Shown here: piece after piece, positions 1 through 64,000 of the stretch
Layout of the letters: each line of letters starts with the position of its first letter
Position numbering within the stretch: position 1 is the stretch's first letter
NCBI RefSeq assembly: GCF_029277445.1
Contig: NZ_CP119566.1
Coordinates: 1,862,001 to 1,926,000 of the forward strand
Direction of reading: 5' to 3'
Source: Pararhizobium qamdonense
GTDB taxonomy: Bacteria; Pseudomonadota; Alphaproteobacteria; Rhizobiales; Rhizobiaceae
Length of the DNA: 64,000 nucleotides
Made by a program: the position numbers and the translations under genes
Notes under the pieces: generated by a model
Told to the model about the DNA's origin: nothing
Database searches by the model: none
Seen by the model: only the letters and a program-made list of their open reading frames with translations

Positions 1-840
<840 letters not shown>

Positions 841-847
841 TGCCGCT

Positions 848-1051
848 TGACCTCCCCCTTGAGGGGGGAGGTCGCAGCGAAGCTGCGGGTGGGGGTGATC
901 AATCGGCTCGCGCCGAACATTGCCCCCACGCATTATTTCTCCAAGGAAAGGAGATGGCTGCCGATGAAAGCGCCGCTCTGGATGACCGTATGCGCGGCCG
1001 GGTCACCCCACCCCGCCGCTTCGCGCCGACCCTCCCCCTCAAGGGGAGGGT
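848..1051. repeat. MITE-like intergenic element, copy 1 (long imperfect inverted repeat)
   Basis: A roughly 50-bp module at 848-897 is repeated in inverted orientation at 1002-1051. Each module contains a small CTCCCC...GGGGAG hairpin followed by a G-rich GGTGGGG tract. About 100 bp of unrelated sequence separates them. The same two modules, with a different core, recur at 29261-29400 and 63402-63541. The layout resembles the mosaic or MITE-like intergenic elements known from rhizobia. Short ORFs crossing it have no support. Confidence 0.85.
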
Positions 1052-1057
1052 AAGCGC

Positions 1058-1444
1058 ATGACCGACACGATCAACGGCGAACCGCGGGTGCTGGCCACCG
1101 ATGCAGCGCTCGCCTTCATCAAGGAAATCCAGCAGGATCATCCCGACGTGCTGTTTCATCAGTCCGGTGGCTGTTGCGACGGGTCGTCGCCGATGTGTTA
1201 TCCGGCCGATGATTACATCGTCGGCGATAACGACATCAAGCTGGGGGAGATTGGCGGCGTGCCCGTCTATATCAGCGCCAGCCAGTTCGAGGTCTGGAAA
1301 CATACCCAGCTGATCATCGACGTCGTGCCGGGAAGGGGCGGGATGTTCTCGCTCGATAATGGCCGCGAACGGCGGTTTCTCACCCGCTCAAAGCTGTTTG
1401 CCGGCGGTGAGGCCTGCGCCATTCCGATCGTCAAACGGGCATAG
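1058..1444 (+). CDS. DUF779 family protein
   Basis: This 128-residue protein has the family's CCDGSSPMC cysteine cluster near residues 45-53 and a late GGEACAI segment. DUF779 proteins are typically encoded next to aldehyde dehydrogenases of the preceding type, and a role as an accessory factor is inferred from that linkage. The start is ATG at 1058. The Shine-Dalgarno-like GGGGAGGG lies at 1043-1050 and is the outer end of the repeat element, so the repeat separates this gene from its partner and also supplies its ribosome binding site. No other function is visible. Confidence 0.88.
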   Translation: MTDTINGEPRVLATDAALAFIKEIQQDHPDVLFHQSGGCCDGSSPMCYPADDYIVGDNDIKLGEIGGVPVYISASQFEVWKHTQLIIDVVPGRGGMFSLDNGRERRFLTRSKLFAGGEACAIPIVKRA

Positions 1445-1477
1445 GGCGGTCCAAGCGTCTGGTCTGGCCGCCCATCA
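1445..1477. terminator. Hairpin between convergent DUF779 gene and prs
   Basis: GGGCGG near 1445-1450 can pair with CCGCCC near 1469-1474 in the short gap between two convergent genes. There is no strong U-tract, so this is a possible rather than proven terminator. Confidence 0.4.
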
Positions 1478-1491
1478 AGTTGATCAGCGGA

Positions 1492-2424
1492 TCAATCGAA
1501 CAGGCTGGAAACCGATTCTTCTTGGCTGGTGCGGTTGATCGCTTCGCCGATCAGGCTGGCGGTCGAGATGACGCGGATATTGTGGGCCGACTGAACCGCC
1601 GTGGTCGGCTGGATCGAGTCGGTGATCACCAGTTCCTTCAGCTTCGACGAGGTCACGCGGGCCACGGCACCGCCGGACAGGACGCCGTGGGTGATATAGG
1701 CCGTGACGCTGGTCGCGCCGTTCTTCAACAGGGCCTCGGCGGCATTGCAGAGCGTTCCGCCGGAATCGACGATATCGTCGATCAGCAGACAGTCCTTGCC
1801 GGTGACATCACCAATCACGTTCATGACTTCGGATTCACCGGCGCGCTCGCGGCGCTTGTCAACGATGGCGAGCTGGCAGTCGAGACGCTTGGCCAGCGCC
1901 CTTGCGCGGACCACGCCGCCGACGTCGGGCGAAACGACCATGACGTTTTCAAGATTGTAGTTTTCCTTGACGTCGCGCGACAGGATCGGCACGGCGTAGA
2001 GGTTGTCGGTCGGGATATCGAAGAAGCCCTGGATCTGACCGGCATGCAGGTCGAGCGTCAGGACGCGGTCGGCACCGGCCTCGGTGATCAGGTTGGCCAC
2101 CAGCTTGGCCGAGATCGGCGTGCGCGGACCGGGTTTGCGGTCCTGGCGGGCATAGCCGAAATAGGGAATGACGGCCGTGATGCGGCGGGCTGAGGACCGG
2201 CGCATGGCGTCGATCATGATCAGCAGTTCCATCAGGTGGTCATTGGTCGGAAACGAGGTCGACTGGACGAGGAAGACATCCTCGCCGCGCACGTTTTCCT
2301 GTATTTCCACGAAAATTTCCTGGTCGGCAAACCGTCTGACGGTTGCTTTGCCCAGGGGCAGGTTGAGATAATTGCAGATCGCTTCGGCCAGGAGCCGGTT
2401 CGAGTTGCCTGCGAAAACCTTCAT
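1492..2424 (-). CDS. prs: Ribose-phosphate pyrophosphokinase
   Basis: This enzyme makes PRPP from ribose 5-phosphate and ATP, feeding purine, pyrimidine, histidine, tryptophan and NAD synthesis in the cytosol. At 310 residues it has the normal family length. The PRPP-binding loop DDIVDSGGT is at residues 216-224, the LDLHAGQ segment with the metal-site His is near 127, and the N-terminal RFADQE motif is present. I chose ATG at 2424 (MKVFAGNSN) rather than the ORF extended upstream, because family members begin there. The gene is the last of a minus-strand series that starts at lgt. Confidence 0.97.
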
Positions 2425-2734
2425 CGATGGTCCGCCTGTGCTGGCGCGGGTTTTTCGTCCGCGCAATTCCGTAAGCCAGCCGGGGTCTCGATCGTCCCAA
2501 GCTTATGCGCGCTTCATAACGTCCTTGACTTTGAATGCAAGAGCATTGCCGCGTTGCAGCGTAGTTTATCCTAAAAAGATTTGCCCAAACGTGTCGAACT
2601 GGGAACATTTCGCCTCGAAGCGCGGATTCTCCCACAGGCTGCAAGCCCAACCGGCGTCGCCAGCGCGCCGTTCCGGCGTCGCCAGCGCGCCGTTCCGGCG
2701 TCGCCAGCGCGCCGTTCCGGCGTCGCCAGCGCGC
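2425..2734. other. 310-bp gap upstream of prs
   Basis: This gap holds the prs promoter and leader (not pinned down) and, at its far end, the 22-bp tandem repeat described separately. No coding sequence is supported. Confidence 0.6.
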
Positions 2735-2740
2735 CTACCC
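2653..2740. repeat. Four tandem 22-bp repeats
   Basis: A 22-bp GC-rich unit beginning GGCGTCGCCAGC is repeated four times: 2653-2674, 2675-2696, 2697-2718 and 2719-2740. The first three are identical, while the fourth diverges in its last five bases. The fourth copy contains the TAG stop of the neighbouring minus-strand lipoprotein gene (CTA at 2735-2737 on the plus strand), so the array begins exactly at the end of that gene. Confidence 0.9.
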
Positions 2741-3613
2741 GGCGTTGGCGTCGCGCCAGCTCATATATTCGTTGATAGTCTTTGTGGCGATCGACTGCAT
2801 CGTCTGCGCTGGCACGACCGACCAGAGATTGGGGGCGGTCGCGTTCACCGTGTCCTGGCCCTGGATACGGTGCAGCCGGTTGCCGGAGCCGTCGAGCACA
2901 TCCCAGACATAGACGACTGTTGTCTTGCCGCCATCGTTCAGCGCAGAGAAGTAACCTTTCAGGATATGCTGGCTGCTGGTGTCGGATGCGGCCTTGATCG
3001 TCAGGCCGTGCGAGCGCGCCTCGGCGCCCAGCTGTTTGGAGAGCGGGGTCACGACCTCGACCGGAGCGCCGATGATCGGCAGGAAGCGGATGGTGCCGGC
3101 GGTTGCCGCAGGGGCGATGGCCGCAGACTTCTGCGGCGGCTGTTCCTGCGGTTCCTGCTCCGTCGCCTGCTGTTCGCTTGGCTGTTCGCGGACGGCGGTA
3201 TCCTGGTCATCGGTGTCTGCGGGCTCAATGGCCTGGCGGCGCGAGACCTGCCGTTCCTGGACCGGGATCTGGCCTTGCTGCAGGCGGTTGGCCTGCGCCT
3301 CCAGCGAACCCGCCGGGTCGGTATAATCGGTATCGCCCTGCGCCATCACCGTGCCGCTCGGGCCTTCCGAAAAGCTTTCCTGTTCAGGTGCACCGCGTTC
3401 TGGGGCTGCGAGCTGCGTGCTCTGGACGGGTGTCGAGGCCTGCGGCGCGACATCGACCGTCTGCATGGAATCGAGATCGGCCTGGTTGACCGGCGGCGAT
3501 GTGAACGTGCCGGCGCCGACATCGACCTGCGGGGTCAGGTCATCCATGCTGTTGCAGCCCGTCAGGGCTGCAATCATTCCAAGGCTCGCAAAAAGCATGA
3601 TCAGCTTGTGCAT
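2735..3613 (-). CDS. Predicted lipoprotein, conserved hypothetical
   Basis: This 292-residue protein starts MHKLIMLFASLG and has a lipobox ending in LTGC near residue 20, so it should be lipidated and anchored in a membrane. A low-complexity region rich in Gln, Glu and Pro (about residues 40-165) is followed by a folded C-terminal domain of about 125 residues. That domain contains IGAPVEVVTPLSKQL and ILKGYFSAL. ATG at 3613 was chosen because the lipoprotein signal begins there. I do not recognise a biochemical function. It sits between the M24-fold gene and prs on the same strand. Confidence 0.82.
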   Translation of the reverse strand: MHKLIMLFASLGMIAALTGCNSMDDLTPQVDVGAGTFTSPPVNQADLDSMQTVDVAPQASTPVQSTQLAAPERGAPEQESFSEGPSGTVMAQGDTDYTDPAGSLEAQANRLQQGQIPVQERQVSRRQAIEPADTDDQDTAVREQPSEQQATEQEPQEQPPQKSAAIAPAATAGTIRFLPIIGAPVEVVTPLSKQLGAEARSHGLTIKAASDTSSQHILKGYFSALNDGGKTTVVYVWDVLDGSGNRLHRIQGQDTVNATAPNLWSVVPAQTMQSIATKTINEYMSWRDANAG

Positions 3614-3700
3614 CGTCCTACCGTCCGGTTCTTCGATGACGGAATGCCTGAAGGCCCCCACCTCCTTTCCGCCGTTCACAAGGACGATAGATCAATTTTC

Positions 3701-4852
3701 CTAAGCAGAGATGAAGTCCAGCCCATAGCGCGACAACGCCTTTGGCGCGCCGTCCGTCGTCAGGTAGGTCTGGCCGAGCGTCATCGCCGTGCCGCTGTCA
3801 GAATCCATGATGATCATGTGGACGAACAGCGACATGTCAGGCGCGATCTCCTGGGGATTGCCCATGTGGAACATCTGGTGCTCCATCCAGGACGGCGAGA
3901 AGCGGGCGCCGAGCGAATAGCCGCAGGCGTTCAGCCGGTGCCGGGTCAGGCCGCGCTCGTCCATGATCTTGGAATGCACGTCGAACACGGTACCGAACGT
4001 ATTGCCGGGGCGAAGGACCATTTCGATGGCCTGGATGGTGTCGCGGCAGGCGCTGTAGAGTTCGCGGTGGCGGTTGGTCGGCTCGCCGATCACGACCGTG
4101 CGCATCATCGCGGCATGATAGTGTGCGCTGACACCCGCCCATTCCAGCGTCAGCTGGTCCTGCGGGTCCAAAGTACGGCGGCCCGCCTTGTAGCGGCAGA
4201 GCAGCGCGTCGGCGCCGGAGCCGATGATGAATTCATTGGCCGGATAATCGCCGCCGCCGGCAAAAACCGCCCCTTGCATTGCGGCCAGAATGGCGGCTTC
4301 GCTGCCGCCGGCATGGATCAGCGGAATAGCCGCATCCAGCGCGTCGTCGGCTAGGCTTGCGGCCTGTTCGACATAGACGATCTCGGCGGCGCTCTTGACC
4401 AGGCGCAGGCGGCTGACGAGCAGCGAGGCGTCGACCAGTTCGCCGAAGCTCGTCAGCTGCTGGTCCAGCAACCGGGCAATGCGGCCGGTCATGCCATGGG
4501 TGTCATATTCGATGCCGATGCGCGCACCCAGCAGGTCGAGATCGCTGAGCAGGTTCTTCAGGTCCATCGTCGGATCGGCATTGACCCGGTCGACCCAGAC
4601 CTCGACGCGCTCGATATTGGATGTATGCTTGGCCTGGCGCAGATCGGCCGAACGGGTAAGCAGGACCATCGAGCCGTCGGCCTTGACCACCAGCGTCTGG
4701 AAGAAGCAGTAGCCGAACGTGTCGTAGCCCGTCAGCCAGTACATGCTTTCCTGCGCAAACAGCAGCATGGCCGCAAGCTTCTCTTCCTTCATCTTGGCCG
4801 TCAGCCGTTCCAGCCGCGCCGAAAATTCGTCCTGCGTAAAATGCAGTGCCAT
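3701..4852 (-). CDS. M24/creatinase-fold protein, ectoine-hydrolase-like, metal ligands absent
   Basis: The 383 residues comprise an N-terminal creatinase-type domain (about 1-150) and a C-terminal pita-bread domain. In metallo-M24 peptidases two Asp, one His and two Glu bind metal. Here the first Asp position reads E237 (LEWAG), the second reads A248 (AAMMRT), the GHxxG His is Y312 (GYSLG), and no EPG Glu follows. The segment GARFSPSWMEHQMFHMGNP and the HYHAAMMRT motif match the non-metal creatinase/DoeA (ectoine hydrolase) branch. An amidohydrolase role is therefore more likely than Xaa-Pro peptidase. ATG 4852 lies two bases beyond the pgeF stop, so the genes are tightly linked. Confidence 0.85.
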   Translation of the reverse strand: MALHFTQDEFSARLERLTAKMKEEKLAAMLLFAQESMYWLTGYDTFGYCFFQTLVVKADGSMVLLTRSADLRQAKHTSNIERVEVWVDRVNADPTMDLKNLLSDLDLLGARIGIEYDTHGMTGRIARLLDQQLTSFGELVDASLLVSRLRLVKSAAEIVYVEQAASLADDALDAAIPLIHAGGSEAAILAAMQGAVFAGGGDYPANEFIIGSGADALLCRYKAGRRTLDPQDQLTLEWAGVSAHYHAAMMRTVVIGEPTNRHRELYSACRDTIQAIEMVLRPGNTFGTVFDVHSKIMDERGLTRHRLNACGYSLGARFSPSWMEHQMFHMGNPQEIAPDMSLFVHMIIMDSDSGTAMTLGQTYLTTDGAPKALSRYGLDFISA

Positions 4853-4853
4853 G

Positions 4854-5648
4854 TCATGCCTCCCGTAAGGATATTGCAGAAATCTGCCGGCCATAATCCG
4901 GCTCGCTGCGATGGGTTGTCCGGCGGTAGGAGAAAAAGCGCTCCTCGTCCGCATAGGTGCAAAGGTCGAGATTTTCCGCCGTCACGCCCGCCTCCGTCAG
5001 CCGCCTGGTCGTCAGTCCCGGCAGGTCGAACATGGCGTGACCCGCGCGTGCAGACGGCGTGAAGAAGGCCGCGTAGCGTGCGTCTTTCTCGATAAACCGC
5101 TCGACGAATTCGGTGCCGACCTCGTAGTTGCGGCGGCTGATCGAGGGGCCGAGACTGGCCGTGATATGGTCGCGCCGCGCGCCAAGCGAGATCATCGCGT
5201 CAATCGTGCTTTCCAGCACGCCGGTCAGCGCGCCTTTCCAGCCGGCATGTGCCGCGCCGATCACGCCCGCTTGCGCATCGGCAAACAGGACGGGGCCGCA
5301 ATCGGCCGACAGCACGCCGATGACGAGGCCGGGCGTGGCCGTCACCAGCGCGTCGGCCTCAGCGCGCGTGCCGTCATAGCCGGCATCGACGATGATGGCG
5401 TCGGGCGAATGGACCTGGTTGACGGTCGCCAGTTTTTGCGGCGCGGCACCGAACCAGGCGCTGACGCGGGCACGGTTCTCCTCGACGCGGGCACGGTCAT
5501 CGCGTGATCCGAGCCCGACATTGAGGCCGCGATAGATGCCGTCCGAGACGCCGCCTTCACGGGTGAAATAACCGTGTTGGACGGCGTTTCCCGCGCGAGC
5601 GTTGAGAAGAGGGCTTTGCACAGGGGAGAGCAAGGCATCATCCTTCAT
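4854..5648 (-). CDS. pgeF: Laccase-domain protein PgeF (YfiH family)
   Basis: This 264-residue protein of the YfiH/multicopper-oxidoreductase-like family has the three zinc-site motifs VNQVHS, SADCGPV and AAHAGWKG. Members act as purine nucleoside phosphorylases or deaminases, or as peptidoglycan-editing factors (PgeF in E. coli). They are not true laccases. I use the ATG giving MKDDALL; an upstream in-frame start at 5678 would add ten residues. It is followed directly by the creatinase-fold gene and preceded, after about 170 bp, by the MidA-type methyltransferase gene. Confidence 0.93.
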   Translation of the reverse strand: MKDDALLSPVQSPLLNARAGNAVQHGYFTREGGVSDGIYRGLNVGLGSRDDRARVEENRARVSAWFGAAPQKLATVNQVHSPDAIIVDAGYDGTRAEADALVTATPGLVIGVLSADCGPVLFADAQAGVIGAAHAGWKGALTGVLESTIDAMISLGARRDHITASLGPSISRRNYEVGTEFVERFIEKDARYAAFFTPSARAGHAMFDLPGLTTRRLTEAGVTAENLDLCTYADEERFFSYRRTTHRSEPDYGRQISAISLREA

Positions 5649-5817
5649 CGGTTGTTTTGCCTTTTCGATATGCTGCAATGCGAGGGTTTTCCGGGCGGGC
5701 GGCTGTGGCAGCCCAGTGGCAGCTTATGAGTGATTTGGCCGGATGTTGGCCTTAAGGGCGGGTCCGTGTCAATCCACCGAAACGACAGGTGGCGTCGCCG
5801 CTGTCTCTCGGGAGACG

Positions 5818-6912
5818 CTATTTCTGGAACGGCACCAGCGCCACATTCGGGCTGCTGACAACCAGAACCTTGAACAGTTCGCCCATTTTTCCCTCGCCCG
5901 CACCGGCCAGCCGTTCGGCGTCCGCACGGATGTTTTCTTGCGTTTCGCGGCTCTTGTCGCGGCCAAGGGCTGCGGCGCGTTCGGCAAGGCCAAGCGCGAT
6001 CAGAAAATCGCCCTGATAGGTCAGCCCGTTGATCTGCAGCCGTTCCGCCACCGCACGCCGGGCCAGCTGCTCGAAATCCACATGGCTGGTGATATCGGCA
6101 AAGCCGGGATGGGCCAGCGGCGGATCGAACTGGTGATCGCGCACCGCCTGCAGCGTGTCGCCAAGACCCGTTGCCATATGGCCGTAGTCGATGATGACGG
6201 CGGTTCCGCCATGGGTGCGGATCCGTTCGCTGAGTGCGGCCATCACCGCATCGCGGGCGGGGGCAAGTTCGAACACCGTTCCCAGCGGTGCCGCCGGGGC
6301 GGATGCCGGAAGCAGGTCCGGATCGATGCCCGCGACACCGGCTGCGAAGGAGAGCGCTCCGGCCGCATCGAGCCCGACCAGCCGCTCTCTGAAGCCCTGC
6401 GCCGTCTTGACGAACTGGCGGATGGGGATGGCGTCGAACAGTTCGTTGGCTGCCAGCAGCAGAAAGCCGTCCGGCAGGCTTTCGAAGCTGTCGTGCCAGG
6501 TGATCTTGAACTTGTGGGCAATCAGCGTTTGCTGCTGCACTTTCTGCAGACGCTCGCTGGTCTCGACCAGATGCACGCTTGCGGCTTCATAGAGGGCCGG
6601 TGACAGCTTGGCGATGACGCGCAGGATATCGGCCATCATCGTGCCACGGCCGGGGCCGATTTCGGCGATATGGACCGGGCTTGGCTCGCCATGCCGCTGC
6701 CAGGCCTGGACGAGGAAGATGCCGAGCATCTCGCCGAACAGCTGGCTGATCTCCGGTGCGGTGATGAAGTCGCCGGATTGGCCGAAGGGCTCGCGGGTCT
6801 TGTAATATCCATGTTCCGGATCGGCCAGGCACAGGGAAAAATAGTCGGTCACGCTGATCGGGCCGTTGGCGAGAATGATGGCCTTGATCTTGTCGGCAAG
6901 CGGGGTGCTCAT
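5818..6912 (-). CDS. MidA/NDUFAF7-type SAM-dependent methyltransferase
   Basis: The 364 residues match the MidA family: an N-terminal ISVTDYFSLCLADPEHGYY segment, GDFITAPEISQLFGE, and the SAM-binding IAEIGPGRGTMMADIL near residues 80-95. The acidic LLAANELFDAIPIRQF motif follows. The mitochondrial homologue NDUFAF7 methylates an arginine of complex I subunit NDUFS2. In bacteria a similar role toward NADH dehydrogenase is inferred. The start codon lies 12 bp after the lgt stop, so it is almost certainly cotranscribed with lgt. Confidence 0.93.
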   Translation of the reverse strand: MSTPLADKIKAIILANGPISVTDYFSLCLADPEHGYYKTREPFGQSGDFITAPEISQLFGEMLGIFLVQAWQRHGEPSPVHIAEIGPGRGTMMADILRVIAKLSPALYEAASVHLVETSERLQKVQQQTLIAHKFKITWHDSFESLPDGFLLLAANELFDAIPIRQFVKTAQGFRERLVGLDAAGALSFAAGVAGIDPDLLPASAPAAPLGTVFELAPARDAVMAALSERIRTHGGTAVIIDYGHMATGLGDTLQAVRDHQFDPPLAHPGFADITSHVDFEQLARRAVAERLQINGLTYQGDFLIALGLAERAAALGRDKSRETQENIRADAERLAGAGEGKMGELFKVLVVSSPNVALVPFQK

Positions 6913-6924
6913 CTTAGAGCCTCA

Positions 6925-7770
6925 TCACGCGGCTGCAGGCGCTGCGCGGCGGGCGCGCTGGATAGCCCAGAGGCCGATCAGCACCATGGGCACCGACAGG
7001 AGCATGCCCATGGTCAGCCAGCCGCCGAGCAAGTAGCCGAGCTGCGCATCCGGTTCGCGGAAGAATTCTACGAAAATGCGCGCCAGGCCGTAGCCGGTGA
7101 CGAAGACGCCGCAGACCAGGCCCGGGGTTTTCAGCGCATGGCGGTAATAGATCAGAACGGCCAGCACCGTCAGCAGCACGAGACCTTCGAGCGCTGCCTC
7201 ATACAGTTGGCTCGGGTGGCGGGCAAAAGGGCCGCCGGTCGGAAAGATCACCGCCCAGGGCATGGACGACAGGCGGCCCCAGAGTTCGGCATTGATGAAA
7301 TTGGCGACACGGCCGAAGAACAGGCCGATGGGCACGACGGCGGCGACGATGTCGAACAGGCTCCAGATTGCGATCCGGTTGCGCTTCGCAAAGATCAGCA
7401 TGGCGATCATCGTGCCGATCAGGCCGCCATGGAAGGACATGCCGCCGTTCCAGATTTCCAGCGCGCGCAGCGGGTTGGCGATCACGCTTTGCAGGTCGTA
7501 GAACAGGATATAGCCGATGCGTCCGCCGCCGACGATGCCGGCTGCCACCCAGAGCAGGAAGTCATCGAGCTGCGCTTCTGTGACGGCAGGCGATCCGTTG
7601 CGCCACAGCGCCGTGTTGCGCGCAATCCTGCGGGCATATTGCCAGCCGATCAGGATGCCCGCCACATAGGCCAGGCCATACCAATGGATCTGCAGGGGTC
7701 CAATGGAAAGGAGCACCGGATCGATTTCCGGAAAAGGCATGATCGAAAAGAGGGTCGCTATTGTTTCCAA
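6925..7770 (-). CDS. lgt: Prolipoprotein diacylglyceryl transferase
   Basis: Lgt transfers diacylglycerol from phosphatidylglycerol to the lipobox Cys of prelipoproteins at the inner membrane. The 281-residue sequence has about seven hydrophobic segments. It also has the family motifs [10 protein letters not shown], the signature [18 protein letters not shown], and RHPSQLYEA. It opens the minus-strand series that includes a predicted lipoprotein, which would be one of its substrates. It is divergent from ubiK. Confidence 0.97.
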
Positions 7771-7960
7771 GGTCTTGCTTCATTTCCGCCGGTTGTTTGC
7801 CGGAACATGACGCTGCGGCAAGGCAGGGTCAAGGCAAGCGGCGGTCACGAAAGGCTGACATCACCGGTATTTTTCCTTGCATCGGCCCGCCTGTGCTCCT
7901 ACCTCCTCTGTCAAGCCCGTGATGACGGGCATTGGACGCTTGAGACCGGAGACCGAAACG

Positions 7961-8221
7961 ATGAGCACAGGTGCAAACCGCATTCTGGATGATTTTGCCA
8001 AGTTGATGACGGACGCGGCGGGTGCAGCCCAGGGCGTGCGCAAGGAAATGGAAACGGTATTTCGCGCCCAGGGCGAACGCCTGTTGAATTCCATGGACAT
8101 CGTCAAGCGCGAGGAATTCGAAGCCGTGCGTGAAATGGCGCTGAAGGCGCGCGACGAAAACGACGCGCTTCTGGCCCGGATTGCAGCGCTTGAGGCGCGG
8201 CTCGCCGAAACCGGCAAGTAA
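7961..8221 (+). CDS. ubiK: UbiK/BMFP-domain ubiquinone biosynthesis accessory factor
   Basis: This 86-residue protein has the short helical N-terminus MSTGANRILDDFAKLMTDAA. A C-terminal coiled coil contains MDIVKREEFEAVREMALKARDENDALLARIAALEARL, given here only as the span of residues 46-82. UbiK helps assemble the late ubiquinone biosynthesis complex and binds lipids. ATG 7961 is chosen because homologues start here; the longer upstream ORF has no family match. It is divergent from lgt. Confidence 0.85.
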   Translation: MSTGANRILDDFAKLMTDAAGAAQGVRKEMETVFRAQGERLLNSMDIVKREEFEAVREMALKARDENDALLARIAALEARLAETGK

Positions 8222-8656
8222 AGAGAATCAACGCGGTGGCGCATGCCGCGCCGCCGTGTTTGACCGGGTTTTGGGGCAGGTGTCCCGGGACGGTACAGGA
8301 GCGCTGAATTTCAGGCGCTCAAGGACGGCAGTTTTCATAAATCTTTCACCCTGTGGACACTGGCGAAAAACGCTTATGGCAGAGTCGTTTAAGAACGGGT
8401 GCTGAATCAATTTGAGAGAGCCTATCCACAACCACCGGCGCTATTTTTCACGCAGGGGGCTTTCATGCGGACTCGGGCATTATACACTGATTTTAAATGA
8501 TGATTCGAAACGGATCACGCAAGCTCCAGGCAGGGTATGTCAGCCAGGATGGTCGTGTTTCCGGTAATCATAAGTGTTTGTTTCTGGTGTTTGAGTTTGC
8601 AGCCTTGTGTGTGAACACGATGTCGCATGTCTGCGCCAGGACTTTTGGGGTGATGC
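8222..8656. other. 435-bp intergenic region
   Basis: Just after ubiK a GC-rich hairpin (GGTGGCGC near 8233 with GCGCCGCC near 8247) could end transcription. The rest presumably carries the promoter of the YbjN gene. TTATAC near 8480 looks like a -10 box but has no convincing -35. No gene is supported. Confidence 0.5.
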
Positions 8657-9157
8657 ATGAGCCTGATGGAACTGGAACTTGAGCGCCAATCGAACCCGGT
8701 CGATATGATCGAGTTCGTCGCTGCCAACAATGATTGGTCCTTCGAGCGCTCTGGCGAGGATGAAATCGCCATGACGGTGGAAGGGAAGTGGACCGATTAC
8801 CACGTCTCCTTCTCCTGGATGGAGGAGTTCGAAGCGCTGCATCTGGCCTGCGCCTTCGACATCAAGGTTCCCGAAAGCCGCGTCAACGAAGTGATCCGGC
8901 TGCTCTCGCATATCAACGGCCAGGTGCTGATGGGCCATTTCGATCTCTGGCGCCAGGAAGACGTTGTGATCTTCCGCCAGTCGCTGCTCTTGGCCGGTGG
9001 CGCCGAGCCGACCAACCAGCAGGTCGAAGTGCTTCTGTCCAGCGCGCTTGAAGCATGCGAATCCTATTTCCAGGCTTTCCAGTTCGTTGTCTGGTCCGGT
9101 GTCGACGCGCAGAGCGCGGTCGAAGCCGTGATGTTTGAAACCGTCGGAGAGGCGTGA
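8657..9157 (+). CDS. YbjN domain-containing protein
   Basis: The 166-residue protein matches the YbjN/type III secretion chaperone-like fold. It has IEFVAANNDWSFERSGEDEIAM near the start, the ALHLACAFDIKVPESR segment, and the terminal SALEACESYFQAFQFVVW helix. In rhizobia the gene regularly precedes proC. E. coli YbjN affects motility and stress traits, but the biochemical role is unknown. The stop overlaps a possible GTG start of proC, so the two genes are translationally close. Confidence 0.85.
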   Translation: MSLMELELERQSNPVDMIEFVAANNDWSFERSGEDEIAMTVEGKWTDYHVSFSWMEEFEALHLACAFDIKVPESRVNEVIRLLSHINGQVLMGHFDLWRQEDVVIFRQSLLLAGGAEPTNQQVEVLLSSALEACESYFQAFQFVVWSGVDAQSAVEAVMFETVGEA

Positions 9158-9159
9158 CG

Positions 9160-9978
9160 ATGGCTGTGCAGGCATCGGGTCCGATCGTTCTGATCGGTGC
9201 AGGCAATATGGGCGGCGCCATGCTTGCCGGCTGGCTGAAGAGCGGCATTTCCGGTGCCGATCTGCTGGTGATCGATCCCGGTCCGCCACCTGTTATGGCC
9301 AAGCTGATTGCCGATAACGGCGCGCGCCACGCAACATCAGCGCCCGCAGATCTCAAAGCCGGCGTTCTGTTTCTCGCGGTCAAGCCGCAGATGATGGCCA
9401 CGGTGCTACCGCCTCTGAAGGGGCTTGTCGGCCCCGAAACGGTGGTTGTGTCGGTTGCAGCCGGAACCACGCTGTCCTTCATGCAATCGCATCTGGGCGA
9501 TGCCGCCATGGTGCGGGCGATGCCGAATACGCCGGCGATGATCGGCCGTGGCGTGACCGGCGCCTTTGCCAATGGTTCGGTCTCGAATGCGCAGCGCGAT
9601 CTCGTCCATAATCTTTTGAAAGTTTCCGGCCCGGTCGAATGGGTGGAAACCGAAGCCGATATCGATGCCGTCACCGCCGTGTCGGGCAGCGGCCCGGCCT
9701 ATGTCTTTTATCTCGTCGAGTGCATGGCAGAAGCTGGCCGCAAGGCCGGTCTTCAGGCGGACCTTGCCATGCGGCTCGCACGGGAAACCGTCGCGGGGGC
9801 TGGTGAACTCCTGCACCAGTCCCCCGATGACGCTTCGAAGCTTCGCCAGAACGTGACGTCTCCGGGCGGCACCACGGCGGCAGCGCTCAACATTCTCATG
9901 GCCGATGATGGCATGCAGCCTCTGTTCGACAAGGCGATTGCCGCAGCCCGCAAGCGGGCGGAAGAACTGGCCGGATAA
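9160..9978 (+). CDS. proC: Pyrroline-5-carboxylate reductase
   Basis: ProC reduces pyrroline-5-carboxylate to proline with NAD(P)H, the last step of proline synthesis. The 272 residues show the Rossmann start PIVLIGAGNMGGAML. They also contain the dimer-domain motifs AVSGSGPAYVFYLVE and NVTSPGGTTAAAL. GGAGAGG at 9146-9152 is correctly spaced for ATG 9160 but too close to the alternative GTG at 9154. It follows the YbjN gene immediately and is followed by csaA after 15 bp. Confidence 0.96.
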   Translation: MAVQASGPIVLIGAGNMGGAMLAGWLKSGISGADLLVIDPGPPPVMAKLIADNGARHATSAPADLKAGVLFLAVKPQMMATVLPPLKGLVGPETVVVSVAAGTTLSFMQSHLGDAAMVRAMPNTPAMIGRGVTGAFANGSVSNAQRDLVHNLLKVSGPVEWVETEADIDAVTAVSGSGPAYVFYLVECMAEAGRKAGLQADLAMRLARETVAGAGELLHQSPDDASKLRQNVTSPGGTTAAALNILMADDGMQPLFDKAIAAARKRAEELAG

Positions 9979-9993
9979 TTCGGGACCTTTTCC

Positions 9994-10335
9994 ATGACCG
10001 AGACTATCACCTACGCCGATTTCGAGCGCGTCGATATTCGGACCGGCACGATCATCGAGGCGTCGCCTTTTCCCGAAGCGCGTAAGCCGGCAATCAAGAT
10101 CGTCATCGATTTCGGCCCGGAAATCGGCCTCAAGAAGTCATCGGCGCAGATCACCACCCATTACACGCCGGAAAGCCTCGTCGGCCGTCAGGTGCTCGGC
10201 GTCGTCAATTTCCCGCCGCGCCAGATCGGTCCGTTCCGCTCTGAAGTGCTGACGCTCGGCTTCGAGGACGAGGCCGGCGCGATCGTGCTGGCCGCCACGG
10301 ACAAGCCGGTGCCGAACGGCAAAAGGCTTCTTTAG
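9994..10335 (+). CDS. csaA: CsaA-type tRNA-binding domain protein
   Basis: This 113-residue stand-alone OB-fold tRNA-binding domain starts [17 protein letters not shown]. The [18 protein letters not shown] segment near its end is typical of CsaA, a protein with chaperone-like and secretion-related activity in Bacillus. The length matches the family. It is probably cotranscribed with proC. Confidence 0.92.
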
Positions 10336-10366
10336 AAAAGAGCGATACCCCACTTTCCCTCATCCT

Positions 10367-10465
10367 CGCCCTTGTGGCGGGGATCCAGTGACCCGACGTC
10401 CGTCGGGTCAAAAGACTCTTTCAGCTCAAGGACTTGAGCTGGCTGGATCCCCGCCACAAGGGCGG
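10367..10465. repeat. Palindromic intergenic repeat between convergent genes
   Basis: The 22-bp arm at 10367-10388 (CGCCCTTGTGGCGG...) is inverted at 10443-10465. The space between carries two further hairpins, CCCGACG/CGTCGGG at about 10392-10408 and GCTCAAG/CTTGAGC at about 10423-10439. A multi-stem RNA of this kind could act as a bidirectional terminator for csaA and the histidine kinase gene. The architecture is that of rhizobial palindromic elements. Confidence 0.8.
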
Positions 10466-10491
10466 GGAGGAGGGGGAGTGGACTTCGCTGA

Positions 10492-11871
10492 TCAAGCGGG
10501 AACCCGGACCACCGCCCGCAGGCCGCCCATCGGGCTATCCGACAATGTGACATTGCCGCCATGGCTTCTGGCGATGTCGAGCGCGATGGCGAGGCCGAGG
10601 CCGGTGCCGGAGCTGTCGAGATTGCGGGCCTCGTCGAGCCGGAAGAACGGCTTGAACACATCCTCGCGCGAGCGTTCGGGAATGCCGGGGCCATCGTCAT
10701 CGACGGTGATCGTCAGCCATTTGTTGCTGTGCCTGGCATCGATATGGACGGTGTTGGCATAGCGGTAGGCGTTGGAGGCGAGATTGGCGATCAGCCTCGT
10801 AAAGGCATTCGGGCGCACGCGAATATTGTCGTTGCCCTCGACCGATGTCGTGACCGTCTTTTCGTGCAGTTCGCCCTCGAGCGTCAGCCGGTTCATCAGG
10901 TCGCTGAGCTTCAGCTGCCCGACATCTTCCTCCGCTTCGCCGCGCGCGAAGGCGAGATAGCCCTCCAGCATGCTCTGCATGTCCTCGACATCCTGGTTGA
11001 GACTGTCGAGATCGGCGCTGTCGCCGGCCAGCGCCAGTTGCAGCTTGAAGCGGGTGAGGATGGTTCGCAGATCGTGGCTGACGCCGGTCAGCATCGCCGT
11101 GCGCTGCTCGATCTGGCGCTCGATGCGCTCGCGCATCTGGATGAAGGCGAGGCCGGCGCGGCGGACTTCCTCGGCCCCGCGCGGGGAAAAATCATCGATC
11201 TTCTGGCCCTTGCCGAAACTCTCGGCAGCCTTGGCAAGCGCGAGGATCGGCCGGATCTGGCCGCGCAGGAACAGGATGGCGATGGTGAGCAGGACCAGCG
11301 AGGCGCCGACCATCCAGACGATGAAGATATGGGTATTGGAGGCATAGGCCTGGCTGCGGCGCGCATAGACCCTCAGGATGCGCTGGTCATCGAGCTTGAT
11401 GCGGACTTCGACAAGATCGGAATTGCCGACGGTGTCGATCCAGAACGGCTTGCGGATCTGCTGGGAAATCTCCTCGCTGAGGATCTGGTCGAGGATTTCG
11501 AAGAAGGGTTTCGGGCGCGGCGCCGGCAGCTCGCCGTCGGGCTCGATGGAAATGCGCAGGTTGAGCCGGTCGCGGGCGATCTGGATGACATCGTCATAAT
11601 CGCTGGCGGGCATTTTATCGATGAGATCGATGACGGCGGCGATATCGCCGGTCACGGCCGCCGACAGCCGTTGCGTCACCAGTTGCCAGTGGCGCTCCAT
11701 GAAGACGAAGGCGACGACCGACTGCAGGAGCACCATGGGGATGATGACAATCAGCAGCGAGCGGGCGTAGAGCCCCATCGGCAAGCGCCGCCGCAGCCAG
11801 CGGGCCGTGCGTTTCCAGGCCGTATCGGCCGCCGGCGCGCGGCTGCGCCGCAGGATGTCAAAGCTTGCCAT
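10492..11871 (-). CDS. EnvZ-like membrane sensor histidine kinase
   Basis: The 459 residues comprise TM1 at about 35-57, a periplasmic sensor of about 120 residues, TM2 at about 181-203, then HAMP and HisKA with phospho-acceptor H266 (GVSHDLRTILTR). The HATPase N box (NLASNAYRYA), G1 (DDDGPGIP) and G2 (GTGLGLAIA) follow. It lies 27 bp downstream of the response regulator gene on the same strand, so the two form a cognate pair. The signal is unknown. The periplasmic domain is the place to look for ligand specificity. Confidence 0.93.
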   Translation of the reverse strand: MASFDILRRSRAPAADTAWKRTARWLRRRLPMGLYARSLLIVIIPMVLLQSVVAFVFMERHWQLVTQRLSAAVTGDIAAVIDLIDKMPASDYDDVIQIARDRLNLRISIEPDGELPAPRPKPFFEILDQILSEEISQQIRKPFWIDTVGNSDLVEVRIKLDDQRILRVYARRSQAYASNTHIFIVWMVGASLVLLTIAILFLRGQIRPILALAKAAESFGKGQKIDDFSPRGAEEVRRAGLAFIQMRERIERQIEQRTAMLTGVSHDLRTILTRFKLQLALAGDSADLDSLNQDVEDMQSMLEGYLAFARGEAEEDVGQLKLSDLMNRLTLEGELHEKTVTTSVEGNDNIRVRPNAFTRLIANLASNAYRYANTVHIDARHSNKWLTITVDDDGPGIPERSREDVFKPFFRLDEARNLDSSGTGLGLAIALDIARSHGGNVTLSDSPMGGLRAVVRVPA

Positions 11872-11898
11872 GGATATCCAGCCGGATGCTCATAGGGA

Positions 11899-12600
11899 CT
11901 AATCCACGCTCAGCCGGTAGCCGATGCCGCGCACGGTCTGCAGGAAGACGGGATTGGAGGGATCGTCCTCGATCTTGCGGCGCAGGCGGTTGATCTGCAC
12001 GTCGATCGTCCGTTCGCCGACCTCGGCCTCGTCGCTGACCAGCTCATGGCGCGGAATGGTTTCGCCGGCGCGCTGCGAAAACAGCATCATGATTTCCTGC
12101 TCGCGGTCCGTCAGCCGGATATGGTCGGCGCCGCGCCGCAGTTCCTTGCGCACCACAGAGAATGTGAAGGGTCCGAAAATGACCTGTTCCACCTTGGGGG
12201 CCTTTGCCGGCGCATTGCGCCTGAGGATGTTGTTGATGCGCAGCACCAGTTCGCGCGGATCAAACGGCTTGGGCAGATAATCATCGGCGCCCGCCTCCAG
12301 GCCCTCGATACGGGCATTGGATTCGGCAAGTGCGGTTAGCATGATCACCGGCACGGTCTTGATCTTGCGCAGGCTCTGGGTCAGCGAAATGCCGGTCTCG
12401 CCCGGCATCATCACATCGACGATCAGAAGATCGTAGTCGATGCCTTCAAGCTTGCGCCGCGCTTCATCGGCATCGGCAGCCGTGGTGACGCGAAATCCCT
12501 TTTCCATCAGATAGCGATTGAGAAGATCACGGATCCGGCGGTCGTCATCCACGACCAGCAGATGGGCGGCATCGTCATCGATCCTGATCGTCTTCGTCAT
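11899..12600 (-). CDS. OmpR-family response regulator, PetR-like
   Basis: The 233 residues have a receiver domain with acidic pocket VVDDD at 16-20, phospho-acceptor D62 (LIVDVMMPGE) and the switch Thr in VIMLTALAE. The C-terminal winged helix includes HIRLTDREQEIM and VGERTIDVQINRLRRKIEDDP. The N-terminus, and the pairing with a MarR gene just upstream, recall PetR of Rhodobacter capsulatus. The targets are not visible. Phosphorylation by the downstream kinase is inferred from adjacency. Confidence 0.92.
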   Translation of the reverse strand: MTKTIRIDDDAAHLLVVDDDRRIRDLLNRYLMEKGFRVTTAADADEARRKLEGIDYDLLIVDVMMPGETGISLTQSLRKIKTVPVIMLTALAESNARIEGLEAGADDYLPKPFDPRELVLRINNILRRNAPAKAPKVEQVIFGPFTFSVVRKELRRGADHIRLTDREQEIMMLFSQRAGETIPRHELVSDEAEVGERTIDVQINRLRRKIEDDPSNPVFLQTVRGIGYRLSVD

Positions 12601-12645
12601 TCGTAGGCCCTGTCATCTCGCAGTGCCGGCCGTGTCTGCCGGGTG

Positions 12646-13095
12646 TCAATTATCGCCGGCATTCTTCATGCCGGAAAGGAAGCGTTTGACCAGTTCGCGT
12701 GCGCCAGGCCCGGTTTTTTCCATGGCCTCGGCGATGCGCCGCGATTGTGGCTCGGCCAAGGCTCTTGCGAGCGTCTTGCCTTCCTTCGTTGTATAGAGCA
12801 TGCGCTGCCTGCGATCCTCCGGCCCGGCAACTTGATGAATATACCCTGAATCGATGAGCTGTTTCAAAACACGCGCCAGGCTCTGCTTGGTGATGCGCAG
12901 CGTTTCGAGCAGATCCGCCACCGTCATGCCCGGTTCGCGATCGACAAAATGCAGAACCCGGTGATGCGCACGCCCGAAACCGCGCTTTTCGAGAATCACA
13001 TCGGGGTCGGAGGTGAAATCCCGATAGGCAAAGAAGAACAGCTCGATGATCTCGAAATCAACCGCGTCCGTGTTGTCTGCAGTCGCAGACGCCAT
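12646..13095 (-). CDS. MarR-family regulator, PetP-like
   Basis: This 149-residue winged-helix repressor has GRAHHRVLHFVDREPGMTV, the recognition region LRITKQSLARVLKQLID, and the wing GPEDRRQRMLYTTKEG. I place the start at ATG 13095 (MASATADN). An in-frame ATG at 13149 would add 18 residues. The operator-like perfect inverted repeat at 13174-13210 lies immediately upstream, so autoregulation is likely. Clustering with an OmpR-type regulator resembles the petP-petR pair. Confidence 0.88.
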   Translation of the reverse strand: MASATADNTDAVDFEIIELFFFAYRDFTSDPDVILEKRGFGRAHHRVLHFVDREPGMTVADLLETLRITKQSLARVLKQLIDSGYIHQVAGPEDRRQRMLYTTKEGKTLARALAEPQSRRIAEAMEKTGPGARELVKRFLSGMKNAGDN

Positions 13096-13401
13096 GTCGT
13101 TTCCGGCTTTCTGGTTCGCCTGTCCTGCCACGCAGTCTTTTCCTTTCAATTCCGGTGCATTCTACGAAACATTCGAAAAAATATGTCAGCTATATTGACA
13201 TATTTTTTCGCGGTTGGTAAGTCTTTAACTGCAGAAGGGCGAACACCCGACGCTAGTCCTGTCCTTGAAGATAGGCCGCGCCGCGCCGATCGCCAATTCA
13301 AAATCACCATAGCGGATTTCCCTCGTTCACGTTTGCCGATAAATGGGAGCAGGGGAGACAATCAACATAAGAATGGCGCGTGGACGCCAAGGGATGAGAC
13401 G
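13096..13401. other. 306-bp divergent promoter region, MarR gene versus ilvE
   Basis: This region holds the inverted repeat at 13174-13210 and candidate promoters in both directions, with an ilvE leader of about 170-190 nt. No coding sequence is supported beyond the optional N-terminal extension of the MarR gene. Confidence 0.6.
13174..13210. promoter_or_regulatory. Perfect 15-bp inverted repeat, probable MarR operator
   Basis: CGAAAAAATATGTCA is followed by a 7-nt spacer and then its exact reverse complement. TTGACA at 13195-13200 could be the -35 of a rightward promoter, with TAAGTC 17 bp on. The mirrored CTGACA could serve a leftward one, so a bound dimer would cover both -35 regions. Confidence 0.75.
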
Positions 13402-14292
13402 ATGGCAGCAGTTCCTTTTGATCAGTTGGACGGTCAGATCTGGTTCAACGGCGAATTTGTCGATTGGAAAGACGCAAAGATCCATGTGCTGACCCACGGA
13501 CTGCACTATGCCAGCGCCGTCTTTGAAGGCGAGCGCGCCTATGGCGGCCGGGTTTTCAAGCTGACCGAACACAATCAGCGTCTGCACAAGTCGGCCGAAA
13601 TCCTCGGCTTCACCATTCCCTATTCCGTTGATGAGCTGGATGCCGCGACGATCGAGCTTTTGAAGCGGCAGGGCTTTTCGGAGGCCTATGTCCGGCCGAT
13701 CGCTTGGCGCGGCTCGGAAATGATGGGCGTTTCGGCCCAGAACAACCGCATCAATGTCGCCATCGCCATCTGGCAATGGGGCAGCTATTTCAATCCGGCC
13801 GAAAAGCTGAAGGGCATCCGCCTCGATATCGCCGAATACCGTAGGCCCGATCCGAAGACCGCCCCATGTGCCTCCAAGGCCGCCGGCCTCTACATGATCT
13901 GCACCATTTCCAAGCATGCTGCGGAAGCCAAGGGTTACGCTGATGCCATGATGCTGGATTATCGCGGCCAGGTGGCGGAGGCGACCGGCGCCAACATCTT
14001 CTTCGTCAAGGACGGCGTGATCCACACGCCGGTACCGGACTGCTTCCTCAACGGTATCACCCGCCAGACGGTGATCGAACTTGCCAAGCGCCGCGGTTAC
14101 CAGGTGGTCGAGCGTGTCATCATGCCGGAAGAACTCCCGGACTTCTCCGAGTGCTTCCTCACGGGGTCGGCCGCCGAAGTCACGCCGGTCTCCGAGATCG
14201 GCCCCTATACGTTCAAGCCGGCGACGATCTCCGAGACGCTGATGAACGACTACATGAAGGAAGTGTATCCGGTCGCGGCAGCTGCCGAATAA
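13402..14292 (+). CDS. ilvE: Branched-chain amino acid aminotransferase
   Basis: This PLP fold-type IV enzyme transfers amino groups between glutamate and the keto acids of Leu, Ile and Val. The 296 residues contain HVLTHGLHYASAVFEGERAYGG and SAEILGFTIPYS. The Schiff-base Lys lies in LYMICTISKHAAE, and the cofactor segment reads QVAEATGANIFF. ATG 13402 (MAAVPFDQLDG) matches family starts, and the longer upstream reading frame does not. It is divergent from the MarR gene and ends in a clear intrinsic terminator. Confidence 0.95.
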   Translation: MAAVPFDQLDGQIWFNGEFVDWKDAKIHVLTHGLHYASAVFEGERAYGGRVFKLTEHNQRLHKSAEILGFTIPYSVDELDAATIELLKRQGFSEAYVRPIAWRGSEMMGVSAQNNRINVAIAIWQWGSYFNPAEKLKGIRLDIAEYRRPDPKTAPCASKAAGLYMICTISKHAAEAKGYADAMMLDYRGQVAEATGANIFFVKDGVIHTPVPDCFLNGITRQTVIELAKRRGYQVVERVIMPEELPDFSECFLTGSAAEVTPVSEIGPYTFKPATISETLMNDYMKEVYPVAAAAE

Positions 14293-14315
14293 CCGGCGGC
14301 TAAGACCCATATGAG

Positions 14316-14343
14316 AAAGGCGGCCGGTGAGCCGCCTTTTTTA
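14316..14343 (+). terminator. Intrinsic terminator of ilvE
   Basis: AGGCGGC (14318-14324) pairs with GCCGCCT (14331-14337) across a 6-nt loop and runs into six or more T residues. The A-run on the other side could also serve the convergent small gene. Confidence 0.88.
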
Positions 14344-14394
14344 TTGTTGGGTTCACTGGCTTCATGCGACCGGGTCCCGGCCGCATTCCGTTTT

Positions 14395-14664
14395 TCAGGC
14401 TTTGCGTGCGCCCACGACGAGGCCGGCAAGGCCGGCCAGCACGCCACCGCCGGCAATCCCGCCGATGGCTTGTGCGATCAGTCCGGCGGCTGCGGCGTCG
14501 CCGCCCAGCATCTGAACGAGAAACCCGCCGCCCAGGCCGCCGATCGCGCCGACAATCGTGCGCGCGACGACGCTCAGCGCCTGTTGCTTGAGAACCGCAC
14601 CCACCGCGTTTCCACCCGCCGCGCCGGCAATCAACTGCGTAATGATAGGCAATAATGCTTCCAT
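14395..14664 (-). CDS. Small glycine-rich membrane protein
   Basis: This 89-residue protein is almost wholly hydrophobic and rich in Gly and Ala (GAIGGLGGGFLVQMLGG, QAIGGIAGGGVLAGLAGLVVG), with glycine-zipper spacing. It has two or three membrane segments and a short basic tail, ARKA. I do not recognise a function; similar short proteins are common in rhizobial genomes. It is convergent with ilvE. A 138-codon ORF in another frame covers the same bases but has low-complexity composition and is disfavoured. Confidence 0.6.
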   Translation of the reverse strand: MEALLPIITQLIAGAAGGNAVGAVLKQQALSVVARTIVGAIGGLGGGFLVQMLGGDAAAAGLIAQAIGGIAGGGVLAGLAGLVVGARKA

Positions 14665-14983
14665 TGCTCGCTGCTCCCCTGTCCGCCATCAGCGTCCGGC
14701 CCCCCGGACTCACCTGGCACGCCGCTCGTGCGGCCTATGCAGGGTGAGACGAAAATTCATATGAGTCAATTTCGCAACTGCGAAACGATCAAGAGCCTAG
14801 GTATCGCGGCATAGTGGAGAGAAGGGGCCGTTATCGACGTTCCATCCAGTCGATTGGCGGTCGCCCTGTTGTTCCCGCTGGAACAGCGAATATCTGGAAA
14901 TTGTAAAATACTGAATTCGTTTCGCTTCCCGGAACTTTTGGACAATTCCGGTGTTTAGACGCCAACAGAGAGGGATTACGACC
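14665..14983. other. 319-bp divergent gap between two small membrane-protein genes
   Basis: I see two small palindromes: TTTCGC/GCGAAA near 14769-14784, and CCGGAA/TTCCGG at about 14932-14953, close to the next gene. TAAAAT near 14903 could be a -10 box. No gene is supported. Confidence 0.4.
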
Positions 14984-15148
14984 ATGCAGACGACGATTTC
15001 CGAGGATTCCTATTCGACAGCACGCCAATTGCGTCCTGTCGTCATCACCGTTGTCGCCGCCAAGCTTGCGGTCTTTGCTCTCCTGATGACGACGATCAAT
15101 TTCCAGGTGCCGGTACCGGCAGCCGTGGAACTAGCAGACATCCGATAA
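14984..15148 (+). CDS. Small single-pass membrane protein, hypothetical
   Basis: This 54-residue ORF starts MQTTISEDSYSTARQ and has one hydrophobic stretch, VVITVVAAKLAVFALLM, at about residues 18-34. AGAGGGA lies about 8 nt before ATG 14984, which favours this start over the upstream one. The function is unknown, and the evidence rests on the ribosome binding site and the well-formed membrane segment. Confidence 0.5.
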   Translation: MQTTISEDSYSTARQLRPVVITVVAAKLAVFALLMTTINFQVPVPAAVELADIR

Positions 15149-15256
15149 GCCGCGCATCCCGCCGCAGCTTTCTGTTTCAATTGCCTTTTGCCGTTTTCAT
15201 TGTCCTGCGTCCATCCTATATGCTGTCCAGTGAGTGAGACAGCGAGGCAGGGCCAT

Positions 15257-15898
15257 ATGTTACAGGCGGGCATTATCCCGGTTACCCATTTCCAGCAGAA
15301 TTGCACGGTTTTGTTCGATACCGACACCAAGGAAGGCGTGATCGTCGATCCCGGTGGCGATGTCGATGTGATCCTGCAGACCATCAAGGAAAACGGCATC
15401 ACGCTGAAGGCGATCTGGCTGACCCATGGCCATATCGACCATGCCGGCGGCGCCAAGGAACTCAAGGAAGCGCTCAACCTCGACATTATCGGCCCGCACA
15501 GGGATGACCTGCCGCTGCTGGAAAAGCTGGAGACCCAGGCTGAAAAATTTGGTCTGGCGATGAAGGTCGACAATGTCGTGCCGGATCAGTGGCTGGAGGA
15601 CGGCGACACCGTATCCTTCGGCGCGCATGTGTTCGAGGTCCTGCATTGCCCCGGCCACGCACCCGGCCATGTCGTCTATTTCAACCGCGCCCAGAGTTTT
15701 GCCCATGTCGGCGATGTGCTGTTTCGCGGCTCGATCGGGCGCACCGATCTGCCCGGCGGCAACCATCAGCAGCTCTTGGATTCGATCCGCGACAAGATCC
15801 TGCCGCTCGGCGATACCGTCGGCTTCATCTGCGGCCATGGACCCGGCGGGCAGATCGGCGAGGAGCGCCGCACGAACCCTTACCTGCGCGGCTTGTAA
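15257..15898 (+). CDS. Metallo-beta-lactamase-fold hydrolase, glyoxalase II-like
   Basis: The 213 residues have the zinc ligands of the superfamily: THGHIDHAGG, the HCPGHAPGH segment, VGDVLF, and the late CGHGPGG. The short C-terminus indicates the YcbL/GloB-like subgroup that hydrolyses thioesters such as S-lactoylglutathione. The exact substrate is unproven. ATG 15257 gives the family start MLQAGIIPVTHFQQNC. A strong terminator follows immediately. Confidence 0.9.
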   Translation: MLQAGIIPVTHFQQNCTVLFDTDTKEGVIVDPGGDVDVILQTIKENGITLKAIWLTHGHIDHAGGAKELKEALNLDIIGPHRDDLPLLEKLETQAEKFGLAMKVDNVVPDQWLEDGDTVSFGAHVFEVLHCPGHAPGHVVYFNRAQSFAHVGDVLFRGSIGRTDLPGGNHQQLLDSIRDKILPLGDTVGFICGHGPGGQIGEERRTNPYLRGL

Positions 15899-15902
15899 TT
15901 AA

Positions 15903-15936
15903 AAAAAGGCATGTGCCGGTGGGCACGTGCCTTTTT
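15903..15936 (+). terminator. Strong bidirectional terminator
   Basis: GGCATGTGCC (15907-15916) pairs with GGCACGTGCC (15921-15930) across GGTG, flanked by an A-run and a T-run. It serves both the hydrolase gene and the convergent BA14K gene. Confidence 0.93.
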
Positions 15937-15958
15937 CCATGAAGTCTGACTGTTCGCC

Positions 15959-16405
15959 TCAGCCTGCCTGGCAGAAATAGTCGCGGCCGTCATAGCCACG
16001 GAATGTGCCGGACTGGGCATCGAACGAGCGGTAACGCTGCGAGCAATAACGGTACCAGCCGGGTGTCCAGGGCTCCAGGCCGCCGTAATTCTGCACGACG
16101 ACGGGACGGGGACGGCGATAGACCGGGCGCGGCTCGTAATATTCGGGCTCCGGATCAATATAGACCCGTTCCTGATAGCGCGGCTGGTTGGCGATTGCGC
16201 CGCCGATGATGACGCCGGTGGCAAGACCCAGCGCGCCAAGCGCGACGGCGTCGCCATTGTTGTGGCGGCGATAGTCCCTGTCGTGACCGCCATGGCGATA
16301 ATAGCCGCGGCGGCCCCAGTTTTCAGCCTGGGCGAACGAGACTGTCGGGATGACCGTCGCTGCGGTAGCGAGGGCAAGAACGGCAGCTTTGATAACCTTG
16401 TTCAT
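15959..16405 (-). CDS. BA14K family secreted protein
   Basis: The 148 residues begin with a Sec signal peptide (MNKVIKAAVLALATAATVIP, cleavage after SFA). A basic Arg/Tyr-rich stretch and a hydrophobic glycine segment (ALGALGLATGVIIGG) follow. The C-terminal BA14K motif has paired cysteines (YRYCSQRYRSFD...YDGRDYFCQAG). The Brucella BA14K protein has lectin-like and immunogenic properties; a cell-envelope location is expected. The upstream in-frame extension to 16525 lacks signal-peptide logic and is not used. Confidence 0.85.
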   Translation of the reverse strand: MNKVIKAAVLALATAATVIPTVSFAQAENWGRRGYYRHGGHDRDYRRHNNGDAVALGALGLATGVIIGGAIANQPRYQERVYIDPEPEYYEPRPVYRRPRPVVVQNYGGLEPWTPGWYRYCSQRYRSFDAQSGTFRGYDGRDYFCQAG

Positions 16406-16490
16406 TGATTCGATCCTGTTTTCGGCCGGACAATTTAGTCCTTGATGATGAAGACAGATTAATATGGCGAAACTGAACGCAGGCTGAATG

Positions 16491-16516
16491 AAAAACCCGG
16501 CAACGGGGCCGGGCTT
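16491..16516 (-). terminator. Terminator after cold-shock gene
   Basis: On the minus strand CCCGGC pairs with GCCGGG and is followed by TTTTTC, just downstream of the cold-shock stop at 16550. Confidence 0.7.
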
Positions 16517-16549
16517 CAACGTCAATCGGTTTGCAGAAACTGCGGCGGC

Positions 16550-16765
16550 TTAGCTGGAAACCTGCAGGTTGACGGCCTTGGGCCCTTTGCCGCGGCGATC
16601 CGGTTCGGTGTCGAAGCTGACCTTCTGATTTTCGGATAGTCCGTTCAGGCCCGAGGCCTGGACTGCGGAAATATGCACGAAGATGTCGGCGCCACCATTG
16701 TCCGGCTTGATGAAACCAAAGCCCTTGTCGGTGTTGAAGAATTTAACAATGCCAGTCTCGGCCAT
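16550..16765 (-). CDS. Cold-shock domain protein (CspA family)
   Basis: This 71-residue single CSD protein has RNP1 (KGFGFIKP) and RNP2 (DIFVHISA) intact. It binds single-stranded RNA or DNA and acts as an RNA chaperone. Rhizobia carry several copies, and this sequence alone does not say which one is cold-induced. The gene has a long free upstream region, consistent with a structured leader. Confidence 0.95.
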
Positions 16766-17411
16766 GCGTCAGGTCCTTTTTCCTCTGCCCGGATGCGGCG
16801 GGCAGCATTACAATATTTTGCTCCATGGAGCGTGCGGCAGGCAGTTCTCGACTATGAGGAAAGGGTCCTGTTATTGCAGCCAGTCATCGAAAAACTCCGT
16901 CTTTGCCCGACTGCCCGGAACATTTTGCGTGTCCGGCGCGCATTGATATAAAGGTCTTCCCGTGTTCGCAAATTGCCCGAACACAGTAAGCTTGCTGTGT
17001 TTATTTTAAATTGGCAAGCAAAAGTTTTTTGAAACAAGTGTGCCGTTTTGGTTTGTTTAAAAAGCAATCAACTGCCGAAAAATGTCGTTGTTCAGCTGAT
17101 ATACTGTAAGCTATTGAAAATACTGGATTTCGCCTGCTGTGCACCGATTTTGGAGCCATTTGTGGCTGCGAGTGCCTGAGAATGCCAAGGCAACGCCGGC
17201 GCGTTGCACTGCGTGCTTTAAATATTAACCGTTTGATAAAACTTGGCGCTGGCCGCAATGAGAATGCAACGGGCAGGGATGCCGGTCGCGAAGTTCCGTT
17301 GCCAAGGATTACCCCTGATATTGCACCGGGAACTTGCAGCAGCGCGCCAATAGTCATCAAAACCGGGGGACATCTGTATCAATCTGCGGCAGTCGTGCGC
17401 TTGACGCGATG
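16766..17411. other. 646-bp region upstream of the cold-shock gene
   Basis: The region is visibly richer in A and T between about 16930 and 17130 than its surroundings. It contains a near-perfect 20-bp palindrome at 16981-17000 (ACACAG...CTGTGT around AAGCTT) followed by TTTATTTT on the plus strand. It probably holds the csp promoter and leader. No ORF in either strand has protein-like composition. Confidence 0.5.
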
Positions 17412-18560
17412 TCAGCTCCGGTTCGATGCGGACACCCGCAACAGCGCCCCGTCGTCTCCGTCGGTGACCATCAGGATTGCGCCATCAGGGGCAACCTTCA
17501 CATCGCGGATGCGTCCGAACTCGCCTTCAAACAGCCGCTCCTCGGCGGTGACGGCGCCGCTCTGATCCCGCTCCAGCCGTGACAGAAGCTCGAATTTCAA
17601 GGCTGCGACCAGCACGCTGCCGTTCCATTGCGGAAACATATCGCCGCGATAGACGTCGAGGGCGCCGGGCGCGATCGAGGGATCCCAATAGTGGAGGGGT
17701 TGCTCGTAGCCATCGGCGCTCTGTCCGACGCCGATTGCCGCGCCGGAATAATCCTTGCCGAAGGTGATGACCGGCCAGCCGTAGTTCTTGCCCGGCTCCG
17801 GCGCGTTGATCTCGTCGCCGCCACGCGCGCCATGTTCGACGGTCAGGAGATGGCCATTCTCGGGATCGATGATAATGCCCTGCGGATTACGGTGACCTTT
17901 CGACCAGAGCTCGGCAAGCCCGGCCTTGCCGTCGGCATAGGGATTGTCTGCGGGGATGCTGCCATCCGGCTTAATACGCAAGACGGCGCCCGCATGGTCC
18001 TGCATGTCCTGCGCCCGGTCGCGTTCGCCGCGATCACCGATGCCGAAGAACAGGTTGCCATCCGGCGCAATCACGATCCGCGAGCCGAAATGCTGGCCCT
18101 TGCCGGTAAACTTGTTCATCCGGAAGATTTCCTGAACCTGCGCCAGACTCTGTCCATCGTCCGAGAGTGCCGCGCGCACGATCGCCGTTCCGTTGCCGTT
18201 GCCATCCGCCACGGACATGGAGAGGAACAGCGTGCGGTTTTCAGCAAATTTCGGGTCGAGCGCCACATCGAGCAGGCCGCCCTGGCCCTGGCGCGCCACC
18301 TCCGGTACGCCGCTGATCGGCTCCGACGCTGTGCCGTCCCGAATAATGCGCAGCGTGCCGCCAAGCTCGGTGACGATGTAAGCGCCATCCGGAAGCACTT
18401 CGACGGACCAGGGATTGTCGAGGCCGGATGCGATCGTATCCACCTGTACGGCAGCTTTCTCGGTCGCAAACTGTTTGGCGTCCTGCCCAAGGGCAGGGGC
18501 GGCAGTCAAGGCCGATAGCAGTCCGGCGGATTTCAACAGGTTTGAAAATGTCGTCGTCAT
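17412..18560 (-). CDS. PQQ-dependent aldose sugar dehydrogenase (YliI family), periplasmic
   Basis: The 382 residues begin with a signal peptide (MTTTFSNLLKSAGLLSALTAAPALG). The soluble glucose/sorbosone dehydrogenase beta-propeller follows: LDNPWSVEVLPDGAYIVTE, RQGQGGLLDVALDPKF, FGSRIVIAPDGNLFFGIGDRG, and GHRNPQGIIIDP. The family oxidises aldoses in the periplasm with PQQ and passes electrons to the respiratory chain. Whether this host makes PQQ cannot be told here. ATG 18560 is preferred because the signal peptide starts there. Confidence 0.9.
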   Translation of the reverse strand: MTTTFSNLLKSAGLLSALTAAPALGQDAKQFATEKAAVQVDTIASGLDNPWSVEVLPDGAYIVTELGGTLRIIRDGTASEPISGVPEVARQGQGGLLDVALDPKFAENRTLFLSMSVADGNGNGTAIVRAALSDDGQSLAQVQEIFRMNKFTGKGQHFGSRIVIAPDGNLFFGIGDRGERDRAQDMQDHAGAVLRIKPDGSIPADNPYADGKAGLAELWSKGHRNPQGIIIDPENGHLLTVEHGARGGDEINAPEPGKNYGWPVITFGKDYSGAAIGVGQSADGYEQPLHYWDPSIAPGALDVYRGDMFPQWNGSVLVAALKFELLSRLERDQSGAVTAEERLFEGEFGRIRDVKVAPDGAILMVTDGDDGALLRVSASNRS

Positions 18561-18650
18561 CGCGTTCTCCCAGAGCATGCCGATCAGCGCATACCCATGG
18601 AAGCTGGGTGTTGAAGGCTGCGTATCAAGGCTCAGAACGTGCTTTTGCGA

Positions 18651-19370
18651 TCAAAAGGATTTGACCGGGAGTTTACCGGACATATCTTGCGCGGCGAGCG
18701 TCGATGGGCCTGCATCGTCAACAAGTTCGGCATTGACGATGTAGCGCAGCGGGCCTTGCTCGGTGGCGTCGAACGGCCAGCAGGTGGCGAGCGCCAGATG
18801 GCGGCCGGGCGCATCGGCGTTGATGCCGCTCTCGTCCCAGCGCGCGATGCGGCTGGTGCCGGCCCGGAAGGTGAGGTTCGTTCCGTCCTTGCGGGTGATG
18901 ACCAGAAGATCGCCTTGTTTGACGTCCTTCAGCCAGCGGAAATGCGTATCGCGATGGGCGGCGATGACGGACGTGCCGGGTTCGCCCGGTGCCGGCGTGT
19001 TGGCGAGACGCGCCGGGCCGAAAGCCAGGGCCTCGCCGCTTGCGCCGGACAGCACGACTGCGGTTTTGCCGATCCGCAGGGCGGTGATTTCGGCTTCGGT
19101 GGAAAAGTCTGCCCAGGGCCAGGGTTTGGCATTGGTCTCGCCGTGCAGCTGCGCTGCAAAGCTGCGCTTCAACAGCACCTGTGACACCTCGGCCTTGGCC
19201 TTCATGTAAAAGCCTTTGCCGACCAGCATGACGCCGGCAAGTGCCACCAGAAGAATTCCGGCCAGAACCACCGTTTCCAGCGCATTGAGACGCGCCAGAA
19301 ATCCGGCGCGTCCTTCCTTGTCCTGATCTGGAATGTCCAGGCTGGTTTCATTGCCGGGCTTATCGGACAC
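18651..19370 (-). CDS. Class GN sortase
   Basis: This 239-residue inner-membrane transpeptidase has an N-terminal TM anchor at about 33-53. The sortase domain has catalytic H139 (AAHRDTHF), C197 (ATCWPF) and probable R209 (GPLRY). Class GN sortases occur in Gram-negatives and are coded beside a single dedicated VIT/VWA substrate, as here: the ORFs overlap by 11 bp. Cleavage of the neighbour's LPQTA signal is inferred. The acceptor nucleophile in a Gram-negative envelope is not established. Confidence 0.93.
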   Translation of the reverse strand: MSDKPGNETSLDIPDQDKEGRAGFLARLNALETVVLAGILLVALAGVMLVGKGFYMKAKAEVSQVLLKRSFAAQLHGETNAKPWPWADFSTEAEITALRIGKTAVVLSGASGEALAFGPARLANTPAPGEPGTSVIAAHRDTHFRWLKDVKQGDLLVITRKDGTNLTFRAGTSRIARWDESGINADAPGRHLALATCWPFDATEQGPLRYIVNAELVDDAGPSTLAAQDMSGKLPVKSF

Positions 19371-21735
19371 GGTTGCGGGCCTCCAAAACCAGGCCGCGCA
19401 GCTGCCAGCGCCACAGGCTGAATGTGGTCGCCGCCATCACGGCAAAGGCAAGTAGCATCAGGCCGATCAGAATATGCCGGTCGGCGAGCGTGGCCGTTTG
19501 CGGCAGATTGACCTGCTTGCCGGCGTCGGCGATCATGCTGGCAGCACGCGCCGTCGGGGCTGCGGCCATCCGGTCGGCGACCAGCATGGCCTGCTGCTCG
19601 CTCTGTTGCAGCTGCGCCTTGCGCTCCCCTTGCGGCATCGTTGGCTGCGGCTCTTCGCCGAACACCTTCTCGAAATCCCAGCCCTCAGGCAAGTTGAGCG
19701 GCAGATCGGTGCTGACAACGGGTTCACCCGCCGGGCGCGACGGCGTCACATCGACGGCCACCAGGCTGGTGACGCGGGAGACGAGGTGATTGTCGAGCGC
19801 CACCGCCTCGATCTGCTTGTCGAGCGCTGCGGCATCGTTCACCGCATAGGCATTGGCTTCCAGGTCGTCGATCTTGCGGCGGGCCCAGAGCTTGGCGATA
19901 CCCTTGCCCTGTGAGGCCTTGGCCACGTCCATCTCGATGCGCCAGGGCTGAGTGCCGCTCTTGCCGGTGATCTGCAGCTTGCCTGTCGGCGTTGCGCCCT
20001 CGAGCTGCGCCGTCAGCACCACCGGCTCGCCGCGATAAAGGTCCGGCATCGGGTTTGGCGTGATATCCTGCGCATTGGCGCCGTCGAATGAGACGGCGAT
20101 ATCGGTCATGACAGGATTTTCCAGCTTGGCGAACAATTCGCCCATCCGCACCGCCACCTGATCTTCAGAGCCGATCAGCGTGAAGGTGCCCCGGCCGATT
20201 TCGGCGGCCTTGGTCATGAAATGGGTGTTGGGGGCCGAGCCGATGCCGACGGTGAAGACGCGGGCGTCGCCACGGTTGCTGGAGATTTCCTCAAACAGCT
20301 GCGCCTCGTTGCCGATCGCGCCGTCGGTGAGGAACACCACCTGCCGCAGGGCGCCGGAGGCCACCGGCCCCTGGGTGCGCAGAGCCGCTTCCAGCGCCGG
20401 CAGCATTTCGGTGCCGCCATCGGCGGTGAGCCCGCGAACGAAAGCAATAGCATCCTCGCGCCGGTCCGGCGTTGCCTGAACCAGCGTCGGGAAATGCACC
20501 TCCATCGTGTCGTCGAAGCGCACGACATTGAACTTGTCCTGCGGCCGCAGCTTCGAGATGGCCAGCGCCAGGCTGTCGCGCGCCTGCTCGATCGAGGGTC
20601 CGGCCATCGAGCCGGAATTGTCGATGACGAAGACGACCTCACGGTCCTGAGCGGTTCCGTTTGTGTCGCCCTGCGCCGGCGGCGTGACGAAGCCGAGCAG
20701 ATAGGTCTTGCCGTTCTGGGTTTCGCGGAAAAGCCCCGCATTCGGCATCGCGCCGGCAACAGCGTTCCAGCTCAGCTCGAAATCCTTGTCAGCCGGCACG
20801 CTGGCGCCCTCGAGCGCCGGCACGCTGGCGCTCTTCAGCGAAATCTTGCGCGCGGTGTCATCGACCGTTTGCATGTCGATTTGATGAAACGGGGAGGTGA
20901 CGGTGCCGAGCGGGAAGCCGGCACTGAGATTGACCGTCAGCGTCACCGGATTGATTTTGGCGTTTTCGGCCGGGTTCAGTACAGGGGACGTGATCTTGTC
21001 GCGGTCGGGAACCGGATCGTTGACGGCATAACCGGACTTCGGATCGAGATCGACGGTCTGGACGATCGGATCGGGATTGTAGCGCGGCGCCACTACCATG
21101 GGGAAGCGCAGCGAGAATTCGCCGCCCGACTGATGCACGCTGCTCTGATACTCGATCTGCACGACAATGGTTTCGCCGGGACCGATATTGGCGACCTGGT
21201 TGGTGAAGATGTTGGGGCGCTGCTGTTCGAGAAGGGCTGTCTTCTTGCCTTCGGCTTTCGCCTGCTCATAGACCTTGCGGGCCTCTTCGCGCGCCTTGAT
21301 CTCGCCCTCGATGAAACGGTCGCCGATCTGCATCTTCAGCGTATCGACGGCGGAATTTTCCGGCAGTGGGAACACATAGGTGCCCTCGACCCAGCCCTTG
21401 CTCGGGTTCTCGAAGCGCTGGGTGACGCGGGTGCGGATGATCGGGCCGTTGACGTCGATGACGACATCGGTCGCAAGCCTTGGCGCTTCCACGAAGGAAC
21501 CGGGCTCCTTGGATGGGAAGAGCAGGGCGCCTGTGCCCATGTCGTTGGGGCGGACGTAACCGGCAAAACGCTGCGGCTTGCTGCCGTTGGTCTCCGCCAT
21601 CGCATGGGAAAAGAAGCCCATGAAGAACAGGAGGGAAAGCGTGACCGCGATGAGTGCGGCGACGATCAGATATTCGATCTGCCGCCCGCTCATGCGGCTG
21701 ACCGGCTTGGCCGTGTTTTCGGTGTTCAGAAGCAT
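19360..21735 (-). CDS. Sortase target protein with VIT and VWA domains, LPQTA signal
   Basis: The 791 residues comprise an N-terminal hydrophobic export segment (about 22-47), a VIT domain (about 60-200), and a VWA domain (about 365-540). Its MIDAS motif DNSGS lies at 371-375, and the GTEMLPAL and FLTDG loops are present. A long linker follows, then LPQTA at 744-748, a hydrophobic helix (about 756-775) and an Arg-rich tail. This is the full C-terminal sorting signal. The architecture is that of marine proteobacterial sortase target proteins. It is probably displayed on the cell surface or in the periplasm; the ligand is unknown. ATG 21735 places the export signal at the N-terminus. Confidence 0.93.
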   Translation of the reverse strand: MLLNTENTAKPVSRMSGRQIEYLIVAALIAVTLSLLFFMGFFSHAMAETNGSKPQRFAGYVRPNDMGTGALLFPSKEPGSFVEAPRLATDVVIDVNGPIIRTRVTQRFENPSKGWVEGTYVFPLPENSAVDTLKMQIGDRFIEGEIKAREEARKVYEQAKAEGKKTALLEQQRPNIFTNQVANIGPGETIVVQIEYQSSVHQSGGEFSLRFPMVVAPRYNPDPIVQTVDLDPKSGYAVNDPVPDRDKITSPVLNPAENAKINPVTLTVNLSAGFPLGTVTSPFHQIDMQTVDDTARKISLKSASVPALEGASVPADKDFELSWNAVAGAMPNAGLFRETQNGKTYLLGFVTPPAQGDTNGTAQDREVVFVIDNSGSMAGPSIEQARDSLALAISKLRPQDKFNVVRFDDTMEVHFPTLVQATPDRREDAIAFVRGLTADGGTEMLPALEAALRTQGPVASGALRQVVFLTDGAIGNEAQLFEEISSNRGDARVFTVGIGSAPNTHFMTKAAEIGRGTFTLIGSEDQVAVRMGELFAKLENPVMTDIAVSFDGANAQDITPNPMPDLYRGEPVVLTAQLEGATPTGKLQITGKSGTQPWRIEMDVAKASQGKGIAKLWARRKIDDLEANAYAVNDAAALDKQIEAVALDNHLVSRVTSLVAVDVTPSRPAGEPVVSTDLPLNLPEGWDFEKVFGEEPQPTMPQGERKAQLQQSEQQAMLVADRMAAAPTARAASMIADAGKQVNLPQTATLADRHILIGLMLLAFAVMAATTFSLWRWQLRGLVLEARNRVR

Positions 21736-23400
<1,665 letters not shown>

Positions 23401-23419
23401 GGTCGCGCGATTGAACTTG

Positions 23420-23448
23420 ACGAGCCCGCCGGAAACGGCGGGTTTCGT
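23420..23448 (+). terminator. Terminator of aatA
   Basis: CCCGCCG pairs with CGGCGGG across GAAA, followed by TTTCGTTT, 20-45 bp after the aatA stop. Confidence 0.85.
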
Positions 23449-23593
23449 TTGGGCTCTAAAATCTTGCATTGCATGTCCACGCCCCCAAGTAGCGACATCT
23501 AGCCAGCGGCTGAAAATCACGGCGTCGATCACGCCGGACGGCTTCCGCTCTCACGCAAATGCCGGTACACAACGGCCTTTCGAGGAGCCAGCC

Positions 23594-24793
23594 ATGATCA
23601 TTGCGCCGCATCACAGGATCTATACCTGTTTCTTCCTGTTTGCCGTGTCGCTCGGTGCGCTGCTCGCCCGCATGCCGGATCTGCAGGTGACGCTGGGGGT
23701 CAATAAGTCGGAGCTGGGGCTGACGCTGATCGGCATGGCGATCGGGGCGCTGATTTCGCTGACATTTTCCTCGCCGCTGATTGCGCATCTGGGTGCGCGC
23801 ACGACAGCCTTCATCACCATTCTCGGCACGGCTGCCGCCTTTGCTGTCGTTCCGTGGGTCGGGGCGGCACCGCTGGTTTTCTGCGTTCTGTTCATTGCGG
23901 GCCTGCTTGCCGGTGCGCTCGAAATCAATCTCAATGTGGAGATCGACCGGCTGGAGGCGCGGCTTGGGCGGGGGATCATGAACCGGGCGCATGGTTTCTG
24001 GAGCCTCGGCTTTTTCGTGACCGCGCTGATTGCCTCGTTCGTGCGCCAGGGGCAAATCTCGATGCAGCTGCATCTGGCCGTGACCTTCGCCGTGGTGCTT
24101 GCGGTCGGCCTTATCGCCATTTCGGGTATCCGCAATGCGCCCGCCCGCGCCGTGTCGCATGAGGCAAAAGCGCCGCTTCTGGCGGTGCCGACGCTGGGCC
24201 TCCTGCCGCTCTGCATTATCGGCGTCGCCGCCTTTCTGGTCGAAGGTGCGGGGATCGACTGGTCGGCGATCTATATGCGCGACGTGTTTGCGGTCGAGCC
24301 CTTCATCGGTGGCCTCGGGCTGACGCTGTTCACCTTCTTCATGGCGATGGCGCGGCTGTTCATCGATCCGGTGGTCGATCGCTTCGGCGCCCGCCATGTC
24401 GCCTCGGTCCTGCTGGTGCTGTCGGCCATCGGGCTGACGGCCGTCTGGCTGGCGCCGCATGCCTATGTCGCCCTGTTTGGCTTTGCGCTGATGGGGGGCG
24501 GATGCAGCGCTGTCTATCCGCTGGCGGTCTCGGCCGCCGCGCAGCGCGTCGACCGGCCGGCGCAGGTCAATGTCGCGGCGCTTGGGCAGGTGACGTTCAT
24601 CGTGTTCTTTCTGGCGCCGCCGCTGCTCGGCTTCGTGGCCGAGCATCTGGGCATCCGCACATCTTATCTCGTCTGCCTGCCGCTCATTCTCTATGCGCTG
24701 TTTTCCGTCAAGGCGCTGGCGCCACGGCGGGATGCGCGCGATGCCGTACCGGCGCCCGCCGGCGGCATGCCGTCCGATCACCTGCCGATGTAG
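23594..24793 (+). CDS. MFS transporter
   Basis: This 399-residue major facilitator has about 12 hydrophobic segments and resembles the sugar/drug MFS of the YbjJ type. RMPDLQVTLGVNKSELGLTLIGMAIG is near the N-terminus (residues 19-44). GFALMGGGCSAVYPLAVSAAAQRV is in the C-terminal half. The substrate is not visible. The last 16 bp overlap the 3' end of the convergent LysR gene, which is tight packing but not unusual. Confidence 0.88.
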   Translation: MIIAPHHRIYTCFFLFAVSLGALLARMPDLQVTLGVNKSELGLTLIGMAIGALISLTFSSPLIAHLGARTTAFITILGTAAAFAVVPWVGAAPLVFCVLFIAGLLAGALEINLNVEIDRLEARLGRGIMNRAHGFWSLGFFVTALIASFVRQGQISMQLHLAVTFAVVLAVGLIAISGIRNAPARAVSHEAKAPLLAVPTLGLLPLCIIGVAAFLVEGAGIDWSAIYMRDVFAVEPFIGGLGLTLFTFFMAMARLFIDPVVDRFGARHVASVLLVLSAIGLTAVWLAPHAYVALFGFALMGGGCSAVYPLAVSAAAQRVDRPAQVNVAALGQVTFIVFFLAPPLLGFVAEHLGIRTSYLVCLPLILYALFSVKALAPRRDARDAVPAPAGGMPSDHLPM

Positions 24794-25671
24794 GCGAGCA
24801 ATCCCTCCACCAGCGCATCGTAAGCGACCCGGCAGCGCGGCGTGGTCTTCAGGTTCTCGTGCATGACCACGAAGGTTTCGAGCGGCAGCTCGAACTCGGT
24901 TTCGAACAGCCGCATGAGATCTGGGTCGCGCTTTGCAAGCGCCACCTGGCAGACGCCGATGCCGAAGCCTGCGCGAATGGCCGCCAGCTGCGCCAGATTG
25001 CTGTCGGCGCGGAAGGAGGGCCGCATCAGGTCGATCAGCGGTACGCGCTTGCGCACGGACCGCACGAAGGCGCTTTCGCGGTCAAAGCCGATGGTGCGGT
25101 GCTGGCTCAACTCCTCCAGCGTTTCCGGCGTGCCGTGCGTGTCGAGATAGCGCCGGTGCGCGTAGAGCCCGAGCGGTATGCCGCCGATCCGGCGGGTGAT
25201 CAGAGCGTCCTGCTCGGGCGCCACCATGCGCACGGCGATATCGGCTTCCTGGCGCAAAAGGTCCTCGACGGCATCCGACAGCGACAGCTCGATGACGAGG
25301 TCCGGGTGCCGGTCGGCAAGCGCCGTCAGCATGGGCGGCAGCACCTCGATGCCGATCACCTCGCTGGCGCTGATGCGCACCGTGCCGCGCACACCGCCGC
25401 CCTGTCCGGTCGCCGCCCGTAAAAGCGCGGCGGCATTGGAGGCCAGCTGCTCGGCATGCGGTTTCAGATCGGCGGCCGCTTCCGTCGGCATCAGCCCCTG
25501 CGGCGAGCGGATGAAGAGCTGGAAACCGATCATGGTCTCCAGCGCATCGATATGCCGGCCAATGGTCGGCTGCGTCAGTCCCAGATCGCGCGCGGCAGCG
25601 GAAAGGGAGCCCTCCCGCAGCACGGCGAGGAAAGTCCGGTAGAAATCCCAGCTTGGTTCACTCTTGTTCAT
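24778..25671 (-). CDS. LysR-family regulator
   Basis: The 297 residues have an N-terminal winged helix (FLAVLREGSLSAAARDLGLTQPTIGRHIDALE at about residues 13-44) and a periplasmic-binding-like effector domain. The gene is divergent from the NAD(P)-binding reductase gene, with about 90 bp between starts. Regulation of that neighbour is the usual LysR arrangement and is inferred. Confidence 0.92.
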   Translation of the reverse strand: MNKSEPSWDFYRTFLAVLREGSLSAAARDLGLTQPTIGRHIDALETMIGFQLFIRSPQGLMPTEAAADLKPHAEQLASNAAALLRAATGQGGGVRGTVRISASEVIGIEVLPPMLTALADRHPDLVIELSLSDAVEDLLRQEADIAVRMVAPEQDALITRRIGGIPLGLYAHRRYLDTHGTPETLEELSQHRTIGFDRESAFVRSVRKRVPLIDLMRPSFRADSNLAQLAAIRAGFGIGVCQVALAKRDPDLMRLFETEFELPLETFVVMHENLKTTPRCRVAYDALVEGLLAYIGR

Positions 25672-25761
25672 CTATTTTTGTATAGCAGGTATATCAATTT
25701 CCTCAATTCCGTTTAATTGGAAAGCGTTCACAATGATCTCCAACGAAACAGGAGATCAGAC

Positions 25762-26790
25762 ATGACCGAACAGGCAAAACAGATCGCTCTCATCCTCGGC
25801 GCCACCGGCGGTATTGGCGGCGCGGTGGCTGGAAACCTCAAAGCCCGCGGCTGGACGATCCGCGCGCTTCATCGTGATCCTGCCAGGGTGCGTGCGAAAA
25901 ACCCGGATTTCGACTGGGTATCGGGCGATGCCATGAAGGCAAACGATGTGCTTGCCGCAGCTGAGGGAGCAAGCCTGATCGTGCACGCCGTCAACCCGCC
26001 GGGATACCGCAACTGGGGCACGCTGGTGCTGCCGATGATCGGCAATACGATTGCGGCGGCCAAGGCCAGCGGAGCAACGGTGCTGCTGCCCGGCACGATC
26101 TACAATTTTGGTCCGGATGCTTTTCCGCTGCTGCATGAAAAATCGCCGCAGAACCCGGTGACCGCCAAGGGCAAGATCCGCGCCGATATGGAGCGCCGCC
26201 TGGAGGCAGCGTCGCAGGAGGGCGTGCGTGTCATCATCGTGAGGGCAGGGGATTTCTTCGGTCCGGGGGCCGCCAATAGCTGGTTTTCGCAAGGCATGGT
26301 GACAGCCGGCAAGCCGGTGACCAGCATCACCTATCCGGGCGCCAGGGGCATCGGCCATCAATGGGCCTATCTGCCCGATGTGGCCGAGACGATGGCGCGC
26401 CTTGTCGATCGCCGCGCGGCGCTTCCGGCATTCGCCGTGTTCCATATGCAGGGGTTCTGGGATGAGGACGGCACGCGTCTGGCCGCTGCGATCCGCCGCG
26501 CCAGCGGCAATCCGGGCGTCAAGGTCAGGTCCTTTCCGTGGTGGCTTTTGCCCTTCGCCGCCCCCTTCGTGCCGTTCTTCAGGGAACTCAGAGAAATGCG
26601 CTATCTCTGGCAGGAGCCGCTGCGCATGCCCAATGACAGGCTGGTCGCCGCAATCGGTGCCGAACCGTGGACACCGATCGACGAGGCCGTACGCGCCTCG
26701 CTTGTCGACCTCGGCTGCATGGCCGCAGAGCCGGCAAAACGGGCTCTGCCGGCACCCCGGCAAAACGATGCCGGTGGCGTGACGGCGTGA
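25762..26790 (+). CDS. NAD(P)-binding atypical short-chain dehydrogenase/epimerase-like protein
   Basis: The 342 residues start with a Rossmann fold (IALILGATGGIGGAVAGNLKARG). PGTIYNFGPDAFPLLHE, with a YxxxK-less active site, follows. The closest type is the NmrA/extended SDR group. The substrate is unknown. The gene is divergent from the LysR gene, which probably controls it. ATG 25762 follows a good GGAGA box at 25750-25754. An upstream in-frame start at 25717 lacks one. Confidence 0.82.
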   Translation: MTEQAKQIALILGATGGIGGAVAGNLKARGWTIRALHRDPARVRAKNPDFDWVSGDAMKANDVLAAAEGASLIVHAVNPPGYRNWGTLVLPMIGNTIAAAKASGATVLLPGTIYNFGPDAFPLLHEKSPQNPVTAKGKIRADMERRLEAASQEGVRVIIVRAGDFFGPGAANSWFSQGMVTAGKPVTSITYPGARGIGHQWAYLPDVAETMARLVDRRAALPAFAVFHMQGFWDEDGTRLAAAIRRASGNPGVKVRSFPWWLLPFAAPFVPFFRELREMRYLWQEPLRMPNDRLVAAIGAEPWTPIDEAVRASLVDLGCMAAEPAKRALPAPRQNDAGGVTA

Positions 26791-26806
26791 AGCGTTCGGC
26801 CGTCCC

Positions 26807-27748
26807 TCAGTTCTTGAAGACGATGCAGGCGCCGCCGGTTTTGCGGACCTGCGTGCAGACCGCATCGGCCTCGGCCCGCGTCTCGCGGCCGATGCGGGCA
26901 GTGTAGCGCAGCCGGTTGCCGAAGGCGCGGTTGCGCTCGCGCTGGATCAGCGGCTTTTCCGCATTGAGCGGCGCGGGCATGCGGCTCACCGTCGCCAAAA
27001 ACAACCGCTGCGCCACGCTCTTTTGAAAATGCGCCGAGAGCTGCGCGCCCCAGGGCGCAAAGGTGCCTTCGCCTTCGAACTCGACCTCGTTCAGGCGCCG
27101 CTTGTCGGCAAGGGCGGTGCAGGCATCGTAGAAGGATTTCTCCTTGTCGAGCCTGAGATCAAGCGCCTCCGGCGGATTGTCCTTCCATTCCTCGATCGAG
27201 TGGGCGGTAATGGCAAGCACATAGGCGCGGGTCTCGGACGGCAGGTTTCCGGTTGCCAGAAAGCTGCTCAGCCCGCCTTCACCGGCATTGTAAGCGGCTG
27301 CGGCAAAACCGAGATTGCCGAATCGGTCGCGCAGCGCATCGAGATACTCGGCGGATTTTCCAAGTGCCTCCAGCGCATCGAAACTGTTGTTCAAGCCGCG
27401 CAGCCTGGCGGTCGAGGGGATGAACTGCGCAATGCCCTCAGCACCTTTGGGGCTGACCGCATTTGGCCGGAACAGGCTTTCCTTCCAGATCAGCCGGGCA
27501 AAGAAATCGGGCGGCAGGGCGTTGGTTTCAGCAAAATGGCCAAGGGCGGTGCAGATATCGCGGCTATAGCTGCGCGCCCGCACGCAAAGCGTCGTGTCTG
27601 CAGTGCTGGCCGAATAGACGCAGGGCGGCGCGCGCCATTCCGGCTGTGCACGGGCGATGGCGCCTTGCGAAACCAGTCCGGCGAGCAGGACGGTGACAGC
27701 CAATGCCGCAACCCAAGCCCCGCAATGCCGCCGTGTTTGATGTTTCAT
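26807..27748 (-). CDS. Lytic transglycosylase (SLT domain), secreted
   Basis: The 313 residues have a signal peptide or TM start (VAALAVTVLLAGLVSQGAIARA). A goose-lysozyme/SLT domain carries catalytic Glu in ARLIWKESLFRPNAVSPKGAEGIAQF (about residue 89). The AYNAGEGGLSSFLA motif follows. The C-terminal 60 residues look like a SPOR-type domain ending GGACIVFKN, which would bind denuded peptidoglycan. It acts in the periplasm on cell-wall glycan. Confidence 0.88.
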   Translation of the reverse strand: MKHQTRRHCGAWVAALAVTVLLAGLVSQGAIARAQPEWRAPPCVYSASTADTTLCVRARSYSRDICTALGHFAETNALPPDFFARLIWKESLFRPNAVSPKGAEGIAQFIPSTARLRGLNNSFDALEALGKSAEYLDALRDRFGNLGFAAAAYNAGEGGLSSFLATGNLPSETRAYVLAITAHSIEEWKDNPPEALDLRLDKEKSFYDACTALADKRRLNEVEFEGEGTFAPWGAQLSAHFQKSVAQRLFLATVSRMPAPLNAEKPLIQRERNRAFGNRLRYTARIGRETRAEADAVCTQVRKTGGACIVFKN

Positions 27749-27811
27749 GCGTTCAGGACCATATATTTCATGAGGCCCTTGATAGCATCGATCGGGTGAA
27801 ACCGGGAGGAC

Positions 27812-28315
27812 CTATGGTTTTTCCGGCAGGGTCAGCTGCATGAAGGTGAGGTCCAGCCAGCGTCCGAACTTGGTGCCGACTTCCTTCATCTGGCCGGTGA
27901 TCTCGAAGCCGAGCTTTTCATGCAGCCGGATCGAGGCTGCATTGTTGGCCTCTATGCCCGCCACCATCACATGCTTGCCGCAGGCGGCCGCCCGCTCGAT
28001 CAGGGCCTGCATCAAGAGCTTGCCAATCCCGCCGCCGCGCTGGTTCTTTTCGACATAGACGGAATGTTCGACAGTGTGGCGATAGCCGTCGAAAGCGCGC
28101 CAGTCGCCGAAAGAGGCATAGCCGGCAATGGTGCCGTCACCGGTCACCGCAACCAGGACCGGATAGCCGAGACGCCTGCGATCTGCAAACCATGCGGCAC
28201 GGTTTTCCAGATCCACCTGCGTGTCGTTCCAGATCGCCGTCGTGTTGAGCACGGCGTCATTGTAGATATCGCGGATGGCGGGCAGGTCGGTCTCTTCGGC
28301 GTCGCGCAAATGCAT
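27812..28315 (-). CDS. GNAT acetyltransferase, phosphinothricin/methionine sulfoximine type
   Basis: The 167 residues have the PAT-like start LRDAEETDLPAIRDIYNDAVLNTTAIWND and GYASFGDWRAFDGYRHTVEHSVYV. The acetyl-CoA loop is QRGGGIGKLLMQAL. Members acetylate phosphinothricin, methionine sulfoximine or related amino acids. Activity on a herbicide is only a family possibility. ATG 28315 is preferred over the TTG one codon upstream. Confidence 0.9.
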   Translation of the reverse strand: MHLRDAEETDLPAIRDIYNDAVLNTTAIWNDTQVDLENRAAWFADRRRLGYPVLVAVTGDGTIAGYASFGDWRAFDGYRHTVEHSVYVEKNQRGGGIGKLLMQALIERAAACGKHVMVAGIEANNAASIRLHEKLGFEITGQMKEVGTKFGRWLDLTFMQLTLPEKP

Positions 28316-28397
28316 CAATGTCTCCAGCAGTGTGCCGAAGCTCTAAGCCGTGCAAAAGGCGTTGTACAGCGCGTAAATCATCGATCGGAAAAACGGT

Positions 28398-29198
28398 TCA
28401 GATGCCGCCGCCAAGCTCTGCAGCGGCGATTTCGGCGACATGAAGTGCGGGCGCCGGATCGCCGTCATCCTCGAGGAACCAGGCTGCGGACAGTCCGGCA
28501 TAGGCGATGATCCAGCGCAGCAGCCGTTCCGGTGCAAGCCCCGATTCCTGCGCCACGATGGCAAGCTGGCGGCGAAGCCTTGCAGCGTCTTTTGTTGCGG
28601 GCAGGTCCGGATTGCAAAACAGGTTGGCATAGTCATAGCCGCGCTCGCCGAGCAGCCCCTTCGGGTCGATCGCCAGCCAGCCCCGGTCTTCGAAGTCGAG
28701 AATATTGCTGTGGTGGATATCGCCGTGCAGGGCGCCGGTCTCAAGCGGCGCGGCAAGCAGGGTTTTGGCAACCGCATGCGCGGTGGCGAAGGCTCCGCCA
28801 TGGATTGTGGATGCCGACTCAAGGGCGCGAAACCAGATGTCGAGGGGAACAAGCTCGGGATAGGGTTTCGTGCGTGGCCGGTGCAGGGTTTGCACCGTAC
28901 CGCAGATGATCCGGCTTGCGGCATCATCGCCGCCGCTCATCGCCATGGTGAGCAGCGACCGCGTGCCGTGCGCCCGCTCAAGCAGAACGGCATCACCGTC
29001 CTTTGCATAGACCTTGGCCGCACCTAACCCATCCCACCACCGCATCAGCAATGCACCGCGCTTCTCCTCGCTTACGGTGGCAACCTTCAGCATCGCAGGC
29101 AGGCCCCGCCAGCGGACAGGAAGGAGATGGCTGGAATGCGTGACGACAGGACTTCCGTCTGGCACGAGCTCAAAGGCCTGTATGTAGCGGTCAAACAT
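28398..29198 (-). CDS. APH(6)/hydroxyurea-type phosphotransferase
   Basis: The 266 residues belong to the aminoglycoside/hydroxyurea kinase family. The Brenner motif HGDIHHSNILDF and the Mg-binding WLAIDPKGLLGERGYDYANL are intact. Homologues phosphorylate streptomycin at position 6 or hydroxyurea, and many chromosomal members have no known natural substrate. ATG 29198 (MFDRYIQAF) starts directly downstream of the MITE-like copy 2 cluster; the in-frame extension into that repeat is rejected. Confidence 0.85.
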   Translation of the reverse strand: MFDRYIQAFELVPDGSPVVTHSSHLLPVRWRGLPAMLKVATVSEEKRGALLMRWWDGLGAAKVYAKDGDAVLLERAHGTRSLLTMAMSGGDDAASRIICGTVQTLHRPRTKPYPELVPLDIWFRALESASTIHGGAFATAHAVAKTLLAAPLETGALHGDIHHSNILDFEDRGWLAIDPKGLLGERGYDYANLFCNPDLPATKDAARLRRQLAIVAQESGLAPERLLRWIIAYAGLSAAWFLEDDGDPAPALHVAEIAAAELGGGI

Positions 29199-29211
29199 TG
29201 TGCCTCTTTCG

Positions 29212-29241
29212 TTCACCTCCCCCTCAAGGGGAGGGTGGACG
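29212..29241. repeat. Solitary half-module of the MITE-like element
   Basis: CCTCCCCCTC/AAGGGGAGGG hairpin identical to the outer end of the element, placed 20 bp before full copy 2. It looks like the remnant of a second nested or tandem copy. Confidence 0.75.
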
Positions 29242-29260
29242 CTCACGGCACCTGCCCTTT

Positions 29261-29400
29261 CACCTCCCCCTTGAGGGGGGAGGTCGCCGCAACGCGGCGG
29301 GTGGGGGCGACCGACTGCGAGCGCCATGGCCTATTGTATATGCCGCAGGTCACCCCACCCCGGAGCTTTGCTCCGACCCTCCCCCTCGAGGGGAGGGTGG
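29261..29400. repeat. MITE-like intergenic element, copy 2
   Basis: A left module at 29261-29312 and an inverted right module at about 29348-29400 flank a core of about 35 bp. It fills the gap between the APH-like gene and the Old Yellow Enzyme gene and stops four bases short of the latter's stop codon. Confidence 0.85.
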
Positions 29401-29404
29401 ATGG

Positions 29405-30529
29405 TCACGCTACCTGCTGTTCCAAGACCGGGTAATCCGTGTAGCCCTTGGCGCCGCCGCCGTAGAAGGTTGCCTGGTCCGGGGTGTTGAGCGGGGCATT
29501 GTCTTTCAGACGCTGGACCAGGTCCGGATTGGCGATGAACGGCTTGCCGAAGGCGACGAGGTCGGTCTTGCCGTCCTTGACGGCCTCGATGGCGAGGTCG
29601 CGGTCGTAGCCGTTATTGGTCATCCAGGCGGCCTTGCCGCCGGCCTTTTCATAGGCTGCGCGCAAAGCTGCGTAGTCGAACGGCGTGTCGCCCTGCTGGA
29701 AGTCGCGCGGGCCGCCGGTGGCACCCTCGATGACGTGAATATAGGACAGCTTGTACCTGGCGAGGCCCTCGACGACAGAGGTGAAGAGCGTCTGCGCATC
29801 CGGGTCGGACGAATCGTTGGCGGGGGTGACCGGGGAAATACGGATGCCGGTGCGGCCCTCGCCGATTTCCTTGGTGATGGCATCGACGACCTCGAACAGG
29901 AAGCGGGCGCGGTTTTCGATCGGGCCGCCATAGGCGTCGGTGCGGACATTGGAGCCCGACCGCAGGAACTGGTCGATCAGGTAACCGTTGGCGGCATGGA
30001 TCTCGACACCGTCAAAGCCGGCATCGACAGCGGCGCGGGCGCCCTTGCGATAGTCCTCGATGATGCCGGGGATTTCGAAAAGTTCCAGCGCGCGCGGCTC
30101 GGAGGTTTCGGCAAAGGTGCCGGTACCGTCGGCATTGACCAGATAGGTCTTCGATTTCGCCTGGATGGCCGATGCCGAGACCGGCTTGCCGCCGTCCGGC
30201 TGCAGCGTGGTGTGGGAGATACGCCCGACATGCCACATCTGCACGACGATCTTGCCGCCGGCCGAATGCACGGCGTCGGTCACCTTTTTCCAGCCGTCGA
30301 GGGCTTCTGCGGTGTAGAGGCCGGGAACATCGGCATAACCCTGGCCCTGATGGGTGATCGCGGTCGCCTCGGTGATCAAAAGACCGGCCGATGCGCGCTG
30401 TTCATAATAGGTGACGTTGAGCGTGTTCGGCACGGCGCCCGGCGAACGGTTGCGCGTCAGCGGCGCCATCACGATGCGGTTGGCAAGCTCGATGTCGCCG
30501 ATCTTGATCGGGTCGAAGAGGGAAGTCAT
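29405..30529 (-). CDS. Alkene reductase, Old Yellow Enzyme family (NemA-like)
   Basis: This 374-residue FMN barrel enzyme reduces activated C=C bonds, nitrate esters or N-ethylmaleimide with NAD(P)H. It has LFDPIKIGDIELANRIVMAPLTRNRS, WHVGRISH, the catalytic pair in DGVEIHAANGYLIDQFL, and ANRARFLFEVVD-like FMN segments. It lies 62 bp downstream of the ArsR-family gene on the same strand, probably as one transcript. Induction by electrophiles or by the ArsR ligand is inferred. Confidence 0.93.
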   Translation of the reverse strand: MTSLFDPIKIGDIELANRIVMAPLTRNRSPGAVPNTLNVTYYEQRASAGLLITEATAITHQGQGYADVPGLYTAEALDGWKKVTDAVHSAGGKIVVQMWHVGRISHTTLQPDGGKPVSASAIQAKSKTYLVNADGTGTFAETSEPRALELFEIPGIIEDYRKGARAAVDAGFDGVEIHAANGYLIDQFLRSGSNVRTDAYGGPIENRARFLFEVVDAITKEIGEGRTGIRISPVTPANDSSDPDAQTLFTSVVEGLARYKLSYIHVIEGATGGPRDFQQGDTPFDYAALRAAYEKAGGKAAWMTNNGYDRDLAIEAVKDGKTDLVAFGKPFIANPDLVQRLKDNAPLNTPDQATFYGGGAKGYTDYPVLEQQVA

Positions 30530-30591
30530 GGGAAGTCCTTTTCAATGACTGCGTTTATGTCTTGGGAGGATGGGTTCAGGCAATGTGGCTG

Positions 30592-30885
30592 TCAGAGCGT
30601 CTTGCCGATATCGGTCAGGAACGCGGCGATCGTGTCTTCGTTCCGCTTGTAGAAAATCCACTGGCCAACACGTTTGGTGGTGACGAGATCGGCGCGCTGC
30701 AGGATCGACAGATGGCCCGAAACCGTCGATTGCGACAGGCCGCAGCGTTCGAACTGGCTGGCGCAGACCCCCATGTCCAGCGGATGATGCTGGGTGGAAA
30801 AATGCGCTTCCGGCTCCTTCATCCAGCCAAGCATCTCGATGCGCTTGGGATGTGCCAGGGCTTTGAGGATTTCGTCTTTATCCAT
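30592..30885 (-). CDS. ArsR-family regulator
   Basis: This 97-residue winged-helix repressor has DEILKALAHPKRIEMLGWM, the recognition helix QSTVSGHLSILQRADLV, and the wing TKRVGQWIFYKRN. A CGLS Cys and GVCAS Cys could sense thiol-reactive compounds. ATG 30885 is preferred, as family members start close to DEILKAL. In Sinorhizobium the ArsR gene SMc01226 holds the same place beside the AbcR RNAs. Confidence 0.9.
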   Translation of the reverse strand: MDKDEILKALAHPKRIEMLGWMKEPEAHFSTQHHPLDMGVCASQFERCGLSQSTVSGHLSILQRADLVTTKRVGQWIFYKRNEDTIAAFLTDIGKTL

Positions 30886-30989
30886 TGCCGTTTCTGTATC
30901 GCTAAATTCCGATGTACCGATATGTAAATCGGCCAAAGCCGATATTCAAGTCACGACTTCGTAAAAAATGCATCATGGAAAATCTGGGC

Positions 30990-31106
30990 AAAAAAAGAGG
31001 GCCACTGAAGAACAGGGCCCTTTGAGATGTGAAGGTTAAAACCTCCAGAGGGGAACAGCTGCTGCGATGGTACTGGGAGGAAGAAGACCATCATGTGCAT
31101 CAGCTG
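30990..31106 (-). ncRNA. abcR: AbcR-type small RNA, copy A (downstream copy)
   Basis: On the minus strand a 5' hairpin (stem at 31087-31092 and 31066-31071, 15-nt loop with CCTCCCA) is followed by CCCCTCTGGAGG. A GGGCC...GGCCC terminator running into seven T residues (30990-30996) closes the transcript. The C-rich unpaired motifs are anti-Shine-Dalgarno seeds typical of AbcR RNAs, which repress ABC-transporter mRNAs with Hfq. The 5' end is approximate. Position between the ArsR gene and lsrB matches Sinorhizobium AbcR1/AbcR2. Confidence 0.88.
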
Positions 31107-31192
31107 GATTGGATATGGGAAAGCGCCGCCGAAACTTCAATGGCTCGCGCCAAGAATTATTGCAACTATAGGTATGTCTTTGAAATCTGGGC

Positions 31193-31310
31193 AAAAAAAG
31201 AGGGCCACAAGAAAAACTTGGGCCCTTTATAGTTATGAAGGTAATTAAACCTCCAGAGGGGAACAGCTGCTGCGGTGGCACTGGGAGGAAAAAAGCCACC
31301 AAGATGCATC
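31193..31310 (-). ncRNA. abcR: AbcR-type small RNA, copy B (upstream copy)
   Basis: Second tandem copy with the same plan. The stem GGTGGC (31274-31279) pairs with GCCACC (31295-31300) around a 15-nt loop with CCTCCCA, and the terminator stem GGGCC/GGCCC ends in seven T residues (31193-31199). Two base pairs of the first stem and the inner terminator stem differ from copy A by compensatory changes, which supports both RNA folds. A candidate promoter lies upstream (TTGCGA near 31340, CATACC near 31322). Which copy is AbcR1 or AbcR2 cannot be assigned here. Confidence 0.88.
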
Positions 31311-31521
31311 AGCTGCAGTCGGTATGATGGTTTTTTGGGCCGTTCGCAATCATTTAATATGCATGACAGCCATGTGCCGTACGCACCCCTGCGCAATTTT
31401 CAGGCGATTTCAGGTTGTTGCATCCCCCGCAAAACTGGGGATTTGGCAAAAAATCAGTTAAAACAACAGTTTGTCTAGAAGAAAAGTGAAGAGCATTTTT
31501 TGTGCAGGTGCGAAGGCCGTA

Positions 31522-32418
31522 TCAGAAGGCCCAGTTGCGGGCCTTTGCAACGATGAAATCACGGAAGACTTTCAGCTTGGCGGCGTTCTTCATCTCGTCG
31601 GGATAGCAGAAATAGGTGTCGAAAGACGGAATCTCCGCACCGATCGGAAGTTGAATCAAACCGGGATCGCGGCCGACGATATAGTCCGGCATCATGGCAA
31701 TGCCGATGCCGAGCAGGCAGGCGCGCTTGATCGAGGTCTGGCTGTTGATCTGCAGGTGCGAGGGGCGGGGATTGTCGGAATCCCGGCCGGCAATCTCCAG
31801 CCAGTTGACGTCGAGCAGATAGTTGGGTGCCGGTTCGCCGAAGGTGATGATGCGGTGGTTGTCGAGATCCTCGATCGACTGCGGCTCGCCATACTTGTTG
31901 ATATAGGAGGGGGCCGCGTAGACATGCATGTGCACGGTGAACAGCTTGCGCTGGATGAGATCGGACTGCTGCGGCTGGCGCAGCCGGATGGCGCAGTCGG
32001 CATGGCGCATGTTCACGTCCAGCTCCTCGTTGTCGAGGATCAGCTGGACCTGCATGTCGGGATAGAGCGACAGGAATTCCTGCACCTTGTCGGTCAGCCA
32101 GCCCTGGCCGAGACCCACCGTCGTGGTGATGCGCAGCTTGCCGGACGGCTTGTCGGTGTTCTCGGTCAGCTGGACCTTGACGCTTTCCAGCTTCATCAGA
32201 ACTTCATGGGCGGTGCGATAGAGGATTTCGCCCTGTTCGGTGAGGATCAGGCCGCGGGCATGGCGATGGAACAGCTTGATGCCGACATCCTGCTCCAGCG
32301 ACGAGACCTGGCGGCTGATGGCCGATTGGGAAAGGTGCAGCTTGTCGGCCGCATGGGTGAACGATCCCGCTTCCGCCGCCGCATGGAAAATGCGCAGTTT
32401 GTCCCAGTCTAGCGGCAT
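31522..32418 (-). CDS. lsrB: LysR-family regulator LsrB/VtlR
   Basis: The 298 residues have a winged helix (HAAAEAGSFTHAADKLHLSQSAISRQVSSLE) and effector domain. Location between the AbcR RNAs and trxB identifies it as the orthologue of S. meliloti LsrB and Brucella/Agrobacterium VtlR. Those proteins activate an AbcR RNA and influence oxidative-stress and LPS genes. ATG 32418 (MPLDWDKLRIF) is the conserved start. It is encoded on the same strand as the RNAs, with trxB upstream. Confidence 0.93.
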   Translation of the reverse strand: MPLDWDKLRIFHAAAEAGSFTHAADKLHLSQSAISRQVSSLEQDVGIKLFHRHARGLILTEQGEILYRTAHEVLMKLESVKVQLTENTDKPSGKLRITTTVGLGQGWLTDKVQEFLSLYPDMQVQLILDNEELDVNMRHADCAIRLRQPQQSDLIQRKLFTVHMHVYAAPSYINKYGEPQSIEDLDNHRIITFGEPAPNYLLDVNWLEIAGRDSDNPRPSHLQINSQTSIKRACLLGIGIAMMPDYIVGRDPGLIQLPIGAEIPSFDTYFCYPDEMKNAAKLKVFRDFIVAKARNWAF

Positions 32419-32531
32419 GGTGTCCCCCAATAGGTGCTCGTGGCGGAAAACGGCCTCGTGTTTTCCGCCATAAGGCTGATTGTCTGTTCCCACTCAGGAG
32501 CGGCTTTAACCACTCCCATTCTTCGCGGCTT

Positions 32532-33506
32532 CTATTCGGCCGCAATTGCGACAGGCATATGGCCCGCCAGATATTTTTCGGCTTCAAGAGCGGCCATGCA
32601 GCCCATTCCGGCAGCGGTGATCGCCTGGCGGTAGATATCGTCGGTCACGTCGCCGGCGGCGTAAACGCCAGCCACGTCGGTGGCCGTCGAATCCGGCGCC
32701 GTCCACAGGTAACCGTTCGGCTTCAGGCGCAGCTTGTCCTTGAAGAGCTCGACTGCCGGCGCATGTCCGATTGCCACGAACACGCCGTCGATCGGCATGT
32801 CGCTGACGGCACCCGTCCTGGTGTTGCGCAGCTTGACGCCGCTGACGGAAGCCGGCATCGGGGGCTTGGCCGGGCTACCTGTATATTCCGTCACTTCATG
32901 ATCCCAGATGATCTTCACGTTCGGTTTGGCAAACAGCCGCTCCTGCAGGATCTTTTCGGCGCGGAAATGATCACGGCGATGCACCACCGTCACGGTCTTC
33001 GCAAGGTTGGACAGGTAGAGCGCTTCCTCGACGGCCGAATTGCCACCGCCGACCACGATCACGTCCTTGTTGCGATAGAAGAAGCCGTCGCAGGTGGCGC
33101 AGGCCGAAACGCCAAAGCCCTGGAAGGCCGGTTCGCTTTCGATGCCCAGCCATTTCGCCTTGGCGCCGGTGGCGATGATCAGGACGTCTGCGGTCCAGTC
33201 GGTGCCGCTGTCGGTCTTGAGCTTGAAGGGGCGCACCGACATATCGACATCGGTGACGAGGTCGTTGACGATCTCGGCGCCGACATGCTGCGCCTGCTTG
33301 AGCATCTGCTCCATCATCCACGGGCCCTGGACCGGATCGGCATAGCCCGGATAGTTCTCGACATCTGTGGTGATCATCAGCTGGCCGCCCTGTTCCATGC
33401 CGGCGATCAGAACCGGATTGAGCAGCGCGCGCGCCGAATAGATGGCGGCGGTATAACCGGCAGGTCCTGAGCCGATGATGAGAACTTTGGTGTGTCGGGC
33501 AGTCAT
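32532..33506 (-). CDS. trxB: Thioredoxin reductase
   Basis: This 324-residue FAD flavoprotein transfers electrons from NADPH to thioredoxin. It has the FAD fold GSGPAGYTAAIYSARA, the redox dithiol CATC (SACATCDGFFYRN near residue 145), and the NADPH fold GGGNSAVEEALYL. The C-terminal GDVTDDIYRQAITAAGMGC is also present. It lies upstream of lsrB on the same strand and is divergent from the Lrp gene. Confidence 0.97.
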   Translation of the reverse strand: MTARHTKVLIIGSGPAGYTAAIYSARALLNPVLIAGMEQGGQLMITTDVENYPGYADPVQGPWMMEQMLKQAQHVGAEIVNDLVTDVDMSVRPFKLKTDSGTDWTADVLIIATGAKAKWLGIESEPAFQGFGVSACATCDGFFYRNKDVIVVGGGNSAVEEALYLSNLAKTVTVVHRRDHFRAEKILQERLFAKPNVKIIWDHEVTEYTGSPAKPPMPASVSGVKLRNTRTGAVSDMPIDGVFVAIGHAPAVELFKDKLRLKPNGYLWTAPDSTATDVAGVYAAGDVTDDIYRQAITAAGMGCMAALEAEKYLAGHMPVAIAAE

Positions 33507-33830
33507 GGTCCGGGTCCTTCGATCACCACAGCGGTATAAAGCCGCGCAGCATCGTCCTTCGTTGAGAAAATCCCCTCTAGTCTAGGGATTCTGGCGGCCT
33601 TGTTTCAAGGGCAGGGTGGCCGATACACACAGATGTGTTGCTCCATTGCCCCGATTTAACGAGGTTTTTGTGCATGACACACAAACTCGCTCTCGTTTTT
33701 CCATCTCAATACGTGTTACCGACGAGCCTTTCATCCGGCTAGACCCGCCGTCTGGTTTCTGGCGTGCCGGGCCTCTTCGCAATAACAGCTTTGATCCAAT
33801 ATAACGAGAAGAACAACGGGAAGCTCTACC
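33507..33830. other. 324-bp divergent region, trxB versus Lrp gene
   Basis: This region holds both promoters. TTTGTG (33667-33672) and CACAAA (33680-33685) form a small inverted repeat that could be an Lrp-type site. No gene is supported. Confidence 0.4.
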
Positions 33831-34301
33831 ATGGTGATACGCGTCGAACTTGATGCTATCGATATGAAAATTCTGCGCGAACTGCAAAATGACGGACGCA
33901 TGACCAATGTCGAGCTGGCCGAGCGTGTTGGCATCTCGGCACCGCCCTGCCTGCGGCGCGTGCGCAAGCTGGAAGAGGCCGGCATCATCCGCGGCTATCG
34001 CGCCCTTTTGAATGCCCCGGCGCTGGGTTACGATCTGGTCGCGTTTTGCATGGTCGGCCTGAAACATCAGTCGGATGCCAATCTGAAGGCATTTGCCAAG
34101 CAGACGGCCAACTGGCCGCTGGTGCGCGAAGCCTGGATGGTGTCGGGAGAATCCGATTTCCTGCTGCAATGTGTGGCTGAAAACCTGGCAGGCTTCCAGG
34201 ATTTTGTCATCGAGGAACTCACGGCCACCGAGAATGTGGATACGGTCCGCACCATGCTGACCATCCGCCAGGTCAAGGATGTCAGCCTGATCGAGATCTA
34301 G
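33831..34301 (+). CDS. Lrp/AsnC-family regulator
   Basis: The 156 residues have an N-terminal helix-turn-helix (LDAIDMKILRELQNDGRMTNVELAERVGIS...PCLRRVRKLEEAG) and a C-terminal RAM domain that binds amino acids. It is one of many rhizobial Lrp-type proteins; its place beside trxB matches S. meliloti. It is convergent with the glycosyltransferase gene, with a small palindrome between them. Confidence 0.92.
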   Translation: MVIRVELDAIDMKILRELQNDGRMTNVELAERVGISAPPCLRRVRKLEEAGIIRGYRALLNAPALGYDLVAFCMVGLKHQSDANLKAFAKQTANWPLVREAWMVSGESDFLLQCVAENLAGFQDFVIEELTATENVDTVRTMLTIRQVKDVSLIEI

Positions 34302-34336
34302 ATGTGGAGCCTCATTGATCGTACGAGGTTCTAACT
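34302..34336. repeat. Mini-palindrome between Lrp gene and lpsB
   Basis: GAGCCTC and GAGGTTC flank ATTGATCGTAC. The same arrangement, nearly identical in sequence, occurs inside the CPT-like gene at 51807-51837. Here it sits where a terminator for the two convergent genes would be. Confidence 0.6.
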
Positions 34337-35392
34337 CTTAGACAGAAGCGTCTCGTACACCGCGCCGATCTTCTCCGCTTCACCCTTGATGCTGAAGCTT
34401 TCAACGGCGCGCAAAAGCCCGCGCTCGCCGGCGCGCTGCGTCCGTTCCGGATCGTCCATGAACAGAGCCGAAGCCTCCGTCATCTCGGCAAGGGACCCTG
34501 CCGGAATGAGAATGCCGGTCTCGTCCGCACCGGTGACGAGCAGTTCGGAAAAGGCGCCGACATCGGTTGCCACGACCGGTACCTGCGTTGCCATTGCCTC
34601 CAGCGGGGTGAGGCCGAAACCTTCCCAGCGCTGCGGGGCGACAAAGAGGTCGAGGGCCCGGTACCAGTCGGGAATATTCGTATGTTCGCCGACAAACAGG
34701 ATGCGTCCGGCAAGGCCTGCCGATTTCACCCTGTCCTTCAGTTCGGTCTCGAAGGCCTGATGCGACGGCGTGGCGCGGCCGGCGATGATGGCGATCCAGT
34801 CCGGCCGCTGCGGCAAAAGGGCAATCATGCTGTCGACGAAGAGGTCGGTGCCCTTCTGGTGGCGCACGCGGCCAAAGCAGCCGGCGATCTTTTTGTCCGC
34901 CGGCAGGCCGAGCGCCGTCTTGGCATTGGCCTTGTCTTCGGCCGGAAAGAACCGCTGCGTGTCGATGCCGTGCATGATGGTGGTGCTCGCCACCTCCAGA
35001 TAGGCCGCCGTGCGGTTGCTGGTGGCGATCACCGCGTCCATCTTCCGCACAAGGAATTTGGTCCAGCCGGAATGCTTGCGCTGCGAGGCGGAGGTGAAGA
35101 CGATCTTGAGTTTCATCCGCAGGAGATCGCGTAGCACGATCGCCGGCAGCATCTCGATGTTGCGCCGCGCATGCCAGACGCGCAGCGCCCGGTTTTTCGG
35201 GCGGCGCCAGAGGGCAGCGAGCGCGGTGTAGCCGATATGCGGCAGGCTGGCGGGAAGGCCAGGGCCAAGGACCGCGACCTTCTGGCCGAGTGCGCGCTGC
35301 ACCGGGATCAACTGGATGATGGTCGAGGTCACGCCGGACAGGCGGTGCTTGAAGTTCGGCGCTATGATCTCGACGTCGCTGATATCGTCCAC
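34331..35392 (-). CDS. lpsB: LPS core glycosyltransferase LpsB/LpcC-like (GT4)
   Basis: The 353 residues start VEIIAPNFKHRLSGVTSTI, diagnostic of rhizobial LpsB/LpcC, a core mannosyltransferase. GT4 features are the KKIAGCFGRVRHQKGTDLFV loop and the donor-binding EGFGLTPLEAMATQVPVVAT. It acts on the cytoplasmic side of the inner membrane during LPS core assembly. The start is GTG at 35392; no better in-frame ATG is available. The adjacent greA matches S. meliloti gene order. Confidence 0.9.
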   Translation of the reverse strand: MDDISDVEIIAPNFKHRLSGVTSTIIQLIPVQRALGQKVAVLGPGLPASLPHIGYTALAALWRRPKNRALRVWHARRNIEMLPAIVLRDLLRMKLKIVFTSASQRKHSGWTKFLVRKMDAVIATSNRTAAYLEVASTTIMHGIDTQRFFPAEDKANAKTALGLPADKKIAGCFGRVRHQKGTDLFVDSMIALLPQRPDWIAIIAGRATPSHQAFETELKDRVKSAGLAGRILFVGEHTNIPDWYRALDLFVAPQRWEGFGLTPLEAMATQVPVVATDVGAFSELLVTGADETGILIPAGSLAEMTEASALFMDDPERTQRAGERGLLRAVESFSIKGEAEKIGAVYETLLSKS

Positions 35393-35421
35393 GCTTGCCA
35401 GCTCCCGTTCTTCATCTCACA

Positions 35422-35463
35422 GAAAAAGCCCGGAGGCAGCTTTGCGCGCCGTCCGGGCTTTTC
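35422..35463 (-). terminator. Intrinsic terminator between greA and lpsB
   Basis: AAGCCCGGA and TCCGGGCTT form the stem with T-runs on both sides; the hairpin follows the greA stop (35483) on the minus strand. Confidence 0.9.
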
Positions 35464-35482
35464 AATAGCAACAGGCCGGGGA

Positions 35483-35959
35483 TCAGCCCCAGTTAATGGC
35501 GAGGATTTCGTAGGCCTTCGAGCCGCCGGGCGCGACGACTTCGATGGAATCGCCGACTTCCTTGCCGATCAGCGCGCGGGCAATCGGCGAGGAGATCGAG
35601 ATCCGGCCCTGCTTCACGTCGGCTTCCTGGTCGCCGACGATCTGGTAGGTCTTGTTTTCTTCGGTGTCTTCGTCGATCAGCTTGACGGTGGCGCCAAACT
35701 TGATCTTGGAGCCGGACATCTTCGACAGGTCGATGACTTCGGCGCGCGCGACGTAATCCTCGACTTCGCCGATCCGGCCTTCATTGTGGCTCTGGGCTTC
35801 CTTGGCCGCATGATATTCGGCGTTTTCCGAGAGGTCGCCATGGGCGCGCGCTTCGGAAATCGCTTCGATGATCCGCGGGCGCTCTTCCTGCTGACGCCAC
35901 CGCAGTTCTTCCTGCAACTTGGCGAATCCGCTTTGAGTCATCGGTACTTTTTCGACCAT
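35483..35959 (-). CDS. greA: Transcription elongation factor GreA
   Basis: The 158-residue protein rescues backtracked RNA polymerase by stimulating cleavage of the 3' transcript end. The N-terminal coiled coil ([22 protein letters not shown]) with tip acidic residues ([14 protein letters not shown]) and the C-terminal FKBP-like domain ([20 protein letters not shown]) are complete. ATG 35959 matches family starts. A leader hairpin with a T-tract lies upstream and may attenuate expression. Confidence 0.96.
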
Positions 35960-36007
35960 TTCACTGTCCTTCATAGTCCATGCATGGCCCGCTTAGGCAG
36001 GCATCAG

Positions 36008-36052
36008 CACAAAAGAAAACGGTCACCGGAGCGTTAACCCCGGAACCGTCGG
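36008..36052 (-). promoter_or_regulatory. Terminator-like hairpin in the greA leader
   Basis: ACGGT-TCCGG pairs with CCGG-TG-ACCGT on the minus strand (36019-36049), followed by TTTTCTTTT (36011-36019), about 50 nt before the greA start. It has terminator form but lies upstream of greA, so it could attenuate the gene or release a short leader RNA. Confidence 0.65.
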
Positions 36053-36257
36053 AAACATTTGAACAACGCTTATAGCAGATAGCGCGGTGCAAAAGCCAGA
36101 TTAATCGGCGCTCGCCGCAAGTGCCGCAGCGTCTCTGCGGCGCTGGCCGCGAAGAAAGCGGAACAATTCACCGGTGGCTCCGTTCGGTCTTGGAGACGAA
36201 AGCCAGATGAAGCGGCCGTCAAAGTGCCGTGGATCAGGGCAGACAAGCGAGGACCAG

Positions 36258-36614
36258 ATGATGCAGGAAAACAACCATCCACAGGAGCGATTGAAGCTTT
36301 ACCGGCTGGTGCCGGTTGCCCGTGCCGGCGATCCGAATTGGGACAGCGCTGACAATCAGGGAGAGATTATCGTACGCGCGCTGTCGCCCGCCGACGCGCG
36401 GATTACGGCGGCCGAGGCAGAGCTTGATTTCACCGAGATCGATGCTAGCCCCGCAGAGGGCAATTCAACGCGCGATGCCAGCGCCTTCCGCAACGAGCGG
36501 CTGTATGCCGTGGTCGAAATGCTCGATCAAAACGGAGTGGCCGCCTCCGGCCCGCGCGGCGTGGTGGAAGGTATCGTGTCTGTCGGCACAATCAAGCCAA
36601 CCCAGATTTCCTAA
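36258..36614 (+). CDS. Conserved hypothetical protein
   Basis: The 118-residue acidic protein (MMQENNHPQERLKLYRLVPVARAGDPNWDSADN) has a small alpha/beta pattern; no motif or signal peptide is recognised. It is encoded 37 bp upstream of the SDR gene and probably cotranscribed. ATG 36258 follows GAGGACC. The function is unknown. Codon use looks like that of its neighbours. Confidence 0.65.
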   Translation: MMQENNHPQERLKLYRLVPVARAGDPNWDSADNQGEIIVRALSPADARITAAEAELDFTEIDASPAEGNSTRDASAFRNERLYAVVEMLDQNGVAASGPRGVVEGIVSVGTIKPTQIS

Positions 36615-36651
36615 AGACAACCAATTTCAGAGACAAACAAGGAGAATGACC

Positions 36652-37632
36652 ATGGCCGCACGGCCCAGCCCAGCCGCCACGACTGCGGAAAAGCAGCGTG
36701 ATATCCAGGACCAGGTCGCCAAGGCCGATGCCGGGGACAAGGCGCAAAAGCCGAAGAAATCGAAAGCCATGCAGGCCGGTGCGCGGGTCTATCCTGTCCC
36801 GCCGTTTCCCAAACAGCATCAGCCCAAGCCCGGCGCCGAGCACAAGCTCGATCCGGCCCCGCTCTACGAGGCGCCCTATTACAAGGGGTCTGGAAAGCTT
36901 GAGGGCAAGGTGGCGTTGATCACCGGTGGCGACAGCGGCATCGGGCGTGCGGTTGCCGTTTTGTTTGCCCGCGAGGGCGCCGATGTCGCAATCCTGCATC
37001 TGGCCGAAGGCAGGGATGCCGACGATACCGTCAAGGCCATCGAGGCGGAAGGACGCAAGGCCATGACCTTCGCCGGCGATGTGAAAGACCGGGTGTTTTG
37101 CCAAAAGGCGGTTGCCGCCGTGGTCGAGGTGTTTGGAAAGCTCGATATCCTCGTCAACAATGCCGCCTTTCAGGTCCATACCGCCGATGTGCTGGATTTG
37201 ACGGAAGAGCATTTCGACGAGACGCTGAAGACCAATCTCTATGGCTACTTCTTCATGGCGCAGGCAGCGGTGCCGCACATGAAAGAGGGCAGCGCGATCG
37301 TCAATACCGGCTCGATCACGGGGATCGACGGCAGCAAGCAGCTCCTGGATTATTCGATGACCAAGGGCGGCATTCATGCCTTCACCAAGGCCCTGTCGGC
37401 TCAGCTCATTGACAAGGGTATCCGCGTCAATGCCGTGGCGCCCGGTCCCGTGTGGACACCGCTCAATCCCTCCGACAAGGAGGCTGACGATGTCGCAACG
37501 TTCGGAGCCGATACGCCGATGAAGCGGCCGGCCCAGCCGGAGGAGATTGCACCGGCCTATGTCTTCCTCGCCTCGCCGCAATGCTCCAGCTATATTACCG
37601 GCGAGATCCTGCCGATCATTGGCGGTTACTGA
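36652..37632 (+). CDS. SDR family oxidoreductase (YghA-like)
   Basis: The 326 residues have a 70-residue basic, Pro-rich N-terminal extension. The classical SDR fold follows: VALITGGDSGIGRAVAVLF, ILVNNAAF, the catalytic Tyr/Lys in LLDYSMTKGGIHAFTKAL, and VAPGPVWTPL. It resembles YghA/Ahr-type NADP-dependent aldehyde reductases. AAGGAG at 36639-36644 fits ATG 36652 better than the ATG at 36646. The last 7 bp overlap the convergent TetR gene. Confidence 0.9.
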   Translation: MAARPSPAATTAEKQRDIQDQVAKADAGDKAQKPKKSKAMQAGARVYPVPPFPKQHQPKPGAEHKLDPAPLYEAPYYKGSGKLEGKVALITGGDSGIGRAVAVLFAREGADVAILHLAEGRDADDTVKAIEAEGRKAMTFAGDVKDRVFCQKAVAAVVEVFGKLDILVNNAAFQVHTADVLDLTEEHFDETLKTNLYGYFFMAQAAVPHMKEGSAIVNTGSITGIDGSKQLLDYSMTKGGIHAFTKALSAQLIDKGIRVNAVAPGPVWTPLNPSDKEADDVATFGADTPMKRPAQPEEIAPAYVFLASPQCSSYITGEILPIIGGY

Positions 37633-38237
37633 CCGGCATTGCGGCCCACCATCGACAGGATGGTCTCATAAAGCTCGTCTTCGGCCTGACCGGCGGTGAT
37701 ATCGCCGGTCGCGGCAGCAAAGGAAAGCGACTCGGCCGCGCCGAGCATCCCCCAGAGACCGGCAGATGCGATCGTGCCGCTGCTGGAAAAGGGCGCAAGT
37801 GTTGCGCGGCATTTCTCGATGAACACCGTTTCATAGTCGCGCTTGACCTTTTCAAGCTCCGGCGAGCCCGCGAGAGCCGCGCTGATCCCCGGAATTTCGC
37901 AGCCCTGCTTGAGTACGCAGGCGACATAGGCGGATGCAATCACCTCTGCCTTGCCTTTGAGCGTGGGCTCGCTCTTGTCGAGGGCCTCCTCCATCAGCGC
38001 CGTCTGGCGAATGTCGTAATCCCTATAGAGCGCGGCGAGCAGGCCAGCGCGTGTGATAAAATGATCGTAGACCACGGGCTTGGTCACCCCGGCCTGTTCC
38101 GCCAGGTGCCCAAGCGTCAACGCTTCCGTTCCCTCGTTGCGGATGATTGTCCAGGCAACATCCAACAGCTGACGCTGCCGGTCATCGCGCGTCAGGCGGC
38201 GGCGTGTGGGCGAGGTTCCATTTTCCATGCTTGACAT
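37626..38237 (-). CDS. TetR-family regulator
   Basis: The 203 residues (or 200 from the second ATG at 38228) have an N-terminal helix-turn-helix in EALTLGHLAEQAGVTKPVVYDHFITRAGLLAALYRD. A helical ligand domain follows. A 35-bp palindrome directly upstream (38240-38274) also lies just before the divergent quinone reductase gene. Control of that gene, and of itself, is inferred. Confidence 0.9.
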   Translation of the reverse strand: MSSMENGTSPTRRRLTRDDRQRQLLDVAWTIIRNEGTEALTLGHLAEQAGVTKPVVYDHFITRAGLLAALYRDYDIRQTALMEEALDKSEPTLKGKAEVIASAYVACVLKQGCEIPGISAALAGSPELEKVKRDYETVFIEKCRATLAPFSSSGTIASAGLWGMLGAAESLSFAAATGDITAGQAEDELYETILSMVGRNAGQ

Positions 38238-38239
38238 CG

Positions 38240-38274
38240 CTATATACCAAAAGTAACTTACTAAAAGTATATAG
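38240..38274. promoter_or_regulatory. Palindromic operator between TetR gene and quinone reductase gene
   Basis: CTATATAC (38240-38247) and GTATATAG (38267-38274) are exact inverted arms around an inner AGTAA/TTACT pair. The right arm contains TATAGT, a possible -10 box for the rightward gene, so binding would block it. Confidence 0.8.
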
Positions 38275-38316
38275 TGAGCGGCTTTCGCCCGCAACTGCTG
38301 AACAGGAGTTTTCGAC

Positions 38317-38952
38317 ATGCATGCACTCATCGTTGTCGCCCATCCCGATCCAGAGTCGCTGACCCACAGTGTCGCCCGGCATCTGGCCGAAGGGATCACA
38401 CAGGCGGGCGAGGGACATTCCTATGAGATCGCCGATCTCACCGCCGAAGGTTTCGATCCGCGGTTCCAGATGACCGATATCGCCTCGCATCGCGGCCGGG
38501 CGCCGATCGCGCCGCAAATTACGGCCGAACAAGCGAGGATCGACCGAGCCGATGCGCTTGTGCTGGTCTATCCCGTCTATTGGTGGGCAATGCCGGGACT
38601 TTTGAAGGGGTGGATCGACCGGGTCTTTTCCAATGGCTGGGCCTATGATGACAGCCAGGGTGACAAGGTCGTCAAGAAACTGCAGCACCTGAATGTCCAT
38701 CTCGTCAGCATCGGCGGTGCCGACGCTCAGACCTATGCGCGGCGCGGTTACGATACCGCCATGAAGACGCAGATCGACCACGGCATTTTCGACTATTGCG
38801 GCGCGCCCGTCGTGACCTCAGAGCTTTTGCTGCAATCGGACGGCCCGGATGGGGCGCTGCATCTGCAGACAGCTGGCCGCATCGGCCGCAACGTTTTCAA
38901 GGACAGCGCGGGTGAAGCCAAGGCCAAAAATGTGTCCGCCGGCGCAAAATAG
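38317..38952 (+). CDS. NAD(P)H quinone oxidoreductase, flavodoxin fold
   Basis: The 211 residues match the NQO1/MdaB-like family. LIVVAHPDPESLTHSVARHLAEG is near the N-terminus. VYPVYWWAMPGLLKGWIDRVFSNGWAY surrounds the flavin, with the YCGAPVV loop after it. It reduces quinones or similar electrophiles by two electrons. It is divergent from the TetR gene across the palindromic operator, so it is probably induced by its own substrates, with the downstream 14-TM pump gene likely in the same unit. Confidence 0.92.
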   Translation: MHALIVVAHPDPESLTHSVARHLAEGITQAGEGHSYEIADLTAEGFDPRFQMTDIASHRGRAPIAPQITAEQARIDRADALVLVYPVYWWAMPGLLKGWIDRVFSNGWAYDDSQGDKVVKKLQHLNVHLVSIGGADAQTYARRGYDTAMKTQIDHGIFDYCGAPVVTSELLLQSDGPDGALHLQTAGRIGRNVFKDSAGEAKAKNVSAGAK

Positions 38953-39013
38953 CGCTTTACCTCAACAGCGCTTGAGGTTGTAACAGTCGTGCTTTCTGAC
39001 TGGAGACGAAAGC

Positions 39014-40516
39014 ATGACGACTGACACGATCCCTCATAGAGACGAACTGGGAGACGAACTGGCGGGCGATATATCCGGCGTATTTGAAGGCAGCGCGGCA
39101 TCGGCAGGGGGCGCTGAACTGGCTGGCGGATGGGGCGAGCTGATGCGGCCGCGCTATCTGGTCTCGACGATAACGCTGTGCCTGGGCGTCGCTCTGTTTG
39201 CCTTCAATGAGTTCTTCATCTCCACGGCCTTGCCGACGGCGGTGGAGGAACTTGGCGGCGCCTCCCTCCTGTCCTGGGCCTTCACCCTCTATCTGGTCTT
39301 TGCGATCATCGGCGGCCTTGTCTCTGCCAATCTCAAGCAGCGGTTCGGCGCCCGCAACACGCTGCTCGCCGCAGCCGCCATCTTCGTTGCCGGCACCGTT
39401 CTCGCCACCTCCGCCACCGCGATGACCGAGGTTTTGGCCGGACGGTTGCTGCAGGGTGCAGGCGAGGGCGTTGTCGCCGCCTTGTGCTACGCGCTGATCC
39501 CCGAACTTTTCCCGTCGCGCCTCGTGCCGAAAGTGTTTGGCGCGGAGGCAATCGTCTGGGCCATGGCGGCGTTTTCCGGACCTCTGGTCGCGGGCGGGCT
39601 GACCGAGCATTTCTCCTGGCGCGCCGCCTTCTTCGTCAGCATTCCCGCTGCCGCCATTTTCATCATCCTCGTTCTTGCCATCGTGCCGCGCGGCGTGGCC
39701 GGCGGGACCCAGGCGCCGGCCATTCCGTTCGCGCGCCTGATGGCCGCAGGCGCGGGCATCCTGATGATTTCGCTGTCGGGCATTGCCGGTGGCATCCTGC
39801 CAATGTCGGCGCTCCTGGCCGGGGCGGCCGTGGTTCTGGTGACGGTGGTTTACCTCGACCGGCGCGCGCCCAACCCGGTTCTGCCAAGGGCCGCCTTCAC
39901 CGCGAACAAGGCGATTGGCACGGGATTATGGGTGATCCTGCTGATGCCGCTGTCGCAGGCGGCAGGCTCGGTCTTCCTCGTCTATAGCCTGCAGCATCTC
40001 TGGCATCTCGGCCCGACTGCCGCCGGTGCGCTCAGCGCCGTCATGGCGATATCCTGGAGCCTGTCTGCCATCGGCGTTGCGAGCCTCAGGTCGCTGGCAT
40101 TGCGCAACCGCATCATGCTGGCAGGCCCGGTGCTGCTGACGATCGGGCTCGCCTTCGTGGTCATCGCCATCGGCACGGACATGATCTGGTTCATCCTGCC
40201 GGGGCAGGCAATGATCGGCGCCGGGTTCGGCATCTCCTGGGGCACGCTCAGCCAGCTGATGATGGACGTCTCCACCGACGGCGAACGCGACCGGACCTCG
40301 GCCATGCTGCCGACCCTGCAATCAGCCGGCTACGCCATCGGCGCCGCCGTCTTCGGCCTTGCCGCCAATGTCATGGGCTTCGGCGCCGCCGCACCGGCCG
40401 AAACCATGCGCCACGCCATGCTCGTCGTCTTCGGCAGCGGCTGCGTGGTGGCTGTCTTGGCCGTCGTCCTGGCGATGCGCACGGCGGGGTTGGCGCGAGC
40501 GCAGCAGCCGGTTTGA
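39014..40516 (+). CDS. 14-TM MFS efflux pump (EmrB/QacA type)
   Basis: The 500-residue protein has about 14 hydrophobic segments after a 40-residue cytosolic N-terminus. Motif A is divergent (SANLKQRFGARNTLLAAA). VLAGRLLQGAGEGVVAALCYALIPELFP is in the first half. It is probably a drug/proton antiporter; the substrate is unknown. It starts 61 bp after the quinone reductase gene and may share its TetR control. Confidence 0.87.
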   Translation: MTTDTIPHRDELGDELAGDISGVFEGSAASAGGAELAGGWGELMRPRYLVSTITLCLGVALFAFNEFFISTALPTAVEELGGASLLSWAFTLYLVFAIIGGLVSANLKQRFGARNTLLAAAAIFVAGTVLATSATAMTEVLAGRLLQGAGEGVVAALCYALIPELFPSRLVPKVFGAEAIVWAMAAFSGPLVAGGLTEHFSWRAAFFVSIPAAAIFIILVLAIVPRGVAGGTQAPAIPFARLMAAGAGILMISLSGIAGGILPMSALLAGAAVVLVTVVYLDRRAPNPVLPRAAFTANKAIGTGLWVILLMPLSQAAGSVFLVYSLQHLWHLGPTAAGALSAVMAISWSLSAIGVASLRSLALRNRIMLAGPVLLTIGLAFVVIAIGTDMIWFILPGQAMIGAGFGISWGTLSQLMMDVSTDGERDRTSAMLPTLQSAGYAIGAAVFGLAANVMGFGAAAPAETMRHAMLVVFGSGCVVAVLAVVLAMRTAGLARAQQPV

Positions 40517-40533
40517 TTTTGGGAAGTATGAAA

Positions 40534-40562
40534 AGAGCGGCGCCCCTGGATCGGGCGCCCTC
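40534..40562 (+). terminator. GC-rich hairpin after the MFS gene
   Basis: GGCGCCC and GGGCGCC form a strong stem just downstream of the stop and just before the convergent DUF2283 stop; no long T-tract is present. Confidence 0.55.
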
Positions 40563-40755
40563 AGGCCGCTTCGTTCAACGTCTTTGGTGAAAGATGCTGG
40601 CGGGCGTCGAGCACTTCCATGCCGACAATATGGCCGTGCTCATCGTAATCCATGATGATACCGGCAGAAATCTCTTCGCTTTCCAGAATTGTCTCGCTGG
40701 AGAAACGGATATAGGCCGCGTTTGCCGCCGCATCATATTCGATCACGGGTTTCAT
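40561..40755 (-). CDS. DUF2283 protein
   Basis: The 64-residue protein has IEYDAAANAAYIRFSS and GIIMDYDEHGHIVGMEVLDARQHL, the conserved DUF2283 pattern. DUF2283 genes often follow DUF4258 genes, and an antitoxin-type role has been suggested by that linkage. The start overlaps the DUF4258 stop by four bases (ATGA), so the two are translationally coupled. Confidence 0.85.
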   Translation of the reverse strand: MKPVIEYDAAANAAYIRFSSETILESEEISAGIIMDYDEHGHIVGMEVLDARQHLSPKTLNEAA

Positions 40756-40976
40756 GCTGGCTTGATAGCTCCACGGTCCAGAAATGCCGATATTATACGG
40801 ATTTCAAAGTCGTCTTCAACGCACGCAACCCGCATCATGCGCGAGCCGCGCTGAGGAACCGGGCCAAAACGCCGTTCCACCGCCGGATCTCGCGGATCCG
40901 GCGCCGTCCACAAGGGCGTGCGAGCAACAGTTTCCACCCAAGTTGCATCAAGCCCACGCTCCCGCATCACTGTCAA
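40752..40976 (-). CDS. DUF4258 protein, start uncertain
   Basis: The recognisable protein reads VMRERGLDATWVETVARTPLWTAPDPRDPAVERRFGPVP over residues 3-40. The DUF4258 helical start LSAHAL is present in the same frame just upstream of the TTG at 40976, but no ATG, GTG or TTG lies further up in frame before carB's end. An ATG at 41008 is in another frame. Either translation uses a nonstandard start, or a frameshift has removed the proper one. Relation to toxins of the RelE type is a family-level guess. Confidence 0.7.
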   Translation of the reverse strand: MTVMRERGLDATWVETVARTPLWTAPDPRDPAVERRFGPVPQRGSRMMRVACVEDDFEIRIISAFLDRGAIKPA

Positions 40977-41014
40977 AGCATGTGCGGAAAGCGTAGGGGC
41001 TTTTGCATTTCGTC

Positions 41015-44500
<3,486 letters not shown>

Positions 44501-44763
44501 GGTCTCTATCCGCTTTTTCCGGCTGCGCAAAAAACCGGCCAGGGTGGGAGATCACCGGTCGGGGCGCGCAGGCTTGGTCTTTTCAGGCTAGAAGCGGCTT
44601 ATAGGGAAATGTGGCCCGTAGCGAAACCCCGAAAATTATGGAATCGACAGGAAAATGACCGGCGAAAAGGCCGTGATACCTGTGAAACAGGCCCTGTTCC
44701 CGGCTGCGCCCGCAGGCATGCCGGAAAACACCCGATTCGAGGCTTCCCTGATCCTGCGACGGA

Positions 44764-45792
44764 CTAGTTGCGCGATGCCATCACCAGCACCTTCACTTCT
44801 CCTACAGCCGGTGGATTGCGGATCACGTCAGGCGCTTCCTCCAGCGTGATTTTCCGGGAGATCAGCTTTTCCACATTGATGATGCCGGAGGCGACGAGGT
44901 CGGCGGCGCGGCGGTGGGTAAAGGGGTTGATGAAGGAGCCGAGAACCCTGAGTTCCCGGAAGAGAATATCGAACGGCTCGATCCGCACCGTTTCGCCCTG
45001 CGCCATCACGCCGAGGATCACCACGGTGCCGCCGGCCTTGGCAAGCCGGGTCGATTGCTCGACCGTCGCGGCGACCCCGGCGCATTCGATGACCACATCG
45101 ACGCCGCCGGGGACAAGGCCGTCCGGCCCGGTGATCGCAGCGATGAGATCGCGCTCCGACGGATCGATGCTGGCGGTCGCGCCCAGTTCTTCCGCCAGCT
45201 TGCGCTTGGCTTCCTGGCGGGTCGAAAGGATGACAGTAGTGGCGCCGGCAAGCTTCGCCAGCTGCACCGTCAACAGCCCGATGACGCCGCCGCCGAGCAC
45301 GACGACGGAGGCGCCGGCCTTGATCCCGGCCATGTCAATGCCGTGCAGGCAGCAGGCGAGCGGCTCGCAGAAGGCGCCGTGCGCTGCCGGCATATCCAGC
45401 GGGATTTCGAAGGCCTGCTTTTGCGGCACGATCACATAATCGGCAAAGCCGCCATCGCGGCTGATGCCGATGGCCTTCAGGTTGCGGCAGAGATTGATCC
45501 TGCCTGCCTGGCATTGCGGGCAGCGGCCACAGGAAATATTGGGATCGCCGGTGATGCGGGCGCCGAGTTTGAAGCCCTTCACGTCGGCGCCCACGGCCTC
45601 GACGATGCCGCAGAATTCGTGGCCGAGCGTCACGGGCGGCGTCGAGGGAAATTCGCCGTGCAGCAGATGGCGGTCGGTGCCGCAGATGCCGCCGGCTTCC
45701 ACGCGCACCAGGAGGTCGTCCGGCCCCGGAACGGGCGTCTCGATCTCGCGCACGAAGAGATTGCCGATCGATTCCAGGCGCATGGCTTTCAT
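44764..45792 (-). CDS. Zinc-dependent medium-chain alcohol dehydrogenase
   Basis: The 342-residue MDR has catalytic zinc ligands in GGICGTDRHLLHGEFP and GHEFCGIVEA. The structural zinc loop NISCGRCPQCQAGRINLC follows, then Rossmann VVVLGGGVIGLLTVQLA. It oxidises polyols or other secondary alcohols with NAD(P)+; the sorbitol/threonine dehydrogenase-like group is most probable. The substrate is unassigned. ATG 45792 is preferred over the upstream in-frame start. Confidence 0.9.
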   Translation of the reverse strand: MKAMRLESIGNLFVREIETPVPGPDDLLVRVEAGGICGTDRHLLHGEFPSTPPVTLGHEFCGIVEAVGADVKGFKLGARITGDPNISCGRCPQCQAGRINLCRNLKAIGISRDGGFADYVIVPQKQAFEIPLDMPAAHGAFCEPLACCLHGIDMAGIKAGASVVVLGGGVIGLLTVQLAKLAGATTVILSTRQEAKRKLAEELGATASIDPSERDLIAAITGPDGLVPGGVDVVIECAGVAATVEQSTRLAKAGGTVVILGVMAQGETVRIEPFDILFRELRVLGSFINPFTHRRAADLVASGIINVEKLISRKITLEEAPDVIRNPPAVGEVKVLVMASRN

Positions 45793-45977
45793 AGTCTCGT
45801 TCCTCCCAAAACAATGGAGGTCATACTGGCATGCGCCGCTATCCGCTGCCAACGCTTTGCCGGAATTTTAGCAACCGAAAAACTTTGTCGTTTTGCACTT
45901 GTACAAAATCGCATCTGGCGCGTTATATGAACTTGCAAAGGCATGATAGCCGCAGCGGCTAAGACGGGGAGAACATC

Positions 45978-46913
45978 ATGGAATGGAAGGGCCGGCGCCA
46001 ATCGGGCAATGTCGAGGACGCACGCGGATCGGGTCCGGTGCGGGGCGGCATGGGCGGCAATCCGTTTGGCAGGGGCGGTGGTTTCCGCCTTCCCACAGGT
46101 GGCGGCCGTGGCGGCGGCATGAGCATCGGCACGATCATCTTCCTCGTCGTCATCTATTTCGTCCTGAAGATGATGGGCATCGACATGCTCCAGGTGCTCG
46201 ACGGCGGCGGCCAATCGACCGGCCAGTCCGGCTATGAGCAGTCGCAATCGCCGGCGCCGCAGGGGTCTGCCGCCGAGGAAGAGACCAAGGCTTTCGTTTC
46301 GACCGTGCTCGCCGAAACCGAAGACACCTGGAACGGCATCTTCCAGGCCAACGGCGAGACCTATGTAGAGCCCAAGCTTGTCCTCTTCCGCGATGGCATC
46401 AATTCGGCCTGCGGTTCTGCGTCGTCGGCGAGCGGCCCGTTCTATTGCCCGGGCGACCAGAAGGTCTATCTCGACATGGCCTTCTTCGATGAACTGTCGC
46501 AGAAATTCAACGCGTCCGGCGATTTCGCCGAGGCCTATGTGATTGCCCACGAAGTCGGCCATCACGTCCAGAACCTGCTTGGCATTCTGCCGAAGGTGAA
46601 TGAGCAGCGCCAGCGCATGAGCGAGGCCGATTCCAACCAGATGTCGGTGCGGGTGGAGCTGCAGGCGGATTGCTTTGCCGGCATCTGGGGCAAATATACC
46701 CAGCAGAAGGGCCTTCTCGAGCAGGGCGACCTGGAAGAGGCGCTGAATGCCGCGACCCAGATCGGCGACGATACGCTGCAAAAGCGCACCCAAGGCTATG
46801 TCGTGCCGGAAAGCTTCAACCACGGCACCTCGGCGCAGCGCGCCACCTGGTTCAAGCGCGGCTTCGACAGTGGCAAGCTTGATGCCTGCGATACGTTCAA
46901 CAGCAATATCTGA
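45978..46913 (+). CDS. Neutral zinc metallopeptidase (YpfJ family)
   Basis: The 311 residues comprise a glycine-rich basic N-terminus (about 1-55), one membrane segment (about 56-75), and a linker. The peptidase domain carries HEVGHHVQNLLG (zinc binding and catalytic Glu). ELQADCFAGIWG holds the third ligand. Membrane-anchored with the catalytic domain in the periplasm is inferred. The physiological substrate is unknown. A GC-rich hairpin terminator follows the stop. Confidence 0.93.
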   Translation: MEWKGRRQSGNVEDARGSGPVRGGMGGNPFGRGGGFRLPTGGGRGGGMSIGTIIFLVVIYFVLKMMGIDMLQVLDGGGQSTGQSGYEQSQSPAPQGSAAEEETKAFVSTVLAETEDTWNGIFQANGETYVEPKLVLFRDGINSACGSASSASGPFYCPGDQKVYLDMAFFDELSQKFNASGDFAEAYVIAHEVGHHVQNLLGILPKVNEQRQRMSEADSNQMSVRVELQADCFAGIWGKYTQQKGLLEQGDLEEALNAATQIGDDTLQKRTQGYVVPESFNHGTSAQRATWFKRGFDSGKLDACDTFNSNI

Positions 46914-46920
46914 ACAGCTG

Positions 46921-46949
46921 ACGGCGCGTCCCTGATCGGGCGCGCCGCA
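46921..46949 (+). terminator. Hairpin after the metallopeptidase gene
   Basis: CGGCGCG pairs with CGCGCCG across a short loop directly after the stop; only a weak T-tract (CAATTTCC) follows. Confidence 0.55.
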
Positions 46950-47087
46950 ATTTCCTATCCGGTCTCAAAAAGTTCAATCTCAAAAAGTTGAACCCGCCCG
47001 CCAATCGCAAATGCTGCGGGATACCCTATATCTCTTCTATCAAGCGGATGCTGCCGGACATGCCGGACGCCAGCGAAGGAGAAGAGC

Positions 47088-47420
47088 ATGCGGAAAATCC
47101 TCACCCTGACAGTCACCGCTGCAGCGCTTGCCCTGTCTGCGGCAGCGCCGGTGGCGGCGAACGAAACGCTCAGCATCATTCTGTTCGGTCACCCCTTGGA
47201 GCCAGGCTTCGCCATCGTCTGGATCCCGGTCAGCGACCACGACGACAAGCGGGCGGCCAATTACCGGAATCCATCCGCAGAAACCCGCGCTGAGGCGCAA
47301 GCCGAAATCGCCTCCAATCCCGGCATCCGGGCGACGCTGGAGCGGCGCAATATCCAGCCGCACAATGTTCTTGCCATCCAGACCGCGCTGAATGGCGGCA
47401 AGATCATTTACGCACGTTGA
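47088..47420 (+). CDS. Secreted small protein, tandem paralogue 1
   Basis: The 110 residues begin with a signal peptide (MRKILTLTVTAAALALSAAAPVAA, cleavage near 24). A mature domain of about 85 residues ends LAIQTALNGGKIIYAR. It shares RAEAQAEIASNPGIRATLERRNI with the next gene's equivalent positions. Function is unrecognised. GGAGAAG lies about 7 nt before ATG 47088. It is 52 bp from its paralogue and probably cotranscribed. Confidence 0.8.
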   Translation: MRKILTLTVTAAALALSAAAPVAANETLSIILFGHPLEPGFAIVWIPVSDHDDKRAANYRNPSAETRAEAQAEIASNPGIRATLERRNIQPHNVLAIQTALNGGKIIYAR

Positions 47421-47472
47421 CCACCCGTCGCCTGCGGTGCATCCGCCTGCAGCCGCCTGAAGGAGAAAGACA

Positions 47473-47817
47473 TTGAAAAAGCTCGTTACGCTCGTTCTCG
47501 CTGCGGCCCTTCTGGCACCCCTTGGTGCGGGTCTTACGTCCGCACCCGCCTTTGCCCAGCAGGCGCTTTCCAGCCGCCAGGCCGCCCATCCGGGGATTAC
47601 GGTGGTGATTGTCGGCGACTTCTACGATCCCGACAATTCCTGGCACATACCGCGCAAGTACCGCGATCCATCGCCACAAACCTTTGCCGAGGGTCAGGAA
47701 GAAATCCGCAACACGCCCGGTATCCGCGCCATCCTGCAGCGGCGCGGCATTCCGGCGCGCAACGTCAACGGCGTCCAGACCGCCTTGAACGGCGGCAAGA
47801 TCGTTTACGTGAGGTGA
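47473..47817 (+). CDS. Secreted small protein, tandem paralogue 2
   Basis: The 114 residues have a signal peptide (MKKLVTLVLAAALLAPLGAGL...APAFA). The mature part aligns with paralogue 1: YRDPSPQTFAEGQEEIRNTPGIRAILQRRGI against YRNPSAETRAEAQAEIASNPGIRATLERRNI, and both end QTALNGGKI-Y-R. There is no Cys pair or enzyme motif. The start is TTG 47473 (GGAGAAAGACA precedes it). Local gene duplication is clear; the role is unknown. Confidence 0.8.
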   Translation: MKKLVTLVLAAALLAPLGAGLTSAPAFAQQALSSRQAAHPGITVVIVGDFYDPDNSWHIPRKYRDPSPQTFAEGQEEIRNTPGIRAILQRRGIPARNVNGVQTALNGGKIVYVR

Positions 47818-48222
47818 TGCGGCGGTCGCCTGCCGCGCAACATCCCGGCGTGTCTTGAGACCATCTCCACGCCGGGTGATCCCTGTTTGATTCCCGCCAT
47901 TCTCTTGTGACCTTCTCCTTGAGTTTAACCAGAGGTCTTTGGGTTAACCGCGACGCCGCGCCGGCACGTCAAAAGGTGATTTTTCGAGAGCTTGGCCTGC
48001 CTTCTTCGCCATGAGGGGCGGAGCGCAAGATTTCCGAACCCCTTCAATCTTCGCGGCGGCTGTCATCGTTCGCCGCTGCTCATCAATGTTCCCGAACCAA
48101 TCATCAAGAACATTGAAATGTTCACGTATTGTTTCGGCTAAAATTTTCCGGTACAGACGATTTGCCTGTCATGTTTGCGTTCTGTATCCGCGTGCCGCCG
48201 GATGCCCAATGAGGTTTGTTCG
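47818..48222. other. 405-bp intergenic region
   Basis: The region begins with a CCCGGCGTG/ACGCCGGG hairpin (47844-47876), probably the terminator of the paralogue pair. Further on, TCAATGTTC (48083-48091) and GAACATTGA (48108-48116) form an exact 9-bp inverted repeat upstream of the TetA-like gene, a possible operator. No gene is supported. Confidence 0.55.
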
Positions 48223-49479
48223 ATGATCGATCCGAAGTCAGCGCGGCGTGGCCTGTCTCTGGTTTTTCTCATCCTGTTCCTCGATATTATGGGCATCGCC
48301 ATCATCGTGCCGGTGCTGCCTGCCTATCTGGAGGAGTTGACCGGCGACACGATCAGCCAGGCGGCGGTCGATGGCGGCTGGCTGCTTCTCGTCTATTCCG
48401 GCATGCAGTTCCTCTTCGCGCCGCTGATCGGCAATCTGTCCGACCGTTTCGGCCGCCGTCCGGTCCTGCTCGCCTCCGTGCTGACGTTTGCGCTCGACAA
48501 TCTGATCTGTGCGCTGGCGACGACCTACTGGATGCTGTTTGTCGGGCGGGTGCTGGCCGGCATCAGCGGCGCCAGTTTTTCCACCGCCGCCGCCTATATT
48601 GCCGATGTCAGCGACGACACGAACCGCGCCAAGAATTTCGGCCTGATCGGCATCGCCTTTGGCACCGGCTTTGCGCTCGGGCCTGTGCTCGGCGGTCTGC
48701 TTGGCGAATTCGGCCCGCGCATTCCCTTTTACGGCGCAGCCGCCCTGTCCTTCGTCAATTTCGTTCTCGCCTGGTTCCTGTTGCCCGAAACGCTGGAAAG
48801 CCACAACCGCCGCCGGTTCGAATTAAAGCGCGCCAATCCGCTGGGGGCGATCCGGCAGATGCGCAATTATCCCGGCATCGGTTGGGTTCTCCTCGTCTTC
48901 TTCCTGTTCTGGCAGGCGCATGCGGTTTATCCCGCCGTCTGGTCGTTCGTCGGTGCCTATCGTTACGGCTGGAGCGAGGGGCAGATCGGCCTGTCGCTCG
49001 GTGTCTTCGGGATCTGCGGCGCCCTGGTGATGGGCTTTGTCCTGCCCAAGATCATTCCGCGCTTGGGCGAATGGAAAACCGGCGCCGTCGGGCTGATCTT
49101 CACCGGGCTCGGGCTTGCCGGTTATGCGTTGGCCGTGCAGGGCTGGATGATCTATGCCGTCATCATCGTCACCTGTTTGGAAGCGCTCGCCGATCCGCCG
49201 CTGCGCAGCATCGCCTCGGCCAAGGTTCCGCCCTCGGCGCAGGGCGAGTTGCAGGGCGCCCTGTCGAGCATTTCGAGCTTCACGACGATCCTTGGACCGC
49301 TGATGTTCGCGCAGATCTTCAGCATTTTCACCGCACCGCAAGCCCCCGTTACCTTCGCCGGAGCGCCCTATATTCTCGGCGCCGTCTTCGTCGCCCTCGC
49401 CATTGCCGTCTATATTCTGAAAGTGCAACCGGCCCCGGCCGCCGTTGATGGTGATCGTGTTGCCTCACAAGCGAATTGA
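48223..49479 (+). CDS. TetA-like MFS transporter (TCR/Tet family)
   Basis: The 418 residues have 12 membrane segments. The start LSLVFLILFLDIMGIAIIVPVLP and motif A GNLSDRFGRRPVLLASV are typical of TetA-type pumps. PAYLEELTGD and the motif C region FGTGFALGPVLGGLLG are present. Similarity does not prove tetracycline export; rhizobial chromosomes carry homologues without resistance roles. ATG 48223 is used; no TetR gene is adjacent, but an inverted repeat lies about 110 bp upstream. Confidence 0.9.
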   Translation: MIDPKSARRGLSLVFLILFLDIMGIAIIVPVLPAYLEELTGDTISQAAVDGGWLLLVYSGMQFLFAPLIGNLSDRFGRRPVLLASVLTFALDNLICALATTYWMLFVGRVLAGISGASFSTAAAYIADVSDDTNRAKNFGLIGIAFGTGFALGPVLGGLLGEFGPRIPFYGAAALSFVNFVLAWFLLPETLESHNRRRFELKRANPLGAIRQMRNYPGIGWVLLVFFLFWQAHAVYPAVWSFVGAYRYGWSEGQIGLSLGVFGICGALVMGFVLPKIIPRLGEWKTGAVGLIFTGLGLAGYALAVQGWMIYAVIIVTCLEALADPPLRSIASAKVPPSAQGELQGALSSISSFTTILGPLMFAQIFSIFTAPQAPVTFAGAPYILGAVFVALAIAVYILKVQPAPAAVDGDRVASQAN

Positions 49480-49647
49480 GAGTGTCTCGCATTTCAGTGC
49501 AAAAAATGATCAAGTTTTGTGATGTTTCGATGAAAAAATAAGCACTCTTGCCGTTCTGGCTGGCGCTTTTCAATCGGTTGTTCTATTTCCCAATCTTCCG
49601 TCTTGCGGCCCATACCGGTAGCGACGAAGCCAAAGGCCTTTCCTCAC

Positions 49648-51051
49648 ATGCTGACTTCAAACCCTGTCGATACGGGCGTCCGCACCGATAATTCCTGGCC
49701 GGCACATTACCGCGCCACCATCGCGCTCGGGCTGCCCTTCGTCGGCGCCCAGCTGGCGCAGTTCGCTATCCATGCCACCGACGTGCTGATGGTCGGCCGC
49801 CTTGGCACGACCGAGCTTGCGGCGATGGTTCTGGCCGCGCAGATGTTTTTCACCATCTTCATTTTCGGCTCGGGCTTTGCAAATGCCGTCGTGCCGATCG
49901 TGGCGCAGGCCGAAGGCCGGGGTGACCGCGTCGCCGTGCGCCGGGCCGTGCGCATGGGCATGTGGGCGGTGCTCGGCTACGGGGTCATCATGGCGCCGGT
50001 TCTGTGGCAGGCCGAACATGTTCTGCTGCTGCTTGGCCAGAAGCCGGAGGTCGCCACCCTTGCCGGACATTATCTGAATGTCGCCCTGTGGGGCATGTTC
50101 CCGGCGCTGCTGTTCATGGTCCTGCGCGGCTTTTTGAGCTCGCTCGAGCGTGCCGGCATCATCCTTTATGTGACAATCATCGTGTTGCTCGCCAATGCCG
50201 CACTTTGCTATGTGTTCATCTATGGTCATTTCGGCGCGCCGGCGCTTGGCATTGTCGGTGCCGGTATTTCGGCGCTGATCGTCAATACGCTGAGCTTTGT
50301 CCTGCTCTACATCTATATCCAGGCGCAGCCGCTGACCCGGTCCTACGAGATTTTCGTGCGCTTCTGGCGGCCGGACTGGCCCGTGCTGAAGGAGGTCGTC
50401 AAGCTCGGCCTGCCGATCGCCGTTACCATCCTGGCGGAAGTCAGCCTGTTTACCGTCGCCTCGCTGCTGATGGGGATGATCGGCACTGTCGAGCTTGCCG
50501 CCCATGGTATTGCGCTGCAGTTTGCCTCGGTCGCCTTCATGGTGCCGCTCGGGCTGGCGCAGGTTGCGACCGTCCGCATCGGCCTTGCCCACGGCCGCCG
50601 CGACGCCGAGGGCATCAAGCGGGCGGCGATTGCCGTTTTCGTCATCGGCTGCGGCTTCGCCGTCATCGGCAGCCTGGTTTTTGCGATATTTTCGCATGAG
50701 CTGGCCGCGATGTATCTCGATACAAGACGGCCGGATGCGGCCCAGGTTCTCGCCTATGCCGGACCGCTGATCGTCATTGCCGGTGCGTTCCAGCTGGTCG
50801 ATGGCGTCCAGGCGCTGGCCGCCGGCATGCTGCGCGGCCTGAAGGACACGACCGTGCCGATGGTTCTTGCGCTGGTCTCCTATTGGGCGATCGGCTTCGT
50901 CGCCGCCTATTTTCTGGCCTTCCATTTCGGCTTCGGCGGTGTCGGCGTCTGGTATGGCTTCGTGCTCGGCCTTGCCGCCGCCAGCATCTCGCTGACCTGG
51001 CGCTTCTTCATCTTCCTGTCGCGGGAGCGCAAGCTTCTGGCGGCCAAATAG
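49648..51051 (+). CDS. MATE-family multidrug efflux protein (NorM type)
   Basis: The 467 residues have 12 hydrophobic segments with a twofold pattern. TLGLPFVGAQL-like and DVLMVGRLGTTELAAM occur in the first half, and GLPIAVTILAEVSLFTVASLLMG in the second. It exports cationic compounds with Na+ or H+. The gene lies between a TetA-like pump and a GNAT gene, 8 bp before the latter. ATG 49648 is chosen because the family sequence begins soon after. Confidence 0.92.
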   Translation: MLTSNPVDTGVRTDNSWPAHYRATIALGLPFVGAQLAQFAIHATDVLMVGRLGTTELAAMVLAAQMFFTIFIFGSGFANAVVPIVAQAEGRGDRVAVRRAVRMGMWAVLGYGVIMAPVLWQAEHVLLLLGQKPEVATLAGHYLNVALWGMFPALLFMVLRGFLSSLERAGIILYVTIIVLLANAALCYVFIYGHFGAPALGIVGAGISALIVNTLSFVLLYIYIQAQPLTRSYEIFVRFWRPDWPVLKEVVKLGLPIAVTILAEVSLFTVASLLMGMIGTVELAAHGIALQFASVAFMVPLGLAQVATVRIGLAHGRRDAEGIKRAAIAVFVIGCGFAVIGSLVFAIFSHELAAMYLDTRRPDAAQVLAYAGPLIVIAGAFQLVDGVQALAAGMLRGLKDTTVPMVLALVSYWAIGFVAAYFLAFHFGFGGVGVWYGFVLGLAAASISLTWRFFIFLSRERKLLAAK

Positions 51052-51059
51052 GGTGAAAC

Positions 51060-51629
51060 ATGGAGATGGATATGCCGGACAGAGAATTGAACTTTCAGCC
51101 GGAGTTGACCGGTGAAACGCTGTATCTACGCCCTTTGAAGGCCGGGGATTTCGACGGGCTTTTTACCGCTGGCAGCGATCCGGCAGTTTGGGCTGGGCAC
51201 CCGGCCAAAGAGCGTTACAAGCCGGAAATCTTTCGCCAATATTTCGATGCCCAGATGGCCAGCAAGAGCACGCTGGTCTTCATCGAGCGGGAGACCGGGA
51301 AACTGATTGGCTGCTCGCGCTACTATGTGGCGCCGGACCAGCCGCAGGCTGTCGCGATCGGTTTCACCTTCCTCAACAATGCTTATTGGGGTGGCACCAC
51401 CAATTTCGAGATCAAGCGTCTGATGCTCGATCATGCCTTTGAGAGTGTCGATGACGTGTGGTTCCATATCGATCCCACCAATATCCGCTCGCAAAAGGCG
51501 ACCGCCAAACTCGGGGCGGTGCATGCCTATGATGCGGTGCTGGATATTTCCGGTTCACCGGTGAACTGGATGTGCTTCCGCTTGACCCGGGATGCCTGGG
51601 CCAACGTCAGATCCGCACACCGGCGCTGA
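51060..51629 (+). CDS. GNAT acetyltransferase (RimJ/RimL type)
   Basis: The 189 residues have ETLYLRPLKAGDFDGLFTAGSDPAVWAGHPAKERY at residues 19-53, IGCSRYYVAP, and LDHAFESVDDVWFHIDPTNIRSQKATAKLGA in the C-terminal half. It acetylates an unknown amine, perhaps a protein N-terminus. It begins 8 bp after the MATE stop and is probably coupled to it. Confidence 0.88.
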   Translation: MEMDMPDRELNFQPELTGETLYLRPLKAGDFDGLFTAGSDPAVWAGHPAKERYKPEIFRQYFDAQMASKSTLVFIERETGKLIGCSRYYVAPDQPQAVAIGFTFLNNAYWGGTTNFEIKRLMLDHAFESVDDVWFHIDPTNIRSQKATAKLGAVHAYDAVLDISGSPVNWMCFRLTRDAWANVRSAHRR

Positions 51630-51664
51630 CCGGGAATCCTTTCCTGCCGCGCAAGGAAGAGCAA

Positions 51665-52219
51665 ATGGGAACTGGGCGGATCATTTTTCTGAACGGCACG
51701 TCGAGCAGCGGCAAGACGACGCTGGCCACGGCGCTTCGCGAAGCGCTTGACGCGCCGTTCTGCTTCTATGCGTCGGACCAGCTGGCCGATGCCGGATTTC
51801 GGACGATTAGAGCCTCATTTATCGTACGAGACTCTAAACGCCGCGTCCGGCACGATCCCGCCTCGGGCGAACGCCAAAGGTTTTTCGACGGTTTTCACCG
51901 CTCCATCGCCGCATTCGCGCAAGCGGGAAACGACCTGATCGTCGAACACATTATCGAAGAACAGAGCTGGGCGGACAAGCTGAACATCCTGTTGGGTGAT
52001 CTCGACGTGTTCCGGATCGGCGTGCATGCGCCGATCGAGGAGATCGAACGGCGGGAGAGGGATAGGGGCAACCGGCAGATCGGCGAAGCCCGCTATCACC
52101 TGAAAACCCACGGCTTCTGCACATATGATCTTGAAGTCGATACCAGCGAACCGATCGATCAGTTGGCCGAGCGTATCGTCGCGGCATGGACCCATCGCAG
52201 GGCGCCAAACCGCGCCTGA
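51665..52219 (+). CDS. Chloramphenicol phosphotransferase-like kinase
   Basis: The 184 residues have the Walker A GTSSSGKTTLA, the ASDQLADA segment and NDLIVEHIIEE, as in CPT-type kinases. Those kinases phosphorylate the primary hydroxyl of chloramphenicol or unknown alcohols. Between ASDQLADAGFR and the conserved RFFDGFHRSIAAF there is an extra stretch TIRASFIVRDS encoded by a mini-palindrome (51807-51837) that also occurs outside genes. The insertion keeps the frame. Whether the enzyme stays active is unknown. Confidence 0.85.
   Translation: MGTGRIIFLNGTSSSGKTTLATALREALDAPFCFYASDQLADAGFRTIRASFIVRDSKRRVRHDPASGERQRFFDGFHRSIAAFAQAGNDLIVEHIIEEQSWADKLNILLGDLDVFRIGVHAPIEEIERRERDRGNRQIGEARYHLKTHGFCTYDLEVDTSEPIDQLAERIVAAWTHRRAPNRA
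51807..51837. repeat. Mini-palindrome inside the CPT-like gene
   Basis: AGAGCCTC and GAGACTCT flank ATTTATCGTAC, nearly the same sequence as at 34302-34336. It is coding here, adding about 11 residues. Confidence 0.6.
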
Positions 52220-52265
52220 CGTGTGTGGTAGCAGGAAGCGTTCGGCTAATTTCGAAGCCCGGATG

Positions 52266-52304
52266 CAAAAGCCCCGGTACTCCGTTGGGAGACCAGGGCT
52301 TTTG
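52266..52304 (-). terminator. Terminator of carA
   Basis: AAAAGCCC (52267-52274) pairs with GGGCTTTT (52296-52303), with an inner CGGT/ACCA pairing. It follows the carA stop (52325) on the minus strand and the CPT-like gene on the plus strand. Confidence 0.88.
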
Positions 52305-52324
52305 GCATGTCACGATGGTGACGA

Positions 52325-53530
52325 TCAGCGTTCGGCCAGCACCGGTTCGCCCTTCTTTTCGCGCACCAGATTGATGAAGCGGCGGAAGAGATAGTGGCTG
52401 TCCTGCGGGCCGGGCGAGGCTTCCGGGTGATGCTGGACCGAAAAAACCGGCTTGCCGGTGAGGCGCAGGCCGCAATTGGTGCCGTCGAACAGGGAAATAT
52501 GAGTCTCTTCAACGCCTTCCGGCAGGGACTTCGAATCCACCGCGAAGCCGTGATTCATCGAGACGATCTCGACCTTGCCCGTCGTGTGGTCCTTGACCGG
52601 ATGGTTGGCGCCGTGATGGCCCTGGTGCATCTTTTCGGTGGTGGCGCCCAGTGCCAGGCCGAGCATCTGGTGGCCAAGGCAGATGCCGAACAGCGGGATA
52701 TCGCTCTTGATCAGCTCCTGGATCACCGGAACCGCATATTCGCCGGTGGCCGCCGGGTCGCCCGGACCGTTCGACAGGAAGATGCCGTCGGGCTTTTGCG
52801 CCAGAACATCCTCGGCTGAAGTCGTTGCTGGCATGACGGTGACCTTGCAGCCAAGGCCCGTGAACAGGCGCAGGATGTTGCGCTTGACGCCATAGTCGAG
52901 CGCCACGACATGATGTGTGGTGTCGGCGTCCGCCAGTTCATCATAGCCTTCGTTCCACACCCAGGGCTTTTCGCTCCAGCGCGAGGTCTGGCCGGAGGAG
53001 GCGACCTTGGCAAGGTCGAGACCTTCAAGCCCGCTCCAGGCCTTGGCTTCCGCCTTCAGCGCCTCGATATCGAAAACGCCGTTCGGGTCGTGGGCGATCA
53101 CCGCGTTCGGCGCGCCGTTCTCGCGGATCCAGGCGGTGAGCGCGCGGGTATCGATGCCGCACATGCCGATGATGCCACGGGCCTTCAGCCAGGTGTCGAG
53201 GTCCTTTGCGGCGCGGTAGCTGGACGGGTCGGTGATATCGGCCTTGAAGATGACGCCGACCGCGCCGTGGCGGGCAGCCGGCGTCAGGTCTTCGATATCC
53301 TCGTCATTGGCGCCGATATTGCCGATATGCGGGAAGGTGAAGGTGACGATCTGGCCGAGATAGGAGGGGTCGGTCATGATCTCCTGGTAGCCGGTCAGCG
53401 CGGTGTTGAACACCACTTCGGCCTGCACCTTGCCGGTGGCGCCGATGCCCTTGCCTTCGATCACGGTGCCGTCGGCCAAAACGAGCAGGGCGGTGGGTTT
53501 TGCTGATGTCCAGGGGGCTGTCGCGGTCAT
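52325..53530 (-). CDS. carA: Carbamoyl-phosphate synthase small subunit
   Basis: This glutamine amidotransferase subunit pairs with CarB. The 401 residues comprise an N-terminal CPSase domain (LVLADGTVIEGKGIGA...TALTGYQEIMTDPSYLGQ) and a class I GATase. The nucleophile Cys is in LFGICLGHQMLGLA, and the His/Glu pair in VQHHPEASPGP. ATG 53530 (MTATAPWTS) is used; ATG 53539 would add MKT. It is separated from carB by over 8 kb, so the subunits are not cotranscribed. Confidence 0.97.
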   Translation of the reverse strand: MTATAPWTSAKPTALLVLADGTVIEGKGIGATGKVQAEVVFNTALTGYQEIMTDPSYLGQIVTFTFPHIGNIGANDEDIEDLTPAARHGAVGVIFKADITDPSSYRAAKDLDTWLKARGIIGMCGIDTRALTAWIRENGAPNAVIAHDPNGVFDIEALKAEAKAWSGLEGLDLAKVASSGQTSRWSEKPWVWNEGYDELADADTTHHVVALDYGVKRNILRLFTGLGCKVTVMPATTSAEDVLAQKPDGIFLSNGPGDPAATGEYAVPVIQELIKSDIPLFGICLGHQMLGLALGATTEKMHQGHHGANHPVKDHTTGKVEIVSMNHGFAVDSKSLPEGVEETHISLFDGTNCGLRLTGKPVFSVQHHPEASPGPQDSHYLFRRFINLVREKKGEPVLAER

Positions 53531-53816
53531 TGTCTTCATCCCGTTCAGGCGGCGCGGCGCGGACACTCCTCAGGGGAATGCCGCCCGGCCGATATGGTTC
53601 GCAGGCGGGCAGATGCGGGCGATGGGCGCGCGCTGTCAGGCCTGGTCACGATGTTGGTGCAGGTGACGGTCAATAACTGGAGCATCCGGCAAGGTCAATC
53701 TTGAAGACGGGCCGATCGGGCTTTTCCTGCGGCTTTTACCGCGAATTCTCGCATTTCGTTTGCTCCGGCTCGTGCCGCTGGTTTAAGAAACGCCATCAAA
53801 CAGGAGTAAGACAATC

Positions 53817-54272
53817 ATGCGCGATCAACTCGCTGCCGCCCTCAAGGATGCGATGAAATCGAAGGATGCGCCGCGCCTTTCCACCATCCGTCTCATCCAG
53901 TCGGAGATTAAGACCCGCGATATCGCCAATCGGGGTGCCGGCAAAGGCGACGCCAGCGACGACGAAATCCTGCAGATCATGGCCAAGATGGTCAAGCAGC
54001 GCGAGGAATCAGCCAAGATCTACGAGGACAATGCCCGCCCGGAACTGGCCGCCAAGGAACGTGCCGAAATCGTCGTGGTGCAGGACTTCATGCCCAAGCA
54101 GCTCAGCGAAGCGGATGTCCGCGCCAATGTCGCTGCCGCGATCACGGAAGCCGGCGCCAGCGGGCTTAAAGACATGGGCAAGGTCATGGCGGTGCTGAAA
54201 GAGCGCTATGCCGGCCAGATGGATTTCGCCAAGGCCTCGGCAGTGCTCAAGGAACTGCTGACAGCTGCCTGA
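53817..54272 (+). CDS. GatB/YqeY domain protein
   Basis: The 151-residue helical protein has MRDQLAAALKDAMKSKDAPRLSTIRLIQSEIKTRDI-type start (residues 1-36). FMPKQLSEADVRANVAAAI and GLKDMGKVMAVLKERYAGQMDFAKAS follow near the end. YqeY proteins resemble the tail of GatB and may bind tRNA. The gene is divergent from carA; in many alphaproteobacteria it lies directly upstream of dnaG, but here a toxin-antitoxin module intervenes. Confidence 0.92.
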   Translation: MRDQLAAALKDAMKSKDAPRLSTIRLIQSEIKTRDIANRGAGKGDASDDEILQIMAKMVKQREESAKIYEDNARPELAAKERAEIVVVQDFMPKQLSEADVRANVAAAITEAGASGLKDMGKVMAVLKERYAGQMDFAKASAVLKELLTAA

Positions 54273-54361
54273 CCGCTGATTTCGCCTGCCGTATTTTCCG
54301 GCGCGGTCTGCGCATGAAAGGCCGCGTCGATGATCGCAAATTTTTCCGCTTGGCAGTGCCG

Positions 54362-54697
54362 CTATCCGTTCTTGCGGTTCTTCTGCTCGGTCATGAAATG
54401 CCGCAGCACCGCGTTCATGCGGGTCTGATAGCCCTTGCCGCTCTTCTTGAAGAAATCGATGACGTCCTCGTCGAGCCGGATCGAAACGGCCTTCTTCGGG
54501 GTCGGGTAGACGATCGTGGCCTTCGACCAGTCGACATCCATGAATTCTGCCCAGTCGGGATCGTCCCGCATGGCCGCCATAATGTCCTCATCCGTCATGG
54601 CGGCGACGCGCGCCCAATCGGTCAGTGTTTTTTCGCCACGCGCCCGCTTTTCGAGTATTTCATCGAGGGAAATTCTGGTGATAGATTCTTTGCTCAT
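54362..54697 (-). CDS. brnA: BrnA antitoxin
   Basis: The 111 residues have the DNA-binding C-terminus KKAVSIRLDEDVIDFFKKSGKGYQTRMNAVLRHFM, a ribbon-helix-helix typical of BrnA. It neutralises BrnT and represses the operon. The start overlaps the BrnT end by 38 bp, giving tight coupling. The N-terminal half (MSKESITRISLDEIL...MRDDPDWAEF) fits family length. Confidence 0.92.
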   Translation of the reverse strand: MSKESITRISLDEILEKRARGEKTLTDWARVAAMTDEDIMAAMRDDPDWAEFMDVDWSKATIVYPTPKKAVSIRLDEDVIDFFKKSGKGYQTRMNAVLRHFMTEQKNRKNG

Positions 54698-54950
54698 TTT
54701 TATGTGCCGGCCGGGCGGAGATGATCCTGCAAATTTCCCCTCGCATCGTGTAGACGACAGTGATGATGCGGTTGGTCTCTGGGCAGATCGCCAACGTCCG
54801 GACTTCTCCGTTTCTGATGGTTTGAAACTCGATCCTGAATTCTTGCAGAGCGAGCACGGCATCTTCAAAGTCGATGCCGTGCTTTGCCATATTGCCGAGC
54901 CGCTTTTGGTTATCCCACTCAAAAAACGCCAACGGTTGTGGGTCCAACAT
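54660..54950 (-). CDS. brnT: BrnT toxin (RelE-like ribonuclease)
   Basis: The 96 residues match BrnT. FEWDNQKRLGNMAKHGIDFEDAVLAL lies near the N-terminus. RTLAICPETNRIITVVYTMRGEICRIISARPAHKNEQRIY follows. BrnT cleaves mRNA and halts translation under stress until bound by BrnA. ATG 54950 (MLDPQ) is chosen; the longer ORF start would run into the promoter at 54994-55022. Confidence 0.92.
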   Translation of the reverse strand: MLDPQPLAFFEWDNQKRLGNMAKHGIDFEDAVLALQEFRIEFQTIRNGEVRTLAICPETNRIITVVYTMRGEICRIISARPAHKNEQRIYHQNFPR

Positions 54951-54993
54951 GAAAATGCTTACCACCGTAATCAGACCCTTTATACCAATACAG

Positions 54994-55022
54994 ATTGTAT
55001 ATACAGAAAAGAAACCCGTCAA
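54994..55022 (-). promoter_or_regulatory. Sigma70-like promoter of brnTA
   Basis: On the minus strand TTGACG (55017-55022), a 17-bp spacer and TACAAT (54994-54999) give an almost ideal promoter. TGTATATACA overlaps the -10 as a 10-bp palindrome, a likely site for BrnA repression. Confidence 0.8.
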
Positions 55023-55105
55023 CCTGTGAATTGCGGGTATGATCTGTCCACTCTGTAGCGCGGCCGGCGATTGCCGCCTATATGAAAGCCAGCCCAGAGG
55101 TATTC

Positions 55106-57133
55106 ATGCGATTTTCCAACTCTTTCCTTGACGAGATCCGCGACCGCGTTCCCATTTCGGACGTGATCGGCAAACGCGTCACCTGGGATCGCAAGAAAAC
55201 CAACGCCTCGCGCGGCGACTATTGGGCCTGCTGCCCGTTTCACGGCGAGAAATCGCCGAGCTTCCATTGCGAGGATCGCAAGGGCCGTTACCATTGCTTC
55301 GGCTGCGGCGTGTCGGGCGATCATTTCCGGTTCCTCACCGATCTCGACGGCATGGCCTTTCCCGAAGCCGTGCAGCAGATCGCCGATCTCGCCGGCATCG
55401 CCATGCCGCAGCCGGATGCCGAGGCGGAAAAGCGCGACCGCCAGCGCATCGGCCTGCAGGACGTCATGGAAGTGGCGACGCAGTTCTTCCAGGATCAGCT
55501 GCAGACCGCAAACGGCGCCAAGGCGCGCGCTTACTTGCGCGACCGGGGCCTGGCCGGGCGCACGATCGAGACGTTCCGCCTGGGTTATGCGCCGGAAAGC
55601 CGCAATGCGCTGAAGGAGTTTCTGGCCGGAAAGGGTGTGCCGAAGGATCAGATCGAGGCCTGCGGCCTGGTCGTTCACGGTGCCGATATTCCCGTCTCCT
55701 ACGACCGGTTCCGTGATCGCATCATGTTCCCGATCCTGTCGTCGCGCGAAAAGGTCATCGCCTTTGGCGGCCGCGCCATGTCGCCGGATGCGCCGGCCAA
55801 GTACCTCAATTCCAACGAGACCGAGCTCTTCCACAAGGGCAACGTGCTCTACAATTTTTCACGCGCCCGCAAGGCGATGTCCGGTACTGGCCGCGATGGC
55901 AAAGCCGCGCAAAGCGAAAATGCTGCAGGCACGATCATTGCCGTTGAAGGCTATATGGACGTGATTGCGCTGCATCAGGCCGGCATCGAAAATGCCGTGG
56001 CGCCGCTCGGGACCGCGCTCACCGAAAACCAGATGGCGCTGTTGTGGAAGCTCACACCACAGCCGGTGCTCTGCTTTGATGGCGATGGCGCCGGTATCCG
56101 TGCGGCCAACCGCGCCGTCGATCTGGCGCTGCCGCATCTGAAACCCGGCTTTTCCGTCCGCTTCGCCATGCTGCCGGATGGCAAGGATCCCGACGATCTC
56201 GTGCGCAACGAGGGCAGGGCGCCGTTCGACAAGGTGATGGCATCGGCCCGCTCGCTGTCGGAAATGGTCTGGCTGCGCGAGGCTCAGGCAGGGTCGTTCG
56301 ATACGCCGGAAAGCCGCGCCCAGCTGGAAGCGACCCTGAAACAGGTCGTGTCGGTCATATCGGACGAAAATGTCCGCCGCCATTATGGCCAGGATGTCCG
56401 TGACCGGCTGAACCAGTTTTTCCAAGGGGCATCCCGCCAGCATAACGGCCAGCGCGGCGGCTTCGACCGCAACCAGCGGCAGGGCGCAAACCGCGGGGGT
56501 GGCCAGGGCCGCGGCGCACAGCAGGGCGGGCGCATGCAGGAACGCTCGGGCATTTCCGACCGGCTTGCGCGCTCGTCGCTGGTCAGCGGCCATCAGGCCC
56601 TACCGCCCTTGCGCGAAAGCGTGCTGGCGCTCACCATCGTCAACCATCCGCAATTGCTGTTTGAAGAATATGACGAGATTTCCGCGATCGAATACGATAA
56701 TCGCGATCTGCAGCGCTTCTGGTCGTCGGTGCTCAACGCCGCCGCTGCCAAAGGCCCGCGCCTGTCGCGCGAAATCCTCATCGAGCAGCTCGAGGCCGAA
56801 GGCTTCGATACGCTGCTGAAATCGCTCGACCAGCAGATCCGCTTTGCCCGCCTGTGGACCGCAACCACGGCCGCCGCACCCGAGGACGCCCGCGAAGGCT
56901 ACCTGCAGGCGCTCGCCCTGCATCAGCGCACCAAGGCGCTCCTGTGGCAACGCCGCGAACTGGAAAGCGAACTCGCCTACGCCACCGAAGAAGGCGACGA
57001 CGACACCGTCAGCCAGATTCTGCGCAATCTGCAGGAAGTCCAGCTGGAAGTCACCCGGCTCGAAAACCAGGAAGCGATCATCGATGGTTTTGGCGTGCTG
57101 TCGGGGCGTGTGAAGGGGCCTGCGGGGAAGTAG
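55106..57133 (+). CDS. dnaG: DNA primase
   Basis: DnaG makes RNA primers at the replication fork. The 675 residues comprise an N-terminal zinc-ribbon (CCPFHGEKSPSF...YHCFGCGVSGD), a primase catalytic core, and a TOPRIM with IAVEGYMDVIALHQAG and DGDGAGIRAA. A glycine/glutamine-rich linker near residues 440-475 and a C-terminal DnaB-binding domain complete it. ATG 55106 (MRFSNSFLDEIRDR) is used. In many bacteria rpoD follows; here recQ does. Confidence 0.97.
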   Translation: MRFSNSFLDEIRDRVPISDVIGKRVTWDRKKTNASRGDYWACCPFHGEKSPSFHCEDRKGRYHCFGCGVSGDHFRFLTDLDGMAFPEAVQQIADLAGIAMPQPDAEAEKRDRQRIGLQDVMEVATQFFQDQLQTANGAKARAYLRDRGLAGRTIETFRLGYAPESRNALKEFLAGKGVPKDQIEACGLVVHGADIPVSYDRFRDRIMFPILSSREKVIAFGGRAMSPDAPAKYLNSNETELFHKGNVLYNFSRARKAMSGTGRDGKAAQSENAAGTIIAVEGYMDVIALHQAGIENAVAPLGTALTENQMALLWKLTPQPVLCFDGDGAGIRAANRAVDLALPHLKPGFSVRFAMLPDGKDPDDLVRNEGRAPFDKVMASARSLSEMVWLREAQAGSFDTPESRAQLEATLKQVVSVISDENVRRHYGQDVRDRLNQFFQGASRQHNGQRGGFDRNQRQGANRGGGQGRGAQQGGRMQERSGISDRLARSSLVSGHQALPPLRESVLALTIVNHPQLLFEEYDEISAIEYDNRDLQRFWSSVLNAAAAKGPRLSREILIEQLEAEGFDTLLKSLDQQIRFARLWTATTAAAPEDAREGYLQALALHQRTKALLWQRRELESELAYATEEGDDDTVSQILRNLQEVQLEVTRLENQEAIIDGFGVLSGRVKGPAGK

Positions 57134-57286
57134 CGGCAGCGACAGGGTTGGAGATGACCCATCCGGCTGCGCATTTAATCTAGGGATGGGTGCCGCTGAT
57201 CCGGGTCACCGTTGGAAACGTGGCAAAACCCTCGCCCCCATCCCCGCACCTGTGCCATAGTCGGCTTCCCCCACGAAAGCGATTCC

Positions 57287-59149
57287 ATGCCGCAGACCCA
57301 GAACCGTATCGATCCGATCTTTGACGCTGACGGCGTGCAAAACCCGTTATCCGTGCTGAAGAGGGTCTATGGTTATCCTGCCTTTCGCGGCAAGCAGGCG
57401 GCGGTGGTGGAGCGCGTGGTGTCGGGCGGCGATGCCGTGGTGCTGTTTCCGACCGGGGCCGGTAAATCGCTCTGCTTCCAGATCCCGGCGCTCTGCCGTG
57501 ATGGCGTCGGCATTGTCGTATCGCCGCTGATTGCGCTGATGCGCGATCAGGTAGAGGCGCTGAAGCAGCTGGGGGTGCGGGCGGCTGCGCTCAATTCCTC
57601 GCTGTCGCGCGAGGAATTCCTCGATGTCCGCCGCGCCATCGCCAATGGCGGGCTCGATCTTCTTTATGTGACGCCGGAGCGCATCGTGACGCCCGCCTTC
57701 AAGGAGATGATCGGCTCTGCGAAGATTTCGCTGTTTGCCATCGACGAGGCGCATTGCGTCTCGCAATGGGGCCATGATTTTCGCCCGGAATACCGGGAAT
57801 TGGGGCAGCTTGGCGATCATTATCCCGGCGTGCCGCGCATGGCGCTGACGGCCACGGCCGATCCGCACACGCGCGAAGACATTATCGACAAGCTCGGCCT
57901 GCGCTCCGCCGAAGTCTTCACAACCTCGTTCGACCGGCCCAACATCGCCTATGAAATCGTCGAGCGCGACCAGCCGCGCCAGCAGCTTCTGCGCTTCCTG
58001 TCGCGCCATACCGGCTCCAGCGGCATCGTCTATTGCCTGTCGCGCGCCAAGGTGGAGGACACGGCCGAATGGCTGAACGGGCAGGGGATCCGCGCGCTCG
58101 CCTATCATGCCGGCATGGACCGCGCCGTGCGCGATGCCAATCAGGATGCCTTCCTCAAGGAAGAGGATCTTTGCCTGGTGGCGACGGTCGCCTTCGGCAT
58201 GGGCATCGACAAGCCGAACGTGCGCTATGTCGCCCATCTCGATCTGCCGGGTTCGGTCGAGGCCTATTATCAGGAAACCGGCCGTGCCGGACGCGACGGG
58301 CTGCCTTCGGACGTGTGGATGGCCTATGGCATGGCCGATGTCATCCAGCGCGGCCGGATGATTGATGGCGGCACCTCGGGCGACGATATCAAGCGGGTCG
58401 AGCGCGCCAAGCTGAATGCACTTCTGGCCATCTGCGAAACCCCCGGCTGCCGCCGCCAATCGATCCTTGCGCATTTCGGCGAGGCGCATGGCGGGCAGTG
58501 CGGCAATTGCGATACCTGCATCAATCCGGTCGAAACCTGGGACGGGACCGATGCTGCGATCAAGGCGCTGGCGGCGATCTACCGCACCGGCGAGCGGTTC
58601 GGCACCGGCCATCTGATCGATGTGCTGCTCGGCACTGAAAACGAAAAGACCGAACGCTTCGGCCACAGCAAGATGCCGGTCTTCGGGGCCGGCAAGGATA
58701 TCGCCTCGAAAACCTGGCAGTCGGTCTATCGCCAGCTTCTCGCCGCCGGTCTGATCAGCGTCGATCACGAAGCGTTCGGCGCGCTGAAGCTGGAGCCGGA
58801 AGCGCGCGCCGTCTTCAAACGCGAACGCGAGGTCCGCTTCCGCAAGGACCGCCCGGTTTCGGGCAAAGGCAAGGGCAAGAATGCCCGGCAATCGGCCGCA
58901 TCGGGCGCCAGGTCGGCTTTGGCGGGTTCGGATGCCGAGCTGTTCGAGGCCTTGCGCCGGGCCCGCTCCGGCATCGCCAAGGAACTCGGCGTGCCGCCCT
59001 ATGTCGTCTTCCCCGACACCACCCTCATCGCCTTCGCCACCGCCCGCCCGCAGGATCACGACTCACTTCTCGGCATTTCCGGCGTCGGCCAGTCGAAACT
59101 CGAGCGTTACGGTGACGCGTTCCTGGATGTGATCCGGGGATTTGATTGA
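57287..59149 (+). CDS. recQ: ATP-dependent DNA helicase RecQ
   Basis: The 620 residues comprise a superfamily 2 helicase with Walker A ([16 protein letters not shown]) and the DEAH box ([22 protein letters not shown]). The motif VI region reads [14 protein letters not shown], a zinc site is formed by CETPGCRR...CGNCDTC, and a winged helix and C-terminal HRDC domain follow. It unwinds DNA from 3' to 5' in recombination and fork repair. Family members begin soon after ATG 57287. Confidence 0.96.
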
Positions 59150-59323
59150 CCTCGGGTTCCTCTTCTCCCGAGAGAAAAGATGGCCAGAAGCGCGGATGAC
59201 GGCCTCTTCCTCTTCTCCCCGGCGGGGAGAAGGTGCCCGAAGGGCGGATGAGGGGGCGATACGCTCAGAATGTGCCGAACCGCCCCCTCATCGCCTCGCA
59301 TGCGCTCGGCACTTCTCCCCGCT
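59150..59323. repeat. Second MITE-like palindromic element, left part (split by IS)
   Basis: A CTTCTCCCC/GGGGAGAAG hairpin and GGATGAGGGGGCG (59212-59258) are inverted in CGCCCCCTCATC and GGCACTTCTCCCC (59280-59320). The element resumes across the IS at 60552-60566 (GCTGGGGAGAAG), so it was complete before the insertion. It is unrelated in sequence to the other MITE-like family. Confidence 0.8.
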
Positions 59324-60551
59324 GGGAACCGTTGCATAATCGTCGAATTGACTGATGTGGCCGCAGGATAAGCGAGTTCTTTTGCCCTGGCTCAGTCTCC
59401 TGAGCAGGTTCTGGGCCGGTTAGGGGTGGTTTTTTCAGTTTCTGGGCGCAGTGCGGCCTTGGTCAGGTGGCCATTGTCACCCAGCGGCGCATGTTGAAGG
59501 CAATGGCCGCCATCAGCACCTGCGCTTCTGCCTTGGCAAGGCCACGATAGCGGATCAGGCCAAGACCCATGCGATGCTTGAGCGTGGCGAACGTCGTCTC
59601 GACGGCCGCTCGCCGCCGCTATATCAGCCGGTTGAACTGTTCAAGCCGCGGCGGCAGAACGCGATGGTGACGGTTGGGCCGGCGCATCAGCCGTGGCTTG
59701 ATGCCTTTGTCCTTCAAGGTCTGTGCGCGGGCATGGGTATGATAGGCGCTGTCGGCCATCACGCAGGCCTCGTCGCCGATGATCAGGCGGTCAGCGACGA
59801 CGGTGTCGTTGACATTGGCCGGCGTGGTGACAACCCTGCGGATCAGGCCTGAGCCTTCATCGACACCGACATGGGCCTTGTAGCCATAGGCCGAACCGGC
59901 CTTGCCCTTGCGCAGGGTGAAGCGGGCATCCGGATCGCTCGGCGCCGCACGCTTCAACCGGCCGGTAGGATCGTCGCGGTCCATGCCGGAGATCGCGGCA
60001 TCGAAGTCGCGATTGCGGCCTTCGGGCGGCCTTGCCGCCGTCGTTTCGATAACGGTCGCATCCAGCATCGTGCCGCGCCGCAGGATCAGGCCGGCGGCAT
60101 CCAGTTGCCTGTCGAGTTCGGCAAACAGCGTGTCAAGCAGCGCTTGGCTGACCAAAAGGTTGCGGAAGCGGCAAAGCGTCGAATGATCGGGAACCGTCTC
60201 ATCCAGCGCAAGGCCGACGAAACGCTTGAACGACAGCCGGTCGCACAACGCCTCCTCAAGTTCCATGTCGGACAATCCGTAAAGCGACTGCAGCAAAAGC
60301 GCCTTGAACATCACAATCGGCTTGTAGGCCGGACGGCCGGCGCTCTTGTCGTCACGCAGATGGTTGAGATGCTTCTCGAAACGATACCACTTCACCAGCG
60401 ACGACAGCCGCTCCAGACGACCGGCACCCTTGCCCTGCGGCATCAGCGCATCCACAAAACTGAACTGGCCGCCATTCCGAACCGACATCGCACCATCTCC
60501 GCTGCTCGTAACAACAGAGAATCACAACCACAGAATTTTGCAACGGTTCCC
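59324..60551 (-). mobile_element. IS5-family insertion sequence (1228 bp)
   Basis: The ends are GGGAACCGTTGCA-AAT inverted repeats (left 59324-59340, right 60535-60551; 16 of 17 match). A direct GCT at 59321-59323 and 60552-60554 is a 3-bp target duplication. It carries one transposase gene on the minus strand, interrupted by a stop codon. The target is the loop of the palindromic repeat between recQ and the SDR gene. Confidence 0.92.
59463..60488 (-). pseudogene. IS5-family DDE transposase with in-frame stop
   Basis: Translation gives 289 residues with D143 (GTMLDATVIET) and D246 (VMADSAYH), then TAG at 59619-59621. The frame continues for 51 codons, including RRRAAVETTFATLKHRMG with the expected catalytic Glu at position 297, to a TGA at 59463. 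Without readthrough the DDE triad is incomplete, so the copy is probably inactive by itself. Ends, length and downstream reading frame are otherwise intact, suggesting a recent mutation. Confidence 0.9.
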
Positions 60552-60577
60552 GCTGGGGAGAAGGGAAAGAGCCCCCC

Positions 60578-61348
60578 TTACATCCTGACCGTCATGCCGC
60601 CATCCACCGTCAGCACATGGCCGTTAACAAACGATGCGGCGTCGCTGGCCAGGAACAGGGCGGCGCCGGCGATCTCGTCCGGGCGGCCCCAGCGTTGGGC
60701 CGGGATGCGCTGGCGCACGAAGGGCATCAGGTCCTCGTCGGCGGCCATTGCCGCGTTGGTCTCGGTGGCAAACCAGCCGGGTGCGATTGCATTGCTGGTG
60801 ATCCCGTGCGGACCGAATTCGACCGCCATCGCGCGCATCAGGCCGGTCAGCCCCTGCTTGGCAACCGGATAGATGCCGTCGCCCGGCATCGACACCTGGC
60901 CGTTGATCGAGGTGATCGAGATCAGCCGCCCGTGCCCGTTCTTCATCATGATCGCGGCCGCATCGCGCGATAGGGTCAGTGCGGCGATCAGGTCGGTCTG
61001 GATGAGATCGATCGCCGCGTCATCGTCGAAGGCCGATAGCGGCCGCCGGTCGCGGGCGCCGACATTGTTGACGAGGATGTCGAGCCGTCCGTGCTGTTGT
61101 TCGATCAGGGCCAGCGTCTCGCGCTGGGCATGGCGGTCGGCGATATCGAAGGCCGCCGTGCTAGCGCTGCCGCCGGCCTGCGTGAGGGCGGAAACGGCGG
61201 TGTCCAGGGTCGCCGCCGTGCGCCCGGTGATGACCACATGCGCTCCGGCCTCGCAAAGCGCCCTGGCGATTTCCAGCCCGAGCCCGCGCCCCCCGCCGGT
61301 CACCAGCGCGACACGGCCGTTCAGGGAAAATCTGTCGAAGATGGTCAT
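60578..61348 (-). CDS. SDR family oxidoreductase (gluconate 5-dehydrogenase-like)
   Basis: This 256-residue classical SDR has [31 protein letters not shown] and active-site Ser ([10 protein letters not shown]) with [15 protein letters not shown] and the C-terminal VDGGMTVRM follow. It is the idnO/gno-like group, which reduces 5-ketogluconate or similar. The substrate is unproven. The IS element inserted just downstream of the stop does not disrupt the gene. Confidence 0.9.
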
Positions 61349-61462
61349 GGCGTCCTCGCCGTGGAGAAGAGATTGCCCATCGACACCAAAATACTTGACC
61401 TAGTCAACTATTTTCTCGATGCGACCGAACTTTTCGCCGGGGGTCGCGGCTGGTTTCGGGCG

Positions 61463-61870
61463 CTATTGCGCGGAGGGAACCGGGCAACTCAGATCACCTT
61501 CCTCGCAGGCCAGGTAGGTCTGCAGATCCTTGGTCCTGGTCTGTGTCAGGCCGTCAAGGCACATGGAATGGATCATTGGATAGGCGCTGCCCTCCGCCAC
61601 GCCCGAGGCCGAGAAGGCGCATTCGGCATCGCGGAAAGCGACCCAGGCGCGCTGCGCCGTTACCAGAAGCTTGGTTTTGTCCGCATCGTCCGTCAGCCGC
61701 GTGCTGATCTGTTTGTAGAGTTCGTTCAACTGCTTGTCGGACTTTTTGAAAGCTTCACTGGCGCAGACATCCATCGTCGTCTGGTCCTGCGCATTGGCGC
61801 AATCGCCGGCGGCGTATGCTGGTGTCGTGGCAAACATTGCCAGAGAAGCGATGAGGAACAGGCGTATCAT
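61463..61870 (-). CDS. DUF1311/LprI family secreted protein
   Basis: The 135 residues have a signal peptide (MIRLFLIASLAMFATTPAYA). A mature DUF1311 domain contains four cysteines (GDCANA, MDVCAS, ECAFSA, SMCLDG) in the usual spacing. LNELYKQISTRL and QRAWVAFRDAEC are also present. LprI-type members inhibit lysozyme, so a periplasmic location and protective role are inferred. Confidence 0.9.
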   Translation of the reverse strand: MIRLFLIASLAMFATTPAYAAGDCANAQDQTTMDVCASEAFKKSDKQLNELYKQISTRLTDDADKTKLLVTAQRAWVAFRDAECAFSASGVAEGSAYPMIHSMCLDGLTQTRTKDLQTYLACEEGDLSCPVPSAQ

Positions 61871-62209
61871 TGGAAGTCTCCAGCGCGGCGCGGCGCGTGA
61901 CTATCGGCCGCAATCAGAAGTCTTTAGGATAGAGGCTGCGGTCCCGCATGCAAGACAGCGGCAGGATAATGGCGCTCAGACCATCCCGTGCCGATGAATC
62001 AGGCTCGCCTGTTTGAAACATCGCGCGTCGCAGATGGGCTGGCGGCAAGGCGAGGCCTGTCCTGCCTGCGGCGCACGCTGGCGCTGTCTTCCGCTGTCAT
62101 CCCTATCGGATTATGATAGGTCTTGATCGCCAGCCGAGTTTCATCCTGGCCAAAGCTCATTCCGGCCAAAGCCCTTCTGGGCGACAGCCAATTTAGGAAA
62201 GCGCCCATC
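61871..62209. other. 339-bp divergent region upstream of kbl
   Basis: This region contains promoters for the DUF1311 gene and kbl. No clear operator, terminator or small gene was recognised. Confidence 0.4.
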
Positions 62210-63397
62210 ATGACATCAGCCTTCCTCACCCATCTCTCCACCGAGCTTTCCGGGTTGAAATCGTCCGGTCTTTACAAGACCGAGCGGGTGATCGTGTCGA
62301 TGCAGGCGGGGGAAATCGAGGTTGCGTCGGGGGCGAAGGTTTTGAACTTTTGCGCCAACAATTATCTCGGTCTTGCCGATCACGCCGAGCTGATCGAGGC
62401 GGGCAAACGGGCGCTGGACCGCTACGGCTACGGCATGGCCTCGGTGCGCTTCATCTGCGGCACGCAGGAGGAGCACAAGCAGCTGGAGGCGCGCATCTCG
62501 TCTTTCCTGGGGATGGAAGACACGATCCTCTATTCCTCCTGTTTCGATGCCAATGGCGGCCTGTTCGAGACATTGCTGGGCGAGGAGGACGCGATCATTT
62601 CCGATGCGCTCAACCATGCCTCGATCATCGATGGCGTGCGGCTCTCCAAGGCCAAACGCTTCCGCTATGCCAATAATGACATGGGCGCGCTGGAGGAGGA
62701 ACTGAAGAAGGCGGAAGGCGCGCGCTTCAAGCTGATCGCCACCGACGGCGTGTTTTCGATGGACGGCATCATCGCCAATCTGCAGGGCGTCTGCGATCTC
62801 GCCGACCAATATGGCGCCATGGTCATGGTCGATGACAGCCATGCGGTCGGATTTGTCGGCAAGCATGGGCGCGGCTCGGCCGAATATTGCGGCGTCGAGG
62901 GCCGGGTGGATATCATCACCGGCACACTCGGCAAGGCGCTGGGCGGCGCCTCCGGTGGTTATACGTCGGCGAAAACCGAGGTGGTGGACTGGCTGCGGCA
63001 GCGCTCGCGTCCCTATCTGTTTTCCAACACGCTGGCGCCGGTGATTGCGGCGGCATCGCTGAAAGTGTTCGACCTGATCGACCATGGCGATGCACTGCGT
63101 GATCGCCTGCAAGCCAATGCAACACTGTTTCGCACTGAGATGAGGAGGCTCGGCTTTACGCTGGCCGGCGAGGGCCATCCGATCATTCCGGTGATGCTGG
63201 GCGATGCGTCGCTGGCGCAGGCCTTTGCGGCGAGAATGCTGGAAAAGGGCGTCTACGTCGTCGGCTTCGCCTTCCCGGTCGTGCCCAAGGACCAGGCCCG
63301 CATCCGCACCCAGATGTCGGCATCCCATAGCGAGGCCGATGTGCGCCGCGCGATTGCCGTATTCGAAGAGGTCGGGCGGGAGCTGGGTGTGATCTGA
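62210..63397 (+). CDS. kbl: Glycine C-acetyltransferase (2-amino-3-ketobutyrate CoA ligase)
   Basis: Kbl splits 2-amino-3-ketobutyrate with CoA into glycine and acetyl-CoA, after Tdh has oxidised threonine. This 395-residue PLP enzyme has [25 protein letters not shown], the [10 protein letters not shown] loop, [16 protein letters not shown], and the Schiff-base Lys in [17 protein letters not shown] 62210 (MTSAFLTHL) is used. tdh follows across the MITE-like copy 3. Confidence 0.96.
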
Positions 63398-63401
63398 ACC
63401 T

Positions 63402-63541
63402 TGACCTCCCCCTTGAGGGGGGAGGTCGCAGCGCAGCTGCGGGTGGGGGTGACCACCGCGAACACGAAGGTCCGTTTGCGTGGGCCGCAGATCACCCCAC
63501 CCCGCCGCTGCGCGCCGACCCTCCCCCTCAAGGGGAGGGTG
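63402..63541. repeat. MITE-like intergenic element, copy 3
   Basis: A left module at 63402-63452 (GACCTCCCCCTTGAGGGG...) and its inverted right module at about 63493-63541 flank a core of about 40 bp. It lies between kbl and tdh, which are usually adjacent in one operon. Confidence 0.85.
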
Positions 63542-63586
63542 GAAGACACCTGTCGCCGCTGACAAGAATAGTCCAAGGAACCACCG

Positions 63587-64000
63587 ATGACCAACATGAT
63601 GAAAGCCCTCGTCAAATCCAGAGCCGAACCCGGCCTGTGGATGGAGCATGTTCCGGTGCCCGAACCCGGTCCCAACGACGTTTTGATCAAGGTGAGGAAA
63701 TCGGCGATCTGCGGCACCGACGTGCATATCTGGAACTGGGACCAATGGGCGCAAAAGACCATTCCGGTGCCGATGGTCGTCGGCCATGAATTTGTCGGCG
63801 TGATTGCTGAGATTGGTTCGGCCGTGACCAAATACCATGTTGGCGAACGCGTCTCGGGCGAGGGGCATATCGTCTGCGGCAAGTGCCGCAATTGCCGGGC
63901 GGGCCGGGGGCATCTGTGCCGCAACACGCTGGGTGTCGGCGTGCACCGGCCGGGCTCGTTCGGCGAATATGTCTGCATTCCCGAATATAATGTCGTTGCC
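63587..64000 (+). CDS. tdh: L-threonine 3-dehydrogenase (N-terminal part, cut by window edge)
   Basis: The first 138 codons of a medium-chain dehydrogenase are present. They include [24 protein letters not shown] (residues 5-28), zinc ligands in [18 protein letters not shown] and [12 protein letters not shown], and the structural zinc loop [18 protein letters not shown]. Tdh oxidises threonine to 2-amino-3-ketobutyrate with NAD+, feeding Kbl upstream. The C-terminal Rossmann domain lies beyond the window. AAGGA at 63575-63579 fits ATG 63587. Confidence 0.95.

Follow-up and report, generated by a model that had tools for sequence, protein, structure and literature searches.

Between an ArsR-type regulator gene and lsrB, the DNA analysed here (a stretch of 64,000 nt from Pararhizobium qamdonense, NZ_CP119566.1, positions 1,862,001 to 1,926,000; hereafter the window) carries two similar minus-strand copies of a short element, which raises the question of what they encode and what distinguishes them. 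A sequence-only reading had described two copies of about 117 nt at 30990-31310, taken them for orthologues of the AbcR1/2 small RNAs of Sinorhizobium and proposed a covariance-model search as a check.

Identity and genomic context of the two RNAs

A covariance search of the whole window detected both copies as members of the ar15 family (RF02345) on the minus strand, at 31196-31314 (104.3 bits, E 7.2e-21) and 30993-31105 (102.7 bits, E 1.9e-20), against a cut-off of 40. Both matches cover the full model length, 1-112. These two RNAs are the only Rfam matches listed for the window at the gathering threshold, in a listing that omits two lower-scoring overlapping matches of the same clan. NfeR1/alpha-r14 (ar14, RF02344) is a separate family of anti-SD sRNAs with the motif in every loop; no member of it was detected when the window was searched at the gathering threshold or when 30900-31500 was searched up to E 1. 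A plus-strand CPEB3 ribozyme candidate scored 14.1 bits against a threshold of 35 and was taken as noise. With their full T-runs the copies measure 123 and 117 nt, unlike the 121 and 114 nt given for S. meliloti in passages of PMC8844928. The span proposed from sequence thus starts correctly but ends 5 nt short. The two RNAs and the neighbouring genes are as follows.

31193..31315, minus strand: abcR1, the lsrB-proximal ar15 sRNA, 123 nt with the 7-T run; RF02345 match and fold, 5' end inferred from the model
30990..31106, minus strand: abcR2, the arsR-proximal ar15 sRNA, 117 nt with the T-run; RF02345 match and fold, 5' end likewise inferred
30592..30936, minus strand: ArsR-family regulator gene, downstream of abcR2
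31522..32418, minus strand: lsrB/vtlR homologue, LysR-type regulator; ATG start assumed, ORF open from a GTG at 32493
32532..33506, minus strand: trxB, thioredoxin-disulfide reductase, upstream of lsrB; TIGR01292 over cut-off

We scanned GTDB species genomes with the LsrB protein and kept the best 80 of 497 relatives, all of them Rhizobiales records, whose lsrB homologues are 86-100% identical over the best segment. Among these 80 loci, TrxB lies upstream of lsrB on the same strand in all 80, and ar15 lies downstream in all 80; 77 loci have two copies at the cut-off, and three (L055, L075 and L079) have a single one. An ArsR gene was found downstream by tblastn in 71 loci and not found by tblastn in the other nine. 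In the 77 two-copy loci, the copy starts are 191-815 nt apart (median 206). The order trxB-lsrB-ar15 holds throughout these loci (80 of 80), which identifies the copy next to lsrB as AbcR1 and the copy next to arsR as AbcR2. The tandem genes of the window sit between an arsR-type gene and lsrB/vtlR, as in Sinorhizobium and Agrobacterium. Passages of PMC3712013 indeed place AbcR1/2 of S. meliloti in tandem between SMc01226 (ArsR) and lsrB, as the earlier reading had stated, and those of PMC7486931 describe the order trxB-vtlR-abcR1-abcR2-arsR in A. tumefaciens, where the pair adjoins vtlR (atu2186). The locus further resembles S. meliloti AbcR1/AbcR2 (alpha-r15; SmrC16/SmrC15) in RNA family, three-hairpin fold, two anti-SD motifs, tandem order, and LsrB-type versus RpoH1-type promoters, as these are presented in parts of PMC3712013 and PMC8844928. 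The proposed orthology is accordingly upheld by the Rfam family, the position between the ArsR-type gene and lsrB, the order in relatives and a tree with weak forks.

We hold with high confidence that 31193-31315 and 30990-31106 encode the trans-acting sRNAs AbcR1 and AbcR2, each with its own promoter and terminator, which very probably mute nutrient-importer genes and are probably controlled by LsrB and RpoH1. This analysis established for the pair the RNA family and its structure, the synteny and orthology, and the promoter motifs. The locus is an ordinary, well-supported further example of a known system.

Structure and covariation of the RNAs

Folding of both copies revealed three hairpins per RNA: a long 5' hairpin, then UUCCCCUC followed by the middle hairpin, and finally a GGGCC/GGCCC terminator that ends in a U tail. 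The elements assigned to each copy are listed below.

31280..31294, minus strand: abcR1 apical loop, 15 nt, anti-SD1 UCCUCCC (sequence and fold; motif name from parts of PMC3712013 and PMC8844928)
31256..31263, minus strand: abcR1 anti-SD2 UUCCCCUC, between hairpins 1 and 2 (sequence)
31193..31226, minus strand: abcR1 intrinsic terminator (fold)
31072..31086, minus strand: abcR2 apical loop, 15 nt, anti-SD1 (sequence)
31048..31055, minus strand: abcR2 anti-SD2 UUCCCCUC (sequence)
30990..31021, minus strand: abcR2 intrinsic terminator (fold)

The apical stem has 6 bp, GGUGGC/GCCACC in one copy and GAUGGU/ACCAUC in the other, and closes a 15-nt loop that holds CCUCCCA in each; the single-sequence fold of abcR2 puts two weak extra pairs inside its loop. 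The 6-bp first stem and 15-nt loop noticed earlier are thus real, but the stem is only the upper half of a longer hairpin, with CAGCUG/CAGCUG plus UGC/GCA at its base. The CCCCTC motif and the GGGCC/GGCCC terminator with seven T are present in each copy as described, the T-run being CUCUUUUUUU in both; a simple terminator scan found no instance of its pattern at either copy. The folding z-score is -5.99 for 31193-31315 (0 of 200 shuffles fold as well) and -4.43 for 30990-31106 (1 of 200). The anti-SD1 context is UUCCUCCC in the window as against CUCCUCCC in S. meliloti. Across the tandem-locus copies of the window and the best 80 of 497 relatives, both TTCCCCTC and the anti-SD2 UUCCCCUC occur in 159 of 159, and CCTCCCA is kept in 79 of 81 copy-1 and 50 of 78 copy-2 sequences.

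In the top stem, both partners of two pairs are exchanged between the copies (G-C/A-U and C-G/U-A), in agreement with the compensatory changes reported from the sequence. The inner terminator stem, CUG/CAG in one copy and CAAG/CUUG in the other, also keeps its pairing; its length differs as well, so that this change is not a strict column-by-column compensation.

The claim that the RNA structure is under selection was examined on 63 of 134 distinct homologues (from 159 copies), a hand-picked set, mostly copy 1, with most Ensifer and Shinella copy-2 sequences left out. In this set 96.9% of cells pair (shuffled mean 94.3; reached by 0 of 500 shuffles), 60 cells are changed on both sides (20.1 when shuffled; 0 of 500), and eight pairs are changed on both sides (4.7; 1 of 500). 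The covariation score is 0.114, compared with 0.074 for shuffles (0 of 500) and 0.013-0.067 for slid structures, and the real structure exceeds every slid control on each measure. Further pair types show no excess (18 versus 19.1 shuffled; 468 of 500). In the top stem all cells with letters pair, and four of six pairs are changed on both sides; the A-U pairs of the window abcR2 at stem-1 alignment positions 17/45 and 20/41 occur in two of the 63 rows each. The terminator is less regular (90.7% paired), in our reading in part through misalignment of its variable tip. As the shuffles ignore relatedness, the covariation supports selection on the structure, as claimed, rather than measuring it.

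Promoters of abcR1 and abcR2

Pattern matching placed a distinct type of candidate site upstream of each RNA.

31360..31374 (G000:C1:1893360-1893374), minus strand: LsrB/VtlR-type box CATGGCTGTCATGCA upstream of abcR1; pattern match, with the 13-mer ACATGGCTGTCAT starting at -61
31113..31141, minus strand: RpoH1-type promoter ATTGAA-N17-CCATAT upstream of abcR2; a close, inexact match to the CTTGAA-N16-CCTATAT published in PMC8844928

At the motif level, the locus thus combines a putative LsrB-type box for abcR1 with a putative RpoH1-type promoter for abcR2. The box carries one mismatch: it begins ACAT, so that its first base differs from the published GCAT-N3-TG-N3-T and, being A, from that of S. 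meliloti. Among the 81 abcR1 promoters of the window and the best 80 of 497 relatives, the exact consensus lies near -61 in 38, the consensus with its first base free in 75, and a CAT-N7-ATG dyad in 78. The LsrB-type box occurs in only 9 of the 78 corresponding abcR2 promoters. Conversely, an RpoH1-like promoter is found before 56 of 78 abcR2 and none of 81 abcR1 genes, the pattern being absent from 22 of the abcR2 set. Shuffled promoters, which preserve base composition only, gave about 0.3 or fewer matches per set. A generic promoter scan yielded no sigma-70 site for abcR1 and two promoter-like sites upstream of abcR2, neither of which is the conserved RpoH1-type site.

By analogy with promoter assays in S. 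meliloti, in which LsrB activates abcR1 and RpoH1 drives abcR2 (passages of PMC8844928), abcR1 is probably activated by LsrB at the candidate box 31360-31374, and transcription of abcR2 from 31113-31141 probably depends on the heat-shock sigma factor RpoH1. Of the two A. tumefaciens genes, only abcR1 is activated by VtlR (parts of PMC7486931); equivalent control in the window strain is a prediction. The same parts of PMC7486931 report that neither AbcR of S. meliloti 1021 responded to LsrB, contrary to PMC8844928.

The nine boxed abcR2 promoters (L072, L074, L076, L078 and L083-L087) belong to R. tropici, R. rhizogenes, R. lusitanum, R. multihospitium and unnamed relatives. Within the R. tropici/rhizogenes group, abcR2 has the LsrB-type box in place of the RpoH1-like promoter and clusters with abcR1 in the tree. 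Box and joint grouping are as would be expected if abcR2 had been replaced by a copy of abcR1 together with its promoter; the sequences suggest an apparent switch of promoter through conversion or a second duplication.

Proposed mechanism and targets

The features of the pair enable us to propose a putative model of its action. Under the control of LsrB, the product of the adjoining gene, for abcR1 and of RpoH1 for abcR2, each RNA would expose an anti-SD1 loop (UCCUCCC) and a single-stranded anti-SD2 (UUCCCCUC). With the help of Hfq, both motifs would pair with ribosome-binding sites on mRNAs for ABC transporters and metabolic functions, and this pairing would block translation. Work in S. meliloti and A. 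tumefaciens is the source of the predicted activation by LsrB and RpoH1, of the dependence on Hfq and of the silencing of targets; for S. meliloti, passages of PMC8844928 describe silencing of transporter and metabolic mRNAs by AbcR1/2 through two anti-SD motifs. The genome holds one hfq match (109.4 bits), and Hfq binding of the window RNAs is predicted on the same analogy.

In an exploratory comparison of predicted pairing with three seeds and uncorrected p values, anti-SD2 pairs better with 25 solute-binding-protein gene starts than with 42 control ORFs of the window (p 0.0019), and anti-SD1 does not separate the same two sets (p 0.09 and 0.13). The 25 genes comprise 9 of 18 PF13458 matches (11 over cut-off) and all 16 of 16 PF00496 matches, with starts set by a crude rule, several of which look wrong. 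Two Peripla_BP_6 genes carry CTGGGAGGAG (L122) and GGGAGGAG (L119) at the ribosome site.

The earlier reading had suggested that divergence outside the loops may give distinct targets. Against this, passages of PMC8844928 ascribe the specificity of the S. meliloti pair largely to differential expression, with the bases flanking anti-SD1 as a possible contributor. The different promoter types of the window locus fit that view.

Relationship of the two copies and alternative readings

Over 119 nt, six other lsrB-proximal copies have exactly the sequence of the window abcR1. Among the best 80 of 497 relatives, Rhizobium sp. Root483D2 comes closest, with 98.7% identity across 626 nt of intergenic sequence. 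In a tree built from 136 sequences and 118 columns with many weak forks, from which three divergent paralogues of the same genome (L005-L007) were left out, the window abcR2 falls in an 11-row set of copy-2 sequences only (support 98/90). The window abcR1 lies among copy-1 rows, and its smallest well-supported set (50 rows) comprises 41 copy-1 and 9 copy-2 sequences. The copy labels need six changes on this tree, compared with 45 when shuffled. Three second copies, L077, L080 and L088 (by record name Agrobacterium vitis, Rhizobium oryziradicis and Allorhizobium terrae), are highly diverged abcR2 genes of 45-51 bits whose anti-SD1 hairpin is apparently remodelled.

Three other readings of the locus were weighed against the AbcR1/AbcR2 pair. 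An 88-aa open frame with a TTG start does exist on the minus strand at 31036-31302, and the region might on that ground be taken to encode a small protein. Over 89 codons, however, the frame is lost in six of seven relatives: L011, L013, L015 and L024 have internal stops, and L010 and L014 lack the stop of the window frame and run on. Only L009 keeps the stop, and this locus, 98.7% identical to the window over 626 nt, is nearly the window itself and hence not independent. The RNA-family score and the covariation explain the conservation of the region, and we regard a protein-coding role as next to impossible. It is also very improbable that the copies arose by a recent local duplication or gene conversion in this lineage instead of being ancient AbcR1/AbcR2 orthologues. 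Such an origin would fit TTTTTTTGCCCAGATTT, which is common to both copies (30980-30996 and 31183-31199), reaches 10 nt beyond the terminator T-run and is possibly a remnant of the duplication unit; it would also have a parallel in the R. tropici/rhizogenes group, where the two copies cluster with each other and each has an LsrB-type box. Against it, copy 1 of the window is identical to copy 1 at six other loci, copy 2 lies within the copy-2 set of the weakly forked 118-column tree, and the promoter types of the two window copies differ.

Ancient orthologues could still be functionally redundant, acting through near-identical anti-SD motifs on one target set so that gene dosage alone matters. 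Both anti-SD1 and anti-SD2 are common to the two copies, and large overlapping target sets are described for S. meliloti in passages of PMC8844928. We nevertheless consider redundancy unlikely: the promoter types differ in most related loci, which points to different expression times rather than dosage, and livK is a target of AbcR1 only in S. meliloti, according to parts of PMC3712013. The AbcR1/AbcR2 pair offers a clean comparative case of sibling sRNA divergence, with nearly the same targeting motifs and different promoters.

Further AbcR and ar14 genes and the LsrB-type box

The genome as a whole (G000, contigs C1 to C4) holds seven ar15 matches at E under 0.001: four strong ones (the window pair and one each on C3 and C4) and three weaker ones, two of which exceed the cut-off; five more at E 0.4-5 were disregarded. 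The six over the cut-off compare with three AbcR homologues given for S. meliloti 1021 in parts of PMC7143759. The AbcR genes at C3:96597-96705 (L002, 114.3 bits) and C4:192191-192300 (L001, 115.1 bits) outscore the window pair and lie within an 88%-identical 1.68-kb stretch that includes an ORF without a Pfam match. A supposed phasin gene beside them was dropped, the neighbouring ORFs being without a Pfam match. Both genes carry the exact published LsrB consensus at -61/-62. The divergent AbcR-like RNAs L005 (C2:141728), L006 (C1:1006287) and L007 (C1:788306) score 43.8, 41.2 and 35.3 bits; their anti-SD1 loops are altered, and the 110 nt upstream hold no LsrB-type box.

The ar14 family has nine matches in this genome, all outside the window, seven of them over the cut-off. 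An LsrB-type box stands 91-93 nt before the model start of four (C2:860295-860420, C2:308891-309014, C3:66840-66965 and C4:207490-207615) and is absent from the other five, of which three are over the cut-off. At the 5' side, all four boxed genes have an additional hairpin-like stretch with a fourth CCUCCUCCC / CCTCCTCCC. The relaxed box pattern CATRNCTGNNNTGCR occurs 22 times in the genome, compared with five for the reversed control, and seven of the 22 precede sRNA genes. Besides the one before abcR1, these boxes lie at C3:96751 and C4:192130 before the two further AbcR genes, and at C2:860499, C2:308798, C3:66748 and C4:207692 before the four ar14 genes. Because the pattern was drawn from AbcR promoters, the ar14 matches alone are independent of it.

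The count was extended to the 11 genomes with a complete list of boxes, namely this one and 10 of 12 others (G117 and G045 left out). Of 158 boxes, 32 precede the model start of a same-strand ar14 or ar15 match by 59-94 nt (17 of 34 ar15 and 15 of 50 ar14 matches), and none lies 40-120 nt beyond an ar14/ar15 3' end; in two of the genomes, G015 and G033, no such box precedes ar14/ar15. The reversed pattern matched 56 times in the same 11 genomes, so many of the remaining boxes may be chance. None of the eight tandem-carrying genomes among the 11 has an abcR2 with a box.

The LsrB-type box before two more AbcR genes and four ar14 genes suggests that one regulator may drive at least seven anti-SD RNAs in this genome. 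We give an even chance to the fuller reading of these sequences, in which LsrB would be the master switch of a multi-contig anti-SD sRNA set (abcR1, the AbcR genes on C3 and C4, and four ar14 genes, two on C2 and one each on C3 and C4). abcR2, alone of the four strong AbcR genes, would then belong to the heat-shock circuit, the R. tropici/rhizogenes abcR2 would have switched to an LsrB-type promoter, and the four boxed ar14 RNAs would bear the extra 5' hairpin with its fourth CCUCCUCCC. As passages of PMC8844928 and PMC10746234 report that LsrB activates AbcR1 and NfeR1 in S. meliloti, the multi-copy pattern would extend a known circuit to extra copies. A limited literature search found nothing relevant on an AbcR3 or on AbcR copies on plasmids. 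If the multi-box pattern and the abcR2 promoter switch are true, it becomes testable whether sRNA families expand under one regulator for dosage or for target splitting.

Members of alpha-r15 are always multi-copy in Rhizobiaceae and Brucellaceae, according to passages of PMC3712013. Across the family, ar15 gave a match at E 0.001 or better in 76 of 101 genomes and over the cut-off in 65 of 101; within the genus, 26 of 26 genomes, this one among them, have a match over the cut-off. Longer tandem arrays occur in other family genomes, with four ar15 genes at L101 (G100 C11:655844-656570) and three at L110 (G046 C1:771577-772107).
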